The translations under genes were made by a program, and so were the position numbers. The notes under the pieces were generated by a model. It was given only the letters and a program-made list of their open reading frames with translations. It made no database searches and had not been told where the DNA came from. Of a stretch of 64,000 nucleotides of DNA, positions 1-64,000 are shown piece after piece; position 1 is the first letter of the stretch, and every line of letters begins with the position of its first letter. Where the stretch lies: contig JAPEIS010000008.1 of NCBI GenBank assembly GCA_029531795.1, forward strand, positions 1,612,001-1,676,000, in the 5' to 3' direction. Source of the DNA: Sclerotinia nivalis. Its lineage: Eukaryota; Ascomycota; Leotiomycetes; Helotiales; Sclerotiniaceae.

Positions 1-713
1 AAGATGCTGCATCTTGCGGATTTGATCACCGAACTCAATGGTAATTAATGCCACTCCTCCTACATTCTCTCGCACAAATTTGATAAGTGCTGCTCCTTAG
101 GATTCTGTGGTGTTATGTCTGTGTTCTCCTCGATGCGGTATTGTCTGGGCCCAGCCGACGCGCATGGAAATCTTTGGGCGGCTTTGGCTTTTATGCCATT
201 TGGGCTGTTCTTCGATTTCATGGATGGGAAGGTTGCGAGGTGGAGGAAGAAGAGTAGTTTGATGGGCCAAGAATTGGACTCTTTGGCAGATTTGGTATGT
301 TTCCCTAATTCTACTTGCGTATATCATTTAATTGATGATTATAGGTATCCTTTGGAGTTTCTCCCGCAGCCGCAGCTTTTGCCATTGGTATCCGCACTCC
401 TGTCGACCATCTCTTCCTGACTTTTTTCGTCCTCTGTGGTCTTACGCGCCTCGCTCGCTTCAACATCACCGTAGCCAATGTCCCTAAGGATGCTACTGGA
501 AAGAGTAAATACTTCGAAGGCACACCCATTCCAACCTCCCTCTCCATCGCCGCTCTAATGGCATACTGGGTATCCAAGGGCTGGATTCTGGACAATATAC
601 CATTGGGAACAGTGGCTACTGGTACCATGTTTGAATTTCATCCGGTGGTGGGACTTTTTGTTCTTTGGGGTTGCATGATGACTAGTAAAACTATTCATAT
701 TCCTAAGCCATGA
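1..713 (+). CDS. cho1: CDP-diacylglycerol--serine O-phosphatidyltransferase, 3' part
   Basis: The enzyme makes phosphatidylserine from CDP-diacylglycerol and serine in the ER membrane. The window cuts off its 5' end. Three exons are visible: 1-40, 101-294 and 345-713, with introns 41-100 and 295-344 (both GT/AG) that keep the frame. The CDP-alcohol phosphatidyltransferase signature D-G-x2-A-R-x8-G-x3-D-x3-D is complete in exon 2 (about 221-291) and sits after hydrophobic segments. The stop is TGA at 711-713. The reading frame before it runs through hydrophobic stretches typical of the family's C-terminal membrane helices. The gene converges with GAR1. Family assignment is firm from the signature and from the LHLADL..ELNGFCGVMS context; the missing N-terminus cannot be judged. 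Confidence 0.9.
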
Positions 714-1423
714 TTATTTATTATGCTGGGGATGGATTATGGTGGGGCAGGAAGGAGCGAAAGGAACGAATGGGAATAGTCATACCCGGTTTGGTGGTAG
801 AATGGAGATTAAGTACGTATTATGATACCTTGAAGTTCATGAATTGCGCATTACATATATTAAAATGCAATCCTCTTCTCAAGTTGAGTATAGTACTGAT
901 ATGCATGTGCATGTGAAAAATTTTGTTTAATGCGTCATCAAACCGTGATATGATTTTTATGGTATTTCTTGCCCATACCTAATCCTTCACTTCAAGCGTA
1001 GAATAACAAATCACCATCACCCGGGTTCAGAATATAGCCTCCTTTGTCTTTCGTTTTGCAATCTGGCTGGCGGACTAGGTAACACATGCCTTTATATGTG
1101 TGAAATTAAGGAGTTAGATCGGTAGATTAGATGAGTAATTGGATAAAGGCTAGATTTACAGATAATTTAGTGTGTATGGGAAGCTTTCCGGTCCATTATT
1201 CCCTGGTGGGTGCTTGATCTCAATTTAGAGTAGATTCTCTTTGGTGAAACATGTGTAATATGTTGCCCGAAGCTTCGGAATTTTTCCTATAGTCCACCGA
1301 CTATTGACTAAGAAAGTACAATTTTTACACAGAAGTTCGCAGCAGCCCAAGCCGTCCCTACAAACAGACCCTTAAAAACGCCATATACCCAGATTTGTCT
1401 ACTTCGGCTCTTTACCCTACGAT
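714..1423. other. Intergenic, between convergent 3' ends
   Basis: This holds the 3' flanks of the serine transferase gene and GAR1. It is AT-rich with no coding signal. A 68-codon open frame at 710-916 has no recognisable content. Confidence 0.6.
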
Positions 1424-2261
1424 TCAACGTCCACCTCGGGAAAATCCTCCTCTCGAACCACCTCGAGGAGTGAAACCGCCACCACCTCTAGAAAAGCCAC
1501 CGCCGCCTCCACCTCTGGAGAAACCTCCACTACCACCTCTTGGTGTGAAACCACCTCTTCCTCCGCGTGGCGCGCCTCTTCCGCCACCTCGTCCACCCCT
1601 CATTGGTCCTCCTCTACCTCCTCTGGCACCACCGGCTCTCTTTGGTTTTGGTGCTCCTGGAGGTGGCTTTGGCTTTGGAAGGAATTTCTCCAATGGAAGA
1701 AGTTTGTCGCCTCCGATGTAGAATTTGTCGCCAGTCTTGAATGAAGTAGCTTGGATACCTTCGGTGGGCTTGATGGTGAAATAAACTTGGTTGATGGGAC
1801 CGAGAATTTCGTCAACTTTACCGATTGAGGTCTATCAATTCATTTATTAGCCCATGTTTTCCATACTTTTTTTGGGGTCGGAGATTTTTACCTTGTTCTC
1901 TAGGTAGATTGGCGCATTGAAGTAAGGGATTTTAGTATTGATAGATTCGCAGACAATTTCTCCCTCACTGGCATGAAGGAAAGATCCCATAGCTATTCCA
2001 ATATTAGCAATTGGCTCTGACAATGTCAATTGAGGCTATTTTACCAAAGACATCTGCTGGAGGGCCATTGTCTCTCTGCTGGAAACCGCCGCGTCCTATT
2101 GTGAACCGTTAGTAATTGCGCACAATTGATCTCAAATTCTCAAATTCGCAAATTCGCATCAACGTACCTCCACCACGACCACCGAATCCTCCTCTACCAC
2201 CACTGAAACCAGCATTGGCGCCCGTACCGCGACCGCCTCTTGATCCACCTCGGAAAGACAT
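1424..2261 (-). CDS. gar1: H/ACA snoRNP subunit GAR1
   Basis: GAR1 is the RNA-binding core protein of H/ACA snoRNPs, acting in rRNA pseudouridylation in the nucleolus. Four exons on the minus strand: 2261-2168, 2095-2045, 1992-1892 and 1831-1424. The introns are 72, 52 and 60 nt and all are in phase, giving about 217 residues (yeast Gar1 is about 205). The protein has an N-terminal Gly/Arg-rich stretch, then the conserved core containing [23 protein letters not shown] and GKVDEILGP, then a long C-terminal RGG-rich tail encoded at 1424-1640. The start ATG at 2261 begins the GAR domain directly. The gene is divergent from threonyl-tRNA synthetase, with 304 bp between the two start codons. The core motifs leave little doubt. 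Confidence 0.95.
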
Positions 2262-2565
2262 TGTTTGATGTTGTCGATTATTCGAGGGTGTTTTGGCGTT
2301 ATCGTTGAGAGGTACAAAAAATTAAAGCTCTCCAAAAAATTATTCCAAGCGAAAACTGGGTAGTGTGGAGCAAAGCCGAGAACGATTTTTATTGGCTGAA
2401 CTCACCTTAGTCATCTGCAAAGTGCACGGTTCAAGTGAAGAGCGGGCAAACGTTACAAACGATGATTTGAGTCATAAAATTATTAAAAAGGACACCGTCT
2501 AGTTGTACTTGACTACCCCAAGTACAGCAGAAACAGAATCGAATAACAAATTACCTCCGAACACC
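2262..2565. promoter_or_regulatory. Shared divergent promoter of gar1 and ths1
   Basis: These 304 bp separate the start codons of two divergently transcribed translation/ribosome-biogenesis genes, so both promoters and 5' UTRs must lie here or overlap the neighbour. No specific element was identified with confidence. Confidence 0.5.
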
Positions 2566-4997
2566 ATGGAACAGGCAAAGGAGGCAGTCGAGAAGGTGGC
2601 AGAGGGTGTTAAAAATGTTGCCATTGGAGAGAAGAAACCTAAAGCACCTAAAGCACCAAAGCCCAAGAAGGAAAAGGGAGGGGATAGTGGGGCAGATTCC
2701 GGACCTTTGGAACTCAATCCAGCGCCAGAATTTATTGCTCATCGCATAGCAGTTTTCGACAAGTTGAAGGCCAAATACGATGCCGAAATTGCTGCGAAAC
2801 CAAGAGTGCCTATTACCATTACTCTTGCCGATGGATCCATTAAGGAGGGTATCGCTTGGGAGACCACCCCCGCGCAAATTGCAGAGGGAATCTCGAAGAG
2901 TCTTCTTAAGCGTACTGTTGTTGCCAAACTGAATGGAGATTCTGAACAATTATGGGATTTGGAGAGACCTTTGGAAAAGGATTGCAAACTTGAGTTGCTT
3001 CCTTTCGAAAATGAGGAGGGTAGACGAGTCTTTTGGCATTCTAGCGCTCATATCTTGGGTGAAGCTTCAGAAAGACGATTCGGTTGCAGTTTGTGTATCG
3101 GCCCGCCCATTGACAATGGTTTCTATTATGAGATGGGTCTACCCAACCAAGGAACAGTTACCGACGCAGACTGGCAGCCATTGGAGAAATTGGTCGGCCA
3201 AATTGTAAAGGAGAAGCAGAAGTTCGAGCGATTGGTTCTTTCCAAAGATGATCTTTTGGAGATGTTCAAGGACAACAAGTACAAGCAGCATATCATTAAG
3301 GACAAGATCGCGGATGGAACCAACACTACTGTCTACCGTAATGGACCTCTGATCGATTTATGTCGAGGCCCCCACGTTCCTAATACCGGCAGAATCGAGA
3401 CATTTGCTATCATGAAGAATTCAGCATCATACTTCCTAGGAAATAAGGACAACGACTCTCTGCAGAGAATTTATGGTGTATCATTCCCAGATAAGAAGCA
3501 AATGGCCGAGCACAAGAAGTTTTTAGAAGAGGCTGCAAAGCGTGATCACAGAAAACTTGGTAAGGATCAAGAACTGTTCTTCTTCCACGAATTATCTCCT
3601 GGATCCGCAATGTGGTTGCCACATGGTACTCGTATCTATAACACTATCCAGTCATTCTTGAGAGAGGAGTACTGGAACCGTGGCTACAACGAAGTCATTA
3701 CGCCAAATATGTACAACTCTGAACTCTGGAAGACCTCTGGTCATTGGGCATACTACAAGGATGACATGTTCACGTTCCCGGTCGAGAAGGATGTTTTTGC
3801 TTTGAAGCCTATGAACTGCCCTGGCCATTGCTTAATGTTTGGACACCGTGAACGTAGTCATAGGGAATTGCCATGGCGAGTTGCAGACTTTGGTGTGCTA
3901 CATCGTAACGAAGCTTCAGGTGCATTGACTGGTTTGACAAGAGTAAGAAGATTCCAGCAAGACGATGCCCACATTTTCTGTAGGGAAGACCAGATCAAGG
4001 ATGAAATCACCGGCTTGTTCGACTTCCTCAAGGCTATCTACGGCCTTTTGGGTTTCACCTTCAAGCTGAAGCTTTCTACCCGCCCAGAGAAGTTTTTGGG
4101 TAAAATTGAGACTTGGGATATGGCAGAGGGCAAACTCCGATCTGCATTAGACGAATTTGCGTCAAGTGATGGCGGAGTACCATGGGAACTTAACGAAGGT
4201 GACGGTGCTTTCTATGGTCCAAAGATTGATATCACTATCTGTGATTGTCTGAAGAGAGAATGGCAATGCGCTACAATCCAACTTGATTTCCAGTTGCCTC
4301 AAAACTTTGGACTTGAATACAATACCGGTGATGTGCCAACCAAGAAGGAAGAGGCGGCCGTCAAGGAACCCGTTGTCAAACCAAAGAAGGATACCGAACC
4401 AGAGGATCCAAATGCTCCAAAGGAGAGAGTGTACAAACCACTTACTCCTGGATGCGCCAGACCAGTCATGATTCACCGAGCGATGGCAGGTAGTATCGAG
4501 CGTTTCACGGCCATCTTGATCGAGCATTTCGCAGGTAAATGGCCTTTCTGGTTGAGCCCTCGACAAATCCTCGTTATTCCAGTCGGTGTTGGCTACTTTG
4601 AATATGCTAAGGAAGTTCAATCCATCTTCCACAAACAACAAATGTTCATTGATGTTGACCTCAGTGGCAACACTCTGCAAAAGAAGATCCGTACGGGTCA
4701 ATTAGCACAATACAACTTTATATTCGGTAAGTAGTCACGTCTTCTTTTAATATTTACAAATTGGTACTAACGCTCTCAAAAGTTGTCGGAGATACCGAAA
4801 TGAAGGGTCGCGAAGTTAATGTTAGAAACCGTGATGATACATCGAGTCAAGATAGAGGAAAGCCCGTTTCATTGCAAGAAGCGATTGAAAAGCTCACAGC
4901 ACTTCGTGATGAGCGAAGATCGGATAATCCGTTCCCTGGTGAAGCAAAGGCCATCGAGCCAGCGGCACCTGTGGCACCTGTAGCACCTGCTGCTTAA
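2566..4997 (+). CDS. ths1: Threonyl-tRNA synthetase, cytosolic
   Basis: The enzyme charges tRNA-Thr. Exons 2566-4726 and 4783-4997 flank a 56-nt intron; the product is about 791 residues (yeast Ths1 is 734). The start is the ATG at 2566: the frame is open further upstream to a TTG but has no earlier ATG. Seen in order: a Lys-rich N-terminal extension, the TGS domain ([12 protein letters not shown]), the second additional (editing) domain with HSSAH, and the class II core. The core shows the MNCPGHC zinc ligand region, motif 2 ([10 protein letters not shown]), motif 3 (GSIERF) and the anticodon-binding domain. A charged insertion of about 37 residues (4342-4452) sits just before the ARPVMIHRA stretch. 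The C-terminal tail is Ala/Pro-rich. Confidence 0.96.
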
Positions 4998-7385
4998 ATT
5001 GTGAGATCTTTTGGGGAAATGGAGTTTAGAGATTTGATGAGATAAGTCAACAAATACGAAGATGATGAGATAAGAATCTGGGGTTTGGGAAAGCATTATG
5101 ACTACTACATAAAAAAGAGCATATGATGCATTGTGTTTTCTTTGCTACTAGTATCCTAGATCTAGCGTCATATGAGAAATGAGATGAGATGGGATGAGAT
5201 GACTAGAATGAAAATAACATTACAGCGGCATGGTATCATTTCAATTTGTGACGACCAGCTCCTCAAATAAGAGGAAGTCTATAATTGCAGGTATAACCAT
5301 GAATGAAGAGAAATCTGTGATTGATGATGTCTGCATTGAAAGATTTAATGACTCACTTATGATTGGTTCTTGCTCTACCTAAGTAGGTTGGATTTATCTT
5401 CGAGTAGACCATTTGAGTTGAGCCATCTATGGGCAATTTACCAAGATATCCTCATGGTTTTTGATGAACCTTCTGCTCACCATCTGTATCCTGGAAAGAC
5501 CACTTCACTTGAAAGAACTGTTCTGCTCAATACATGTGCCTTTAAATAAATAGACCACTTAGTATTATTGTCAGACCATGTGCATTTGGAAGACCACTTC
5601 GCTTGAGAGAGTTATCGACTATATGCCTTCAAGTAAACCACCTTGACTTTGACCATCATGGACCATCTACTGAGATAACCTTTTGGGGTTATCAATGAAA
5701 ACTTTTTGAGTATTATTTTCTTACCATTTAAATGTGGGTTTCTCAATACATATTTAGAATCATCTCTACCTTCAGAATCTATATCCATCCTATTCTTCCT
5801 ATTTCATCTTCTCTCTTCCTTCTTTCGTTCATTGCCGTGTATGCATTTTCTCTCACATATCCAGCAATCGAACCACATGTAACCATTTCAACAAAGCATA
5901 ACACAGCACCTAATATTATACCTAATACCATAATTAACTACATCCACACAACCCTAAAGAAGAGAGCTCTCTCCCATCTCATCCGTTATAGATTACGAAC
6001 ACGAAATAAGGAAAGATTTAATTTGTGTACATCTAAGATCCCAATATCAATATCGGCTAGAGGAAAAAAGTAAATATTCCCATTAGTAATGATATTGATA
6101 CCTTTCCCTAAGTACTTTTCATGTGAGATTTTCTACTTTATGTGTCTTGCTTTTTGGAGGTATGTTTGGTTATGGTTGGAGCTTATAACCTGGCTTCGCT
6201 ATGCTATGCTATAGTAGGAAGAGAAGAGAAGCAGAGTGTTTAGCGTAGGGACTGCATTGGGTGTATCGGAGGAAATGGGGTCGTAGTGGTGAAGCAATTG
6301 ATGGTTAGGAATTGAAAAGGTTTGGGAAGTTACTATGTGTATCAAGGGATCGGGGCACGGGGTGTCCGGATAGTATATATTGTATTATCAAAAATCAATG
6401 AGAAAGGGGGAGAAATAGAGATATGGGACACAAGAGATGAGATATGAAATAGTAACAAACTCTCAAACAAAACCCTCAAACCAAATCCCACAAGACTTTC
6501 CTCAAGAGTCTTCTCCCCTCACCCCATACTACTCTTCCCTTTTCTCCTGCCACTCTCCCCAAAGCTCAATTAACTTCGATATCTTCCATCTTTAGTAACA
6601 TGTAATCTAAAAATCATCATTTTCACAATCTACCACTCTAACATTCCACCTAGTGGCTCTCCGCTAATATCTATCCTCTACGCTATACCCCAGATCAAAC
6701 AAGACAAGAATACAAGCGAGAGAAAGCTTTTATCCCATCTCTATCATTCTATCTCTCTAGGAAATAAGACGACAGAAGTAAATAGATGAGAAGTAGTGTA
6801 ATTGTCAAGCTATCTATATAATGTGTATAAAGACGTTGTATGTTGAGTTTTGAATAGACATAAAGAATATGATTAAAGGTAAAAAAAAATGAATAATCTT
6901 TCCCCTCATGGAATATCATCCCTGCCCAATCAAAGTCACAATATCGGCACCACACGCATTCATAAATATAAACTAATATCTTCATGTTCAGGATATATCT
7001 AATCGGCAATCCCTAGGTAGCCAATAGTAAATCCACCAAGGAAATCATTTAATTGCATTGCATTCCATCCCAATCTCCTCAAGCAAAAGCATTATAGGAA
7101 TTTTACCATCCACATCCATCCATCCATGCCATACCGTACCGTACCATATCAAATCCCTATTCCCAAGTTTTATCACTAGTTCCTCCTTTCCTTTTATCCA
7201 TCCAATCCCATGCCACCCATTCCATTCCATTCCATATACCATACCAATCACCATAGTACCTGCCATCCCGCCCACATACACGCACAGAATACTTCCAAAA
7301 ATCCTCCTTTGTCCCCATTGAGATTCAATCCTGCCCTACCAACATGGAAAAAGAAGAAACACTTTAGGGGGAAAAGAGAAACATT
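4998..7385. other. Intergenic, 2.4 kb between convergent genes
   Basis: No gene is supported. The stretch is AT-rich, with pyrimidine-rich runs at about 6460-6740 and CCAT-rich low-complexity sequence at about 7060-7260. A diverged direct repeat lies at 5496-5516 and 5590-5610. The 113-codon frame at 5732-6073 is low-complexity and has no recognisable content. Confidence 0.5.
5496..5610 (+). repeat. Diverged direct repeat, about 94-bp period
   Basis: The 21-base block at 5496-5516 recurs at 5590-5610 with two substitutions. Weaker similarity flanks both copies (CCATCTA and AGACCACTT-like pieces), suggesting an old tandem or a worn repeat. Confidence 0.4.
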
Positions 7386-10180
7386 CTATATGGCTTCATT
7401 ACTCAAAGAACTTTCTGCCTCTTTTCGGGGCCTGGGAAATTCTCCAGGCACATGTAATTGACTAATACTCTGGACACTTTGATGATTTTGTCCAGCAGCC
7501 AAAGTCGGGCGTCCGAGATCTTTGGCAAGGGGATCGAGGAGTGTCTCTACTGACCGTGGTTCAGTAGTAGTTGTGGCAGTTGTGGCAGTTGTTGAAGCTG
7601 CCGTCTCCTGGGCCTCGTTAAACCAAGGGGCTGCGCTACTATCATCGAGGCTACGTCCGCCAGACATGTTCATATCGGGGGCAGCTATGGCCATGGCTTC
7701 TAAGTCTGCTTGTTGTTGTGCTTTGCCTTCGTATGTATTGTCGTCGGGCGCTGCAATCATAGTTGCTTCTTGATCTGCTTGTTCTCGAAGTTGATCCGCG
7801 TTAGGTGCGGCTATGACGGTTGCTTCCATGGCTGCTTGCTCGCGTTGTTTTTGGAGTTCGCGATCGTTGTATGCGGCTGTACCTGCAATGCCTAAAGCGG
7901 CGCCGCCTAGGCCTGCGCCAGCGACAGTGGTAGGTAACTCGTGTTGATTATTACGCGTAGTGTTCAGATTCTGAATGGGTTCGTAAGTATAAGGATTCAC
8001 ACCATCTTCTTTAGCAGCTTGATTTATCATCTGTGCGTGTGTCGGCGACGCGGGATTAGGGTCCTCTCCATAATTATGGCTAACACCACTTGCGGGCAGA
8101 GCTGCAGCAGTGATTACTGCATCATCTGCTTCACCTCCAAAATTGGAACTTCCGCTAGAAGGCGAGAGAGGAGCCTGTAAGCCACGCGCCGCATTGACTT
8201 GTAAATCTGAGGGAAATCTCCCACCTGGTTCAGGACGTTTCTGTTCTTGTTTGAGTCCTTGAGTGCCTATAATGGCTGACGTATGTGCTGAAAATGGTTC
8301 TTCGTCCTCCTCGTCCATGACTCCGTCGCTGCTGATGGAACTAGCTCGTTGAGATGTACCACTAACGCTGCGGGCATGCTGACGCACAAACGCATTACGT
8401 TCTTGTGGAGACTTTTCCGTTAAATTCTTGATGTCTTCGTACCAAGCGAGTAGAGTATCACGTGTCTCTGCTCTAAAAACCCAAGAGTGTCCACGGTGCA
8501 ATGCTCCAGTTTGGCGACCTTTGAGTATGAACTTGTTGGAGGATCCTCCCTCGTTTGAATGAGAGCCAAGTTTTTGCTCGGGTAGATAGAGAGACATGAT
8601 GGGCGCTTGAAGTTTATCCGCAGAACGGAACTCATGTAGATGAGTAGGAGAAAGGACGTACCAGCCGGGACTAGAATCAAAATTAGTACATGACTATTGA
8701 TTGTCATTTTTACTTGATCGCTTACGTGTAAGACTACATTGAAATTAGCAGGGTGTCACATGCTTGTGGTTGGAAGGAATTACCTTTAGGAACTTGGACT
8801 TTCTCTCAAGGAGACCTTCTCTGATGCATCCAGCGAGCTCGTTATCCTGGCCGGGATATCTTATAATTTCTGGTGTTCTTACAGGGATCTTTGGATCAAC
8901 GAAATATTCATCGTTTTCGACAAATGCAGTCCACTCATGATCCTTTGGCATGGCAATAGGACCCGTGCGTAGTTCATCCACGGCGGCATAAGCAGTATCT
9001 GCCTCTCGCTTCAAGATGCCTGCCAGGGCGTTATAAGATTTTTGAATCTCGCCGACGACAATGGCTTCGAGCTCCCGCCCAGAGGCTTCCAAGTTGAGAT
9101 ATGCCTGGGAATATTAGAGCCGAGCAATCGTGCACATATACGAAACATACCTGGTGCAAGTAATTCTCTTCATCAATCTGCTTCTCGACCTGACGGTCCA
9201 CAGCAAGCCTGAGCAAGTATGGATCATGCTTGCCAGTCATTTGAGAAGGGTTAACATCCGCTTGACCCAAACCCTCTTGTAATGCGGTCACAGCTTTTCG
9301 AGTAGCTTCCATCTCCTTATCGACAGAATTCTTGAAATCACCCGATAAACCCTTGATCTCCTTGATTTTCTGTTGCAAATCGCTGCGCAAGCCTGTCAAG
9401 GCAAGAATGACATCTTGTTCAATGTCCCTGGACTTATTTGCCTCTGCGATTGCGGACTTGTGATAGCTGCGAAGAATTTGGAGGGCATCATCAATCCCAC
9501 CAGTCGGTAAAAAGACCGAAGGTGCCGTCGTATTGTTGATAACATTCGAGACTTTTGAAAGACTCTTCGATCTGTGCTCGTATTGACTTTGGATTTCTTT
9601 GAAATAGAGAATAAGATCTTTGAGGACTTTACGCCAAGCTGCAAGTAGAAATGATAATTAGCATATTGCCGCAGACGTCAAGAAATTGTCGGTAAATACC
9701 TTGAAATCTGTTTGCCAAAATATCCGTCGGATTTCCGCTGGTAGGGACGGGAGAATAAAATGCACTGTGAAACTCATCGACATCACCCTGCGGATGAACG
9801 GCCAAACTGCGAACACTTCCGGCTCTCGAGCTGCGTTTGCTACTACTTCTCTTTAAAGAAGTTTTCTTTTTCAGGGTTCCGCCTCTTGAAGGAATCAAAG
9901 TATCGCCTTGCGACATGACTGAATGTGATCGATGCATATTGCCGTCTACTATTGAGCTTCCTCGCTGGTTTGCGTCCCACTCCTCGTTGAATCTTCCGTG
10001 TGAGTTCTGGTTATTTGCAGGAGGCTCAAGGTCGTTTGTGGCGTAATCTGTCACTGCAGGACCTCCATTCACGAATTGGGATTGTGGACGAGCTCGTGGG
10101 GTGCTTGCTGCGCCGTATCCTCGATCTGTATGTGATTGCGAAGGGGCAGGTATTGCGGAATTGGTGCTAACGGTAGACAT
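7386..10180 (-). CDS. slm1: SLM1-type F-BAR/PH-domain protein
   Basis: Slm1-like proteins bind PtdIns(4,5)P2 at the plasma membrane (eisosomes) and feed into TORC2 signalling. Five exons: 10180-9700, 9638-9151, 9104-8784, 8733-8726 and 8670-7386. Introns are 61, 46, 50 and 55 nt; the product is about 860 residues. The N-terminal 150 residues are Ser/Pro-rich with a basic KKKTSLKRSSSKRSS patch. A helical BAR-like region follows (about 160-420), then a PH domain starting SYTPGWYVLSPTHLHEF and containing SLYLPEQKLG and HRGHSWVFRAET. A long disordered Ala/Gln/Glu tail ends the protein. Exon 4 is only 8 nt; without it the PH domain loses its frame. Family assignment is strong from the BAR plus PH order and the PH motifs. 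Confidence 0.92.
8726..8733 (-). other. slm1: 8-nt microexon of slm1
   Basis: On the minus strand TCTTACAC lies between an upstream intron ending TGTAG (8734-8783) and a downstream intron starting GTAAGC (8671-8725). Including it gives a continuous frame from FLK into SYTPGWYVLS at the start of the PH domain; skipping it breaks the frame. Confidence 0.8.
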
Positions 10181-10954
10181 GACAATTAATAAGGTTAGGT
10201 TAGGTTCAAATCCGGGAGGAAGGGAAGTCGATGGTGGGTTGATTGTTGACGTAGCGGCTCAAGCTAAAATGGGTTGCGTGCTAAAAAGGAACCAAGACAT
10301 TAGACACAGCAATGGATCGAAAATTCAATAAGGAAGCAGGAAATCCGAGATGATCTTGAGAATAAGGTAAATAAAATGACTCTTGGATATGAGAGAAATG
10401 TTATTGGAGGTAGGTAGTTGTATGTATGTAGGTAGGTAGGTAATGAAATATTGTATGTTTTTGTTTTGTTACCTTCCAAGTTATGAGAATAGAATGATAA
10501 TTGGCGAGATGAACTAGAATCGAAGGGGAAGAATAACTACTAGTACTCCGTATGTAATGTAGGTCATAGTATGACAAGCAGGAGGGTCCTGTATGTACCC
10601 TGTATGTATGCGTTTGCTTTGTGAGGCAAATCGAATAAAGAGAAATAAGTGTATGACGCTTTCTGCACCGAAGAATAAAATATAAATATCGTTATGGTAT
10701 CATGAAAATTTTACTTCCAGAGATGTTTCGCATCTAAGTAAATCCCCAATGAAAGACATTAGGAGGGGAGGCACTAGGGTAGTGTTATGGATTAAACATA
10801 AATCAAGCTCAAGAAAGATCAAGATCAATAGCTTCATAAGAATTAGATAAGTAGGATATCTATAACCTGGTGGACAAATTAGCATTCACCAAATCGGACA
10901 TGTTTCTACTTATAGTTATTAAAGTTATATCTGTTTTCCATTCCAAATCTTGAA

Positions 10955-11002
10955 ATTCATTCATTCACTCATTCACTCATCACTCATTCATTCACTCATT
11001 CA
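10955..11002 (+). repeat. ATTC/ACTC tetranucleotide tract
   Basis: Imperfect run of ATTC and ACTC units; plain microsatellite. Confidence 0.8.
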
Positions 11003-11218
11003 TAAATACAGGAAAAGGTACAGTAAAAGTAAATATGAAATTTTTGATCTTAATTTCATGGGTGATCCAATGATTTACATTGTGATAAGTAAGTAAACCC
11101 AGATTCCAAGGATTCCAAGATTCCAAGGATTCATAATGAGAAGTTTCCCCCATGACGTGGATAATGTACTCCACTTTTATGGAACCGGGGGATTTAAATG
11201 GTGGAGGGGTCGAGTCGG

Positions 11219-11257
11219 GTATGAATGAATGAATGAATGAATGGATGAATGGATGAA
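11219..11257 (+). repeat. GAAT/GGAT tetranucleotide tract
   Basis: Run of GAAT units with interspersed GGAT; complementary in composition to the tract at 10955-11002, so the two could pair as an inverted repeat about 220 bp apart. Confidence 0.8.
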
Positions 11258-12303
11258 GAAGGAACAAACATAACAAAACAAACCGAAACCAAAACCAAAA
11301 CAAAGAAACCTTAAACCAAGACTAGGGGAACCAAAATGAGAAGAGAAATCTTGTTTTCGGCCCAAAAAGATAATTTATAATTTCAACATTGGCGAACGAA
11401 TAAGACGAATAGTTCCAACTTCATACAATGAGGTTATTCCAAATACATGCCGAGCAAGATAGAGAGAACTGTCAACTTGCTTTGTTTGGGTTTTGATGAT
11501 ATTTCATAATTGAGATTGATTGGTTAGATTATTGATGACTAAGTAATCTAGTTCTCAGAGAGAAATGGGGAATATAAGCTCAAGATCTCGTCATTAACTA
11601 CTTGTGCATCCATCACTAGCTTATCGTTCAAGTCTGTACAACCACCATCCTTTTCTTCTTATCTAACCACGTGCCACATACATATTCACATGTGCATCTT
11701 AATCTACCAAGTATTTCTCCGTACATACATATTTTCATGTGCTCTGTAAAAATAGGTAATTACACATATCCAGGATCTTAACAAATTCTTTTTTTCAAAT
11801 TTAAATCTGCATCCTTCCGAGTTCCGAGTCCCGAGTCCCGTGTCCCGTGTCCCAACTCCCTACTAGGTACTTTATTAGGAAACAGAAAGATCCACCGTGA
11901 AAAAATCACCCATCAATCGAGCGACTTTGACTAAAAATCACTACTGTACAACTTGCCCCATACCAATTTGCGATCAAGGGTGTCTTCTACTTGATTGAGT
12001 CTAGCATGATGATCTCCCGTTGGGATCCCCTTACTTATTCTGTTCCCCGCAAATGACTCGATCATCCAGCTTGTTCCAGCTTCTTTCCTTAAGGGGATCG
12101 GAATCACGGGGGAAGCTTAAAGAAGCTCGAGAAAGGTACGATATAAGACATGTGAGACAAAGTCAAGACAAAGTCTCAATATATCAGTGGACGGTGGCGA
12201 CGAGGTATTAAGACAGGTCTACCAAATTTTCTTGAAGGGTTTTTTTTGGGTCCTTTTCATAACCTTTTCGGTAATTTTACATGATTTCGCTAATTATTCT
12301 TCT

Positions 12304-12350
12304 AGGATTAGGATTAGGATTAGGATTAGGATTAGGATTAGGATTAGGAT
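12304..12350 (+). repeat. GGATTA hexanucleotide tract
   Basis: About eight tandem copies of GGATTA. The unit differs by one base from the fungal telomere unit TTAGGG (here TTAGGA) and is interstitial. A two-copy piece recurs at about 39301-39314. Confidence 0.85.
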
Positions 12351-12567
12351 CAGGATCAACTTGGTCAGCGATGCAAAGGATATCGAATTCTAAAAAGAAC
12401 CATAATTTGATTCCAATAATTCGGGTCTGTGTCATCCCTACAAACTACCCACCAGTTGACGGTCTCAGTCAATCTCAACGGTTTGACCTCGGAATGTACT
12501 ACTTCAATTCCATGATTAATAATAGTGTCATTGTCTTCCGTTATTGATCAGAGCCTTGGCTGGGGCA

Positions 12568-14045
12568 TCACAACAATTGCCGTGTGAAAACACCTTGCGG
12601 ATCCCATTTCTGCTTCAATGATTTCAACTTCTCTAACCTTTCTTCTCCACGATATCGTCGTTCAATAGGATCTGTTCGATTGCAATTTGCATAATCAACC
12701 CAGTCTTCCTCAGCATGGCCGTCTCTCATGGCTGCGATCGCTTTGTTCTCGAAGTCGAGCACGGTGTCATGATTTTCTGCTTTGTGATACCATGAGAAAC
12801 AGTTGCTAAGCGCGAAAGAAAGAGCAAAGTTAGCATTTGTGTGGGCCGCATTTTTGAGGGGATATCCTTACAGCCATAAATGAACATGTTCACATTACCA
12901 AATGTCGAAGTGGCGGGAGGTAATTTTGAGGTGCCAGTATGCCACTCGAATGCATAACCAGTAGCACCAGCGTCGGGGCAGGTAGCTAACAACTCTTTGT
13001 AAATCTGGATAACTTTCAAGAAATTTTGGCCTCTGAAATCAGGAAAGCCCGCCAAGCTGAATCGTTTAAAATCTCCTTTTGCACAGGCGAAACCCAAGTG
13101 GTCGCTTAAATGTGGGTAGATGTGGGTAGTGAGGACTTGATGCTGAGAACATAATTGGATTCAGATCTGTGAGAGGCTGAAATGCAAGAGGTGCTTCCCC
13201 TGGATCTCCCCTAAATTTGAGACTGTCATTAAACGTTCAGGCAAGTGGGTACATATGCATTTTTCCTTGACAGTATTTTTGCACGCGCAGCCTGTCCACC
13301 TGCTTGTGAGGGTAAGGAGAAGATTCAGGTCGGATGAAAACTTACATGAAATGGGGTGCAACTGCAAGCATTGGCTGGAATGCTGGTGGTGGTGCCATTA
13401 CCATCATTATCCCAGCGGTATTGTACTTCGTGGTGACCATCAATCGTTCCATTGCGCTGCACACTTCCTCCGCGCGATCTAAAGGATACAAAAAGTTGCC
13501 GACCCAGTGCGCGCCTGATGGGGTCCCAAAGATTGACAATGGATACGTCTTTAAAGTCAGTTCCAGCACCACCCCAAACATTTGGCCTGCTCCTTTGATC
13601 GCCCAGAGTAGTTCAGGCTCAACCTCTTCACTTGCATGTACAAGTGTACCATCAGCGGTGATAATTTTTGCTTTCAATATTTGATCGCATCCGAAACCGA
13701 CCATACCAGCCAAAGTACTGATGCCGCCACCAAGACAGAAGGGGATAACTCCGACAGTGTTTCCATTGCCGGTTGCTAAGATGAAAAATGAATAATAGAA
13801 CCTGAGACCACTGTCGGATGATTTAAGAAACCACTGTCTTACCTGTACATCGACCGACTTCGAACAAGGCGGTAGACAAGACGGCCCCAGTGACGATGAC
13901 TGATTGGGATTCCGTATCAATACTGATTGATTTGCAGAGACCTAAGTCAAGAACGAAGCCCGACGAGTCAATAGTTGACCATGGGCTATGACCGCCACTT
14001 GCTGACACGAAAGGAATTGAACTCTCATGGGAAGCTTTGACCTGT
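12568..14045 (-). pseudogene. Berberine-bridge-like FAD-linked oxidase, truncated and frameshifted
   Basis: Remnant of a secreted-type FAD/PCMH (BBE-like) oxidase. Visible coding blocks on the minus strand are about 14040-13843, 13775-13346, 13210-12872 and 12805-12568, with introns of 67, 135 and about 66 nt. FAD-domain motifs are present: SASGGHSPWS, GNGNTVGVIPFCLGGG and ELLWAIKGAGQMFGVV. The C-terminal end is WDPQGVFTRQLL then TGA at 12568-12570. The block before GGHS, including the signal peptide and the start of the FAD domain, is missing: upstream DNA is SDR sequence on the other strand. A 10-bp tandem duplication at 13110-13129 shifts the frame between NPIM and YPHLSDHLGF. At the last intron, the GTAAGG donor and TTAG acceptor do not join in frame; a weak GTTCAT donor would. 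Confidence 0.8.
13110..13129 (-). repeat. 10-bp tandem duplication causing a frameshift
   Basis: ATGTGGGTAG occurs twice back to back on the plus strand (13110-13119 and 13120-13129). On the coding strand, removing one copy joins SSPHYPHL and SDHLGFACAKG in a single frame; with both copies the frame is lost. Confidence 0.85.
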
Positions 14046-14059
14046 AGTCTGTTATACCC

Positions 14060-14401
14060 ATCCTTCTGTTCATCAGCACTGTACTAGGCTCAACCACCGC
14101 ACGCTCTGATCCTACCCACCCCTTCACACAAATACAAGCTACCGGCTACCGCACCAGCAAGGCAGGCCTAAATATGCTCATGGCATGCTATACCCAAGAT
14201 CCTGCTAGAAATCATCTGAAAGTTTTTGGCATTTGTCCAGGGTTCTTGGCCAGTGAGTTGAGTGGCCCTCCAGACATGATGCGAAAGATGGGCGCAGCAG
14301 AGCCGGAGACAGGTGCAAGTCTTATTCTCAGCGTAGTGAATGGTGAGAGAGATGCTGATCAAGGCAAAGTTGTTTGCAGTGATGGTGTCAGAGATTGGTG
14401 A
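14060..14401 (+). pseudogene. Short-chain dehydrogenase/reductase, C-terminal fragment
   Basis: The second half of a classical SDR is readable on the plus strand, ending with TGA at 14399-14401. It retains the Y-x-x-x-K catalytic pair (GYRTSKAGLNML), the family's CPGFLAS segment and the ERDADQGKVV..DGV end typical of fungal carbonyl-reductase-like SDRs. The NAD(P)-binding N-terminal half (TGxxxGIG and NNAG) is absent; the frame closes at a TAG just upstream, near 14047. The only ATGs in frame lie after the catalytic region. The fragment abuts the truncated 5' side of the FAD-oxidase relic on the opposite strand. It could only be functional as an exon of an unseen spliced gene, for which no upstream coding is visible. 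Confidence 0.75.
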
Positions 14402-16083
14402 TATTGCCTCATTTCACTTCTCCCATGAAGTTTGCAATGATAATCTTGAATCTTACCGGCATTAGTCTGAATGTTAATTATGCTGCGCGAAAAGTTCCTG
14501 TGCAGTTTCTCAATCATCTAAAACTCTTTTGCAAGTCTTAACTTTTTTCCTTTCTATCTATGAATGGGAGTTGAGAAGCATTTGTTGCTATCAGCTGTGC
14601 TTCATCATGGAACATTGAGCTGCTCACTCAACTGAATAATTCGGCCAAGTACGTGAGGACTTGGTTTATCATTCTGAAGTCCATCTATACTCGGCCACAA
14701 TGTAACGGGAGCTGGTGGCGACGATCAAGAATTCTGTAGTATCATCGTTCAGTCAAGACATCTCATTTAAGCTAGACGATATGAATTTTCAAGACCAACC
14801 GGAAAGGCGTTGATTCGTGCACGTACATCAAGATGTTCACTGATATGAGGTGTTCGGCTTGTGTCCACAGGCTGGGATAAAACATGTCAATATTATATGC
14901 TGTAAATTGAGCATACACAATTTCTATAGCTACCTAGTGACACCAAACCAGATATTGACCGAAGGGTTCCTTTTTTATATAACAGCAGAAAGAACATCGA
15001 CGTAACCCTAAACTTTCTTCTAGGTGACATCCGATGGCCGACATGAATGCCGTCGGAAGTACCAATATGTATTCGTCTAGTATGGGTCCAACGGCAGACG
15101 GTGGTACGGATAGCCGGATGATATGTTTTTTACCCTCGGAAGCCTGGCGTCAACCATGAAAAGATGTTGAGGTGTTGAAAAGACAAAACGATGATCGTCA
15201 GGACCACATACGTTATTTCCGCTGTAGCTAACTCTAACCAGGAACAAATTCGAAGCCACCTTAGCTGATTGAACACATGCAGATATAGGATGAAGAAACT
15301 AGACTTGATAAACAGGAAAGTGAGAGACGAAAGTACGATGATGGGCCAGGCTGGCTATAAATCCGTTTGGTGGGTTTTGTACTTCCACAACTACTAGTCT
15401 AGCTCCCTCGGTGGTCATTCATTTACAATCAGGAGATCTAAACGCAATATATTGTCCTATATACTGTGAAACCATCGAGGAGCCGTGATTAACTACTTAG
15501 CCTCAAGAGCATAATTGGAAAAGATTCGTCTAAAGAAGAATAGTTGCAGAAAAGTAGGGTGGCACAGCACACAAGGATTTTCAAGTATGTTCCAAACATC
15601 TTTCCCCCCAAAACGATACTTTCTTGTGTGGCTACAAGTATCGTTGTTCTTCACAAAATATGTAAGTAAAATGAGACATGACACCTATGTGACATGACGG
15701 TGCTGGGTCAATCACCTACCTGTTTGATATTAATGCCAACATGCATATTGGCGGCACAGCATGACGTGCCGTAGTTTGGGTACCAGAACATGGCGTGATG
15801 AAAGGAAGCTCGCAAAAAATTTGTTACTAATGATAAGCTCGTTAAGGGGAATGGAATGCCAAAGGATTTGAGGGGTTTCTTGAAATTTATTTTCAGCTTC
15901 CGTTACCAAGTAGTGAATCTACTTTGATACAACAACGCCGCAGCTTGTTGCAGGGCTGGATGGCAATTAGGACGACATACCAACCTCCAACCTAATACTA
16001 TCCCTATCTATTTTACACATTTTTAAGGTTGCGTATTCCTATTATTCGAGGTCCCAATTCAAGCAAAACTGTCGTTGATCGCA
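14402..16083. other. Intergenic, 1.7 kb
   Basis: No open frame or family signature was recognised. It presumably contains lost parts and promoters of the relic cluster. Confidence 0.4.
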
Positions 16084-17323
16084 ATGGCGACAATAGCTCA
16101 GAAATCAAATGGCGCAAATGATCACCTCACTGTCCTCGTGATCAGAGGCTGCGGGTTTGTTAGCTACCACCTTGTATGTCATTTTGTTGAAGATACGACA
16201 TTTTCTACCCGTCGCCGTCGCGAGTCGTTCTGCCCAACAAACCAAAGACATCAACCGAGTTAATGGGGCGAGCTACTACGATGTTGATCTTACCAATCAT
16301 AGCTCAATTGATAATCTGATCGAAGTAGTTAAGTCCACCGTGATTGTGCACGCAGCGTCTCCATCCCCCGTAACAGGAACACCGAGAGACTACGACGAGG
16401 TAACGATCCAAGGAACAAAAGATCTTCTCAGAATTGCAAAAATATCGAAGGATGTACGAGCTCTTGTTTACACCTCTTCATCCCTTCTGTGCAAAGGTCC
16501 ACAGCATGTTAATCTTAACGAAGAATCTCCACTTGCCGACAGCGACCCTGGAGCTCCCACCTATGCTAAAGCCAAAGCTCTCGCAGAGAAACTAGTCTTG
16601 AATGCAAACGAACCCTTACCAATTGATGAAGCTACACACGAAGTATATACATGGGAAGGCTACCTCTGCACCGGGGCTCTAAGATTTCCAATTATCTACG
16701 GAACGCATGATCCGATTTGTATACCCGGTGCTCTTAACGCCTTGCAGAAGCGTCGAACAAACGTAGTTTTGGGCAATGACGACAATCTCTGGAGTTTCTG
16801 TAGCGTCAAAAATGCAGCAGTCTCTCACGTTTTACTTGCACGAGCTCTCCTTTCCACGCATAAACGAAGATCCTCTAACCCTACCACGGCAAATGGAGAG
16901 GCATTCCATATCCACGATGGCGAAGCACGTAAATTTTGGGATTTTGCAAGGATGATCTGGAGGTTTGCAGGTTATACGCCGAAGAATGAACGGATTTCTT
17001 ATTTGCCAACATGGTTTGCGTTGGCCCTTTCACCATGCCTAGAATTTGTGTTCTGGATATTTACATTTGGGAGGAAACGGCCATATCAACTGGGGAAACA
17101 GCAGGTGGAGTATGCACTATTCGAACATACGTATAGTATTGAAAAGGCGAAAATGATACTGGGTTATGAACCAATTCAGGATTTTGAGAGGGCGCTTGAG
17201 GAGTCGGTGATGTGGTCGCTGGAGCATGATGGCTGGGCAAAGAAACTTGAGAATGTAGTTGGGGGATGGGATATTGTCAACACAAGGTTCTTTTGTAGTC
17301 TCGAGAAGCATTTCCCGAGATGA
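16084..17323 (+). pseudogene. 3-beta-HSD/ERG26-like NAD-dependent dehydrogenase, frameshifted
   Basis: A member of the 3-beta-hydroxysteroid dehydrogenase / sterol-4-alpha-carboxylate 3-dehydrogenase family. The N-terminal block begins at the ATG at 16084 and reads TVLVIRGCGFVSYHLVCHF. Continuation into PVAVASRSAQQ needs loss of one base near 16207; from there the frame is open to TGA at 17321-17323. Retained features: VIVHAASPSP, YTSSS, the catalytic Y-x-x-x-K (TYAKAKALAE), ALRFPIIYG and a central hydrophobic segment. The dinucleotide-binding G-x-x-G-x-x-G is degraded: two expected glycines read Arg and Ser, each a G-to-A change from Gly. No GT/AG pair was found that removes the shift. It may be a decayed gene or, less likely, a sequence error in a diverged one. 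Confidence 0.7.
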
Positions 17324-17902
17324 CTTTCAAACTAAATATTTATCTACCACATCATTTAACATCCCGCTCGAGTTCACGTTCATTATGTGCTCCTGGTTTT
17401 TGGAACCAGAGTAGCTTCCCATTAACCAGTCTTGAGTCATTGATTTCTTAAAATTCACTCGTATGCCATGAGGATTTGTGGGAAAGAACATGCTTCAGGA
17501 CTACAGCCACTTAGAACTTCCCGGGGATTTCGGCGCATTATACTTGAATCGGCCAATATAAGTATTAGGTATTAACTTATCACGCTGTCCATCCAGTCTT
17601 TCATCATAACTATTGGCAATTGGATTCCTTGCTGACTGTGGCCGTATCGTACAACATCACACATACTTCAGACCCCAATGTAGCAAGAAACGAGCAACAA
17701 GAAACCAACGGAAAATGTTGGTTCTCTATACACACATTATTCGCCATCAGGGGAACTGTAAATTAATCACAATATTATGTAATGGGATTACTGTTAGACG
17801 GAAAGCCGCAAATATCCAATGGTGTAAAGTTAATTGTTAAATCAAACAAATCAACCTCAACCTCAAACACTTAACTTTCAAAAGGCAGATTCATCGACAA
17901 AC
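17324..17902. other. Intergenic between relic dehydrogenase and P450
   Basis: These 579 bp separate two genes on the same strand. No coding content; it would include the P450 promoter. Confidence 0.5.
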
Positions 17903-19561
17903 ATGCTGGCCAATTTCGAGATCTATCTGCTCCTAGCTATCATAGGAGCATCATTTACTATTTTAATGAGGGGTCTCCGTGGCAGGATTAGCAAAAACTC
18001 CCAGGAGCCCCCCGAAGTCTCAGCAACCATTCCATACCTTGGTCACGCCATAGGTCTCTTTTGGTACAGAAGTGCATACTACACCAGATTTTGGTAAGTC
18101 CTACCTACGGAGAGCAGAATTTATCGTAAAGCCGAATAATTAGCACTGACAAGCAAACTTCTAAATGCATAGCTAAAAATGGAAAGCGATAATCATTTCG
18201 ATCTCCATGTTCGGCGGAAAAATTCATATCGTCGGCTCCACAGAGTTGATGCATTCTCTTCAACGACAGGGCAAGACAGCCTCGTTCTGGTACCTGGAGG
18301 CCCGGTTCATAGCCGAGCTCGGCGGCCTGGGCAGAGATGCATCGAGGAAACTGGTTGCTGATTTAGAGCCGGCTTCTGAGAAACCTAGTCTTCTGATAAA
18401 TGGATTGAAGGCCACACAGAAGGCGATGTCCCCCGTTGGTGAAGTCGATGACATGATCCGTATTGGAGCAAAAGTTATCCAGGCTCGCCTTGACAATCTA
18501 GCAGACGAAGCAGGCAATAACAATTCAAATACCGATCTTTGGGCATGGGTTCAGCACGAAATCTCAATCGCCACAACGGAGAGTGTGTATGGCCCGGCAA
18601 ACCCGTATCGGGATCCAAAGGTGGAAACTGGGTTCTGGTATGTTGTACTAAATAGCTTATCTCTATCGGATACAGCTGACCTTGATCTAGGAGCTTTGCT
18701 GATGACAACATGACGCTGTTGCTAACACAGTATCTTCCCAATCTCGTTGCTTCGAAACCTTCTAAGGGTCGAGCCGCAGTAGTAGAGGCAATGCGACGTT
18801 TTTTCGCTAATAGCGCCCACGAGAATGGCTCATCGCTTGTCAAAGCAAGACATTCAACTCTGTCTGCCGAGATGACTCTCGACGACCTTGCTAGGTGCGA
18901 GTGTGTAAATGGAACCGCAATAATGTCGAACACGGTCCCTACAGCTTTCTGGACGCTGTTCCACATATTCTCCGATCCAGCGCTTCTTGAAGAGGTTCGT
19001 AAACAGGTCCGGGCAATAACAACCACGGAAAGATCGCCTCAAACTGGTGTTTTGGAAAACAAGATCAATCTTCGGAGGTTAAAAGATGCGCCAATACTCT
19101 TCTCTACTCAGCAAGAAGCTTTAAGATTCCGAGCTACTGGATCAAGACCACGTATGGCCATGGAAGATATGATCGTTGGAGACAACCAGTATCTGCTTAA
19201 GAAGGACTCAATTGTGATCATAGCGCATAGGGCATTGCATTTCGATAAGGAAACATGGGGGGAGACTGCTGATTCATTTCGTGCAGATCGCTTTTGTGGC
19301 AAGGTTCCTGGACATGCTTTCCGAGGTTTTGGCGGTGACTTGAATTTATGTACTGGTCGAGGTTTTGCTATGGCAGAGGTAGCAGCGCTCACGGCAATGC
19401 TAGCAATGAGGTTCGATGTAGTACCAGTGGAGAAGAGCTGGGTTGAACCCGGCCAGGATCTCAACAACATGGCTGTTCAGATTGCTCCCCCCGGAAGGAA
19501 AGTCATGGTAAATATAGTAAGAAGGGAAGATTCATACCGGGAGAAATGGTTTTTTGAGTAA
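17903..19561 (+). pseudogene. Cytochrome P450 (CYP7/CYP8-like), exon 1-2 join broken
   Basis: A haem monooxygenase with an N-terminal membrane anchor (YLLLAIIGASFTILM) followed by PYLGHAIGLF. Blocks: exon 1 17903-18093, exon 2 18173-18637, exon 3 18691-19561. Intron 2 (53 nt) is in phase. In exon 3 the K-helix ExxR is EALR, the haem loop is FGGDLNLCTGR, and the I-helix region reads SNTVPTAFWTLFHIFSDP, which resembles CYP7/8-like fungal P450s. Joining the GTAAGT donor at 18094 to the CATAG acceptor at 18172 puts TAA (18174-18176) in frame; the expected AKNGK block there is readable only in another frame. Either small indels broke the gene or the true splice was missed. The rest of the protein is intact, so inactivation would be recent. 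Confidence 0.65.
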
Positions 19562-20581
19562 TCATACACGTTTACTCTACGGTTTCCATTATTCGATGCG
19601 ACTAAATTGGTTGTTGATTCAAGGATAGATAGGCCTTCGAGTAGCCAAAAGGGTGACTGAAAATGACCGAGAGCTTCTGGTTTACAAATCCCCGACGACG
19701 TTGGTTCTTTCCAATATCCCATGCAGATTGAAGCATTGATGACTGTCCGAATCGAATTGAACCAGTGACAGCTGACTACCCAAGTCAAATTAGGATGTTG
19801 ATGATCTATTGCTTTGATTGAGAAAGGAAAGAATAAAAAAGGGTAGGTATGAACTTGCAAATTCCGGAATATCAATCATTTACTTTTCCCTTTCCTTACG
19901 CGAACAGCAGTTACAACATGGTTGGTCATGTATTTGAGTAAGGCCGAATCGGTTTAATTACTTTCATTGTTTTATTTCATCTCTGAATTGTGGTTTCACC
20001 GTTTATTCTTTCTGTACCGAGATATAAGAACTACGATAGAAGGTACGCTTTGTTTGTCATTCTTACTATAGCTTGCACTGGCACTCCCACCCTCGTCCAC
20101 CGCCCACAACTCTTAACCATGGCAAAATAATGATGGTTGTTGGTGGCGAGAGGGTGACGTTAATTGGAAAGCCTGCGATGTACAAAGGGTGAAAACGGGC
20201 GGAGAGGGGATGGGAGGAGAGATGAGAGAAAAGAGACAACAGGAGAATTAGGAAACTAGAGGTACCTCTTTGCGAACAAGCTAGATCTCCCCTTGTACAC
20301 TTGTCTAATCATCTGGCATTTTCACTAATACATAAAAACACCTGACACCCTCAGAGATTAATCAAATTGGAAGTTCAGTACTATATATTACGATCGGAGT
20401 CTTCAGAATATAAACCATGGAAATGCTCTAAACCTAAACGATCGAGCCACATCTAAACCTGAACCGCCTAAAAAATCGAAACTCCTAAGCCATATCTAAC
20501 CCTAAACCATCGAAGGCCAACCATGTATCTAACCCATCGAATGCAAAACATCAAAACCCGAAGCCCCACACAGAACCATGA
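19562..20581. other. Intergenic, 1.0 kb, with hairpin and CTAAACC-like repeats
   Basis: Lies between the convergent 3' ends of the P450 and an unrecognised gene. An imperfect palindrome spans 20088-20156, and a degenerate CTAAACC..ATCGA repeat spans about 20428-20545. No gene seen. Confidence 0.5.
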
Positions 20582-21731
20582 TTAAACCACCACTTTCAGC
20601 TCGCATACTTCTTCGATTTGCTCTACGGTATCGTCCCCCTGGAATATGTATTGTACCGGCGTGCTTTGTTGCCCTTCGAGGCGCAAAACATGTCTAATCG
20701 CAACCTGCTGCCAATCTCGAAGCCTTGCGATAGCTTGATTTGGTGAATGGGCTATCGGAGCTATAATGAGGGGCAGCCTATGAATATACTTTAAATCGCC
20801 CCTCAAATCCCTACCAGAACGACAGGTGTGGATAACCTGTCTCCACAAGTTACCGAACTCGATTACATGCGGTGGAAGCCCCTCCATGAAGGCATTAGGG
20901 AGACTCAATCGGATTATCAACGGTGGTGAAGTCGATGCTCGTCGTTTAATATGATTACGATACTGCTCTGCCACCTGGAAATCTGGAGCAAAGTAAAGCA
21001 CTGTGCCTCCAAAGCCTCGGAAGTCGCTCGGAGTCCCACTCACTAGAGAGCCAATTTCAATATTGCCCTCCATATCCCTTCTCACTCGTTCTGTGGAGAT
21101 GGCCTTGTACAAGGCTAGATGACCTGGTACATTCGATGTCCTTGGGACCGTATCGGTTGCGATACCAGTACTGGGGGTGTTTATATTTTCCGCCCTTAAG
21201 TCGCTATCCCTCTTGATCCTCTCCAAACTTAAATATCGAATCTCCATTGTGTCTCTGACCCAATGCTGTGCCGACTCTGTCAACCTCACATTCGAAAACT
21301 CGGCATCCATGATAGCGTCGATGAGTTCTGAAATAACCCCCCAATTCCGCATATGTTCTTCCCAGTCGTCTGAGCTCGTTATAGGGGATGAAGCCGGTGG
21401 TATGGTCGAGAAATAGTACCTCAAAGATAGTACCGTGCTGTGTTTCGGTTGCCTGAATTGTTCTCCATCGTGCCCATATTTCAGCAGCTTTCTGGGAGGC
21501 CCAACCGAGCCATTCGAGTGTTTCCTCACTTTCGAGAAATTCTGGTATCAAGGTATAGACTCTAGCATCTTCTGCTGAGCCTTCTGACCCCTCAGATTCG
21601 GAGGAGGAGGGCGGCTCGGAGTGTGAGATGGAGGTCGCAATAAGTCTTCTTCTGTTGACCGCTGGCTTCACAAGGTTTCGTTCCGTTAGAAATGCATCAT
21701 CAACCGCATTAAAGATGGGTTTAGATGCCAT
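20582..21731 (-). CDS. Unrecognised protein, 361 residues
   Basis: I do not recognise this family. Two exons, 21731-21434 and 21369-20582, flank a 64-nt GT/AG intron with a CTATAAC branch-like site. The intron joins two long overlapping open frames in phase (99 codons plus one base, then two bases plus 262 codons including stop). The N-terminal 60 residues are polar with a Ser/Glu-rich run; the rest looks globular, with Trp-rich WLGWASQKAAEIWARW, a helical DDWEEHMRNWGVISELIDAI segment and RLTESAQHWVRDTM. No signal peptide or membrane segment is evident. The gene lies between the relic cluster and a transposon-derived region, so it may belong to a lineage-restricted family. Confidence is good that it is coding, low for function. 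Confidence 0.65.
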
Positions 21732-22182
21732 CGTGAGGGTTGGTGTAATTTGAGGTTATATTGTAGTGGATTTATTTGATTTGATCTGAAGTAAACTGGA
21801 CGTTGATCAAAGTGTAACAGCTTTGGTTGGTTTAATGTAAAGTAAATGGGTTGTATTGTATTGTATTGTATTGGAATGGAATGGGATCAAAGCAACCTAT
21901 TTATAGAGGGGGGAAATACACATTTTGCCATATGATTCACATTAATTCACTAGGTTGCGGGGTACTTCACTTCGAATAATCATTATTACTACCACTAACT
22001 CATTCCTTAGAGAATTTGTTCAAGACCTAAGATTTATAGTGACACTGACGGATTCAGACTATATATTTGACACCTTAAGCGACTCTCGAACGGGAATAGC
22101 TTCATTTAAGCGAGCTTTTCGAAGCTTACATAAATTCAACTTTTCGTAGCAATAGAGGTATTTAGAGAGGAAATACACTAGC

Positions 22183-22476
22183 TACCGTCTAAACTCAAGT
22201 GTTTCGGATCATACTAAACCCTTTTGAAATAAGGTTATTTATTATTTCCTATTTCCTGGTGGAAGAATCAGTAAAGTGGATTGAAATTTTTCAACTTGTT
22301 AATCCACTTTCATCATACATTTATAACCTTATTCCATAATAGGGTGTTACCAGATATGATATATATAACCATTTAGGTTCGATTCCTAACGCCGGCCTCC
22401 GTGGTGGAGTGGGTTATTATATTCATTATGTTTTCTTAGGGAAAGTGAGATCCGAAACACTTGAGTCTAGACGGTA
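22183..22476. mobile_element. 294-bp MITE nested in the larger element
   Basis: Terminal inverted repeats at 22185-22210 and 22449-22474 match over 26 bases with one mismatch and are flanked by TA on both sides (22183-22184 and 22475-22476). Inside are two further inverted pairs: AAAGTGGATT/AATCCACTTT around 22274-22310, and AATAAGGTTAT/ATAACCTTATT around 22228-22334. The element is non-coding. Removing it restores the terminal sequence of the surrounding element. Confidence 0.8.
22373..22412 (+). other. tRNA-like B-box and A-box motifs in reversed order
   Basis: Bases 22373-22389 form a T-arm-like hairpin, TTAGG-TTCGATT-CCTAA, whose GGTTCGATTCC matches the Pol III B-box consensus. Thirteen bases after the arm, TGGTGGAGTGG (22402-22412) fits the A-box consensus. 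In a normal tRNA gene the A-box precedes the B-box. Confidence 0.35.
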
Positions 22477-23597
22477 TCTCCTCCCCATTTGAAAAGATCT
22501 GTCTTTAAAGAAATGACTAGGATGCTTAATACGCTTTACCCTTTTTAAAGATAACTAATTTCAGATTAGAGGTCTTTAGCAAAGAAATAAACTAGCTCAT
22601 CCCTTGTCGATCTTGTCTAATATGGCAAGGTGAAGTAGAAAATTAAAAAGGGGGCTTATTCCTCTTTCATCTTCCGAAGATTCTACAAAGTGGACGTAAG
22701 AAATGCAATTGCTTCGTTATCAATTGTACTTCTTATGGAAATGAAGCTAGCTATCTCTTAAAAGAGTATAGTAAAAGGTTGAAAAAGGATTAGTGTTGAA
22801 TTTGAATTTAGCTCCGACCATTTGTGTTAGGTAAACAATTTTTAGTATAGGTATGAATAAAATAGATCAAAACTTACTTTCATCTTGAAAATTTCCATAG
22901 AATCAGTAGGGTCTATTAGGCTCAAGTGCAGCTATTCTGATGATTTAAAGGCCACCCCAAACCGTGATAGGAAAGGTTATCAAGAAATAACTAGTTTAAT
23001 GCCTCTCTAAATACCTCTAACCAGTGACAAATAGAAAGTGTAAGCACTTTTTAACTACAAAACTCTATAGCAGCCATCTAATATACCCAAGATAGGCTTA
23101 CCAGTAGATGCTAATAGAGGTTCTTGCCCGAGCAATTTCCTTTACGCTACTAGTTTCATGAAGAGGGAGATAAGCGAAGGAAGGCAAAAACCCTCCTCTA
23201 AAGTGGATGGGAACATTCCCTGGATGAATACTCATTCATTGTTCATTCATTTTCATCACATAGAAGAACGCGGTGGATGAATGGAAGGATTGAAAGACAA
23301 GCTCGAAATGAAGTAATGAATATGTGCTCAAAGCCGGTTAATGCCATCTACGCCCAGAATATATACGACCCTCAATGTCCACAGAATTTAAGTGTTCTAC
23401 TTGGTAGCTCCGAAACTTTCGATAACTACCATGCAATTCAATGTTTGAATAGGGATGAATACCTTTTCCTACACTCCTCGCTCCGACGCCACTGTATGCA
23501 TTTATGGAGGAACACAGACTAGACCTTCCCATCCTAATACTAATGGCCCCACGATAACTCCAAGTTCGCCTATAATACGTAAGAATTCCGCAGTCCA

Positions 23598-25146
23598 TTA
23601 CTCAACCTCTGTTGCCTCAGGTGGCAGTGTAACCATAGCCTTAAGTCTCGTTCTCCTCCTCGGGGGTGTCTTTGGTGGTACTTTTTTCTGCAAATTACTT
23701 GCTCTAACCGTCGGTGGAAGTGGAGGCAGCGCACGTTTCTTCCTCTGAAGTTCGTCTGAGGTTGCCATCACAGGCGCATCATGATCGTGTGCGGCGCTTT
23801 CACTTTCCGCTTTGCGACTTGGTGTTTGGACACCAGGTTTTTCTGTGACAGCAGCTACATCTGAAACACTTACCGAGCTTCCAGTTTGTGACGGCGAAAG
23901 ACTCATACCGAGGAGTTTCCGCGCTACTTCGCCTTCGCTGATGTCATCATCTCGGAGCCAGGGAACTTTGGCTACTCGCTCGACGAGTCGTATCGTGGTT
24001 TCGTCTGCTGGCTCCCAATGTGCATTGCCTGATCCACCGAGGATGCTTAGAACTTTTACTACTTCATCTTTCTTGTAGTGTGGTGGTTGTTGTAATTGTG
24101 TATGTGCAAGTAATGGGTAGAGGACTCGAAGATATGTGTGACGAAGAGAGACAAACTCATTAGGGAGATCGAGAAGGTTACGAATTATAACATCTAAGAG
24201 GACGCGGAGATCATTAGTGTAGAAGTATTCGTAGGTAGCCTTTGTAGTAAACAATAAGTATAAAAGCTTGAGTATCAGAAGTTGTAGAGAAGTTTCAGTT
24301 TCGCGGTTGAGTAGAAGAATAATATTCTCCCCGAATGTCATATATGATGACCCTTTGTGGCTGAGAATTTTAACAACTCGATTTGTTAGAGAATGTGAAG
24401 GATCCGATGTTGATGTAGAAGCAACCATATATTGTTCATTCAAGACTAGCTAGAGAAGCTGTTAGCAGTTGGCGCATAAAACCTTCAGCAGGGACTTACC
24501 AAAACCCGAATGACAGGGTAATGATAAGGATCATCAACATCATCTGATAGCTCTTCAATGATTTGAAAGAGACATGCGACAAAGTCATCATCTACCTGAC
24601 CTAAGTCTTCGAAACTGATTCTTTGCATCCTCGACATCTCGTACAAAAGTTCCAATAGTAGTCTATGCAAAGTTGGATCTTCTCTGTTCCCTTTCTTAAC
24701 CAATTCCAACAACCTTGGGAAACATCCCTCCTTATTCATCATCTCGAAAGTTGCTTCATTCTGGCGTCCATCGAATAGTAGAAAGCTCGCTATCACATGC
24801 AGGGTAGCCGGTACGTCCTCCTGCATAAGACTATAGACAATCTGCGTCCTCACGTAGTCCTTATTCGCCGCGAACAGTTCGCTCTGCATTAACTTGTGCA
24901 AACATTTTGCGACCTCGAACTCTGATTGCAGATATTCCTCTTTAAAGTTGGTTGTGAATTGTAGGTAGGATCGCAATGCATTATCAATTAATTGATGTGA
25001 GGCACATTTCGCAGAAACGATGTCATCGATTTCTAGAAGCAATTTTCAGTACCCAAGTGACACAAGTCTCAAGTGACCTATATATACATACCATCCCAGA
25101 ATTGCTGTTCATTATCTAAAGTGTATGCGACCTCGAATCCATCCAT
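23598..25146 (-). CDS. ldb17: LDB17/SPIN90 (Dip1) family actin regulator
   Basis: Family members activate Arp2/3 complex for linear actin seeds at endocytic sites. Three exons: 25146-25092, 25032-24500 and 24449-23598, with introns of 59 and 50 nt in phase; about 479 residues. The central all-helical leucine-rich domain is clear: [44 protein letters not shown] and [13 protein letters not shown], at about residues 220-300. The C-terminus is a low-complexity tail with PPLPP and PPKTPPRR, candidate SH3-binding sites. The start ATG at 25146 begins [19 protein letters not shown], which matches the family's beginning. It shares strand with the downstream co-chaperone; no functional link is implied. 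Confidence 0.88.
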
Positions 25147-25725
25147 ATTGGTTGGCCGAAACCGAAAGGGAGATTGTAGAGGGTATTTATGCTATCGTAA
25201 GAGCATCCCGAAGTTCTTATGTGCAAAATATTAATATAGTCGAGGAATAGAATGGGCCGTACAATCAAGACAAGTCGTAAATTAAGTCCCAGTTTGTCGC
25301 GATCAACACAGACAATGAACACTTGTTGCACGGTCTGTAGAAAGTTGGTGCTCGAGTACTTTTATGAAGTTTGTGGTGACCCGCAACCAAAGTCAATGCC
25401 ATGCCAATGCACTCGGGATTCAAAAAGTAGCGCACCGGTATTCAACAAGGCTGATGAAGAAGCCTTGTCATGATTCACCAAAATTAATTGTTTGTTTACT
25501 CCGTACCATTTCATTACAGTCACATATTACGTAAAATTCACTCCTCATTTTTTGGTTGATCTTTCCAGATAGTGATTTTTTTGAAGGAAAAAAGAATCTC
25601 TTGAACGCTATTACATGCATGGCACATCTTTCGAGCCATGTTGTGTATAATTTACAGATATACTGAATGGTTGAATCATTGTCAACTTGAAAAGCCTAAC
25701 TAACACCTGAAATCCGACTATCTTC
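25147..25725. other. Intergenic between ldb17 and the DnaJ-TPR gene
   Basis: Holds the ldb17 promoter and the 3' flank of the co-chaperone gene. The 73-codon open frame at 25252-25473 has no recognisable family. Confidence 0.5.
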
Positions 25726-27367
25726 TTAACCGAAATTGAACCCCCCTGGACCAAACTTGAAGTTGAACTGTTGACCTCCACCATGATGATGTCCACCGCT
25801 ATGTTGGAAAGGAAATCCACCACCACCGAACGGGTTACCTCCTTGGAACGGATGACCTCGTTGTTGCTCGTGATCATTCGGATCATCTCCTTGATCGAAG
25901 CGAGCCTTTAATTCAGTATCACTCAGTACTTCATATGCTTCGTTAATGGCTGCCATCTTCTTTTCGGCCTCTTCCTTGCTAACTCCTTGCTTGTGGACCT
26001 TGTCGGGGTGATTTAGCTTTACCATTCTTCTGTATGCCGACTTGATTTGAAGCTCATCCGCATCCTTGGATACCCCTAGAACCTTGTAATAGTCTTTTGT
26101 TTTGCTTCGCTTTAACTCTACTTGAGCTTTTTGTAAGAGCCCTCCAATCTGCTGTGCATCAGGGTGATGTTCATTTGCTGTATTGAGGGTGGATATTGCA
26201 GCTTCGTAGTTCTCCGCTTCCATGTGTTTCTGGGCTTTGTGAAGAAGCCCATATAGAGAGTTTTCGTTGAGTGAAAGAGCTTCGTCACAGTATGTAGTAG
26301 CTTTCTTCATATTCTTGGTCTGTGTTGTGTTAGTTACAAAGGAATTGTCGCTAGTGCTCTAAACATACCTCGTGGTAAGCCTGGCAAACCATTTCCACAA
26401 CTTGAGTTACAAGGTGATTTGGCGCATGCTCCGGGATTATGCCAGACTCTCGGAACTCCCTGAGATCATCCTTAATCTCTTGAACCAGCCCAACGTCCTC
26501 CCCAGATGGGACGAGAAGTTTCACTCCACTCGAATATTGATGCTTTTCAAAATACTTCCGAGCCTGGGCCAAGCTTTTGTCGATAGTCTTCTCTCTTCTG
26601 TACAACTTCTTACAGCTCTTTGAATCTGGGTCTGAATGTAAACATTTCCTCAACTGGTCCATACCCTGTTCCAATTCCCCCAAGTTGTAAAAATTGATCG
26701 TAGAAATCCGGAGATGAGGATCCGTAAGTCCTGGCTGCATTTGTAGAACATGCTTAAGATCACTCATTCCTTCTTGAACTTCCCCGCGCTCAAATCGACA
26801 ATGGGCCCTGGTTTTGCGAAGTGATACCACTTTGGACGCAACCATAATTGCAGCTCCAGCCTGTGTCACACATTCTTCCCAATTCTGGCTCTTCTCTGCA
26901 TCCATTGTCAAACTAGCTGCACCTTGGGCCTCAATTAAATTTGCGAGTTCTTCTTCTGCTCCCTGAGATGCGCCCAAGGCGAGGTAATCTTGCTTTGCGC
27001 TTTCCCAATCGCCATTCTTTGCCCTGATTTTCGCGCGTTGTGATAGTGCCGGCTCATGGCCTGGTTTGATTGTCAAAACCTTATCAAAGTCTTGGGCAGC
27101 CTGGGCCATTCGACCGAGGGACAGGTAGGCAGCTCCGCGACGGAAATGACTTAAATAGTTCGATGGATCACGGGCGATCGCAATATCGTAATAAGTTAAA
27201 GCATCGTTTGTTTCGCCCTTTGCCAAATGCGCATTGGCAGATGCCAGTAAAGATGAGATTGGTGTATCCGTTGGGATGTCGTTCGCAGAAAGAGCAGAAA
27301 CCAATGAGTTTGAGGATAAGAGAGTTGCGGCGAAAGCAAGGACCGACAACTTTACTTTCACAATCAT
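25726..27367 (-). CDS. ER DnaJ-TPR co-chaperone (DNAJC3/P58IPK-like)
   Basis: An ER-lumenal Hsp40 that hands unfolded clients to BiP. Two exons, 27367-26369 and 26319-25726, with a 49-nt intron; 530 residues. A signal peptide (VKLSVLAFAATLL, ending around VSALS) is followed by tandem TPRs from about residue 35 to 400. Next is a J domain (DYYKVLGVSKDADELQIKSAYRR) with the HPD motif (LNHPDKV), then a Gly/Phe/His-rich tail. The TPR-then-J order with a signal peptide is diagnostic of the P58IPK type. No HDEL-like retention signal ends the protein. The start is divergent from the HAUS1-like gene over 679 bp. Confidence 0.93.
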
Positions 27368-28046
27368 ATTGACCGGATGGGTTAAGGTTAACGTCTATGA
27401 CGAATCTAAGTAGAGAGGGTTTAAAGCATGGAATAAAGAGTCAGAAAATAAGAAAAATAAAGTGAGTGATGATGGTCTTTAAGAAGGGTCAACAACAATA
27501 TGAACAAATTAATTTACACGTGGAAGATGTTCGAGATATCGGCAGTATTATCTGGCCTTTCGACTCAATTCGGGGGGACCTCAATCCTTTGAGAGGTTGT
27601 AAACTGGAGCCGATGTGGCGCTTTGCATGATCTTTGCATCTAATTATATAGAGCCTTGTTCTACATTAGGTCTAATTGGGTCATATATCCGAACATCCCT
27701 GCTTAGCGGACATCAGCCTCGTCTACAGAGTGAGTACCTTGTTGTCAATGTTTACTCCATACTTTTCACAAAAATAATATATCTTCATCTCAACACTCAA
27801 GTTTGGCAAAACGCCCCGAGCTTTCTTCGCCTGAAATCTCTTCCAAAATCCCCGGGAACGTTTTTTTTTGAGCTCGTGGGATCTCTTTCTTTCCAAATAT
27901 ACAATAAAAAATCTACTTTTTCCGAAAGCCCCAAATTCGATTTTCCCTGCAGATGTGCAACAAAACCTTTTGAGAGTTTCGATATTCTTCCTCACCAGAA
28001 TTCACATTTCTACTTTGTATCTGCGAATTGATCTTCAGTAATAAGC
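27368..28046. promoter_or_regulatory. Divergent promoter of DnaJ-TPR and haus1-like genes
   Basis: These 679 bp separate two start codons. ACACGTGG at 27516-27523 carries an ACGTG core, about 150 bp from the co-chaperone start. T-rich runs lie toward 27870. No other element is assigned. Confidence 0.4.
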
Positions 28047-28940
28047 ATGTCCCATCTCTCGCCCGAAACAATATTCTCCCCCACAGTTGCCCGCCAGCAA
28101 CTCGCAGCTGCCAAAGATTGGTCATATATTGACAACTGGCTCTCGATCAAATTCGCCAATCAGGCCATCCCATCCTTCGAACGAAATCCTTCTACGCTCA
28201 AAGCGCTCCTCTCTCTCGCCTCAATTAACGAAACTGCAGATGAGGAACAGGAACTCTTAGTTCGATCTCGGGAAAAAGCTCTTACCGCCATACAAACCTC
28301 CCTTGAAAACGACCCCAATGCCGAGATTTTACATACCCTCGAGGATTCCCTTACCCCCGAAGGTCAAACCTCTCTCGAGACCCTCGCATCCTTATCGACG
28401 ACCCTCAACCTATCCACACCCTCCCCCGAACTCATCGGCCGCAAACTCCTCTCCTTACAAACAACATCCTACACACTTTCTCAAGCCAGCTCCCGCGTAG
28501 CTACCCTCCAGCGCTCTCTCACCACCGAACTGACCAACCTAAGTACCCTCATCGCCTCTCTCCAATCCCCCTCTTATCAAGCCCCCACCGACCTCCCCAA
28601 ACAAACGGTTGACCTCCAACGCAAAGCAAAAATCCTCACCAGCAAACTCCCGGAAATCCGCGAGCGCATAGCTGCCCTATCATCTTCATCCAACACATCT
28701 ACGCCGAAAATAACAGTTGAGACTATCAAAGCCGAAGAAGAGAAATTTAAAGAGTGGTTAAAGAGAGTCAAGGATTTGGAGACCCAGGTCAAGGCATTCC
28801 ATGGTTTACCACAAGATATTGATTTGGCAAGACTGGAACTGGAGAGTTTGAGAATGGAGTTGGGGGACTTTACAAGGGAAAGAGACGGGTTATTTGAGGG
28901 ACTAGTGGAGAGAGAAAGTCCCAAAAAGAGGGGACGATAG
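28047..28940 (+). CDS. HAUS1-like augmin complex subunit
   Basis: Augmin recruits gamma-tubulin to existing microtubules for branching nucleation. Single exon, 297 residues. The N-terminal globular part has W-L-x-x-x-F..IP-x-F-x-x-NP-x-T (WLSIKFANQAIPSFERNP), the pattern seen at the start of HAUS1. The remainder is predicted coiled coil with heptad-like leucines (SLQTTSYTLSQ and LQRKAKILTSKLPEI regions). It ends with an acidic/basic helix and KKRGR. Length and layout fit HAUS1 (human is 278). Assignment rests on the N-terminal pattern plus coiled-coil content, so it is good but not certain. Confidence 0.75.
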   Translation: MSHLSPETIFSPTVARQQLAAAKDWSYIDNWLSIKFANQAIPSFERNPSTLKALLSLASINETADEEQELLVRSREKALTAIQTSLENDPNAEILHTLEDSLTPEGQTSLETLASLSTTLNLSTPSPELIGRKLLSLQTTSYTLSQASSRVATLQRSLTTELTNLSTLIASLQSPSYQAPTDLPKQTVDLQRKAKILTSKLPEIRERIAALSSSSNTSTPKITVETIKAEEEKFKEWLKRVKDLETQVKAFHGLPQDIDLARLELESLRMELGDFTRERDGLFEGLVERESPKKRGR

Positions 28941-29551
28941 TATGGTAGGTAGCCATTTGAAATTATTTACGGTTGGAAGCGAATGCACTACACTCATGAA
29001 GCTGTCTCAATGAAGGTCGAGAATAGGTCAATTGCATTTAATGCATCTCGTTATATTATCTCCCATCTTGACAATCGACATACCCAGAAATATGCCATTT
29101 GCTTCAAAAATACTACCCCAAGAAAAAAATTCATGTAAAGCTCATCTTTTGCGAGAATCGACTATATATACAAAACCCTTCGCACCGTGTCGCTTCCTTC
29201 ATATCACTCAAATGCTGACCAATCATATAAACCGTAAATAGACCGGTCGATTCATTCAAGAATCCCCTTGTAAATCCCTCGCACATGCACCGATGCACCA
29301 AAAAGAAACGATACAAACAAAAGAGATGGTATCAAATACAGCACTTTTCTCCAACAGCCAGTCTATCACCCGCAAAATCGTGACGCTTGCTTTATAAAAA
29401 GGTTTCAAATCATGCAAATATAGAAGTTGACGACGTATAGATAGATTAGCACGGCCTAATCCGATTAATATTGATTGAGATCCTCAAGATGATAAGTATC
29501 TTGAGATGTAGTTTGTAAAGGCTAGGTGTTGTGAAAATGCCGTTTGTCTAA
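28941..29551. other. Intergenic between convergent haus1-like and bck1
   Basis: 3' flanks only; AT-rich, no gene seen. Confidence 0.5.
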
Positions 29552-32500
29552 TTAATATGTGCCGCGAATCTTAGCGTAAAGTTCTGTGTCCAGAAAGTTG
29601 TAGTTAGTGTCCAGTTCACAGAAGGGATGCTGGGTAAGGAGGGTCTCGGCTGTCGGACGTTCGCTGGGAATACTATATAATAGCGTCAGTAAAAAGGTAG
29701 ATTATTGGGCAGGAGTAGACACATACATAGTCCAACAGTCCATCATGAAACCTAAAGCCCCGGGGCTGATGGCCTGAGCAACATCATCCGGAATCGGCGG
29801 CGCCTCACTTAAACTTCCAAGTTTGTAGATAGCGCCTACAGTTTCCTCCTTGGCCCAAGGTCGTTTCCCACCCAACATTTCTAGGACAACGCAGCCAAGT
29901 GACCAAATATCGACCTTTGCCGAATATCCCTCGCCTTGTGATCGAACGACTTCAGGAGCCATCCAGAACACGGATCCCTGCATGTTATTGGACGCATCAT
30001 TACCATAGATGTTGTCTGACTTCTTTGAAATACCAAAATCAGAAATTTTGCACGTTCCATCCACATCGAGTAAGATGTTATCGGCTTTGAGATCGCGATG
30101 AAGGATACCTTCCCGATGAAGATATGCTAATCCATCTAAAGTTTGGCGAGTTAACGAGCTGACCACGGTTTCTTCGAATTTGCCATGCTTTCGAAGACAA
30201 CCTCCTACACTACCACCAGAAATATACTCCAAAAAGATACTGATGGACATCTCGCCTCTCTCGCAACCAAGATATTGCACAATATTAGCATGATCAAGAT
30301 GTTGCATAGTATCAATTTCTTGATCTAGTGCAGCTACCATCTCACGAATCTTTTCTTTGTCATTTCCAGCAGCTTTAGGATTGACTTCAACCTGCTTGAC
30401 TGCCAAAAACTCTCCAGTTGTAGCATTCATACCTAGGTAAACACGACCATATGTACCCTTTCCAATAAGCTGACCTTTGAACCACCGAAAGGTAGCTTGT
30501 CGTTTAGGTATTGTGTCTTGTGGGATCTGAGGAATGAGTAGGCTACCACGCTGCGGTTTGATTTGCACAATGTTAGCACCAAACATCTTGGTACTTTTTC
30601 GGCGCTGGATCGTGCTTGAAGTCTTGTCGCCTTTTTCAGGGGCAACCGTAGCTGAGGTATAACGTTTATTTGCTTCGTGCGCTCCTCTTGCCACTTCACG
30701 GATTGACTTCATTCGGCCTAAACCACCAGGGCGTCGAATACTGCGTTGTGCAACACCCTGCGTTGAGCCCGGTCTTTCAAGTGCCTTTAGGGTCGATTCG
30801 TCTGACCCGAGAGTGTCTCCATCACCGTAAATGCTTGTTCCAGGAGTAGAAAGCATAGAAGATCCAGTGATTGACAATGAAGACATGGAAGGTGTTGTAG
30901 CTGTAGCTGACTCCACTGTATCTTGTTCTGCGATAGGAGAAACTGGTGGGGAACCACCGACACCCTCGTCCATTATCGGTTGATCCACATTGAGATTAGG
31001 GAAAAAGTCCTCGAGATTCTTAAGGATATTCTCCTCAGGAGGTCTGGGAGCCCAGGTATCGGTTCGCGCAAAAGATCGTCTACGGAGTACTTTTGCCTGT
31101 TTCTCCTCTTCAGTTTCTTCAACGGTCCGCTCACTTTCGTCTCTGCGTTGATTCTCAAAACCAGGAAGTTTTGCAAGACTTGATGAGGATGAGCTATCCT
31201 GTTGAGGTGAGCCCCATGATACAGAAAGGCCCTTCTTGGATCTTGCGGTCTTGACAGTCAAACTTGGTCGCTTGGAGATGCCGGAAGAATTATCTCCACT
31301 GCCGCTCTCTTTGGCTTTCTGCGTCTTTTGTATTGGTATGCTAAATAGACCGGAGTCGGAGTCGGAGTCGGAGTCTTCTTGCTCTACTTGTTGGGGAGGT
31401 TTATCAAAAAGAACCCTTGCCTCGGTGAAATCAAGGTTGGGACCATAAGATTTCCGATTTCCAGGCACTGTGAGTTCAGATATATGAGCACTGTTTGGAC
31501 TAATATCACGAGAAGTTCCTCTTCGAATTTCTTCCTCCTTCATTCTGGCTATTGCAGCAGTACTAGGATCTGTCAAGGATATAGCAATGCTCGCCGATAA
31601 GCTTTCTTCCTCCCCAGCATAATCAGGGATAATGAATGGTGTATCACCTTTGCCCCAGGTAATGCTGCCTGGAGTGCCACTCGATTTAGGGCTGCTCCTA
31701 CCAGATCCACTGTTCCCGTGATCGACCATCGACATAGCATTTTTGCCATGATTCTCCGAGCCGTCGATCGTAGGCGACTTTTTGGCTGGGGTCACAGTGC
31801 TTGTTGGATAGCCTAGTGTTGAAAACCCCTTGCCCATAACGAAGAGAGCAGCGCCGATATCTCCTGGAGTTATAGGTGAAGCTGGAACTGGCTTCCGTTT
31901 AGTGCCAGATCCTTCCAAAGAGTCACCTCCGGATAAATGTTTGCCTTCGCTATCGACACTGCTATACGGTAAAAGAACTTGCTGGCCAGTTTTCTTGCTC
32001 AAAGAATTGGCTTTAATCAAGGTAGCTGACTCTCCCGGGACTGGTGGGGCCTTTCTTTGGGGGAAAAGAATATCCGGCTTTTTATCCTCGAAAGGCGAGA
32101 GTCGCGGTTGGTCAAAATCAACATTGCGACCAACAATGCCCACAGGACCATCCGCGGAGGTTGGTGTTCCTTTGCTCGCCTTCTTTTTGGCCAGGTATTC
32201 TTTCTGCCTTCGGTCCATTTCGGCTTTGTGTTCTGCTGATGCCATTGCTATAAATGCTTGTTTATCAGCTTCCGGTATCTCTCTCCCCCCAAGGTGTGAC
32301 GCTCTGTACGCCATTAGACGCTCTCTTAGTGCGTCTGGTGCTTCGGTTATGGGCACAGATTGGTCTTTTTGTGGTGCACTTCCGCCTTTGATAGTGTTCT
32401 GCCGTGAAGTAGGCGGGGACGAGCTGGATCGTCTTCTATTTCCATTGAGCTGCGCATAGGCTTCTTCATCGAGAGGCGCCGTTGGTGGTAGACTAGGAGA

Positions 32501-35191
32501 AAGTCTACCCCCTTCGGTAGTAAAGTTCACACCAGGACCGGCGGATTGTGAGGCAGGAAGTGATATTGCGGAATTCGCCGGGCCCCTAACAAAAAATTTG
32601 AGGTTACCAGACTGATCAGCTTTGGTCTTTTTGCAAAGCAGAAGTTTATGGTCATCTAGCGCTTCTTCATGCTCCATTTTACCTAGCTCAGTGAGATAAA
32701 TTTGTGTATATTCTGAGTCATGAATGCCTAAGTTCGAGCAAATAGTAGCCTTGAGATCCTGCGCGTTGTCAATTTCCGTGAGATCGCACAAGCGGAAGTT
32801 CCAGCCGTCTGTAGTTGCTAGTACATAGCTTCTTCCTGTCGCTCGTACGCCCCGATAACCGGCTTTGTGAGCAAATTTATCATACTCTGACGCCGAAAAT
32901 GTGGACAAAGGTCGGTCCAGAGAAGTTTCGCTAGAGTTGCTAATCTTACCATTGCCCAAGAAAGGTGCAGCTTTAAAGCCAAGGGATGGGCTAGTGGGAG
33001 AATCAAGATTCTGGTCTTCTGGTGATGGAGCAAACCCGTCTTCTTTTCCTCGTCGCTTCCTCCAGTGACTAAGGAACCCTTTCGATTCTTTTGCGGAACT
33101 GGGTTGTTCTGAGCTTGCGGAACGCTCGCCATCCATGGGAGAAGGGCGCGACACATCGACACCATGTCTTCGACTATCTTGGTTTCTTACAAGGTTGAAT
33201 TCGCCTACGGCTCCCCCCATTCCACCTCTGAGTGCTTGGCTAGCACCCGATGGTACTCCAGATCCGTAAATTGCTTGACTAGAAGAAATAGAATCGGTAC
33301 TGTTGCTTGATCGATGGCTAAAAACGGCGCTGCGAGGTGAGGCCGATAAATTTTGCCCAACCGGCGTGTGAAGCGTTGCATATGTCCCAGCAGGACTACC
33401 GCTCTTTGGGCTTCCATCTAAACGAAGAGGCTGCGGCTTGAAAGTGCCTTCGTTGACTTCATTACTGGCGCTCGGGCTATGCCGCCGGGTGCCTTCATTA
33501 TCAATGTTCTTCAAAACACTTCGATGAGCATTTCGGCCATTATTGAAATCGTTTTCTTCTGCAGTATTAATATTGCTCAAAATAGGCATAGTGGTACTTC
33601 TTCCCGAAAGCCTTCTCGTTCCTAAAACTTGTCCAGCACTTGTAAACATCTGTTTTCCCGGGCTATTATCATCGCCGTTGGCTGTGTTCGGTGTAGATAA
33701 AGAGACTCCATTTCCGCGGCTAAGATGGAGCGAGTTATCCATAGTGCCCTCCGTACTGGCACTTGCAATAAGATTGGTTGCAGATGATTGCCGTCGAATT
33801 TGCGACGACTTAGTGCCTTCTATACTTTTCCCAGTTACAATAGCCTTGATCAAACGCCGCATTCTTTTCCCCTCTTCGCGCTCCCTAGCTTGATCCCAGC
33901 CAGTTCCACTACTCGAGCACTCCTTTGCCAGCCGTGGATATACTTGCTGATGCATCATCCCGAAATTACCTCTACCACCATGAACACTGCCTAGTTCGAG
34001 AAACACGGAGCCATATATATTCAACGCTTTAAAAGTTTCTTGCCAATCATTCGAAAAGTGATTGTTGGCCAGCCACAACAAAACGCGATTCATGGACCAT
34101 TGGGAACCCGCGTCGTTCGGTGAGATTGGTGCGTTCGCATTATTACCGGCCGCATGTTGGTGTGAATTGTTTGACGTTGCTGTCAAGCCTCTATTGGTGG
34201 CCGAAGACAATTGTGGATTCATTAAGGTTGCTGTAGGGGGGCCTGGAGAATCATATTCCGGGAGATGGATATTATTAAACCGGTGGGGTGTCTGCGACGG
34301 ATATGATCGATCCTTATAATAACTACTATCATCTAATGGTGTTCCCCTTGAGCTATCCGAGACGGCAGAAAAGTCTGCACTATCCTTAAAGCTCTCCTGA
34401 CTACTCCATCCCAAAGCAGGTATCCCAACACCAGGTCCAAATGACTCTCCGCGTGGTATATATGTTGCTGACATCTGCTCACTATTCGATTGAGGCTGGC
34501 CTACCGATAACACCGCAGGTTGATGGTGCTGACCGGGATTGTAGGCATGGTATTGGCTTGTGCCTGGGGGATTTGCTGGCGGCCCAGGGTATGATCTATT
34601 GTTATTGACTAGCCAAGTTTGCTGTGATTGCTGCCAGCTAGTTGTGGGTAGAGGTGGTGGACCAGGTAGATGTGGAGGAGGTAGATGTGGAGGATTCCGA
34701 GGCGGTGGTGGAGGTAGATTGTTCACGTTCAGCTGGTTCACATGCGGTTGAGATGGGGGGGACATGGGATGTGGAGGTGGAGGTGGAATTGGGACCCCAT
34801 ATTGCCTTTGGTCGCCGCTCGACGGGTATCTTCCTGGTTGATACATTGAAGGATCTGGGCCGGATTGCGTAGAATGTTGAGAGTAAGTGGCAGGCGAATA
34901 GACAGTAGGGGGTGCTAGATTGGTCGCTGCAGAATGAGCTCTGGGTCGCGAGGGTGAGCTTGACGCAACAATTGTAGGATACGATGAACCTGATCCGTAG
35001 GCCGTAGGTATAAGAAGACTTGCAGAACTACTCACTGCGTAAGTTGGAACGTTGTTGAGAAGTAAAAGACTTTCAGGGACTGTAAGCTCCGCTTTCGAGG
35101 GTTTCTTTCGAGGTGAGGCCTGCACAGCGCGACTTGATTCTAAAAGGCTTGTATTTGATCTTGTAGAAGAGCTTCGAGGGCGCTGGTTCAT
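29552..35191 (-). CDS. bck1: MAPKKK BCK1 of the cell-wall-integrity pathway
   Basis: A Ser/Thr kinase that relays PKC signals to the MKK-SLT2 MAPK module. Two exons: 35191-29727 and 29672-29552, with a 54-nt intron; about 1861 residues. The start ATG begins MNQRPRSSSTRS. In order: a Pro-rich disordered N-terminus (PPPPPPHP type runs), a SAM-like domain at about 360-450 (WSMNRVLLWLANNHF), and a Ras-associating-like domain at about 790-870. Long Ser-rich linkers follow, then the kinase domain from about 1567: glycine loop GKGTYGRVY, VAIK-type AVKQVEV, catalytic loop HRDLKADN, DFG and APE (MAPEVV). The short last exon supplies the end PSERPTAETLL and LDTELYAKIRGTY. All catalytic residues are present. 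Confidence 0.96.
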
Positions 35192-35835
35192 GGTCGCCTG
35201 CGCATGTTTAGATTAGTTCGAGCGAGTCCAAAGAGATTGGAGAATCGCAACGCTGGCCTTTGTCCGGAATGTATCAATCTCGCAAAGATAACCAACCAAG
35301 GTATGACGGGGATAGGCGCCGAGAGTTGTCGCAAATTCGAGGACTAGATTACATACAATATAATCTTTGGGGGAAAAGGGATCTTAATTCAATGCAAAAA
35401 GTCAAGTACTAAAAATCATGTAAATAATTTCTATAGATGGCAGATATAGTAGAAATAGATGCTATGTATTTTTTTCATGGGTTAAAGACAATTCTAGGAT
35501 TTGGATTGTATTGTACGAAGTACATAGGGATTTTCTAAACAACGCTAAATATTTCGGGCTCCTAGTTTACCTAGAGAAAGGTTACCCCCCGCTTGGGTTT
35601 TTCCTATCGGCCATTTAGGTGCTTCAGCCACAGTTCATTCATACTAATAACTTTAAGTAATCCACACTTCTTTGTTTCGGAATTTCAGGGCAAGACAAAA
35701 GATAACTTTATTATGGAGGCTTAAGGTGAGCTGGTATAGGATGAGGGTATCGTATTCCAGCTCTAACCGAACACTAACAAAAATGTGATTGGCAAATGTT
35801 GGCACAAAAGACTATATGAGGAAGAGATTTCCTAT

Positions 35836-35860
35836 TATATATATATATATATATATATAT
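35836..35860 (+). repeat. AT dinucleotide tract
   Basis: Uninterrupted TA/AT run of about 25 bases. Confidence 0.85.
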
Positions 35861-36225
35861 GGTAACATCCCCTACCCAAATACTCTGCCTCCACGGCAGT
35901 GGCTCCCGGAGGGCCAGCGGAGCCATCATTCAACAAATTAAGATTAAATCGAGAGCATATTTTACTATGTAGTATACTGTAGGGTGTGTAGGTTGTAATC
36001 TCGCTCTACCTCCTGCCTTCCACCTCCTATTCACCCACGAAAATTTATCTGTAGGACAAAAAAAGGCACAGAAGATACGGCTTATATTCTACCTCCCAAA
36101 TCTGCCCATCAACCCATCAACCCATCAACCATCCTTTTACGACTTCGGGAGGATCTGATTAAAGAAGGTGCTCGGTAGTTCAATTACTTAAGTAACGTTA
36201 TCTCATCTGACCACTGTAATATAAC

Positions 36226-36260
36226 ATTCATTCATTCATTCATTCATTCATTCATTCATT
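36226..36260 (+). repeat. ATTC tetranucleotide tract
   Basis: About 35 bases of perfect ATTC units, upstream of pdc. Confidence 0.9.
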
Positions 36261-37039
36261 CGGTATGCTACACAAAGAAAAACTTCGACTTTTTGTTGTT
36301 TGAACATATTATTGTTGGCTCATCCAATTTCCTTTCCCATTCCTCACGGACCAACAGCGGAACTCGGAAAACCCTCAAGGCACGAGGCACGAAGCTTAAA
36401 TCAAAGTGCGAAACTACAAACTACAAACTACACCCAATATCAGCACACTAATATTATTATTATTATTAAATATCCATCTCGGCCTATCTACCCACTTTTT
36501 CCTCTCTGTTTCCACCTCTAGATATGCAATACATACATACATCATCCCATATGTATCTGTCACTCTGTCACTGTGTCACACATCACACAATCCTTGCTAT
36601 CTCCATGAGACCACTTTCCAACAACCTCATTTTTTCAACACATCCAGTCGTTTGCACGCAACATTCGTGTGCGGATCTCTATAATCAAGATTTGTATGGG
36701 TGAATGAATGTATGTGGCTGACTTGATAGGCCATGGTGGAGTTAAATCATGCCTTGCAGCTCTAAAGAACTCATTACAACGTCATTTTTGGTGGGGTGAT
36801 TTAATGGGTGAAGTCGGTATCGGTATCGACGGGCAGAAACGGCTGTCCATGGAAAAGTTATAAAGACTGAAGAGTTTCCTTTCCGGTTTCGTATTTCGTT
36901 TCTGAACTCAGTCGCTTTCTCAATTATCTACCTAGTGTTTCTTTCCACATAATACCATATAGCAAGATTAATTCAAATATTCCAAGCTCCGCATACCTCA
37001 CAACTACCACTTCCTGCAACCCCGCCATTGTCAATCAAC

Positions 37040-38864
37040 ATGGTAGATCTCAGAACTGAGTCTCTCAAATCCCCTGTGGATATTGCTGAATATCTTTTTA
37101 CGAGATTGAAGCAAATTGGAATCGACTCTATTCATGGTTTACCAGGAGATTACAACCTAGTTGCTCTTGACTACATTCCTAAACTTGGATTGAAATGGGT
37201 TGGTAACTGCAACGAGTTGAATGCAGGTTAGTTTTTGTCCATCAGCCAACATTTCATACCTAACGTCCATCTTTTGAAGGATATGCTGCCGATGGCTACG
37301 CTCGAGTGAAAGGAATTTCCGCAATCATGACTACATTTGGTGTGGGAGAGCTCTCAGCAATCAATGCTATTGCCGGCGCCTACTCCGAACGAGTCCCTGT
37401 CGTCCACATAGTTGGAACTCCTTCAACAATCTCGCAAAAGGATGGCATGCTTCTACATCACACGCTTGGAAATGGAAATTTCAATGTTTTCGCGGATATG
37501 TTCAAGGAGATTTCTTGCGCAATGGCTAAGATTAATGATCCCAACGAAGCGGCTGCCTTGATCGATCATACACTACAACAATGCTGGATCCATAGTCAGC
37601 CGGTTTACATTTCTTTGCCAACAGATATAGTTCAGAAGAAGGTTGAAGGAGAACGATTGAAGACACCCATCGACTTGTCTTTGCCTCCAAATGACCCAGA
37701 TAAGGAGGATTACGTTGTTGACGTAGTTCTCAAGTATCTTGAGGCTGCTAAGAGTCCTATCATCCTAGTTGATGCATGCGCGATCAGACACAGAGTCATC
37801 CCAGAGGTGCACGGATTGATAGAGAAGACTGGGTTGCCTGTTTTTGTAACACCGATGGGTAAAGGAGCTGTTGATGAGACTTACGAAAACTATGGAGGTG
37901 TTTACGCTGGAAGTGGTAGTCACCCAGATGTTAAAAAGCGAGTTGAGTCCTCAGACCTCATCTTGACAATTGGAGCAATCAAAAGCGACTTCAATACCGC
38001 TGGATTCTCCTATAAGACCTCTCAACTCAACACAATTGACTTCCACAGCACAACCATTGTTGTTCGTTATTCGGAATACCCGGGTGTTCACATGCGAGGA
38101 GTTCTCCAGAAGATTATTAACAAAATCGACCTTCAAAAGCTCTCTGCCGTTCCAGGACCCAAGATGGAAAACAAGGTTATTGCAAATGAGGATAGTTCAG
38201 ACACCATCACGCAAGCATGGTTTTGGCCCAGGGCTGGTGAGTTTTTGAAGGAGAATGATATTGTAATTACCGAAACCGGAACAGCCAATTTTGGTATCTG
38301 GGAAACGAAATTTCCTAAGGGAGTCACAGCCCTTAGCCAAGTATTGTGGGGTAGTATTGGATACTCCGTTGGTGCCTGTCAAGGCGCTGCGCTAGCTGCA
38401 AGAGATGCTGGGAATGACAGAAGAACCGTCTTATTTGTCGGTGATGGAAGTTTCCAGCTCACAGTTCAAGAAATAAGCACGATGATTCGCCTTGGATTGA
38501 AACCCATCATGCAAGTCCCCTCACCTCCCCGATCATAACCAACATGGCTAATGATAACCATAGCTTTGTGATCTGTAATGATGGCTATACCATCGAGCGA
38601 TTCATTCACGGCATGGAAGCAGAATACAACGACATAGCGGCCTGGAACCACAAAGATTTAGTACCTGCATTCGGTGCCAAAGAAGGCAAATACCAACTTC
38701 ATCAGATTAAGACAAAAGATCAGGTCAACGAGCTTTTTACCAATAAGGAGTTCAATGCTGCGGACTGCCTGCAGTTTGTGGAATTGTATATCCCGAAGGA
38801 AGATGCTCCGAGAGCATTGGTGTTGACGGCTGAGGCTAGTGCGAAGAACAATGCGAAGGAGTGA
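37040..38864 (+). CDS. pdc1: Pyruvate decarboxylase
   Basis: A ThDP enzyme converting pyruvate to acetaldehyde and CO2 in the cytosol. Exons: 37040-37226, 37280-38510 and 38564-38864; introns of 53 and 53 nt; 572 residues, normal for fungal PDC. The start ATG at 37040 gives [10 protein letters not shown]; the open frame reaches a TTG at 37028 only. Active-site features: catalytic Glu in [17 protein letters not shown], the HH pair in LLHHTLGNG, and the ThDP/Mg motif GDGS..NDGYTIE. The second intron begins GCAAGT rather than GT and ends CATAG; this splice gives the expected KPIIFVICNDG. The PDC motifs place it beyond doubt; paralogue number cannot be told here. Confidence 0.96.
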
Positions 38865-39391
38865 TTAATAACTTGGGCTTCAACATAATCGTGATTTTGG
38901 AGGCGTATGGATCAGGTGTCAGGTCAGAATAAGAAAATAACGGATTAATGAAATTTTCCTCTCACTCGCATCCATAAGAATGATGAATCGTCTTGCATTG
39001 ATTGCCCTGATCCCCGATCTGTCACTCTCTCAAGGTAGGCGGCATATAAGGTTGATATACTGGAGTATAGCCACAATGAATAGACATAATGAAACATATC
39101 CTAATCAAAAGTATCATTTCTGCTGGAGTTCGAAATTGAGTTCGAACCCTACTTTTTCATCAAACCGTCCCATCAATTCACAATTCATCACTTAACCCCA
39201 TCAGGCCAAGTGGGGTATCCCGCTCATCTGACTAAGCAATATTTTCCATTTTGTTTGGACGGCGTGATCTTAAGATTCCCACAAGAATACAAAACAACAA
39301 CGGATTAGGATTAGGATCTTCGTCCAATAAATTTGAGAAGGGAAGTGGAATTGAATTGGAAATATAGTGAAAAGCCGAGCTATTAAAGGAA
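38865..39391. other. Intergenic between pdc1 and tan1
   Basis: 527 bp on the same strand; contains a two-unit GGATTA piece near 39301-39314. No gene seen. Confidence 0.5.
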
Positions 39392-41064
39392 ATGGCCGAT
39401 TCAAATAATAAAAGGAAAGAAAGGTCCGAGGGCAGTGGTGGGAGAGATACGAGAGATGCGCGAGATGGGAATAATAGAGGGGGAAAGAGAGCTAAGGTAT
39501 GTTTTTTCTCATTGGATTTTTTTTGGGTTCTGTGTTTCGAGATGAGTGGATGAGGAGGAAGAGCTGGTTGGTCGTGCGCTTTTGTTGATGGTTTGGGTGA
39601 ACTTGGAGATTGAAAATGAGACTTAATTAAATTTGAAGTCTTTGGATGGGGAATGTTGGCTTTTCAATGAGATCAACCTTCAACCGTTAAGGGTTTATTC
39701 AACCAAGGCAGTTGATTGGATTTCAATCCTTATGATGGCTCCAATACATGCGGACAAAGAGCGTGGTTTCTGGTTAAATCATCAGTGGGATGTTGCACTT
39801 CCATGGAAATGAGCTTGGATTGGCTATCGATTTCTGATTTTGTGTTACTGCATTCTCTCGAATGAGTCTCGAGCTCGAAATCTATGCTTCAGCATTGTCT
39901 TTGCCGTTCTCTCTGAAGCTTTCTGACATCTTATGCAGGGCGGCTCAAATGGGAAATGGCAAACTCCACATCAACAAACGAAAATGGCCTCTAAAAGTGG
40001 TGGGAGGATAGAGCCTGGTGACCAAGGAATCTGGGCAACTTGCGTGAAGGGTAAAGAAGGGAAGGCAACGGAAGAGCTGAGAAGTCTACTCGAGGAGGTC
40101 AGTTAACACCTTTCAGCCATAACTACTGCCAGTTCATGCTAAATTCCCTCCAGTCTGCTGAGAAATACTACGGTATTTCCGTGAAGTCAAGTAGCAAGAA
40201 CAATGACGGAGAAGATGAAGATGCTACCGAATCAGTTGACGATATTGAAGCATCCATTCAAAAAGAAGTTGCAGCGCATAAAGATCCGGCAGAAAAGCTA
40301 TTCTCAGCAGTTTACCTAGACATTCAATGCGTGCTGTTCTTCAAAACTCGATCACCAATAGATCCAGCTGATCTAGTTCATCGGGTGTGTGAAGATGCAG
40401 CATCAGGCGGGGTAAGGAAATTGAGGTTTGTAAATCGTCTAACTCCAATGTCAATCATTGGAAAAGCGACAGAAAAAGGTATCGAAGAAATCGGACAAAC
40501 CGTACTAGGCGCTCATTTTCGACTCGCTGGCGAAGCCGCAAAATTGGAAGAATCTGCTGCATATTCGGTACGTATTCCTCTTTTGCGTATAGTGCTGCCA
40601 CGACATTGAAGTTCCAGCCTTAGAGTTTAATTAGGTTGTTTGAGTTCTGGGTCAAGATTTATTAACTCCCTTGCAGTATGCCATCCGACCCACGATACGC
40701 AATCACAGCACATTGAAGCGGGATACCGTGATTAAACAGGTCGCTTCGCTGGTGAATGACAATCATAAAGTAAATCTCACTAAGCCAGACAAAGTGATAA
40801 TAATCGAAATTTACCAGGTAACGAAAATCGAAACCCACCCATGCAATTACTGGGATACTAACTTGTGTTGGCTAGACTATATGTGGCATGAGTGTCGTTG
40901 GAGATGACTGGGAAAAGCTTAAGCGCTATAACCTTTACGAGCTCCAGTCACCTTCAACAAATTCGAAATCTGGGGGACTAGTAGAAGCCAAACCAAAACC
41001 TACGCCCGAAAGCGTAACTACAGACGAGGCTCGGGCACTACCCGACAAATCAAACGGCAGTTAG
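39392..41064 (+). CDS. tan1: TAN1/THUMPD1 tRNA acetylation adaptor
   Basis: The THUMP-domain partner of the Kre33/NAT10 acetyltransferase, needed for ac4C12 in tRNA-Ser and tRNA-Leu. Five exons: 39392-39496, 39939-40097, 40154-40567, 40677-40817 and 40876-41064, all joined in phase; 335 residues. The N-terminus is basic and disordered (NNKRKERSEGSGGR). The THUMP region contains FVNRLTPMS, YAIRPTIRNHSTLKRD and NDNHKVNLTKPDKVIIIEIYQ, then TICGMSVVGDDWEKLKRYNLYEL. A polar tail closes it. The first intron is 442 nt, far longer than its neighbours. Identification rests on the THUMP core and the GMSVV..W-x-KLKRYNL end, both typical of Tan1. Confidence 0.9.
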
Positions 41065-44000
41065 CTGTTTTGAATCACTAGCATCACTTTGCAACACAAA
41101 CGTGCACGGCAAATCTTTTTCCAGAGAAATACAACTGCCCCTTGTGACGCAAAATATGCAAGATATCAAAATCGGTTATTTGAATACCTGCGCATATTCC
41201 ACAGCAATGGATCCGCCCGCACACGCGCTTAGATCAGCTTACCTTACTCATATCATATATCATATAATATCATATTACATTACATCGCCCGTCCAATATT
41301 CCTCATGCTCAAATCTCAACAAACCCACCCTTTCATTTGCAGGGAATAAGGGTATATATCCAACCTTTAGGGCCCTCAGAGGCACAAGCTTGACCGCTAC
41401 ATTCACATCAGGATTTCCGACATATGCAAGCATAGATATTACCCTAGAAGGTCTAGAAGAATGAAAAACCTGGATGGCGGGGAATATTTCCCGGAAAGCT
41501 GATATCACGATCTTGACGAAAAGTTAATTTTTCCGAATCATGGACATGGTTTCTAATATGGACAATGTCAATGTAACATGTTACAAGTGCATATTACAAG
41601 TATATGTAGAGCTAACTACTGATCACAATATTGCGTTATCTAACATACCGGGTGTCACTATGATTTTAATCGATAAACCCAGCTGAACAACGATACCCGT
41701 GAACAAGTAGAAGTTCTCGCACTCGCTTAACGGTAACCTTACCTGTTACAGTACTAGAATTCTCTGTGCGATGATATGCAGAACGCTTGAAACTATACCT
41801 ATCCTATCCATACTCTCCTCAGTCATCACCTCCAATAAGACAAACAACACACACCTGGTATGCACAAAAGATTTTATCTCCCATGGCGTATGCAACCTCG
41901 CTACAAGGCGCCGGATTAAGGTGCATCTTTTGCACTTCGGGCCAAATTTGGAACGCGGCTAACCTGATCGGCTGAAATCTAACGAGGGGTGGGGTGGAAC
42001 TGGTCGATCCGAGATTTTTTTTGGGAGGGACGGGTGAAATGGTTATTAGAACTTGAAATATGAGAATTTGGTATTGGCCATTGCGAAGATTGGATGGGTT
42101 GGGATGAATGGGAATCGGATATATAGACGAGACAGAAAAATCCGACGAAAGTTCTTAGGTTCCCGAAAAAAATAAGGTGGCTTTCTTTCGTTGTATAGGT
42201 ACATGCATCCTGGATATACATACCTTAAAAGTATATCATCAGTTTTTTTTTTAGTTACGATTCTTTTCGTAGATCATCATATATCTCATTTACTAACGCC
42301 ACGTGTTTAATATATTATTCCTTCTCATCGGAGCAGATGATTAGAGGTAGAGTATCAGAGAAATGGCAAACCAGATTTCAACACGGAAAGATCTGTTTCT
42401 AGTGTTGGAATTTATATCCACTTCAGGTCCATTTCAATGATTTCATCATGGGTCTTTTGTTGTCAAATTTCCTTCGCCGATCCCCCATTTTGTTCTGTAC
42501 TCTGTACTCTGTACGCCTCTCAAAAATTGTCGGGATTTTGGACTTATGCATTGCATGCATGAGTCTATATCGAACCTGGTTGATACTGTAGTGACATGGA
42601 GCACTTCGCAATCGCATTCACTCGTAGCATTTATATAGGTAGTATACAGAGCAGATATCATTTGGCGAATGGATAGGTGACACTAGGTACACCTTCCCAA
42701 AGCAAAACTCGCCTATTTCCGACCAATCGTAGAATTTCAGAGCAGAGTAACTAATACCCAAAGCAAAAGGATGTACCCCCCCACCAATCTAATCAATCTT
42801 TAATTCCATTTCCTGCCACTAAAGTTTACGACAAACTTCACGAGAAAAACCCGCCATATAATATTCTTCTCGTACTTAGTTTGTCGGAGTATGTATTCCT
42901 TTGTTCATCTACATTTGCATCTACATCTACCAATACCAACATCTTACATCTGCACATGCATCTTCTTGCATTAAATGCCCATGTCTCGAGGACCTAAAAT
43001 TTCACATCTACATAATCTCGAGTATTCATAAATCCCGTGGTTGGGTCGATAACAAGACACGCCTAGACCGGGATATGGAAGATCTTATGGTCCATTCCAA
43101 TCTAGTTCTTTGAAATTTACCTGTACCAAACATCCCGTACCTGTAAGTATCCACTGCGGTTCATCTGGCCAACACTATACGTTCCCCAGCGGGAGCTATC
43201 TAACAAAGATCTCTCTCTCATACACGCCTCAAGCGCACTTTACTAGTTTCTAGTGCTATTTCATCTCGTCACCATACATGATTATTCTCAAGAATTATCT
43301 TTCTGGTGCAAGTCCCATTGCCTTCCAGAACCCTTCGAAAAAGCGCCTCAATCTCATCTCCAATCGGTTGTCTAACCTCTTTTTGTTTCGCGTTATTCTT
43401 CCTTCGGAAAAGTTACACCTATTTTTCGCTTCGAGAATTACTTTAAATGTACATCCATCTACAGACCAACAGAGTACTAGCTATACAATTACAAAATAAC
43501 TACCCGATACAGCTCATAAGTATCCATCGACCATCCACAATTCCCCACCATCAAAGTCTCGCCGCCGATCAGGGCCAAGGTTTCGGCGCTCATTTCAAAT
43601 AGCCATTCAAAGAACTCTACGTGATTAAGGATAAACCCAATTCGCGCTTTCCTGACCGCAGAAAATATTCCAGGGTTCTTAAAGAGGTGGCTGCCTTGCA
43701 GGCACCCTTCTTCCGTCGAATACCACCTGAAGGCATCCAATCTCCAAACACCACAGAGCACGGGTTACTTTCCAACCACACATCAATACGTCGATGCAAG
43801 ATAATATTTCTACCTAATCTCATATTTTGGGTATTGTGCGTTTCCTTCCACCGCCGATCTTTCAAAGACTTAATTTCCAGTACTGTGGACCTCAAAACGA
43901 ACCAGTTACCAAGGACTCCATTATCGCAACTGGACCAATTAAAGCGCACTATAAGCGAATTGACGAGACCAGAGTGACACCGAAACACTCCTGTGTCCAA

Positions 44001-44241
44001 CTGTCCAAGCGAACCCTACATTATATCGTACTTAAATATAAGCCTGGCAGGGCTGTTGTCCGACCCAGGAACCGGGAATATACCATTGCCAGGTCACAGA
44101 AACACGGCATACATATCATATCCCTATCAATTTGATCACCCTCATATTCAGGTTGATCAAATCCACTACTCCTCTCACTCTATCCTTAAACCGTACATAC
44201 CCACATCTCACCCTGACATCTGAATACCACATTACTTCATC
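41065..44241. other. Intergenic, 3.2 kb
   Basis: No gene is supported. AT-rich with ATCAT-type low-complexity sequence at about 41247-41280. Overlapping minus-strand open frames at 43489-44000 are the only long ones, and neither contains a recognisable domain. Confidence 0.45.
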
Positions 44242-45522
44242 ATGGCTTCGTACAAAACTGCCGTCCCCGGCAAGTCCTTCAAGACGTCCCTTATGTACTC
44301 GGTCCCAGTACGACGTCTTAAGGAGATCCTTAGCCATGTGGTACCGGATATGAAATTAGGAAGTGTCGAAGAATTACCCTCCACCCAGCTACCCAGACTA
44401 TATACTCTCAACATGTCGAATGATAACAAACTTGTCCTATCCTTTGCGCCCAGTTTAGCAGTCCGGCTCTTGAGACACGAGACTACGCTTCAATATTCCG
44501 AAGCAACACTCGTACATTTCCTCGAGACGTCGAACCAGAAAGCCAATTGTGTAAATGCTGAGGGTATGGAAGATGTAGAACATGATATAGCATCCATCAA
44601 ACTAGAAGACGTGGTGCCGAAAATGCTAAAGCATTCATCCAATAATCGAGAGATGGCATATCCATACACAATATTTGAACCGACACCTGGGAAAGCACTT
44701 TCTGCCCTCTCGGTATACCTCAGTCTACCAGACCGTCAGCTCATCGATAAACAAGTCGGATCCCTGACGAGAAGCTTAGCCTCTCTCACCTCACCCAACG
44801 GCAAATTCGGCACAGCAGCTCAAGTCCTCCCAGACCCCTTCAAACAATCACCCCCTTCAGCCCCCTTAGGCGAAGGCTCTACAACCTGGCCAGAAGCTTT
44901 CAACACCTTACTTGAATCAATTTTGCGAGATGGAGAGGACATGGCGGTCTTGCTCCCATACGATGTAGTGCGATCACACTACCAACGCTTATCCTGGCGC
45001 ATGGACGCCATCAAACTTCCGAGATTGGTACTACTCGATCTAGGCGAACGAAACATAATGATCGAGAATGGAATCAAAGATGGCACTTCACACATCCCTA
45101 CTAAGAGTCTCAAATTGACAGGGCTGCGGAACTGGAGTCAAGGAATCTTTGGAGATCCACTACTCTCAAGCGTTTTTGAAAACCCTAGTGAAGGATTCAT
45201 TGAGGGTTGGAAAGCAGGAGGTGATGAAGATGATCTTATCGAGGATACGGAAAATGCACAAGTGCGATTGTTGCTCTACCGCTGCTACAGAGCGGTAGTA
45301 GGAATAGTGACAGAATACTACCGGCCACAAAGCGACAGCAGTAGACGCGAATTAGAAAACCGGAGGAATTTAACAGCAGCCTTGTCAGAACTGGAAAAAT
45401 TAGATGTTGCAGTCAATGATATGCTTAAGAGAGCGCGAAGCCTGAGCTCATCCGTACCACCGGAGGTCGAGGGCGCCAAGAGGCGGAAAATTGGCATCGA
45501 GGATTTGGTGGAGGAAAATTGA
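44242..45522 (+). CDS. Aminoglycoside-phosphotransferase-like kinase-fold protein
   Basis: Single exon, 426 residues. The layout follows a family of fungal APH-like proteins. An N-lobe has GKSFKTSLMYSVPV then KLVLSFAPSLAVRLLRHE. A middle helical part has YTIFEPTPGKALSALSVYLSLP and VGSLTRSLASLTSPNGKFG, then WPEAFNTLLESILRDGEDMAVLLPYDVVRSHYQRLSW. Where active APH enzymes have HGDxxxxN, this protein reads PRLVLLDLGERNIMI, so phosphotransfer is doubtful. The C-terminus is charged with a KRRKIG nuclear-signal-like patch. It converges with the SGT1 homologue with 79 bp between stops. The family call is moderate; the role is unknown. Confidence 0.7.
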   Translation: MASYKTAVPGKSFKTSLMYSVPVRRLKEILSHVVPDMKLGSVEELPSTQLPRLYTLNMSNDNKLVLSFAPSLAVRLLRHETTLQYSEATLVHFLETSNQKANCVNAEGMEDVEHDIASIKLEDVVPKMLKHSSNNREMAYPYTIFEPTPGKALSALSVYLSLPDRQLIDKQVGSLTRSLASLTSPNGKFGTAAQVLPDPFKQSPPSAPLGEGSTTWPEAFNTLLESILRDGEDMAVLLPYDVVRSHYQRLSWRMDAIKLPRLVLLDLGERNIMIENGIKDGTSHIPTKSLKLTGLRNWSQGIFGDPLLSSVFENPSEGFIEGWKAGGDEDDLIEDTENAQVRLLLYRCYRAVVGIVTEYYRPQSDSSRRELENRRNLTAALSELEKLDVAVNDMLKRARSLSSSVPPEVEGAKRRKIGIEDLVEEN

Positions 45523-45601
45523 AGCTTACTAGCGTGTTTGATGTAATTAGTGATACCCAGGCAACATTAGTCTTATCTTATCTTATAATTCTTTTCAATA
45601 T

Positions 45602-47648
45602 TTATTCAGGTCTTTTCCCCCGACTCCTTCCCTCGTCGTCTTCATCGCGAGGTAGCTTCATGCCCATCATGCCGAGAAGATTGGATCCGGGCCCCGCCAT
45701 CCCCGCTTGACTTTTGAAACTTTCCAATAGATTTTTCGCCAGGTTGAAGTCGATATCCAATTCCTGGTCACTTTCTTCTTCCTCGTCTTCACCTTCATCC
45801 ATTTCCTCTTGTACTTGTACTTGTTGCTCATCCTTTCCCGTGCCCGCCTTTCTTCCGGAAAGAGCTGCAATTTTACTTGGGGTTGGATCTAAATTGAGGG
45901 CTCCGGCTTCATTCAACTCAGCTTCCATTATCTTCATCACCTTTTGAATTTCCTCCGCTTCATCATCTTCCTCATCTTCATCGTCACTATCGACCTCCTC
46001 GACCCTGTGAGATATTTCTGGCTGGGCTGGAGACGCCGATTCATGTATATCATCCGTTGGCATACCCATCATTTCTCTCATCATTTTTGCGAACTCCACT
46101 TCGTCGAAACTGACATCTTTATCCTCTTCACTATCTTCATCGTCGTCGTCGTCATCATCATCATCGTCGTCATCAACATCCATGTCATCCATTTCAGCAC
46201 CATCGGGACCGGCATCATCATCGTTAAGGAAAGCTTCGAATCGCTCCACCATTTTCTTCAAATCGGCCTCGGTCTTTGCATCGCCGAATCCCGACGGTGG
46301 TTCCGGCCCAAAAGCTCCAGGAATTCCAGCCGGCTTCTTTTCCTTATTTTTTCCGTCTAGTTCTCTTTCGAAATCCTCAAAATTGATGTCGAGCCATTTT
46401 TCGTCGTCCTCCCTCATATTATCTTTCCAAGTCGATATTTCCTCGTCATTAGGAAGATTAGAATCATCTCCATCAAGATCCTCTAGAAGTATGTTAATCT
46501 CTCTAACGGATCGATGATCGCCATTTTTAGGATCTGTGACTAGTATTTCGAAGCCTGAGGTGACCTTCATTCCCATCTCCAATTTCGTGAAATCTTCCTT
46601 AAGTGCGTCGTCCTTGGGCGGCGGTATGATATCCTTCCATGCAAATGGCGCAGAAAACTGTTGCGACTTCAGTTGAGCATAGAGTACTTTGGTAAATCGA
46701 ATTGAGATGGTGACTAAATCCTTTGGTGGGAAGACAAGATTGGATGAAGCTGTTTGGAGCGGCTTAAGCGCAATTGGATCTCGAAGATAGAATGCTTCGA
46801 CTGCCGGGGCTATAGAAGTAGGAAGCAGATAAAGTATATAGGCAAGTTTGCGCGGTATTGTGATGCGAGCATGGTGAAGCGATGCTGCAATTTGAGCCGG
46901 ATAGCTTCGCAAACGATATAATGCTTCTGCTTCGATAAGGGGTGAGCGTATGAGTATTTCTGGAGTTGAAGATATGGTTCTGTGGGCTTCTTTTAAGGTA
47001 AGTGATCGAGATACTGGGGCAGTAGGGGATTTGATTGAGGAATCAGTGACTGCACGCAATGGTATAATGTGAAGGGCATTATTATGAATCCATACCTGCT
47101 AGGCGTCAGAATCTAATCACTTGTGTATATGAACCAGGATACCTACCCTATTATCTGCGATTTCAGGATTCAACCATTTCGGAAGAGCATTGGCAGCTTC
47201 AATTAAAAGAAACTCGCCATCAGAGTCCACAATTTTGATCCATAATGTAGGAAATCGACTGCTCAATTCTTTAAGTATATACACAATAAGCCATTCGTCT
47301 TCGACAGAATCTCCATAATTTGTAATCCCGTTAAGGTACATCAAGCCTGCTAAGTCGTTAATACACGGGCGCAGAACAAAATGTTGTAGGCATCATACCC
47401 TTCTCAGTCTTTACCTCCAGCTTAAAGCCATCCCGTTGCCATATATAGTCTTTAGTAAGATCTTTCAAAAGAGCCAAAGACTCTTTTCGCACATCCTCCA
47501 GTCTGCTAAGTAAATCCTTTTGTGACTTCAACTTGGAGTTGATAATATAAAGTGAGTATTCCACACAATCTTCGGGAAGTCGTTTGGGAAATCCTTCGAA
47601 ACCTTCACCAAAACCTTTAAAGTCATCGTCGAGCCCATCCATATTCAT
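45602..47648 (-). CDS. SGT1/ecdysoneless (ECD) family protein
   Basis: ECD-family proteins act in pre-mRNA splicing and transcription; the fungal founder was isolated as SGT1, distinct from the co-chaperone SGT1. Three exons: 47648-47399, 47346-47147 and 47095-45602, with introns of 52 and 51 nt; 647 residues. Family features include EDCVEYSLYII, GITNYGDSVEDEWLIVYIL, FPTLWIKIVDSDGEFLLIEAA and NRVWIHNNALHIIPL. The C-terminal third is very acidic, with a run of 12 Asp (about 46144-46183) and several DE-rich blocks. It ends in a basic GRSRGKRPE. Both introns finish TAGCAG, so each acceptor could be used one codon earlier. The start ATG at 47648 gives MNMDGLDDDF, with the second Met two codons on. 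Confidence 0.9.
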
Positions 47649-48025
47649 AATATTTCGTTAATATCAAGGATTTGATATTTTGGAGATCAATGGTGTTGTT
47701 GGAACAGCATAATCAATTATATTATTGGTGTAAAAAGGTCGTGCAAGGGATTTGTTTTGGCAACCGGAGCTAACCTCTATTGGAAAGAACGTAAACAATC
47801 GAAACAATCGCGTATCTACTGATATCAATCCAAAAACTTCAATTCTTCCACCACGTCTTCAAAAACCACAGTTCCAGTTTATTTTTGTACAATTGCACTT
47901 CGGCCAAAGATATCACCTTTGCTTCGGAGTCAATCGCTATGGTCGCTATTCTTGCATCTTATTTGCAGTAAATTATAAGTTTTTCCTACATAATTTGAGC
48001 TTAAAAGCTCACGACAATTTTCATA
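47649..48025. promoter_or_regulatory. Divergent promoter of the ECD gene and pcp1
   Basis: 377 bp between divergent start codons. No element was identified. Confidence 0.45.
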
Positions 48026-51000
48026 ATGGTTCAAGCTGGAATAGCAGGGCTTGATACACCACGAACTGCCCTTGGAGATGCTACCTATCTAGGTGGTCAT
48101 GCTCTGGACTTCGATATCTCACAGGAACAGTCTTTCCAATCTCCTTCGAAGGATAACAACCTAGTTTCGCAGATGCAAAATGGTCGCCGTGGTGTCAATA
48201 TCCGTACTCCCAGAAGTCGCACCACGCTGGGAGACAGACGAAATTTGCCAGCCGGGCTTGGGGGAGGGGAGTTCACTCCTCTACTGAAGAATGCGACGAT
48301 AAATAGCGCCCGGCGGAATAACAAAGAGAATGTTCAGGCAACACCAGCATTTCTTCGTGCGGGGGGATTGGACAAAATTCAGGAAGGTTTCAGCCCATTA
48401 CCTGCGGGGTCAGCATATGGCGACGATTCGACAAGAACCGGTTCTTACATGGCCGGTACGCCGATGCCACACATCGATAGTAGCACAGCTTCGACACCTG
48501 CAGCTTTATTGCCCCGGCGAAATGAGGGACCCGGGGTTCTACAGGACGGAAATCAGTTATCATTACGTGAGCAGGAAAATGTCATTGACAGAATTGAGAA
48601 GGAGAACTTTGGACTGAAACTTAAGATTCATTTCTTGGAAGAAGCCTTGAGAAAGGCAGGGCCGGGATTCAGTGAAGCTGCATTGAAAGAGAATACTGAG
48701 CTCAAGGTGGACAAAGTTACCATGCAAAGGGAGCTGCAAAAATTCCGGAAGACGTTGACTGCAGCAGAGAAAGATGTCGAACAATATCGACAACAAATCA
48801 TGGATATGCAGGAAAAGTTTAAGAGGAGGCATGTTAGTGCTGGACAACAGGAGGAGCTCGATAATTTACGTCAAGTTTTGGAGGAGAAGGAGGATGAACT
48901 GAATCGAGTGCGAAGCCAGGAAGACAAGTACGCTGACATGGAGAACAAAATGGACGACCTGGAAGCAGAGTTACGTGAAAAGGATCGACTCATTAATGAT
49001 CGGGAAGACGATATTGACAACTTAAAGGACGATGTTCAGAAACACGTTGGGACTATATCCAATCTAGAGACAGCTCTGAAGAAATCGCAGCGCCGAGCAA
49101 TAGAGTTGGAAGAAAAATCACAGGGCCGGTCAAACGACGAGCTCAGAGAGGCCGAGTCAACGATAAAGGAATTAGAGCGTGATGTAGAACGCCTGAGGAT
49201 TGAAGCGGGAGAGGCTAAGAAATCTCATCAAGAAACCATTCGAGATAAGGAGCGTGCCGAAGCCAACCTAGAAGAACTTCAAGATGAGCTAGCCAACAAG
49301 TCCATTACAACCAAAGGCTTGAGTCGGCAAATTGAGGAGAAGGCCAACCGATTGCAAGACGACCTGGAGGAACTTCGAGAACGGCACCAAAATTTGGAAC
49401 AGCAATATGCCGGCAAAACACGTGAGGTTAAAAAAATGCAAGAGAGACTGGAGGACTTGAGACGCGATAGTGAAATGAAGGAGCAGAGCCTTCACGATAA
49501 ACTTGAGCACGTTGAAAATGATTTGGACCAAACTATTCAGGAGCGAAAAGCTCTAGCCATGAGACTCGAAAGTTTGCAGGGATTACAGAGAGATTTTCAA
49601 CAGAGAAACGATGAGAAGAATCTCCTCCAGGGTCGACATGACGCTCTCACTGCTGAATCTGCTAGTCTACAGGCAGATTTGGCCCAGGCCAAAGCTTTAA
49701 TTGAAGAACTCGAAGACAAACTAGAACATGAGAAGACTCTTGCACTCGGTAATGCACGGGACGTGCGAAATCAATACACAGAAGAGATAGATCGCCTTAG
49801 TAACGAAGTTGAAGATCTCAAAGCAGAAATCCGAGAGAAAGAACGCCTGTACGATGATGATATTGAGAGCTGGGAGACTGAGAAACGCAACCTGGAAACC
49901 CAACGGGCCCGTGCGGAAGAACAAGCGGTAGGCCTTCAGAAGACCATCGATCGACTTCAACAGACAGAAGGATCTCTATCTGGAAGAGAGTCGAAACTTC
50001 GAGAGGCTATTCGCAGCGAGAAAGAGAGACATGAGAGTCAAGAAGCTCCTCTGACACGCCAAATTAACGAGTTGAACGAGGATGTTCAAACTCGGCGCAA
50101 GGCACTGGAAGAGTCACGATCTGAATTGGCTAGCGTTCGTGAAGAACTTAGACTCAGCCAACGTGAGCAAAAATCGCTGGCCGAGAAGATTGAGGGTCTA
50201 GAAGATGAAGTCGAGATTCTACAAACCAACCTTGACGAGGAAAGCGAGCAAGCCAACCAAGACGTCAATGCCGCCAGACACGAATCGGAGAGCCTCCGAA
50301 GACAGCTACAGACCCTGAAGCAAGATCTTGCTAAGGCAGAAGCCGCAGCTACTAGTGCAAGAGCAGAACTCGAGGTGTTCCATAGTGACTTCCAGGCCGA
50401 TCAAGGGTCCAAAGAGAGCCTGAATAAGTTGTTGCGGGATCATGAGGCTCAACTATCAAAGGTCCGATTAGAGAAACAGAACTTGCAAGACCAAATCGGC
50501 AAAGTCAACATCGAACTACACTCCCTGCGATCATCAAATGCTGAATTAAAGGCCGAGAAAGATGAGATATCTAGTCAATTGAAGGCATTGAAGCAACAGG
50601 AGGATGAAACTTTCCGTCTCGAAGAGGAGAGAGTTGAGCTCCGTACAGCCAAGATGAAGCTTGATAACGAAGTTCGCCGAGTTCGGGAGGATCACAAGGT
50701 CGCCGTGGCCGAGCAAAAGGCTATTGAAAAGGAGCTGAACGAAGAGATTGAGAGAGCCAGCAACGAAGAGGCCCGTCTCAACGCTGAGATTCAAGACCTA
50801 CATCGTATACTCCGCGGCTCATCGGAAAAGCGGGAGTTAGCCACAGCTAAGAAAACCATTAGCAGACTAGAAGAGCGCATCCTAGAATTGGCAAGTCAGC
50901 CAGCAACGGGTGATCACCAGAACGAGACTTCCCATGAGCTTTCTGAAATCAAACAAGATCTCACAGCACTTCGTCAAAAAGAGAATGAATACATTCAACG

Positions 51001-52534
51001 TGAAACCGCGAACAAAGATAAAGTTAAGGGTCTCAAACGCCAAATTGCTGAACTTGAACGTAAAGTACACGAGACAGATATGGCTCGTTTTGCCGTCGCA
51101 TCTTCACCGGCTTCCGTTGGTGGCTCTACTCACAAAGAAGTTGCCCAACTTCGTCATCAGCTCTCAGAAGCACATCAGTCTCTCAAAGATCTTCGTTCAC
51201 GAATGAAGGAATCCGAAAAAGAAGCAGCACGAAAACTTAGCGCCATGAACATCAACTGCCAACACCAAGAACAAACCTGGGAAGCCGAGAAAGATCAGTT
51301 GGAGCGTCAATTGGATGAATTACGTCTTACCAAAGATGAGCTCTCAGCCAGAAATGCTTCTTTTGAAGCAGCTATCAACAGACTCAGTGACAAGATTGAT
51401 CGTCTCCAGAAAGCGCTCATGTCCGAACGTGCAAACAGCGGTGAAGGACACACCATAGCTCTTGAGCGCCGAGACCTCCACGAAATGCTCCAGGAAACTC
51501 AAATCCAACGTGAATCCCTGGAGCTTCTCATCAAGGAACGCGAAAATGCCATCCAAACTGTGAGCGCCAAGGAAGTTGAGCTCCGCAGCAGTCTTCGTCG
51601 TGTCCGTGAAGAACGTAACCGAGAACGTGCCAGAGCACTTAGCACGAAAGAACAATTGGAGCTTCTCGAGGAGGAGTATGTCAAGTCGAAGGAAGACTAC
51701 ATTAAGGCGAAGAGTGAATGGCAAGCCGAAAAGCGCACTCTTAGTCGTGGTGTCAGATTCCCAAATATGTCAATCTCATATACTGAAGACGAGATCCAAG
51801 CACTGAAGAAGGAAAAAGAAGAAGGGGAGAAGCGTTTTTGGAGAGAAATCGAAAAGAGAGACGACAAGCATGGAAAGGAGTTGAAGGGTTTGTGCATGCA
51901 AATCGAATGGATGAAAGCCCGATGTGCTCGAGAAGAGAGCAAGCGAGCCGATTTAGCATACGCGAAGAAATATCTACTCGCGAAAATTAACATGTATGAT
52001 GCATGGTAAGTTACCCCTTTGCAACCCGCTTAGCATTTCGTCTACTAACACCTCACTAGCAACAAAGCCGATCTCCGTCTCCTACGTCAAACAAGCCTAA
52101 TTCCTGAACCCGCTCCCGCTCCAAAACCTAAAGCCACTATCCGCACCGTAACCTTTCTAATCATAGCTGGTATGCGCATGCGCAAAGGCGCCGAAGCCTG
52201 GGACAAAAACAAGAAAATGCATCAGAAGATTCTCGGAAAATTAGAAGTTATGAGAGCCAACCGGGCAAAAAGAATTTTATCCGAGGAAACTGCAGCAAGA
52301 GAAGAAGTTCAAGCGCCAGCATCAACGAGGAAAGAAAGCTCTGCGTCTCGCTCTGCATCTAGAACGGGTTCGAGAAATCCATCGCGGAATGCATCGCCCG
52401 TCAAGGCAAACCAGGCACAACCGATCGTTAACCCGGCCTTTAATGTCGCTGGAAAAAGCAGTCTCAAGAGTGCCGTGAGAGAAATATTAACGGAGAAGAA
52501 TGAGGGAATCACGGATCGAGTGAACGGATTTTAG
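48026..52534 (+). CDS. Spindle pole body pericentrin-like protein (Pcp1/PcpA)
   Basis: A long coiled-coil scaffold that recruits the gamma-tubulin complex to the spindle pole body. Exons 48026-52005 and 52060-52534 flank a 54-nt intron; 1484 residues. The N-terminal 175 residues are disordered with TPR and SPSK phosphosite-like motifs. The CM1 (centrosomin N-terminal) motif follows at about 179-245 (SLREQENVIDRIEKENFGLKLK). About 1000 residues of heptad-rich coiled coil come next. The C-terminus has KELKGLCMQIEWMKARCAREE and then a PACT-like calmodulin-binding segment (KATIRTVTFLIIAGMRMRKGAEAW). CM1 plus PACT points to Pcp1/PcpA rather than ApsB/Mto1. The tail is Ser/Arg-rich. All signature segments are present. 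Confidence 0.88.
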
Positions 52535-53456
52535 TTATGATTGGGGTATTACATTACATTGTATTGTATTCTAATCCCTGGCGTTTCGTTGCATTGCGTT
52601 CTTGAAATTTCATTTCCACCTTCTTTCTCTCACCGTTCTCTCTTTTTTCTTTTTTCCTTTTTTGAGTAATGAAATTTGGCAATGTTACCTAGGTAGTTAA
52701 GGATAGCGGGTATTATCAATAAATGCAGAAATCATCATATGCATTTGTGTTGAATTGGATTGGATTGGATTGGATCAGGTTTGGTTAAGTTAATTGGCCA
52801 CGGAGAGCCAAACGAGGAAAATAAATACACACACTCTGCACTGGCACTGAACAAATGTATTTTGGAGTTTAAGTTTAGGGTCGGGGGTTAATTGGGATTC
52901 AGAGGGAAGGATATTTTCATGGTATAGCGTGAAATACTAGGTAGGGAGGGAATAAATAGCTAGCTTACTTATAGTTACCTAGGTTGGTTGTTAGCTTTAG
53001 GGCGTGCATACATAAACGTAAATGAATAAATAAATTACTACCATCTACACACATAATACAGTATCCGGTGTTGATCAAGAAAGAAATTTGAGCACAGGGT
53101 TTCGAAACGCAAAAAGAAGACATCTTGGTAGAACAGTATTCATTATCCATTCATCCATCCTGATCCTTACTAGCATTCATTCATTTTGTCAAGGAAAAGA
53201 GATATATGCCAGAATCAGCCGTAAAGCATTGATCCATAAAAATCCAACAAGATTACAGACCCGCAATCCACTAATATTCCTTCCAATCATGCCATTCTTC
53301 GTAGACCTCATATCTGCATGCCTTTCCAATTCCCAAACACATGCATGCCGTATAATATTGCTTTCGCATCATAACCCTTTTAATACATTGAACGGGTGAC
53401 TATTTACATGACAAAGAGAAGATTTGTGTCTGCTATTATTAGCATCACTAAACGGA
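52535..53456. other. Intergenic between convergent genes
   Basis: 922 bp with pyrimidine-rich sequence (52610-52665) and short GGATT/ATTGT repeats (52557-52572, 52752-52776). No gene seen. Confidence 0.5.
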
Positions 53457-55288
53457 CTATAAAAGCAAAGGGGGAACCATACTCAACGGATGACTGCAAC
53501 TAAGTTGCGGCTTCTGGGTATACTTGGTAGCGAGCTCGTCTCTAATACTGTTCAAAAGTTGGACGTAACTCTGCTGTGGGTTCTTCTTCATGGCGGTAAT
53601 GAAAGCCCATGACATAGCACCAGTTGCTTGTGCAGCAATAGTAGCATCGGCTCTGTACCAGAATCGTTAGCCCTTGCTTATGACCAAAAACGTTAGAAGT
53701 GAGCCGGTTGACAGGCCCAGTTAGGTCAGTTAGGTCAGCTAGGTCACTTAACCCAACGTGACTTGCAGCCCTTGGCCTACATCTTAGCCATACTTGGCTG
53801 TTGATATAGACCTTGGGCTTTGTAAATTCAACGTGACTATTTATGTACATGTATAACCAGGACATAGTCCATCATTCCGAACGAAATATCAACTCCGACG
53901 CTAAAAATACCACAAGGATCCCTTGCAATACGCTGTGGCCAGGACTTCTCTAACTCCGAAAAACCACTTATCCATAACAATGACAAGGTAAGAAATATAC
54001 TGACGATGTTTGGTCATCTTTGCTTCCGGACCACATGACCACATCAGCGGGTGACGTTTTAGTAGCCAAAGTCTTGTTGTAAGCATCGTCTCCGGTTGTC
54101 GCTTTCTTGAAAAATCCCATCAAATTACTTGCAACACCGCTCATATCACCTTGACTGTAAGAAGAAATAACACCGAGAAGACCTTGGCCTGCTTCTTTCG
54201 CAAGGTTTGGTTCTTTGAGAACTCCTTGGGTGGAGTAAACATATGGTAAGTCGAGCGCAGTTCCAGAATGACATGAGTCGAAGATTGCTGTCAATCGAAC
54301 ACCAGGCTGCAGAGGTTGAACCATGATTCTGTGCATCTCGTCGTCGACAATGTGTCCGACTTGTCTGAAATCGACCGGGTAAATAACTTCATCGTAACCA
54401 TCTTCTTCGTCGCCATCCAAGTCCTTCGTTTGACCACCATGTCCTATAAACGTCAACACACGTATGATGGTAAGGTTTAGGTCACTTACCGGAATAATGG
54501 AAGAATAACGAATCATTCGGTCGAGCATCCTTCACCAACCAATGCATGGCTCGTAATATATTTTGTTTAGTAGGCTGACTCATTGGGTTTTGTTGGTCGT
54601 CCGTAAGAATAACCATATCATCACGCTGATACCCGAAGTTTTCGTGCAAATATGATGACATGTTCTTGACATCGTTGATACAACCACGCAATTGACCACG
54701 CTGACCGAAATAATTGATACCTATTAGGAGTGCTTTTCGTCTCCCTGTGCAGTTAGAATATTGGAAGGCATAATTTTGAGGGGCACCTTGTCCAAACGAG
54801 TGCATTCCCTGTGGTGGTGGTGGTGGAGCATTCTGATTGCCATTTGTATAGGCGTTTGAGTTGACCGAGGGCATTCCTGTGGAGAAAAATCAGTATTTCC
54901 ACTATAACACCGAGACTATTTCTGCGAACCTGGTCTACCGTATTGTGGCGCGTTAGGAGGCACACCATTATATCCGCCGTATTGTTGAGGAGGGGGCTAT
55001 TGGTGGTAAACCATTAGTGATAGAAACAGACTTCTGCATAATTGAAGCTCTTACTTGAGAATATCCATAAGGTTGCTGTGGAGGCGGGGGTTGGTGATAT
55101 CCGTAGCCTCCTTGAGGGGGAGGAGCTCCATATGACGGTTGAGGTCTATATTAGAGTAAGTGAGAGTCCATGTGAATCGCAATGGGAGGAAGAAATTGAT
55201 CCTACGGGTAGTAGGGTTGGGGCGGGTACTGCTGGTGTGGTGGTGGCGGTCCATAACCTCCATTGTTGTATCCCGGATACCCAGACAT
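53457..55288 (-). CDS. mca1: Type I metacaspase
   Basis: A Ca-dependent Arg/Lys-specific cysteine protease linked to stress, protein quality control and ageing. Six exons: 55288-55206, 55145-55055, 54996-54930, 54876-54490, 54443-54005 and 53652-53457; 420 residues. The Pro/Gln/Tyr-rich prodomain ([15 protein letters not shown]) is split over the first exons. The p20 domain has [10 protein letters not shown], the catalytic His in HYSGHGGQ and the catalytic Cys in FDSCHSG. The p10 part ends with [10 protein letters not shown] and [10 protein letters not shown]. The last intron (53653-54004) is 352 nt with a GTCAGT donor. The start at 55288 gives [11 protein letters not shown]; the frame is open further upstream, but the first codon there is TTG. 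Confidence 0.94.
53720..53746 (+). repeat. Three 9-bp tandem units in the metacaspase intron
   Basis: GTTAGGTCA, GTTAGGTCA and GCTAGGTCA run in tandem inside the 352-nt intron. Confidence 0.8.
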
Positions 55289-55578
55289 ATTAATTATCGA
55301 GGTCGAAGTGAAGATTGTTGATTGTTGATTATGATTGCTTCTTGTCGGCACAGAGCCGCGACGAGGGGTAAAAGGCTTGGTAATTCGCGACAACAATGAA
55401 CCGGACCGGTATGAAACAAGGTTAAGAGTCGGAGTTGAGATTGATTGATTGATTGATCGACTTTGAAGGTGGATTCGGTAGATGTCTTTATATGGCCGGG
55501 TGGGAAGGATATTCTTAGATAAGTACTTATTTTCGAAGACGTTGATATTGAATTATTCACAACGTGGGGCAGATATTG

Positions 55579-55650
55579 TAGGTAGGTAGTGTATGGTAGG
55601 TAGGTAGTGTGGTAGGTAGTGTGGTAGGTAGTGTGGTAGGTAGTGTGGTT
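55579..55650 (+). repeat. GGTAGGTAGTGT minisatellite
   Basis: About five to six imperfect copies of a 12-bp unit, upstream of the metacaspase start. Confidence 0.85.
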
Positions 55651-58600
55651 AGGTCGTTAAGGTAGTTTAGGAACGGACGGGAGGGGAGAATCGGAAGATG
55701 CGATGCATGAGGTTGTGATGGGCGGGTACACTAATGTGTGTTAGTGTTAGCGATAGTGAGGTCGGGTAATTTGATGGGTAGAGAGAAGCACTTTAGTTGG
55801 AAGAGGTGAGTCGCGCGCTGGGCAGTGTTCACTTGTCTCCGTCAGCGACAAGGGTTGAAAACTCTACTTGTCTATAAGCACAGCACAGCACAGCACACAG
55901 ACCAAGATCACCAAGAGTAAGTAAAAAAAAGCAGGGCTGAAGATTTTCTGGTTTTTTCCGATGGATGCAGATTAGATGCAAGATGAAAAAATTGAGATTT
56001 AATAATAGATACATCTTAATACGTATTATGGAAGGAATGTATGTAGTATCCAATGTATGATGAAGTTTTCATCGGTCGGTACCGGAATAAGAAGAACCAA
56101 AGTATATGTATGAATTACCCGGGGTTTGTAATGCTATTCGAATCAACCGAGAGTAAAATGGTAACCTTGACACCCTTTATTTACAGTAGGAGTTCTTCGG
56201 ATGCAGTGTTCTCATTGTCTTGTATCTGTATCTCCAAAGTTGATGGTTCTGGCTTTAGACGCCCCCAATGTTTAGATTAGCTTTGCCGGAGGTAGTTTGT
56301 AGATAGAACGTTGAAAATTAGAATAAGCCAAGAAAATGAAGGGGTAAAAAAGACCTAATGACTTATGTATCTAGTATGAATAAGCAAGGGGGCTCACCAC
56401 TCAATCTGTTTGCTCATACTAAAATTTAGCCACAACCCTTGATTCACTTCGTTAAAATGTTATCGATATTGTATAATTACACATTTTAACCTTACATCCA
56501 CCATCATCATTGAGGGTCCCAATACATGCAGGTTACAGTACATCATATTCCATGTCAAGGTAAAAAAAAAAATTAAAAATTTAAGCCCTCCGATCTATGC
56601 ACATGCCTCCTCCCATCTCTTTGCCTAGTGGCTGATGTCAACAATTGGCTTGGCTTTGAAACTTTTATACACGATCAATGATGCTATCATCATCTCCAAT
56701 AACTTCTACGGTTTGAACCATTTACCCAACCTTATGTAAAATCTTCAAGTATTCATTGTTTAGTCAGAAAAGCACCACATCGTATCACCTTATTCTCACT
56801 TCTCACCAAATCTTCCTTCTTCTTCATCTACTCTACTATGTTTTAACGTTGCTTCCACGAAAGCTTCTTCTCACTTACCATATTAGGATATTCTATCCAG
56901 TATAAACTCACATCCTTTAGAGGCGCTGTATATTATTGCAGCTCACTGCATCGACTCGGAGAGACCGTGTTTCTAAGGTATCCTTTTATAGCTTTATGGA
57001 TATTCTATTTCATGAGACAGCACGGAACTAAAAGGTCTGGGAAAATGGCATACTCGTGCGTGTCGAAACCATAAACGAGTGACGTTGTGGGCATGTTAAC
57101 CTGGTATCACGTACCCAATTCATCAATAACTCCCGACTTATATGGGGATAACGTATCATGTCCTGCTGAAAAGAGTATCAATGCAGCTGCAACCCCATCT
57201 AGGGCTGGGGTTCATTGAATGTGCTATCGTCATTAATCTTGCATATCGGTCCGTTGCTTTTCCGTCAATCACTGAAGACCCGAAAGAAGAAATTTCTCTT
57301 CGGACGATTCCAATATCGGTATGATGACGGATGAGGAAGATAAGATGGGAATCCAAAATTCTCATACTTTTCAACGAATAATGTGGTTAACTTCGGACGG
57401 AGCGTCCGAGGTAGCAATTTTATGGCTGGCGTGGTCATGCATATATCCATATTTATTGGCCAAGATATCTCGTCTAATGTCAGCCACACGATGTCGGCTT
57501 TAACGTGCTGCTTTATTGTATGCAAAATTTTGCCTCGATCCATTTGCGCCGAGGTCCATCGAGGTTCAAGGGAAATCTAAGCGTAATCCAAAGAGTTTCA
57601 CGAAAAGCAGCGATGCAGTGGAAAAGGATGTCTTAACCTCCTGTAGAACAACAACATCCATCATACAAAAATGGCTTACGCATTGACAGATACCGACGTC
57701 CTTTCACTTCACCAAGCAGATCCTCGTCACATACAATCTATAGAACTTCTCAGCTCAGTTGTACAACTATTTCCTAGACAACCGGAAAAATTGCTTGAAG
57801 GCTTTGGCTTCCTCATAGTATCTCATGCCACCCGCGTCTACTCCATACTTTCTTTCTTTCTCAGAATTCAGTACAATTCGGGTAATAATCTGCAGATACT
57901 TTTCCTGTCAGCAAGACTTTGAGATCTCGAGGGCCAGACAATCTCAGAAGTCACTAGTGGTTAGCAGATCGTCCCGCGCTAAATCCCTAACTCCTGAAAA
58001 TGGATCATTTCACGGAAACTAGAACGAAGGATCAATAGCCTTGCCTGCATTATCTGCAGTCAGAATCTTGTTTCCCACGTTTCAATGTTTGACTCCAGAT
58101 CTGCTACCGAGCATGCAAGCATGCTGGATGTGGCTATGTACCGGCGCGCGAGCTTAATGAGTGCCAGCTATAATCTTGGCGCCAACTCACTTTGTCAGGC
58201 CCACTGCTACGTGACATCGAAGTGTGGCTTTGTATCATGGATTTTCGTGTAAGATTGCTCAGCAATTCCAGCCTTACGAGTTAACTACCAGCCAAATGAG
58301 TTTGGAGCCCCCACCAATGAAGTGTGCAGAAAAAAGGATGATGCGCAGGACAAGGTACTTGTACTAAAGTATGAACTTAGCCTCTGTTTTATCAATATAT
58401 CAAGTGATTCTTTGACTCTAAACTTTGACGCTATTGCATTTGAGTCATGCACCAATCATCCCTGTTTATACTATCTATAGAAAATCACCACTTTCATATC
58501 TAGTTTTCAAAAGCAACTTCTATCACAAAATAGCGATTCATGTTCCATGGTTCCAGATACTATCATATTTCAATCTTGTGGGGGGATGGAATTTCGCCGC

Positions 58601-61350
58601 CACAACTCCAATCTTGACAGCGGGTACCAAACTGTTTGGTCAAGCTCAGGTCACCGAATACGGTACCAGAGATAATGTCCGATGCCCTTATGTTGCTGTG
58701 GAGTTTCACTGTGTGGAGTCTGAAGGACGTACTGGGAATCTACAGGTTAACTGATTTGCCATCCTGCAGTCTGCCTTGTTACCCTTCATCCTAATCACAT
58801 ATTATCGATAGATTTATGATGTTGTTATGTGGATCCACGGCACGGAATGATTAAGGGGCTAATCTGGAAGTATTGGCAATGGAAGAACCTTTCATTTGCA
58901 TCAACAGGTGTCAGCAATCATGGATGCTGCTTAGAGTGCAAGCTTGATTTCATCCTTCAATTTCTAGCGTATCACTTCAACGTGTTTCCAACTCCTCGAA
59001 TGATTTGTTTTTCATAACATTCCGTACTCAACGCTAAGTAGTATCACGAATAAGTTCGACTTGACTGAGAACGTTTCACGGTATTTGAGATTTTTACACA
59101 AGCAAAGAAGTTCAAAGCGTTGTAACATAACGTCTATTGACAACATCGGACAAAAGCACTAGTGTAGCTCAATTCATCAGCGCATCAAGGATTTGTAGTC
59201 ATCACATCAATAAAAGCATTGGATATTCCAACCAACACGACACAAACCGCCCATGAATAATCTAAGTCAGGGCTTCAACCGATATACCCGAGAAACAATC
59301 GGGTGCTTGAATGCAGGGGGGGGCAGAGAGAAGTACGAGTAAGTGTGAGTCACATCGTCCTTTTCAGACTAAATGTAGTAGCACCTCCGTTGATCATCGA
59401 TGTCAGTCCCGAGATTGTGACCTGCGGGAGGGTTTCCCCGGCCAATAACCCATCAACGCAACTTTACTTTTGTCTCCAAGACATCTTACTCGTTGAGTTA
59501 ACTAGCTGATCAGGCTTCAATTGCGCTTTAATGCGTTCTCCCATGCTCGCATCAGTTCAAGGTGCCGGAAGAATTCACAACTTTAACCCAGCGACAGCTA
59601 ACAAGTCCGCTTGAGGCAGAGCAAGGATTTAGAGCTTCAATGCAACAAAGCTCCAAGATACATTCGCAAGACCTGCATGACAGTGTTTCGGGCAGCTTCA
59701 ATAGCTTCCCAATATGTTCATAAAAGGAATTATTTTGACCTTGTACAGCAGGTTTGTCACCACATATAAGCTCAATACCGGTTCGATGGTAGAAGATAAT
59801 AAAAGGTAACACCAAGTAATAGGGTGTGGGCGCTTCGGGTTATTTAGTCGTTGTCAAGTTCACAAATAATACCAAGGATCGAGGCTTACATAGATCCCTA
59901 CGATGACTTATCCTGATAGATTGGTAAAGCATATCAACTTGATGTTCTGGAAAGGCAAGTACATTGAGAAGCTAAACTAGTCAGTGAGATATAGACTTGT
60001 CAAACCTATCAAGTACATGAATAAAACCTCCTTGAACGAAAAAGAAAACAGCGGATTATATACGGCTACGCTCTAATATTAACATCATATACCAACCATT
60101 TCAAAGTTGCCAATCATTTGAAACTATCCATAATAATCTTCAATATTTCGGATGATAGCCTTTAACATCCCGATTTTGAGAGAACATTGTATCTAATGAA
60201 CCCAAAACCTACAAGTGAAAACCTCAATGTGCGAAATCACATCAAGCAGTTGATATATATATTACCCAAGCTAGTCATTGATTTTCTGCCAGCTTTCTCA
60301 AATATCTGTTGTACCTAGGATACCGTACCTACTGTTCACTCCCCCTCGCTAGGTGATCAACATTACATAATATCAGAAAGATAAATCCTCACATACTCAA
60401 GAAACATATTATATCATATCAACGACTACCTTCAAAGCTTCACATAAACTCAATATCGAAACATCGCATGCTTTAATAATGGAAGATAAACTATAAATAC
60501 AGCAGGATATCAAGCACTGAACACAACGCAATCTTTAATCTGATGCATAAAATCCGTTTTGGAAATTTACGGAATCGAAAATTACTTTGGATCCAATACA
60601 ATAACAGCGTAATCCTAGACCCTCCTCCCCAATCCAAAAAATACATCGACAATCAAACCAAACGAAACGAAACGAAACATCCAATAATAAATACTAAAGC
60701 TAATACTAAACCAATACTCATAGAGTACAAAAAGATATCTACTCTATAAAATAAAATAAAATAAAACAAAGTAATAAAACAAAGTAATAAAATCAAGTAA
60801 TAAAAATAATCCCACCAACATGCCAAGAACCACGAGCCACGAAATTCAAAATCGTAATTAAATCGTAACTTGCTCCAGAGCAGATCCAAAGCGACATCGA
60901 TATCAATCAATGAGCTACTAGCCTAGCTACTTACTTAAATAAGTCTACACTATAGTATATACATGAGACTTCTTTTTCTTTCTTTGGCGATATGGTGAAG
61001 GGGGTATGTTATATATCTATTACATGTTAGCAATTAAGTCGGAATTGAGAATTTGAGAATGTGTTCTAGGGAGGGAAGTGGTGAGTGGTAGATAGGTAGA
61101 TAGATACTGTATATGTTAACCTATACTCTACTCTACTCCGTATATTTGAGATCGATGGTTGCGGAAGTCTGGATAGTGAGTAATTACTAGGTAAGATACG
61201 ATCCAATTTGTTCGAGAATTCGAGAATTAGTTTGAGTGTATACTCCTTTTCAATTGAATTTTCATGCTCATCTATTGGTATGTGATCTTACTACCACTCA
61301 ACCAACCGACCATCCATCCAACCAACCAACAACGATCCACTTGTCTTCCC

Positions 61351-61406
61351 CACCATCACCATCACCATCACCATCACCATCACCATCACCATCACCATCA
61401 CCATCA
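61351..61406 (+). repeat. CACCAT hexanucleotide tract
   Basis: About nine tandem CACCAT units, just past the 3' end of the unrecognised minus-strand gene. Open frames through it on the plus strand are repeat-derived. Confidence 0.9.
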
Positions 61407-61600
61407 ACATCACCTATCTCAATTCGTTTTCAACTTCTATTCCAATTCATTCATCCGCATCCATGGGCATCATCCACATTCCAGACAGAGTATGCAGAAA
61501 CTATCCAAATCCCATTCCCATTCCCAATGCCAATCCAAATCTATCTACTAAAGGATTCCACAGCCGCAATTTCCACCCATTTCCAAGCCTTCCCATCAAT

Positions 61601-63316
61601 CTATTTACCCACATCCATTTTCCCCTGTCCTCCATCCACTTTTCCATTTACCCCCTCCTCCTCCCTCATAATCCAAGCCATCATCCCCCAAACAACTCCC
61701 ATCGCCTCCACCCTATCCTCCACCAGAAACAAATCATACCACTTAGTTCTCCAAACTGTCGTTCTCTCAAATCCATCCCTCCCATCCTTTTCTCCATCTA
61801 GCACCTCCAAAATCCCTTTCCCTACTCTCCCCCGCAAAAAACTAACATGATGATTCAAACAGCTAACCAAGAAAATCTCATCCCAATCTCCCTGTACACC
61901 CCCTGGTTTTCCGATTGCCAAATATCTTACCTTCTTATCCCAAGTGCTAGCCGGTGGCACCATCTTGCGGTAGTTTTCATATAACAAGGATGGACCCCCT
62001 AGACGTGTCGTGCGGGGCTTCTTTTGTGGAGGACGTCTTTCTGAGGTGATGGATTGTGGAAAGGGCGCAGATGGGAGAGATGGAAGAGAAGGGAGGGAAT
62101 TTATACCACCGATTTTAGATTTGATTTCAGACATAAAGGTTTTGTTTTGTGATGATGTAGGAGCAGGCGAAGAATTAGATTGAGTGGTTTCGATTTCTTT
62201 ACCAATAGGACCACCTTTCCCACCACCCCACCGGGGAACTGTAGTCCACCATTTTTCCGCACCAAACAATTTTTCGGTTTTACCTTCACGATTGCGTTGT
62301 TGAGCCGTGAGCAAAATTGTAATGATCTCACGAGCGATATCTAGATTCGAATCGAGTGGTGTGGTGAAGGATGTGGTGGAGCGGCACGAGAGAGCTGCAA
62401 GCGGACCTTCGAGGAAGCCTGCTCGGGCAGAGTTACGGTCTGTTGGGGTACGATAAAGCATTGTGACACCCGTGGCGGAGAAATTTGATGGAGGAGATGA
62501 GGATTGTGATTGAGGTGAATGAATATGGAGACGGGGCTCGACACGTGGAAAGGATACGTTACAGCCGAAGTCGTAGGCGATAAGTTTTATAAAAGCAGTG
62601 GTGATGCCTTGACGGAATTCATGCGGGAGCTGCGAACCGGTGCCAGTACGAACATGAGTTTGTTGATGAATTGGAAATTTATCTTCAGCTTCTTTGGGTT
62701 CTTCTTTGGTTTGTTTTTCGGCGTCATTTTCGGTGGCGGTAGGAGGAGGGGCAGTCTCTTTTGGAAGAGAAGTATCAACCCAATAACTTGAGAACACTTC
62801 CAGATTCTTGTAGAATTCATATGCATTGCCTAAACGGGCTGCCGATGTGCCTTTTGGTTGAGGAAGCCTACGAACAGTGCGAAAAGCAGCCGTGTTATCA
62901 ATCGAAAGTTCTCTTCGGCGATCCAGATAATTCTTTACTCCAGGACCTTCGTTGCCATTACTTAAAAGTCTCTTACTTGCTGTAGTTGCATCTTCGAGAT
63001 CCTCCTCGGGGATATTCGTCCATTCCTCAACAGGGGGAAGGAACGAAGGATCAGGCAAGAAATCTCGAGGAGATGCATCTGGAATGATGTGAACACCCAG
63101 CTTTTCGAAATGAGATAGTTTTATATCCGCTGGTCGATGAACAGTCTGAAGAAACGTGACTAGGGGTATATCTCCCGAAGGAATATACTCTGGTGACTGG
63201 GGTGTACTTGAAGGAAACGTGAGAGGTGTTGGTGGCGGGATGCTTCGAGGCTTACCATCTGGTGTGGTAGGTAGCGGTGCTGTAAAATAGTAAGAATTTT
63301 GAGCTGTCTTGAACAT
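61601..63316 (-). CDS. Unrecognised protein, 571 residues
   Basis: Single long open frame; family not recognised. The N-terminal 60 residues are Pro-rich (IPPPTPLTFPSSTP), followed by globular-looking sequence: FLQTVHRPADIKLSHFEKLGVHIIPD, RRRELSIDNTAAFRTVRRLP and LGNAYEFYKNLEVFSSYW. Low-complexity insertions follow (KEEPKEAEDK, QSQSSSPPS, PSLPSLPSAP). The C-terminal third contains LYENYRKMVPPASTWDKKVRYLAIGKPGGVQGDWDE and a Trp-rich end. No signal peptide or clear membrane segment. Codon use and length strongly support coding. An additional 5' exon is possible: a short open piece with a GTAAGC donor lies at 63840-63864, but it does not join this frame through any acceptor I could see near 63317-63345. 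Confidence 0.7.
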   Translation of the reverse strand: MFKTAQNSYYFTAPLPTTPDGKPRSIPPPTPLTFPSSTPQSPEYIPSGDIPLVTFLQTVHRPADIKLSHFEKLGVHIIPDASPRDFLPDPSFLPPVEEWTNIPEEDLEDATTASKRLLSNGNEGPGVKNYLDRRRELSIDNTAAFRTVRRLPQPKGTSAARLGNAYEFYKNLEVFSSYWVDTSLPKETAPPPTATENDAEKQTKEEPKEAEDKFPIHQQTHVRTGTGSQLPHEFRQGITTAFIKLIAYDFGCNVSFPRVEPRLHIHSPQSQSSSPPSNFSATGVTMLYRTPTDRNSARAGFLEGPLAALSCRSTTSFTTPLDSNLDIAREIITILLTAQQRNREGKTEKLFGAEKWWTTVPRWGGGKGGPIGKEIETTQSNSSPAPTSSQNKTFMSEIKSKIGGINSLPSLPSLPSAPFPQSITSERRPPQKKPRTTRLGGPSLLYENYRKMVPPASTWDKKVRYLAIGKPGGVQGDWDEIFLVSCLNHHVSFLRGRVGKGILEVLDGEKDGRDGFERTTVWRTKWYDLFLVEDRVEAMGVVWGMMAWIMREEEGVNGKVDGGQGKMDVGK

Positions 63317-64000
63317 GAATTGATTCCTCTCCTATGTTATGGGTAGTTTGGATAACGGAATGGACTCCGTAAAATGCCTAGACTAGACGGCTAAACGGGA
63401 TGGGAGTAAGATAAAACGGAAAGACGAAGATAAAATTGAGAGGAAAAGAGCTTAAAGGGATTTGCATTACTTTCATCAGATTATCAAAAATGGGAATACT
63501 TGTTGATCCAAATTAATGCAGTTAGAATGAAAGTCCAAGGACTTTAAATATGCAGTAATCACCATAACCCCGCAGATGAGATAACTGGCTAGGTGACGGT
63601 AACTGCTTCCTCTGAGGGGATATATAGATCATTAAGATTGATCGTTTTGAAAAATTGCTTTTCCCATCACGAACGGGAGAACCGCATGATTGAGAACGCA
63701 GATTGATAGATGATTCTTTTGGGAAAGGACTGCTATGGAGATTTTGGTGCCTTGAACCAAATAGGGAAAGCTTAAAGTATGAGGAAGGACCATTCCTAGA
63801 AATATAGAGAAGAGCAGCAGGAGATTTTTCAATGCTTACCAAAACTCGCGAAATTACCAAACATGATGATGGTCTTCAATGTCCTCGATCTATATGAATT
63901 TCTTGGGGTTGTCTGAGTGTAATCTGGAGCCCTAGTTTCCGTCCGCCCTTCAACAATTTATTGCAGACCAGACCCCCCTCTTGAGATGAGATTATAAAAA
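63317..64000. other. Window end, upstream of the unrecognised gene
   Basis: Promoter or 5' exon territory. On the minus strand an ATG at 63864 opens a 25-nt piece ending in a GTAAGC donor (63839), which could be a first exon of this gene or of one starting here. Confidence 0.35.

What the first reader, a model, noticed from the sequence alone, without database searches (positions are those of the whole stretch)
12568..19561. Relic specialised-metabolism cluster: four adjacent damaged oxidoreductases
Seen: BBE-like FAD oxidase, SDR fragment, 3-beta-HSD-like dehydrogenase and CYP7/8-like P450 lie side by side, and each has at least one lesion (truncation, frameshift or unjoinable exon). The surrounding genes are intact. 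Known: this enzyme set is typical of oxidative tailoring in fungal terpenoid or steroid-like pathways. Inferred: a former biosynthetic cluster has decayed in place, with the P450 the least damaged.
Basis: partly seen in the sequence, partly recalled or inferred. Interest (0 to 1): 0.75.

Follow-up and report, generated by a model that had tools for sequence, protein, structure and literature searches.

The report
Two dead oxidoreductase gene pairs
In a plant-infecting white-mould fungus, four neighbouring enzyme genes are broken remains of what look like two separate small gene pairs rather than one lost pathway, and one of these pairs is still whole in several related fungi and damaged in others.

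Summary
The window is Sclerotinia nivalis contig C8. Four oxidoreductase genes at 12568-19561 are all broken. BBE-like oxidase (minus strand): 5' part missing, a 10-bp tandem duplication and a second frame change. SDR (plus strand): only about the last 90-115 codons remain. 3-beta-HSD/Erg26-like dehydrogenase: a frame change plus loss of two glycines of its NAD motif. CYP7A1-like P450: its exons do join canonically; the lesion is an in-frame stop at the start of exon 2, plus two private heme-loop changes. Public models step around the last two lesions.

The "one former cluster" reading is only partly supported. Dehydrogenase and P450 are an old tandem pair: their hits share a contig length in 18 cases, from Leotiomycetes to Dothideomycetes. 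None of 12 BBE hits shares a contig length with any dehydrogenase or P450 hit, including four relatives that have both BBE and dehydrogenase. BBE and SDR meet head to head, both lacking 5' parts, so one breakpoint can explain both. No PKS, NRPS or squalene-cyclase-type core gene lies near. Composition shows no RIP. P450 models are also incomplete, differently, in S. trifoliorum and three Botrytis. Substitution rates alone do not prove decay.

The parts
12568..14044 (-). BBE-like FAD oxidase pseudogene: remaining exons 14044-13843, 13775-13346, 13210-12872, 12805-12568; introns 13776-13842, 13211-13345, 12806-12871, all GT-AG; first coding part missing
   Evidence: tblastn with Rutstroemia and Cudoniella proteins; splice sites read; Pfam pieces; no exon-1 match better than E=0.26 in the window
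13110..13129 (-). 10-bp tandem duplication where the BBE reading frame changes
   Evidence: sequence; frame change between the frames, with relatives
12890..12902 (-). second BBE frame change (approximate place)
   Evidence: frames against relatives; sequence
14044..14129 (.). breakpoint interval: BBE homology (minus) ends at 14044; SDR homology (plus) is firm from 14129 and, by one of two paralogues, starts at 14057
   Evidence: shuffle test of 14048-14128: 14 of 2000 reach the score with paralogue C6, 555 of 2000 with C16
14057..14401 (+). SDR remnant, C-terminal part with the YxxxK site; Rossmann part missing
   Evidence: tblastn with own-genome paralogues C6 (5e-18) and C16 (8e-18); Pfam adh_short
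14402..16083 (.). intergenic stretch: no Pfam match over a cut-off, no other copy found in the genome
16084..17323 (+). 3-beta-HSD/Erg26-like dehydrogenase pseudogene (public model OCU04_007675); frame change at about 16205-16209
16144..16164 (+). NAD-binding motif reads RGCGFVS where relatives read GGxGFxG
   Evidence: one search list: 57 of 58 pattern-matching hits keep both glycines, the exception being the S. nivalis protein; 14 of 72 did not match the pattern
16174..16192 (+). 19-nt 'intron' implied by the public gene model, which steps over the frame change
   Evidence: P0001 read against the DNA
17903..19561 (+). CYP7A1-like P450 pseudogene (public model OCU04_007676 starts inside exon 2): exons 17903-18093, 18173-18637, 18691-19561; introns 18094-18172 and 18638-18690
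18174..18176 (+). in-frame stop codon at the start of P450 exon 2, at a place that relatives with a full model read through
19328..19357 (+). heme-binding loop FGGDLNLCTG; the Asp and the Thr occur in no other hit that matches the pattern
   Evidence: 101 of 108 hits match F..x...CxG; 4th residue G in 96, D in 1; residue after Cys P in 97, T in 1

Best explanation
The interval holds two independent losses side by side. (1) A conserved two-gene tandem, an Erg26-like 3-beta-hydroxysteroid dehydrogenase followed by a CYP7A1-like P450, has been switched off in S. nivalis by a frame change in the first gene and a stop codon in the second; cofactor-site residues (NAD glycines, heme loop) have changed as well. 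(2) A BBE-like oxidase and an SDR, facing away from each other, were cut at one breakpoint (between 14044 and 14057, or at most 14129) that took both 5' parts, for example by deletion of a shared divergent promoter region; the BBE also has two frame changes. Shown: lesions, junctions, pairing of dehydrogenase and P450 elsewhere, no near core enzyme of the three classes tested. Inferred: that a deletion rather than another rearrangement made the breakpoint, that the BBE and SDR were ever neighbours before it, that the first pair acts on a sterol- or triterpene-like substrate, and that the losses are recent.
For: 100% identity to S. nivalis proteins and equal contig length 2,724,704. Lesions. 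Pairing: 18 contig lengths shared between all 72 dehydrogenase and all 108 P450 rows; adjacent locus tags in S. nivalis, B. convoluta, B. aclada, Cudoniella and B. hyacinthi; a B. fragariae model runs from the dehydrogenase C-terminus into the P450 N-terminus. BBE: 0 of 12 share a contig length with either. Other damage elsewhere: P450 models lack 51, 73, 102 and 123 of 289 exon-3 core columns in S. trifoliorum, B. hyacinthi, B. paeoniae and B. fragariae; dehydrogenase models lack 107 and 123 of 351 in B. fragariae and B. hyacinthi. No RIP signature.
Against: Substitution patterns do not by themselves prove decay: private changes on invariant columns are 3 of 24 for the dehydrogenase main frame, 0 of 11 for the BBE middle, and 10 of 33 for the P450 against 17 of 107 in relatives, p=0.08. 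No DNA of relatives was reachable, so no dN/dS and no view of the ancestral gene order. In Monilinia vaccinii-corymbosi the pair shares a contig but the locus tags are not consecutive. Public P450 models of Ciborinia, B. convoluta, B. hyacinthi and B. paeoniae start at the same late Met as the S. nivalis one, so a missed first exon or a similar lesion there is open. The tight 14057 edge of the SDR rests on one of two paralogues. The small lesions rest on one assembly.
Confidence: 0.78

Rival explanations
1. One former four-gene (or larger) biosynthetic cluster decayed in place; its core enzyme was deleted and relatives have since split the cluster.
For: Four oxidoreductases in 7 kb, all broken, with ordinary cell genes around; the breakpoint could have removed further genes.
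Against: 0 of 12 BBE hits share a contig with the pair, four species having both BBE and dehydrogenase; none of the 12 BBE hits is named as Botrytis, Monilinia or Ciborinia, which have the pair (8 of the 12 lack a name or come from other genera); no PKS, NRPS or squalene-cyclase-type gene near.
Confidence: 0.15
2. The dehydrogenase and P450 lesions are assembly errors or strain-specific, and the pair works in S. nivalis; only BBE and SDR are dead.
For: One small lesion in each frame; the dehydrogenase main frame is 78% identical to Monilinia and shows no excess of changes at invariant sites.
Against: Two NAD-motif glycines and two heme-loop residues are changed too, at sites other species keep, which read errors would hardly target; long neighbouring frames are open.
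Confidence: 0.12
3. The genes were silenced by repeat-induced point mutation after duplication.
For: A stop codon and glycine losses are of the kind that such mutation can make.
Against: RIP indices of the four genes are ordinary (product index 0.53-0.70, substrate index 1.23-2.04), GC is not lowered, and the pieces searched have no other genome match above 53% protein identity.
Confidence: 0.02

Closest known systems
Degenerate bikaverin cluster of Botrytis cinerea B05.10/T4 (PMC3538735, passages seen)
   Same: Broken secondary-metabolism genes with stops and deletions in a Sclerotiniaceae genome, whole elsewhere
   Different: Bikaverin is one real cluster with a known core PKS and product; here there seem to be two pairs, no core gene was found and the product is unknown
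Erg26 / sterol-4-alpha-carboxylate 3-dehydrogenase (PDB 6jkg)
   Same: Pfam 3Beta_HSD; best solved relative by sequence (E=4.5e-12)
   Different: Distant; genomically paired with a P450; NAD motif damaged here
CYP7A1 cholesterol 7-alpha-monooxygenase (PDB 3dax, 3sn5)
   Same: Best solved relative of the P450 (E=5e-16), ahead of the other 58 of the 60 rows shown
   Different: Fungal, substrate untested, heme loop changed, stop before most of the protein
Berberine-bridge-like FAD oxidases of Rutstroemia (P0182-P0184)
   Same: 74-78% identity over the 146 residues searched
   Different: 5' part missing and two frame changes here; there on another contig than the dehydrogenase

Membership tests
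Decayed fungal biosynthetic gene cluster | Several adjacent pathway-type genes with disabling lesions | tested here: met
Decayed fungal biosynthetic gene cluster | Core enzyme (PKS, NRPS, cyclase) or its remains in or near the interval | tested here: not met
   terpene-synthase search uninformative
Decayed fungal biosynthetic gene cluster | Same genes contiguous and whole in relatives | tested here: inconclusive
   dehydrogenase and P450 together (18 contigs) but 0 of 12 BBE hits with them; contig breaks possible; SDR linkage not testable
CYP7/CYP8-like cytochrome P450 | Best solved relative CYP7A1 by sequence | tested here: met
   E=5e-16
CYP7/CYP8-like cytochrome P450 | FxxGxxxCxG heme motif | tested here: not met
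   the conserved Gly is Asp; the Cys is kept
3-beta-HSD/Erg26-like dehydrogenase | Pfam 3Beta_HSD over its cut-off | tested here: met
   117.6 bits against cut-off 22
3-beta-HSD/Erg26-like dehydrogenase | Glycine-rich dinucleotide motif, in frame with the rest | tested here: not met
   two glycines changed and the motif lies in another frame
BBE-like FAD oxidase | FAD_binding_4 plus BBE domain in one spliced open frame | tested here: not met
   both domains only in pieces, each below its cut-off; frames broken
Short-chain dehydrogenase | N-terminal Rossmann motif plus YxxxK | tested here: not met
   YxxxK kept; no match to the N-terminal part of two paralogues in the window better than E=0.35

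The most novel reading that the evidence does not exclude
The dehydrogenase/CYP7-like P450 tandem is an undescribed fungal two-gene module kept together from Dothideomycetes to Leotiomycetes, possibly a steroid- or triterpene-modifying pair formally like the CYP7 plus 3-beta-HSD steps of animal bile-acid synthesis (that comparison is recalled, from no call), and it is being lost again and again, independently, within Sclerotiniaceae.
Probability: 0.3. Interest if true: 0.5.

Novelty: new member of a known kind. Interest (0 to 1): 0.3.

Why it matters
It turns a four-gene 'relic cluster' into what look like two separate losses, one explicable by a single breakpoint. It shows public gene models hiding pseudogenes by a 19-nt intron or a late start. 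It also points to a conserved P450/dehydrogenase pair, on which seven literature searches listed nothing, whose patchy loss in white and grey moulds can be tested by comparison.

Tried and rejected
Repeat-induced point mutation: rejected on composition. Further broken genes in 14402-16083 and 10261-12568: six-frame Pfam scans with X at stops gave only matches below the cut-offs (best E=0.017). Repeated element between SDR and dehydrogenase: no other copy found in the genome. Missing BBE first part elsewhere in the window: no match better than E=0.26 with exon-1 parts of three relatives. Missing SDR N-terminal part: none better than E=0.35 with two paralogues. Terpene synthase PF19086: the control rang in 0 of 14 genomes, so nothing can be said. 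Relaxed constraint from substitutions: suggestive only for the P450, p=0.08. In that count one change (W1R) was dropped because it comes from a codon split by an intron; comparison rows were 12 of 72 dehydrogenase, 13 of 108 P450 and 6 of 12 BBE hits, chosen as near relatives with long models; of the 13 P450 rows only seven (P0074-P0080) enter the 17 of 107. In one search the printed tally of the second glycine used a wrong index; the count given here was made from the printed list. Literature: 7 searches, listings of at most 15 papers each; by title and start of abstract none was about this locus or the pair. Passages of PMC3538735 were seen; a search for six terms in PMC6941272 found none. 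A Botrytis cluster paper looked up by DOI is not held.

Full report
Source. The window is G000:C8:1612001-1676000 of a 50.3-Mb genome in 31 contigs. Its dehydrogenase and P450 match S. nivalis proteins OCU04_007675 and OCU04_007676 at 100%, on a contig of the same length as C8, 2,724,704. S. nivalis is a leotiomycete of the Sclerotiniaceae.

BBE-like gene. It runs on the minus strand. Alignment with Rutstroemia and Cudoniella proteins and the sequence give exons at 14044-13843, 13775-13346, 13210-12872 and 12805-12568, with three GT-AG introns. The part coding for the first residues of relatives (56-82 residues in P0182 and P0185) is absent. The frame changes at a 10-bp tandem duplication (13110-13129) and again near 12890-12902. 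A four-residue in-frame gap lies in the FAD-binding part. The best of 12 hits is 78% identical, so no S. nivalis protein of 279-889 residues holding this piece is in that database.

SDR remnant. On the plus strand, matches to two own-genome paralogues run to the normal stop at 14401. One paralogue (C6) matches from 14057, the other (C16) from 14129. For the stretch 14048-14128, 14 of 2000 shuffles reach the score with C6, but 555 of 2000 with C16. The remnant keeps YxxxK and lacks the Rossmann part. BBE homology ends at 14044, so the two opposite genes meet within 13 bases, or at most 85, and both lack their 5' parts. One breakpoint can explain both truncations; deletion, inversion or translocation cannot be told apart without DNA of relatives.

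Dehydrogenase. The first ~41 codons of 16084-17323 are in one frame and the rest in another. Its NAD motif has lost two glycines: 58 of 72 hits matched the motif pattern and 57 of these keep both glycines, the exception being the S. nivalis protein itself (the pattern allowed only G/R and G/S at these sites; 14 hits, partial or odd models, did not match). The public model avoids the frame change by a 19-nt intron.

P450. The gene (17903-19561) has three exons with canonical junctions. The 'unjoinable exon' is a stop codon at 18174-18176, just after the first acceptor. The public model starts further inside exon 2. Two heme-loop residues are changed: in the 101 of 108 hits with the loop pattern, the Asp and the Thr occur only in S. 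nivalis. Of the 36 best P450 hits, 8 have a model that runs through the region of this junction (P0074, P0076, P0077, P0079, P0081, P0085, P0090, P0094). Ciborinia, B. convoluta and B. hyacinthi models start at the same late Met, and so does B. paeoniae. That may be a missed first exon or similar damage, so 'whole' is judged there on exon 3 only.

Is decay visible in substitutions? Private changes at columns invariant in the other relatives: dehydrogenase main frame 3 of 24, BBE middle 0 of 11, P450 10 of 33 after dropping one artefact, against 17 of 107 in seven close P450 relatives (p=0.08). The case therefore rests on the disabling lesions and cofactor-site changes, not on rates; recent loss is the simplest reading.

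One cluster or two? Cudoniella is a leotiomycete and Lophiotrema a dothideomycete. Locus tags are adjacent in five species, but not consecutive in M. vaccinii-corymbosi. A B. fragariae gene model runs from the dehydrogenase C-terminus into the P450 N-terminus, the same order as here. Of 12 BBE rows, 0 share a contig length with any of these. Rutstroemia BBW, WRK4, BVV2 and Cudoniella have both BBE and dehydrogenase hits (the P450 too in all but BVV2). Contig breaks could cause some of this; the Cudoniella BBE contig is only 8,785 bases. None of the 12 BBE hits is named as Botrytis, Monilinia or Ciborinia, but 7 of the 12 carry no name and the search needs shared 5-residue words.

Core enzymes. 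Genome searches gave 43 ketoacyl-synthase matches (nearest on C8 ends at 617,027, about 1.0 Mb away), 25 condensation-domain matches (none on C8) and 3 squalene-cyclase-type matches (none on C8). The terpene-synthase search was uninformative. Of 20 long frames of the window scanned outside the four genes, none matched a core enzyme; 7 had no Pfam match at all.

Repeated loss. P450 models of S. trifoliorum, B. hyacinthi, B. paeoniae and B. fragariae lack 51, 73, 102 and 123 of 289 exon-3 core columns; dehydrogenase models of B. fragariae and B. hyacinthi lack 107 and 123 of 351. The other named Sclerotiniaceae in those trees lack 0-1, except B. convoluta (P450 19) and B. aclada (dehydrogenase 18). 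S. trifoliorum keeps the Pro after the heme Cys that S. nivalis has lost, and S. nivalis keeps stretches that S. trifoliorum lacks. Draft assemblies or gene prediction may explain some of these. Tree support among the short branches is weak.

Function. The P450's best solved relative is CYP7A1 and the dehydrogenase's is sterol-4-alpha-carboxylate 3-dehydrogenase. A sterol- or triterpene-modifying pair is therefore the likeliest role of whole copies, by inference only.

Verdict. Real pseudogenes, ordinary in kind; the single-cluster reading is only partly supported; the conserved pair and its patchy state in Sclerotiniaceae are the part worth following.

Noticed in passing
window 20582-21755 (-): Two overlapping minus-strand frames (321 and 183 aa); the longer has no Pfam match, the shorter was not scanned. 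Whether an intron or a frame change separates them was not resolved, so this neighbour may not be intact.
   Followed up: partly
window 12303-12356: Nine copies of TAGGAT in tandem just downstream of the BBE remnant.
   Followed up: no
window 22001-24000: The stretch with the highest TpA/ApT index of the window (1.01) and, at 22001-23000, low GC (0.345); possibly a RIP-touched remnant.
   Followed up: no
L005 (G000:C12:845001-855000): A second 3-beta-HSD-like gene (32% identical) and a BBE-like piece (37%) lie about 4 kb apart elsewhere in this genome.
   Followed up: no
L002 4215-5135 (G000:C7): The closest P450 paralogue (53%); among six long frames scanned in these 10 kb there is no dehydrogenase.
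   Followed up: partly
L001 4813-5661 (G000:C17): The closest BBE paralogue (50%, no Pfam match for this frame) and another BBE-like piece lie about 20 and 8 kb from a ketoacyl synthase at C17:488641, so perhaps in a polyketide cluster.
   Followed up: no
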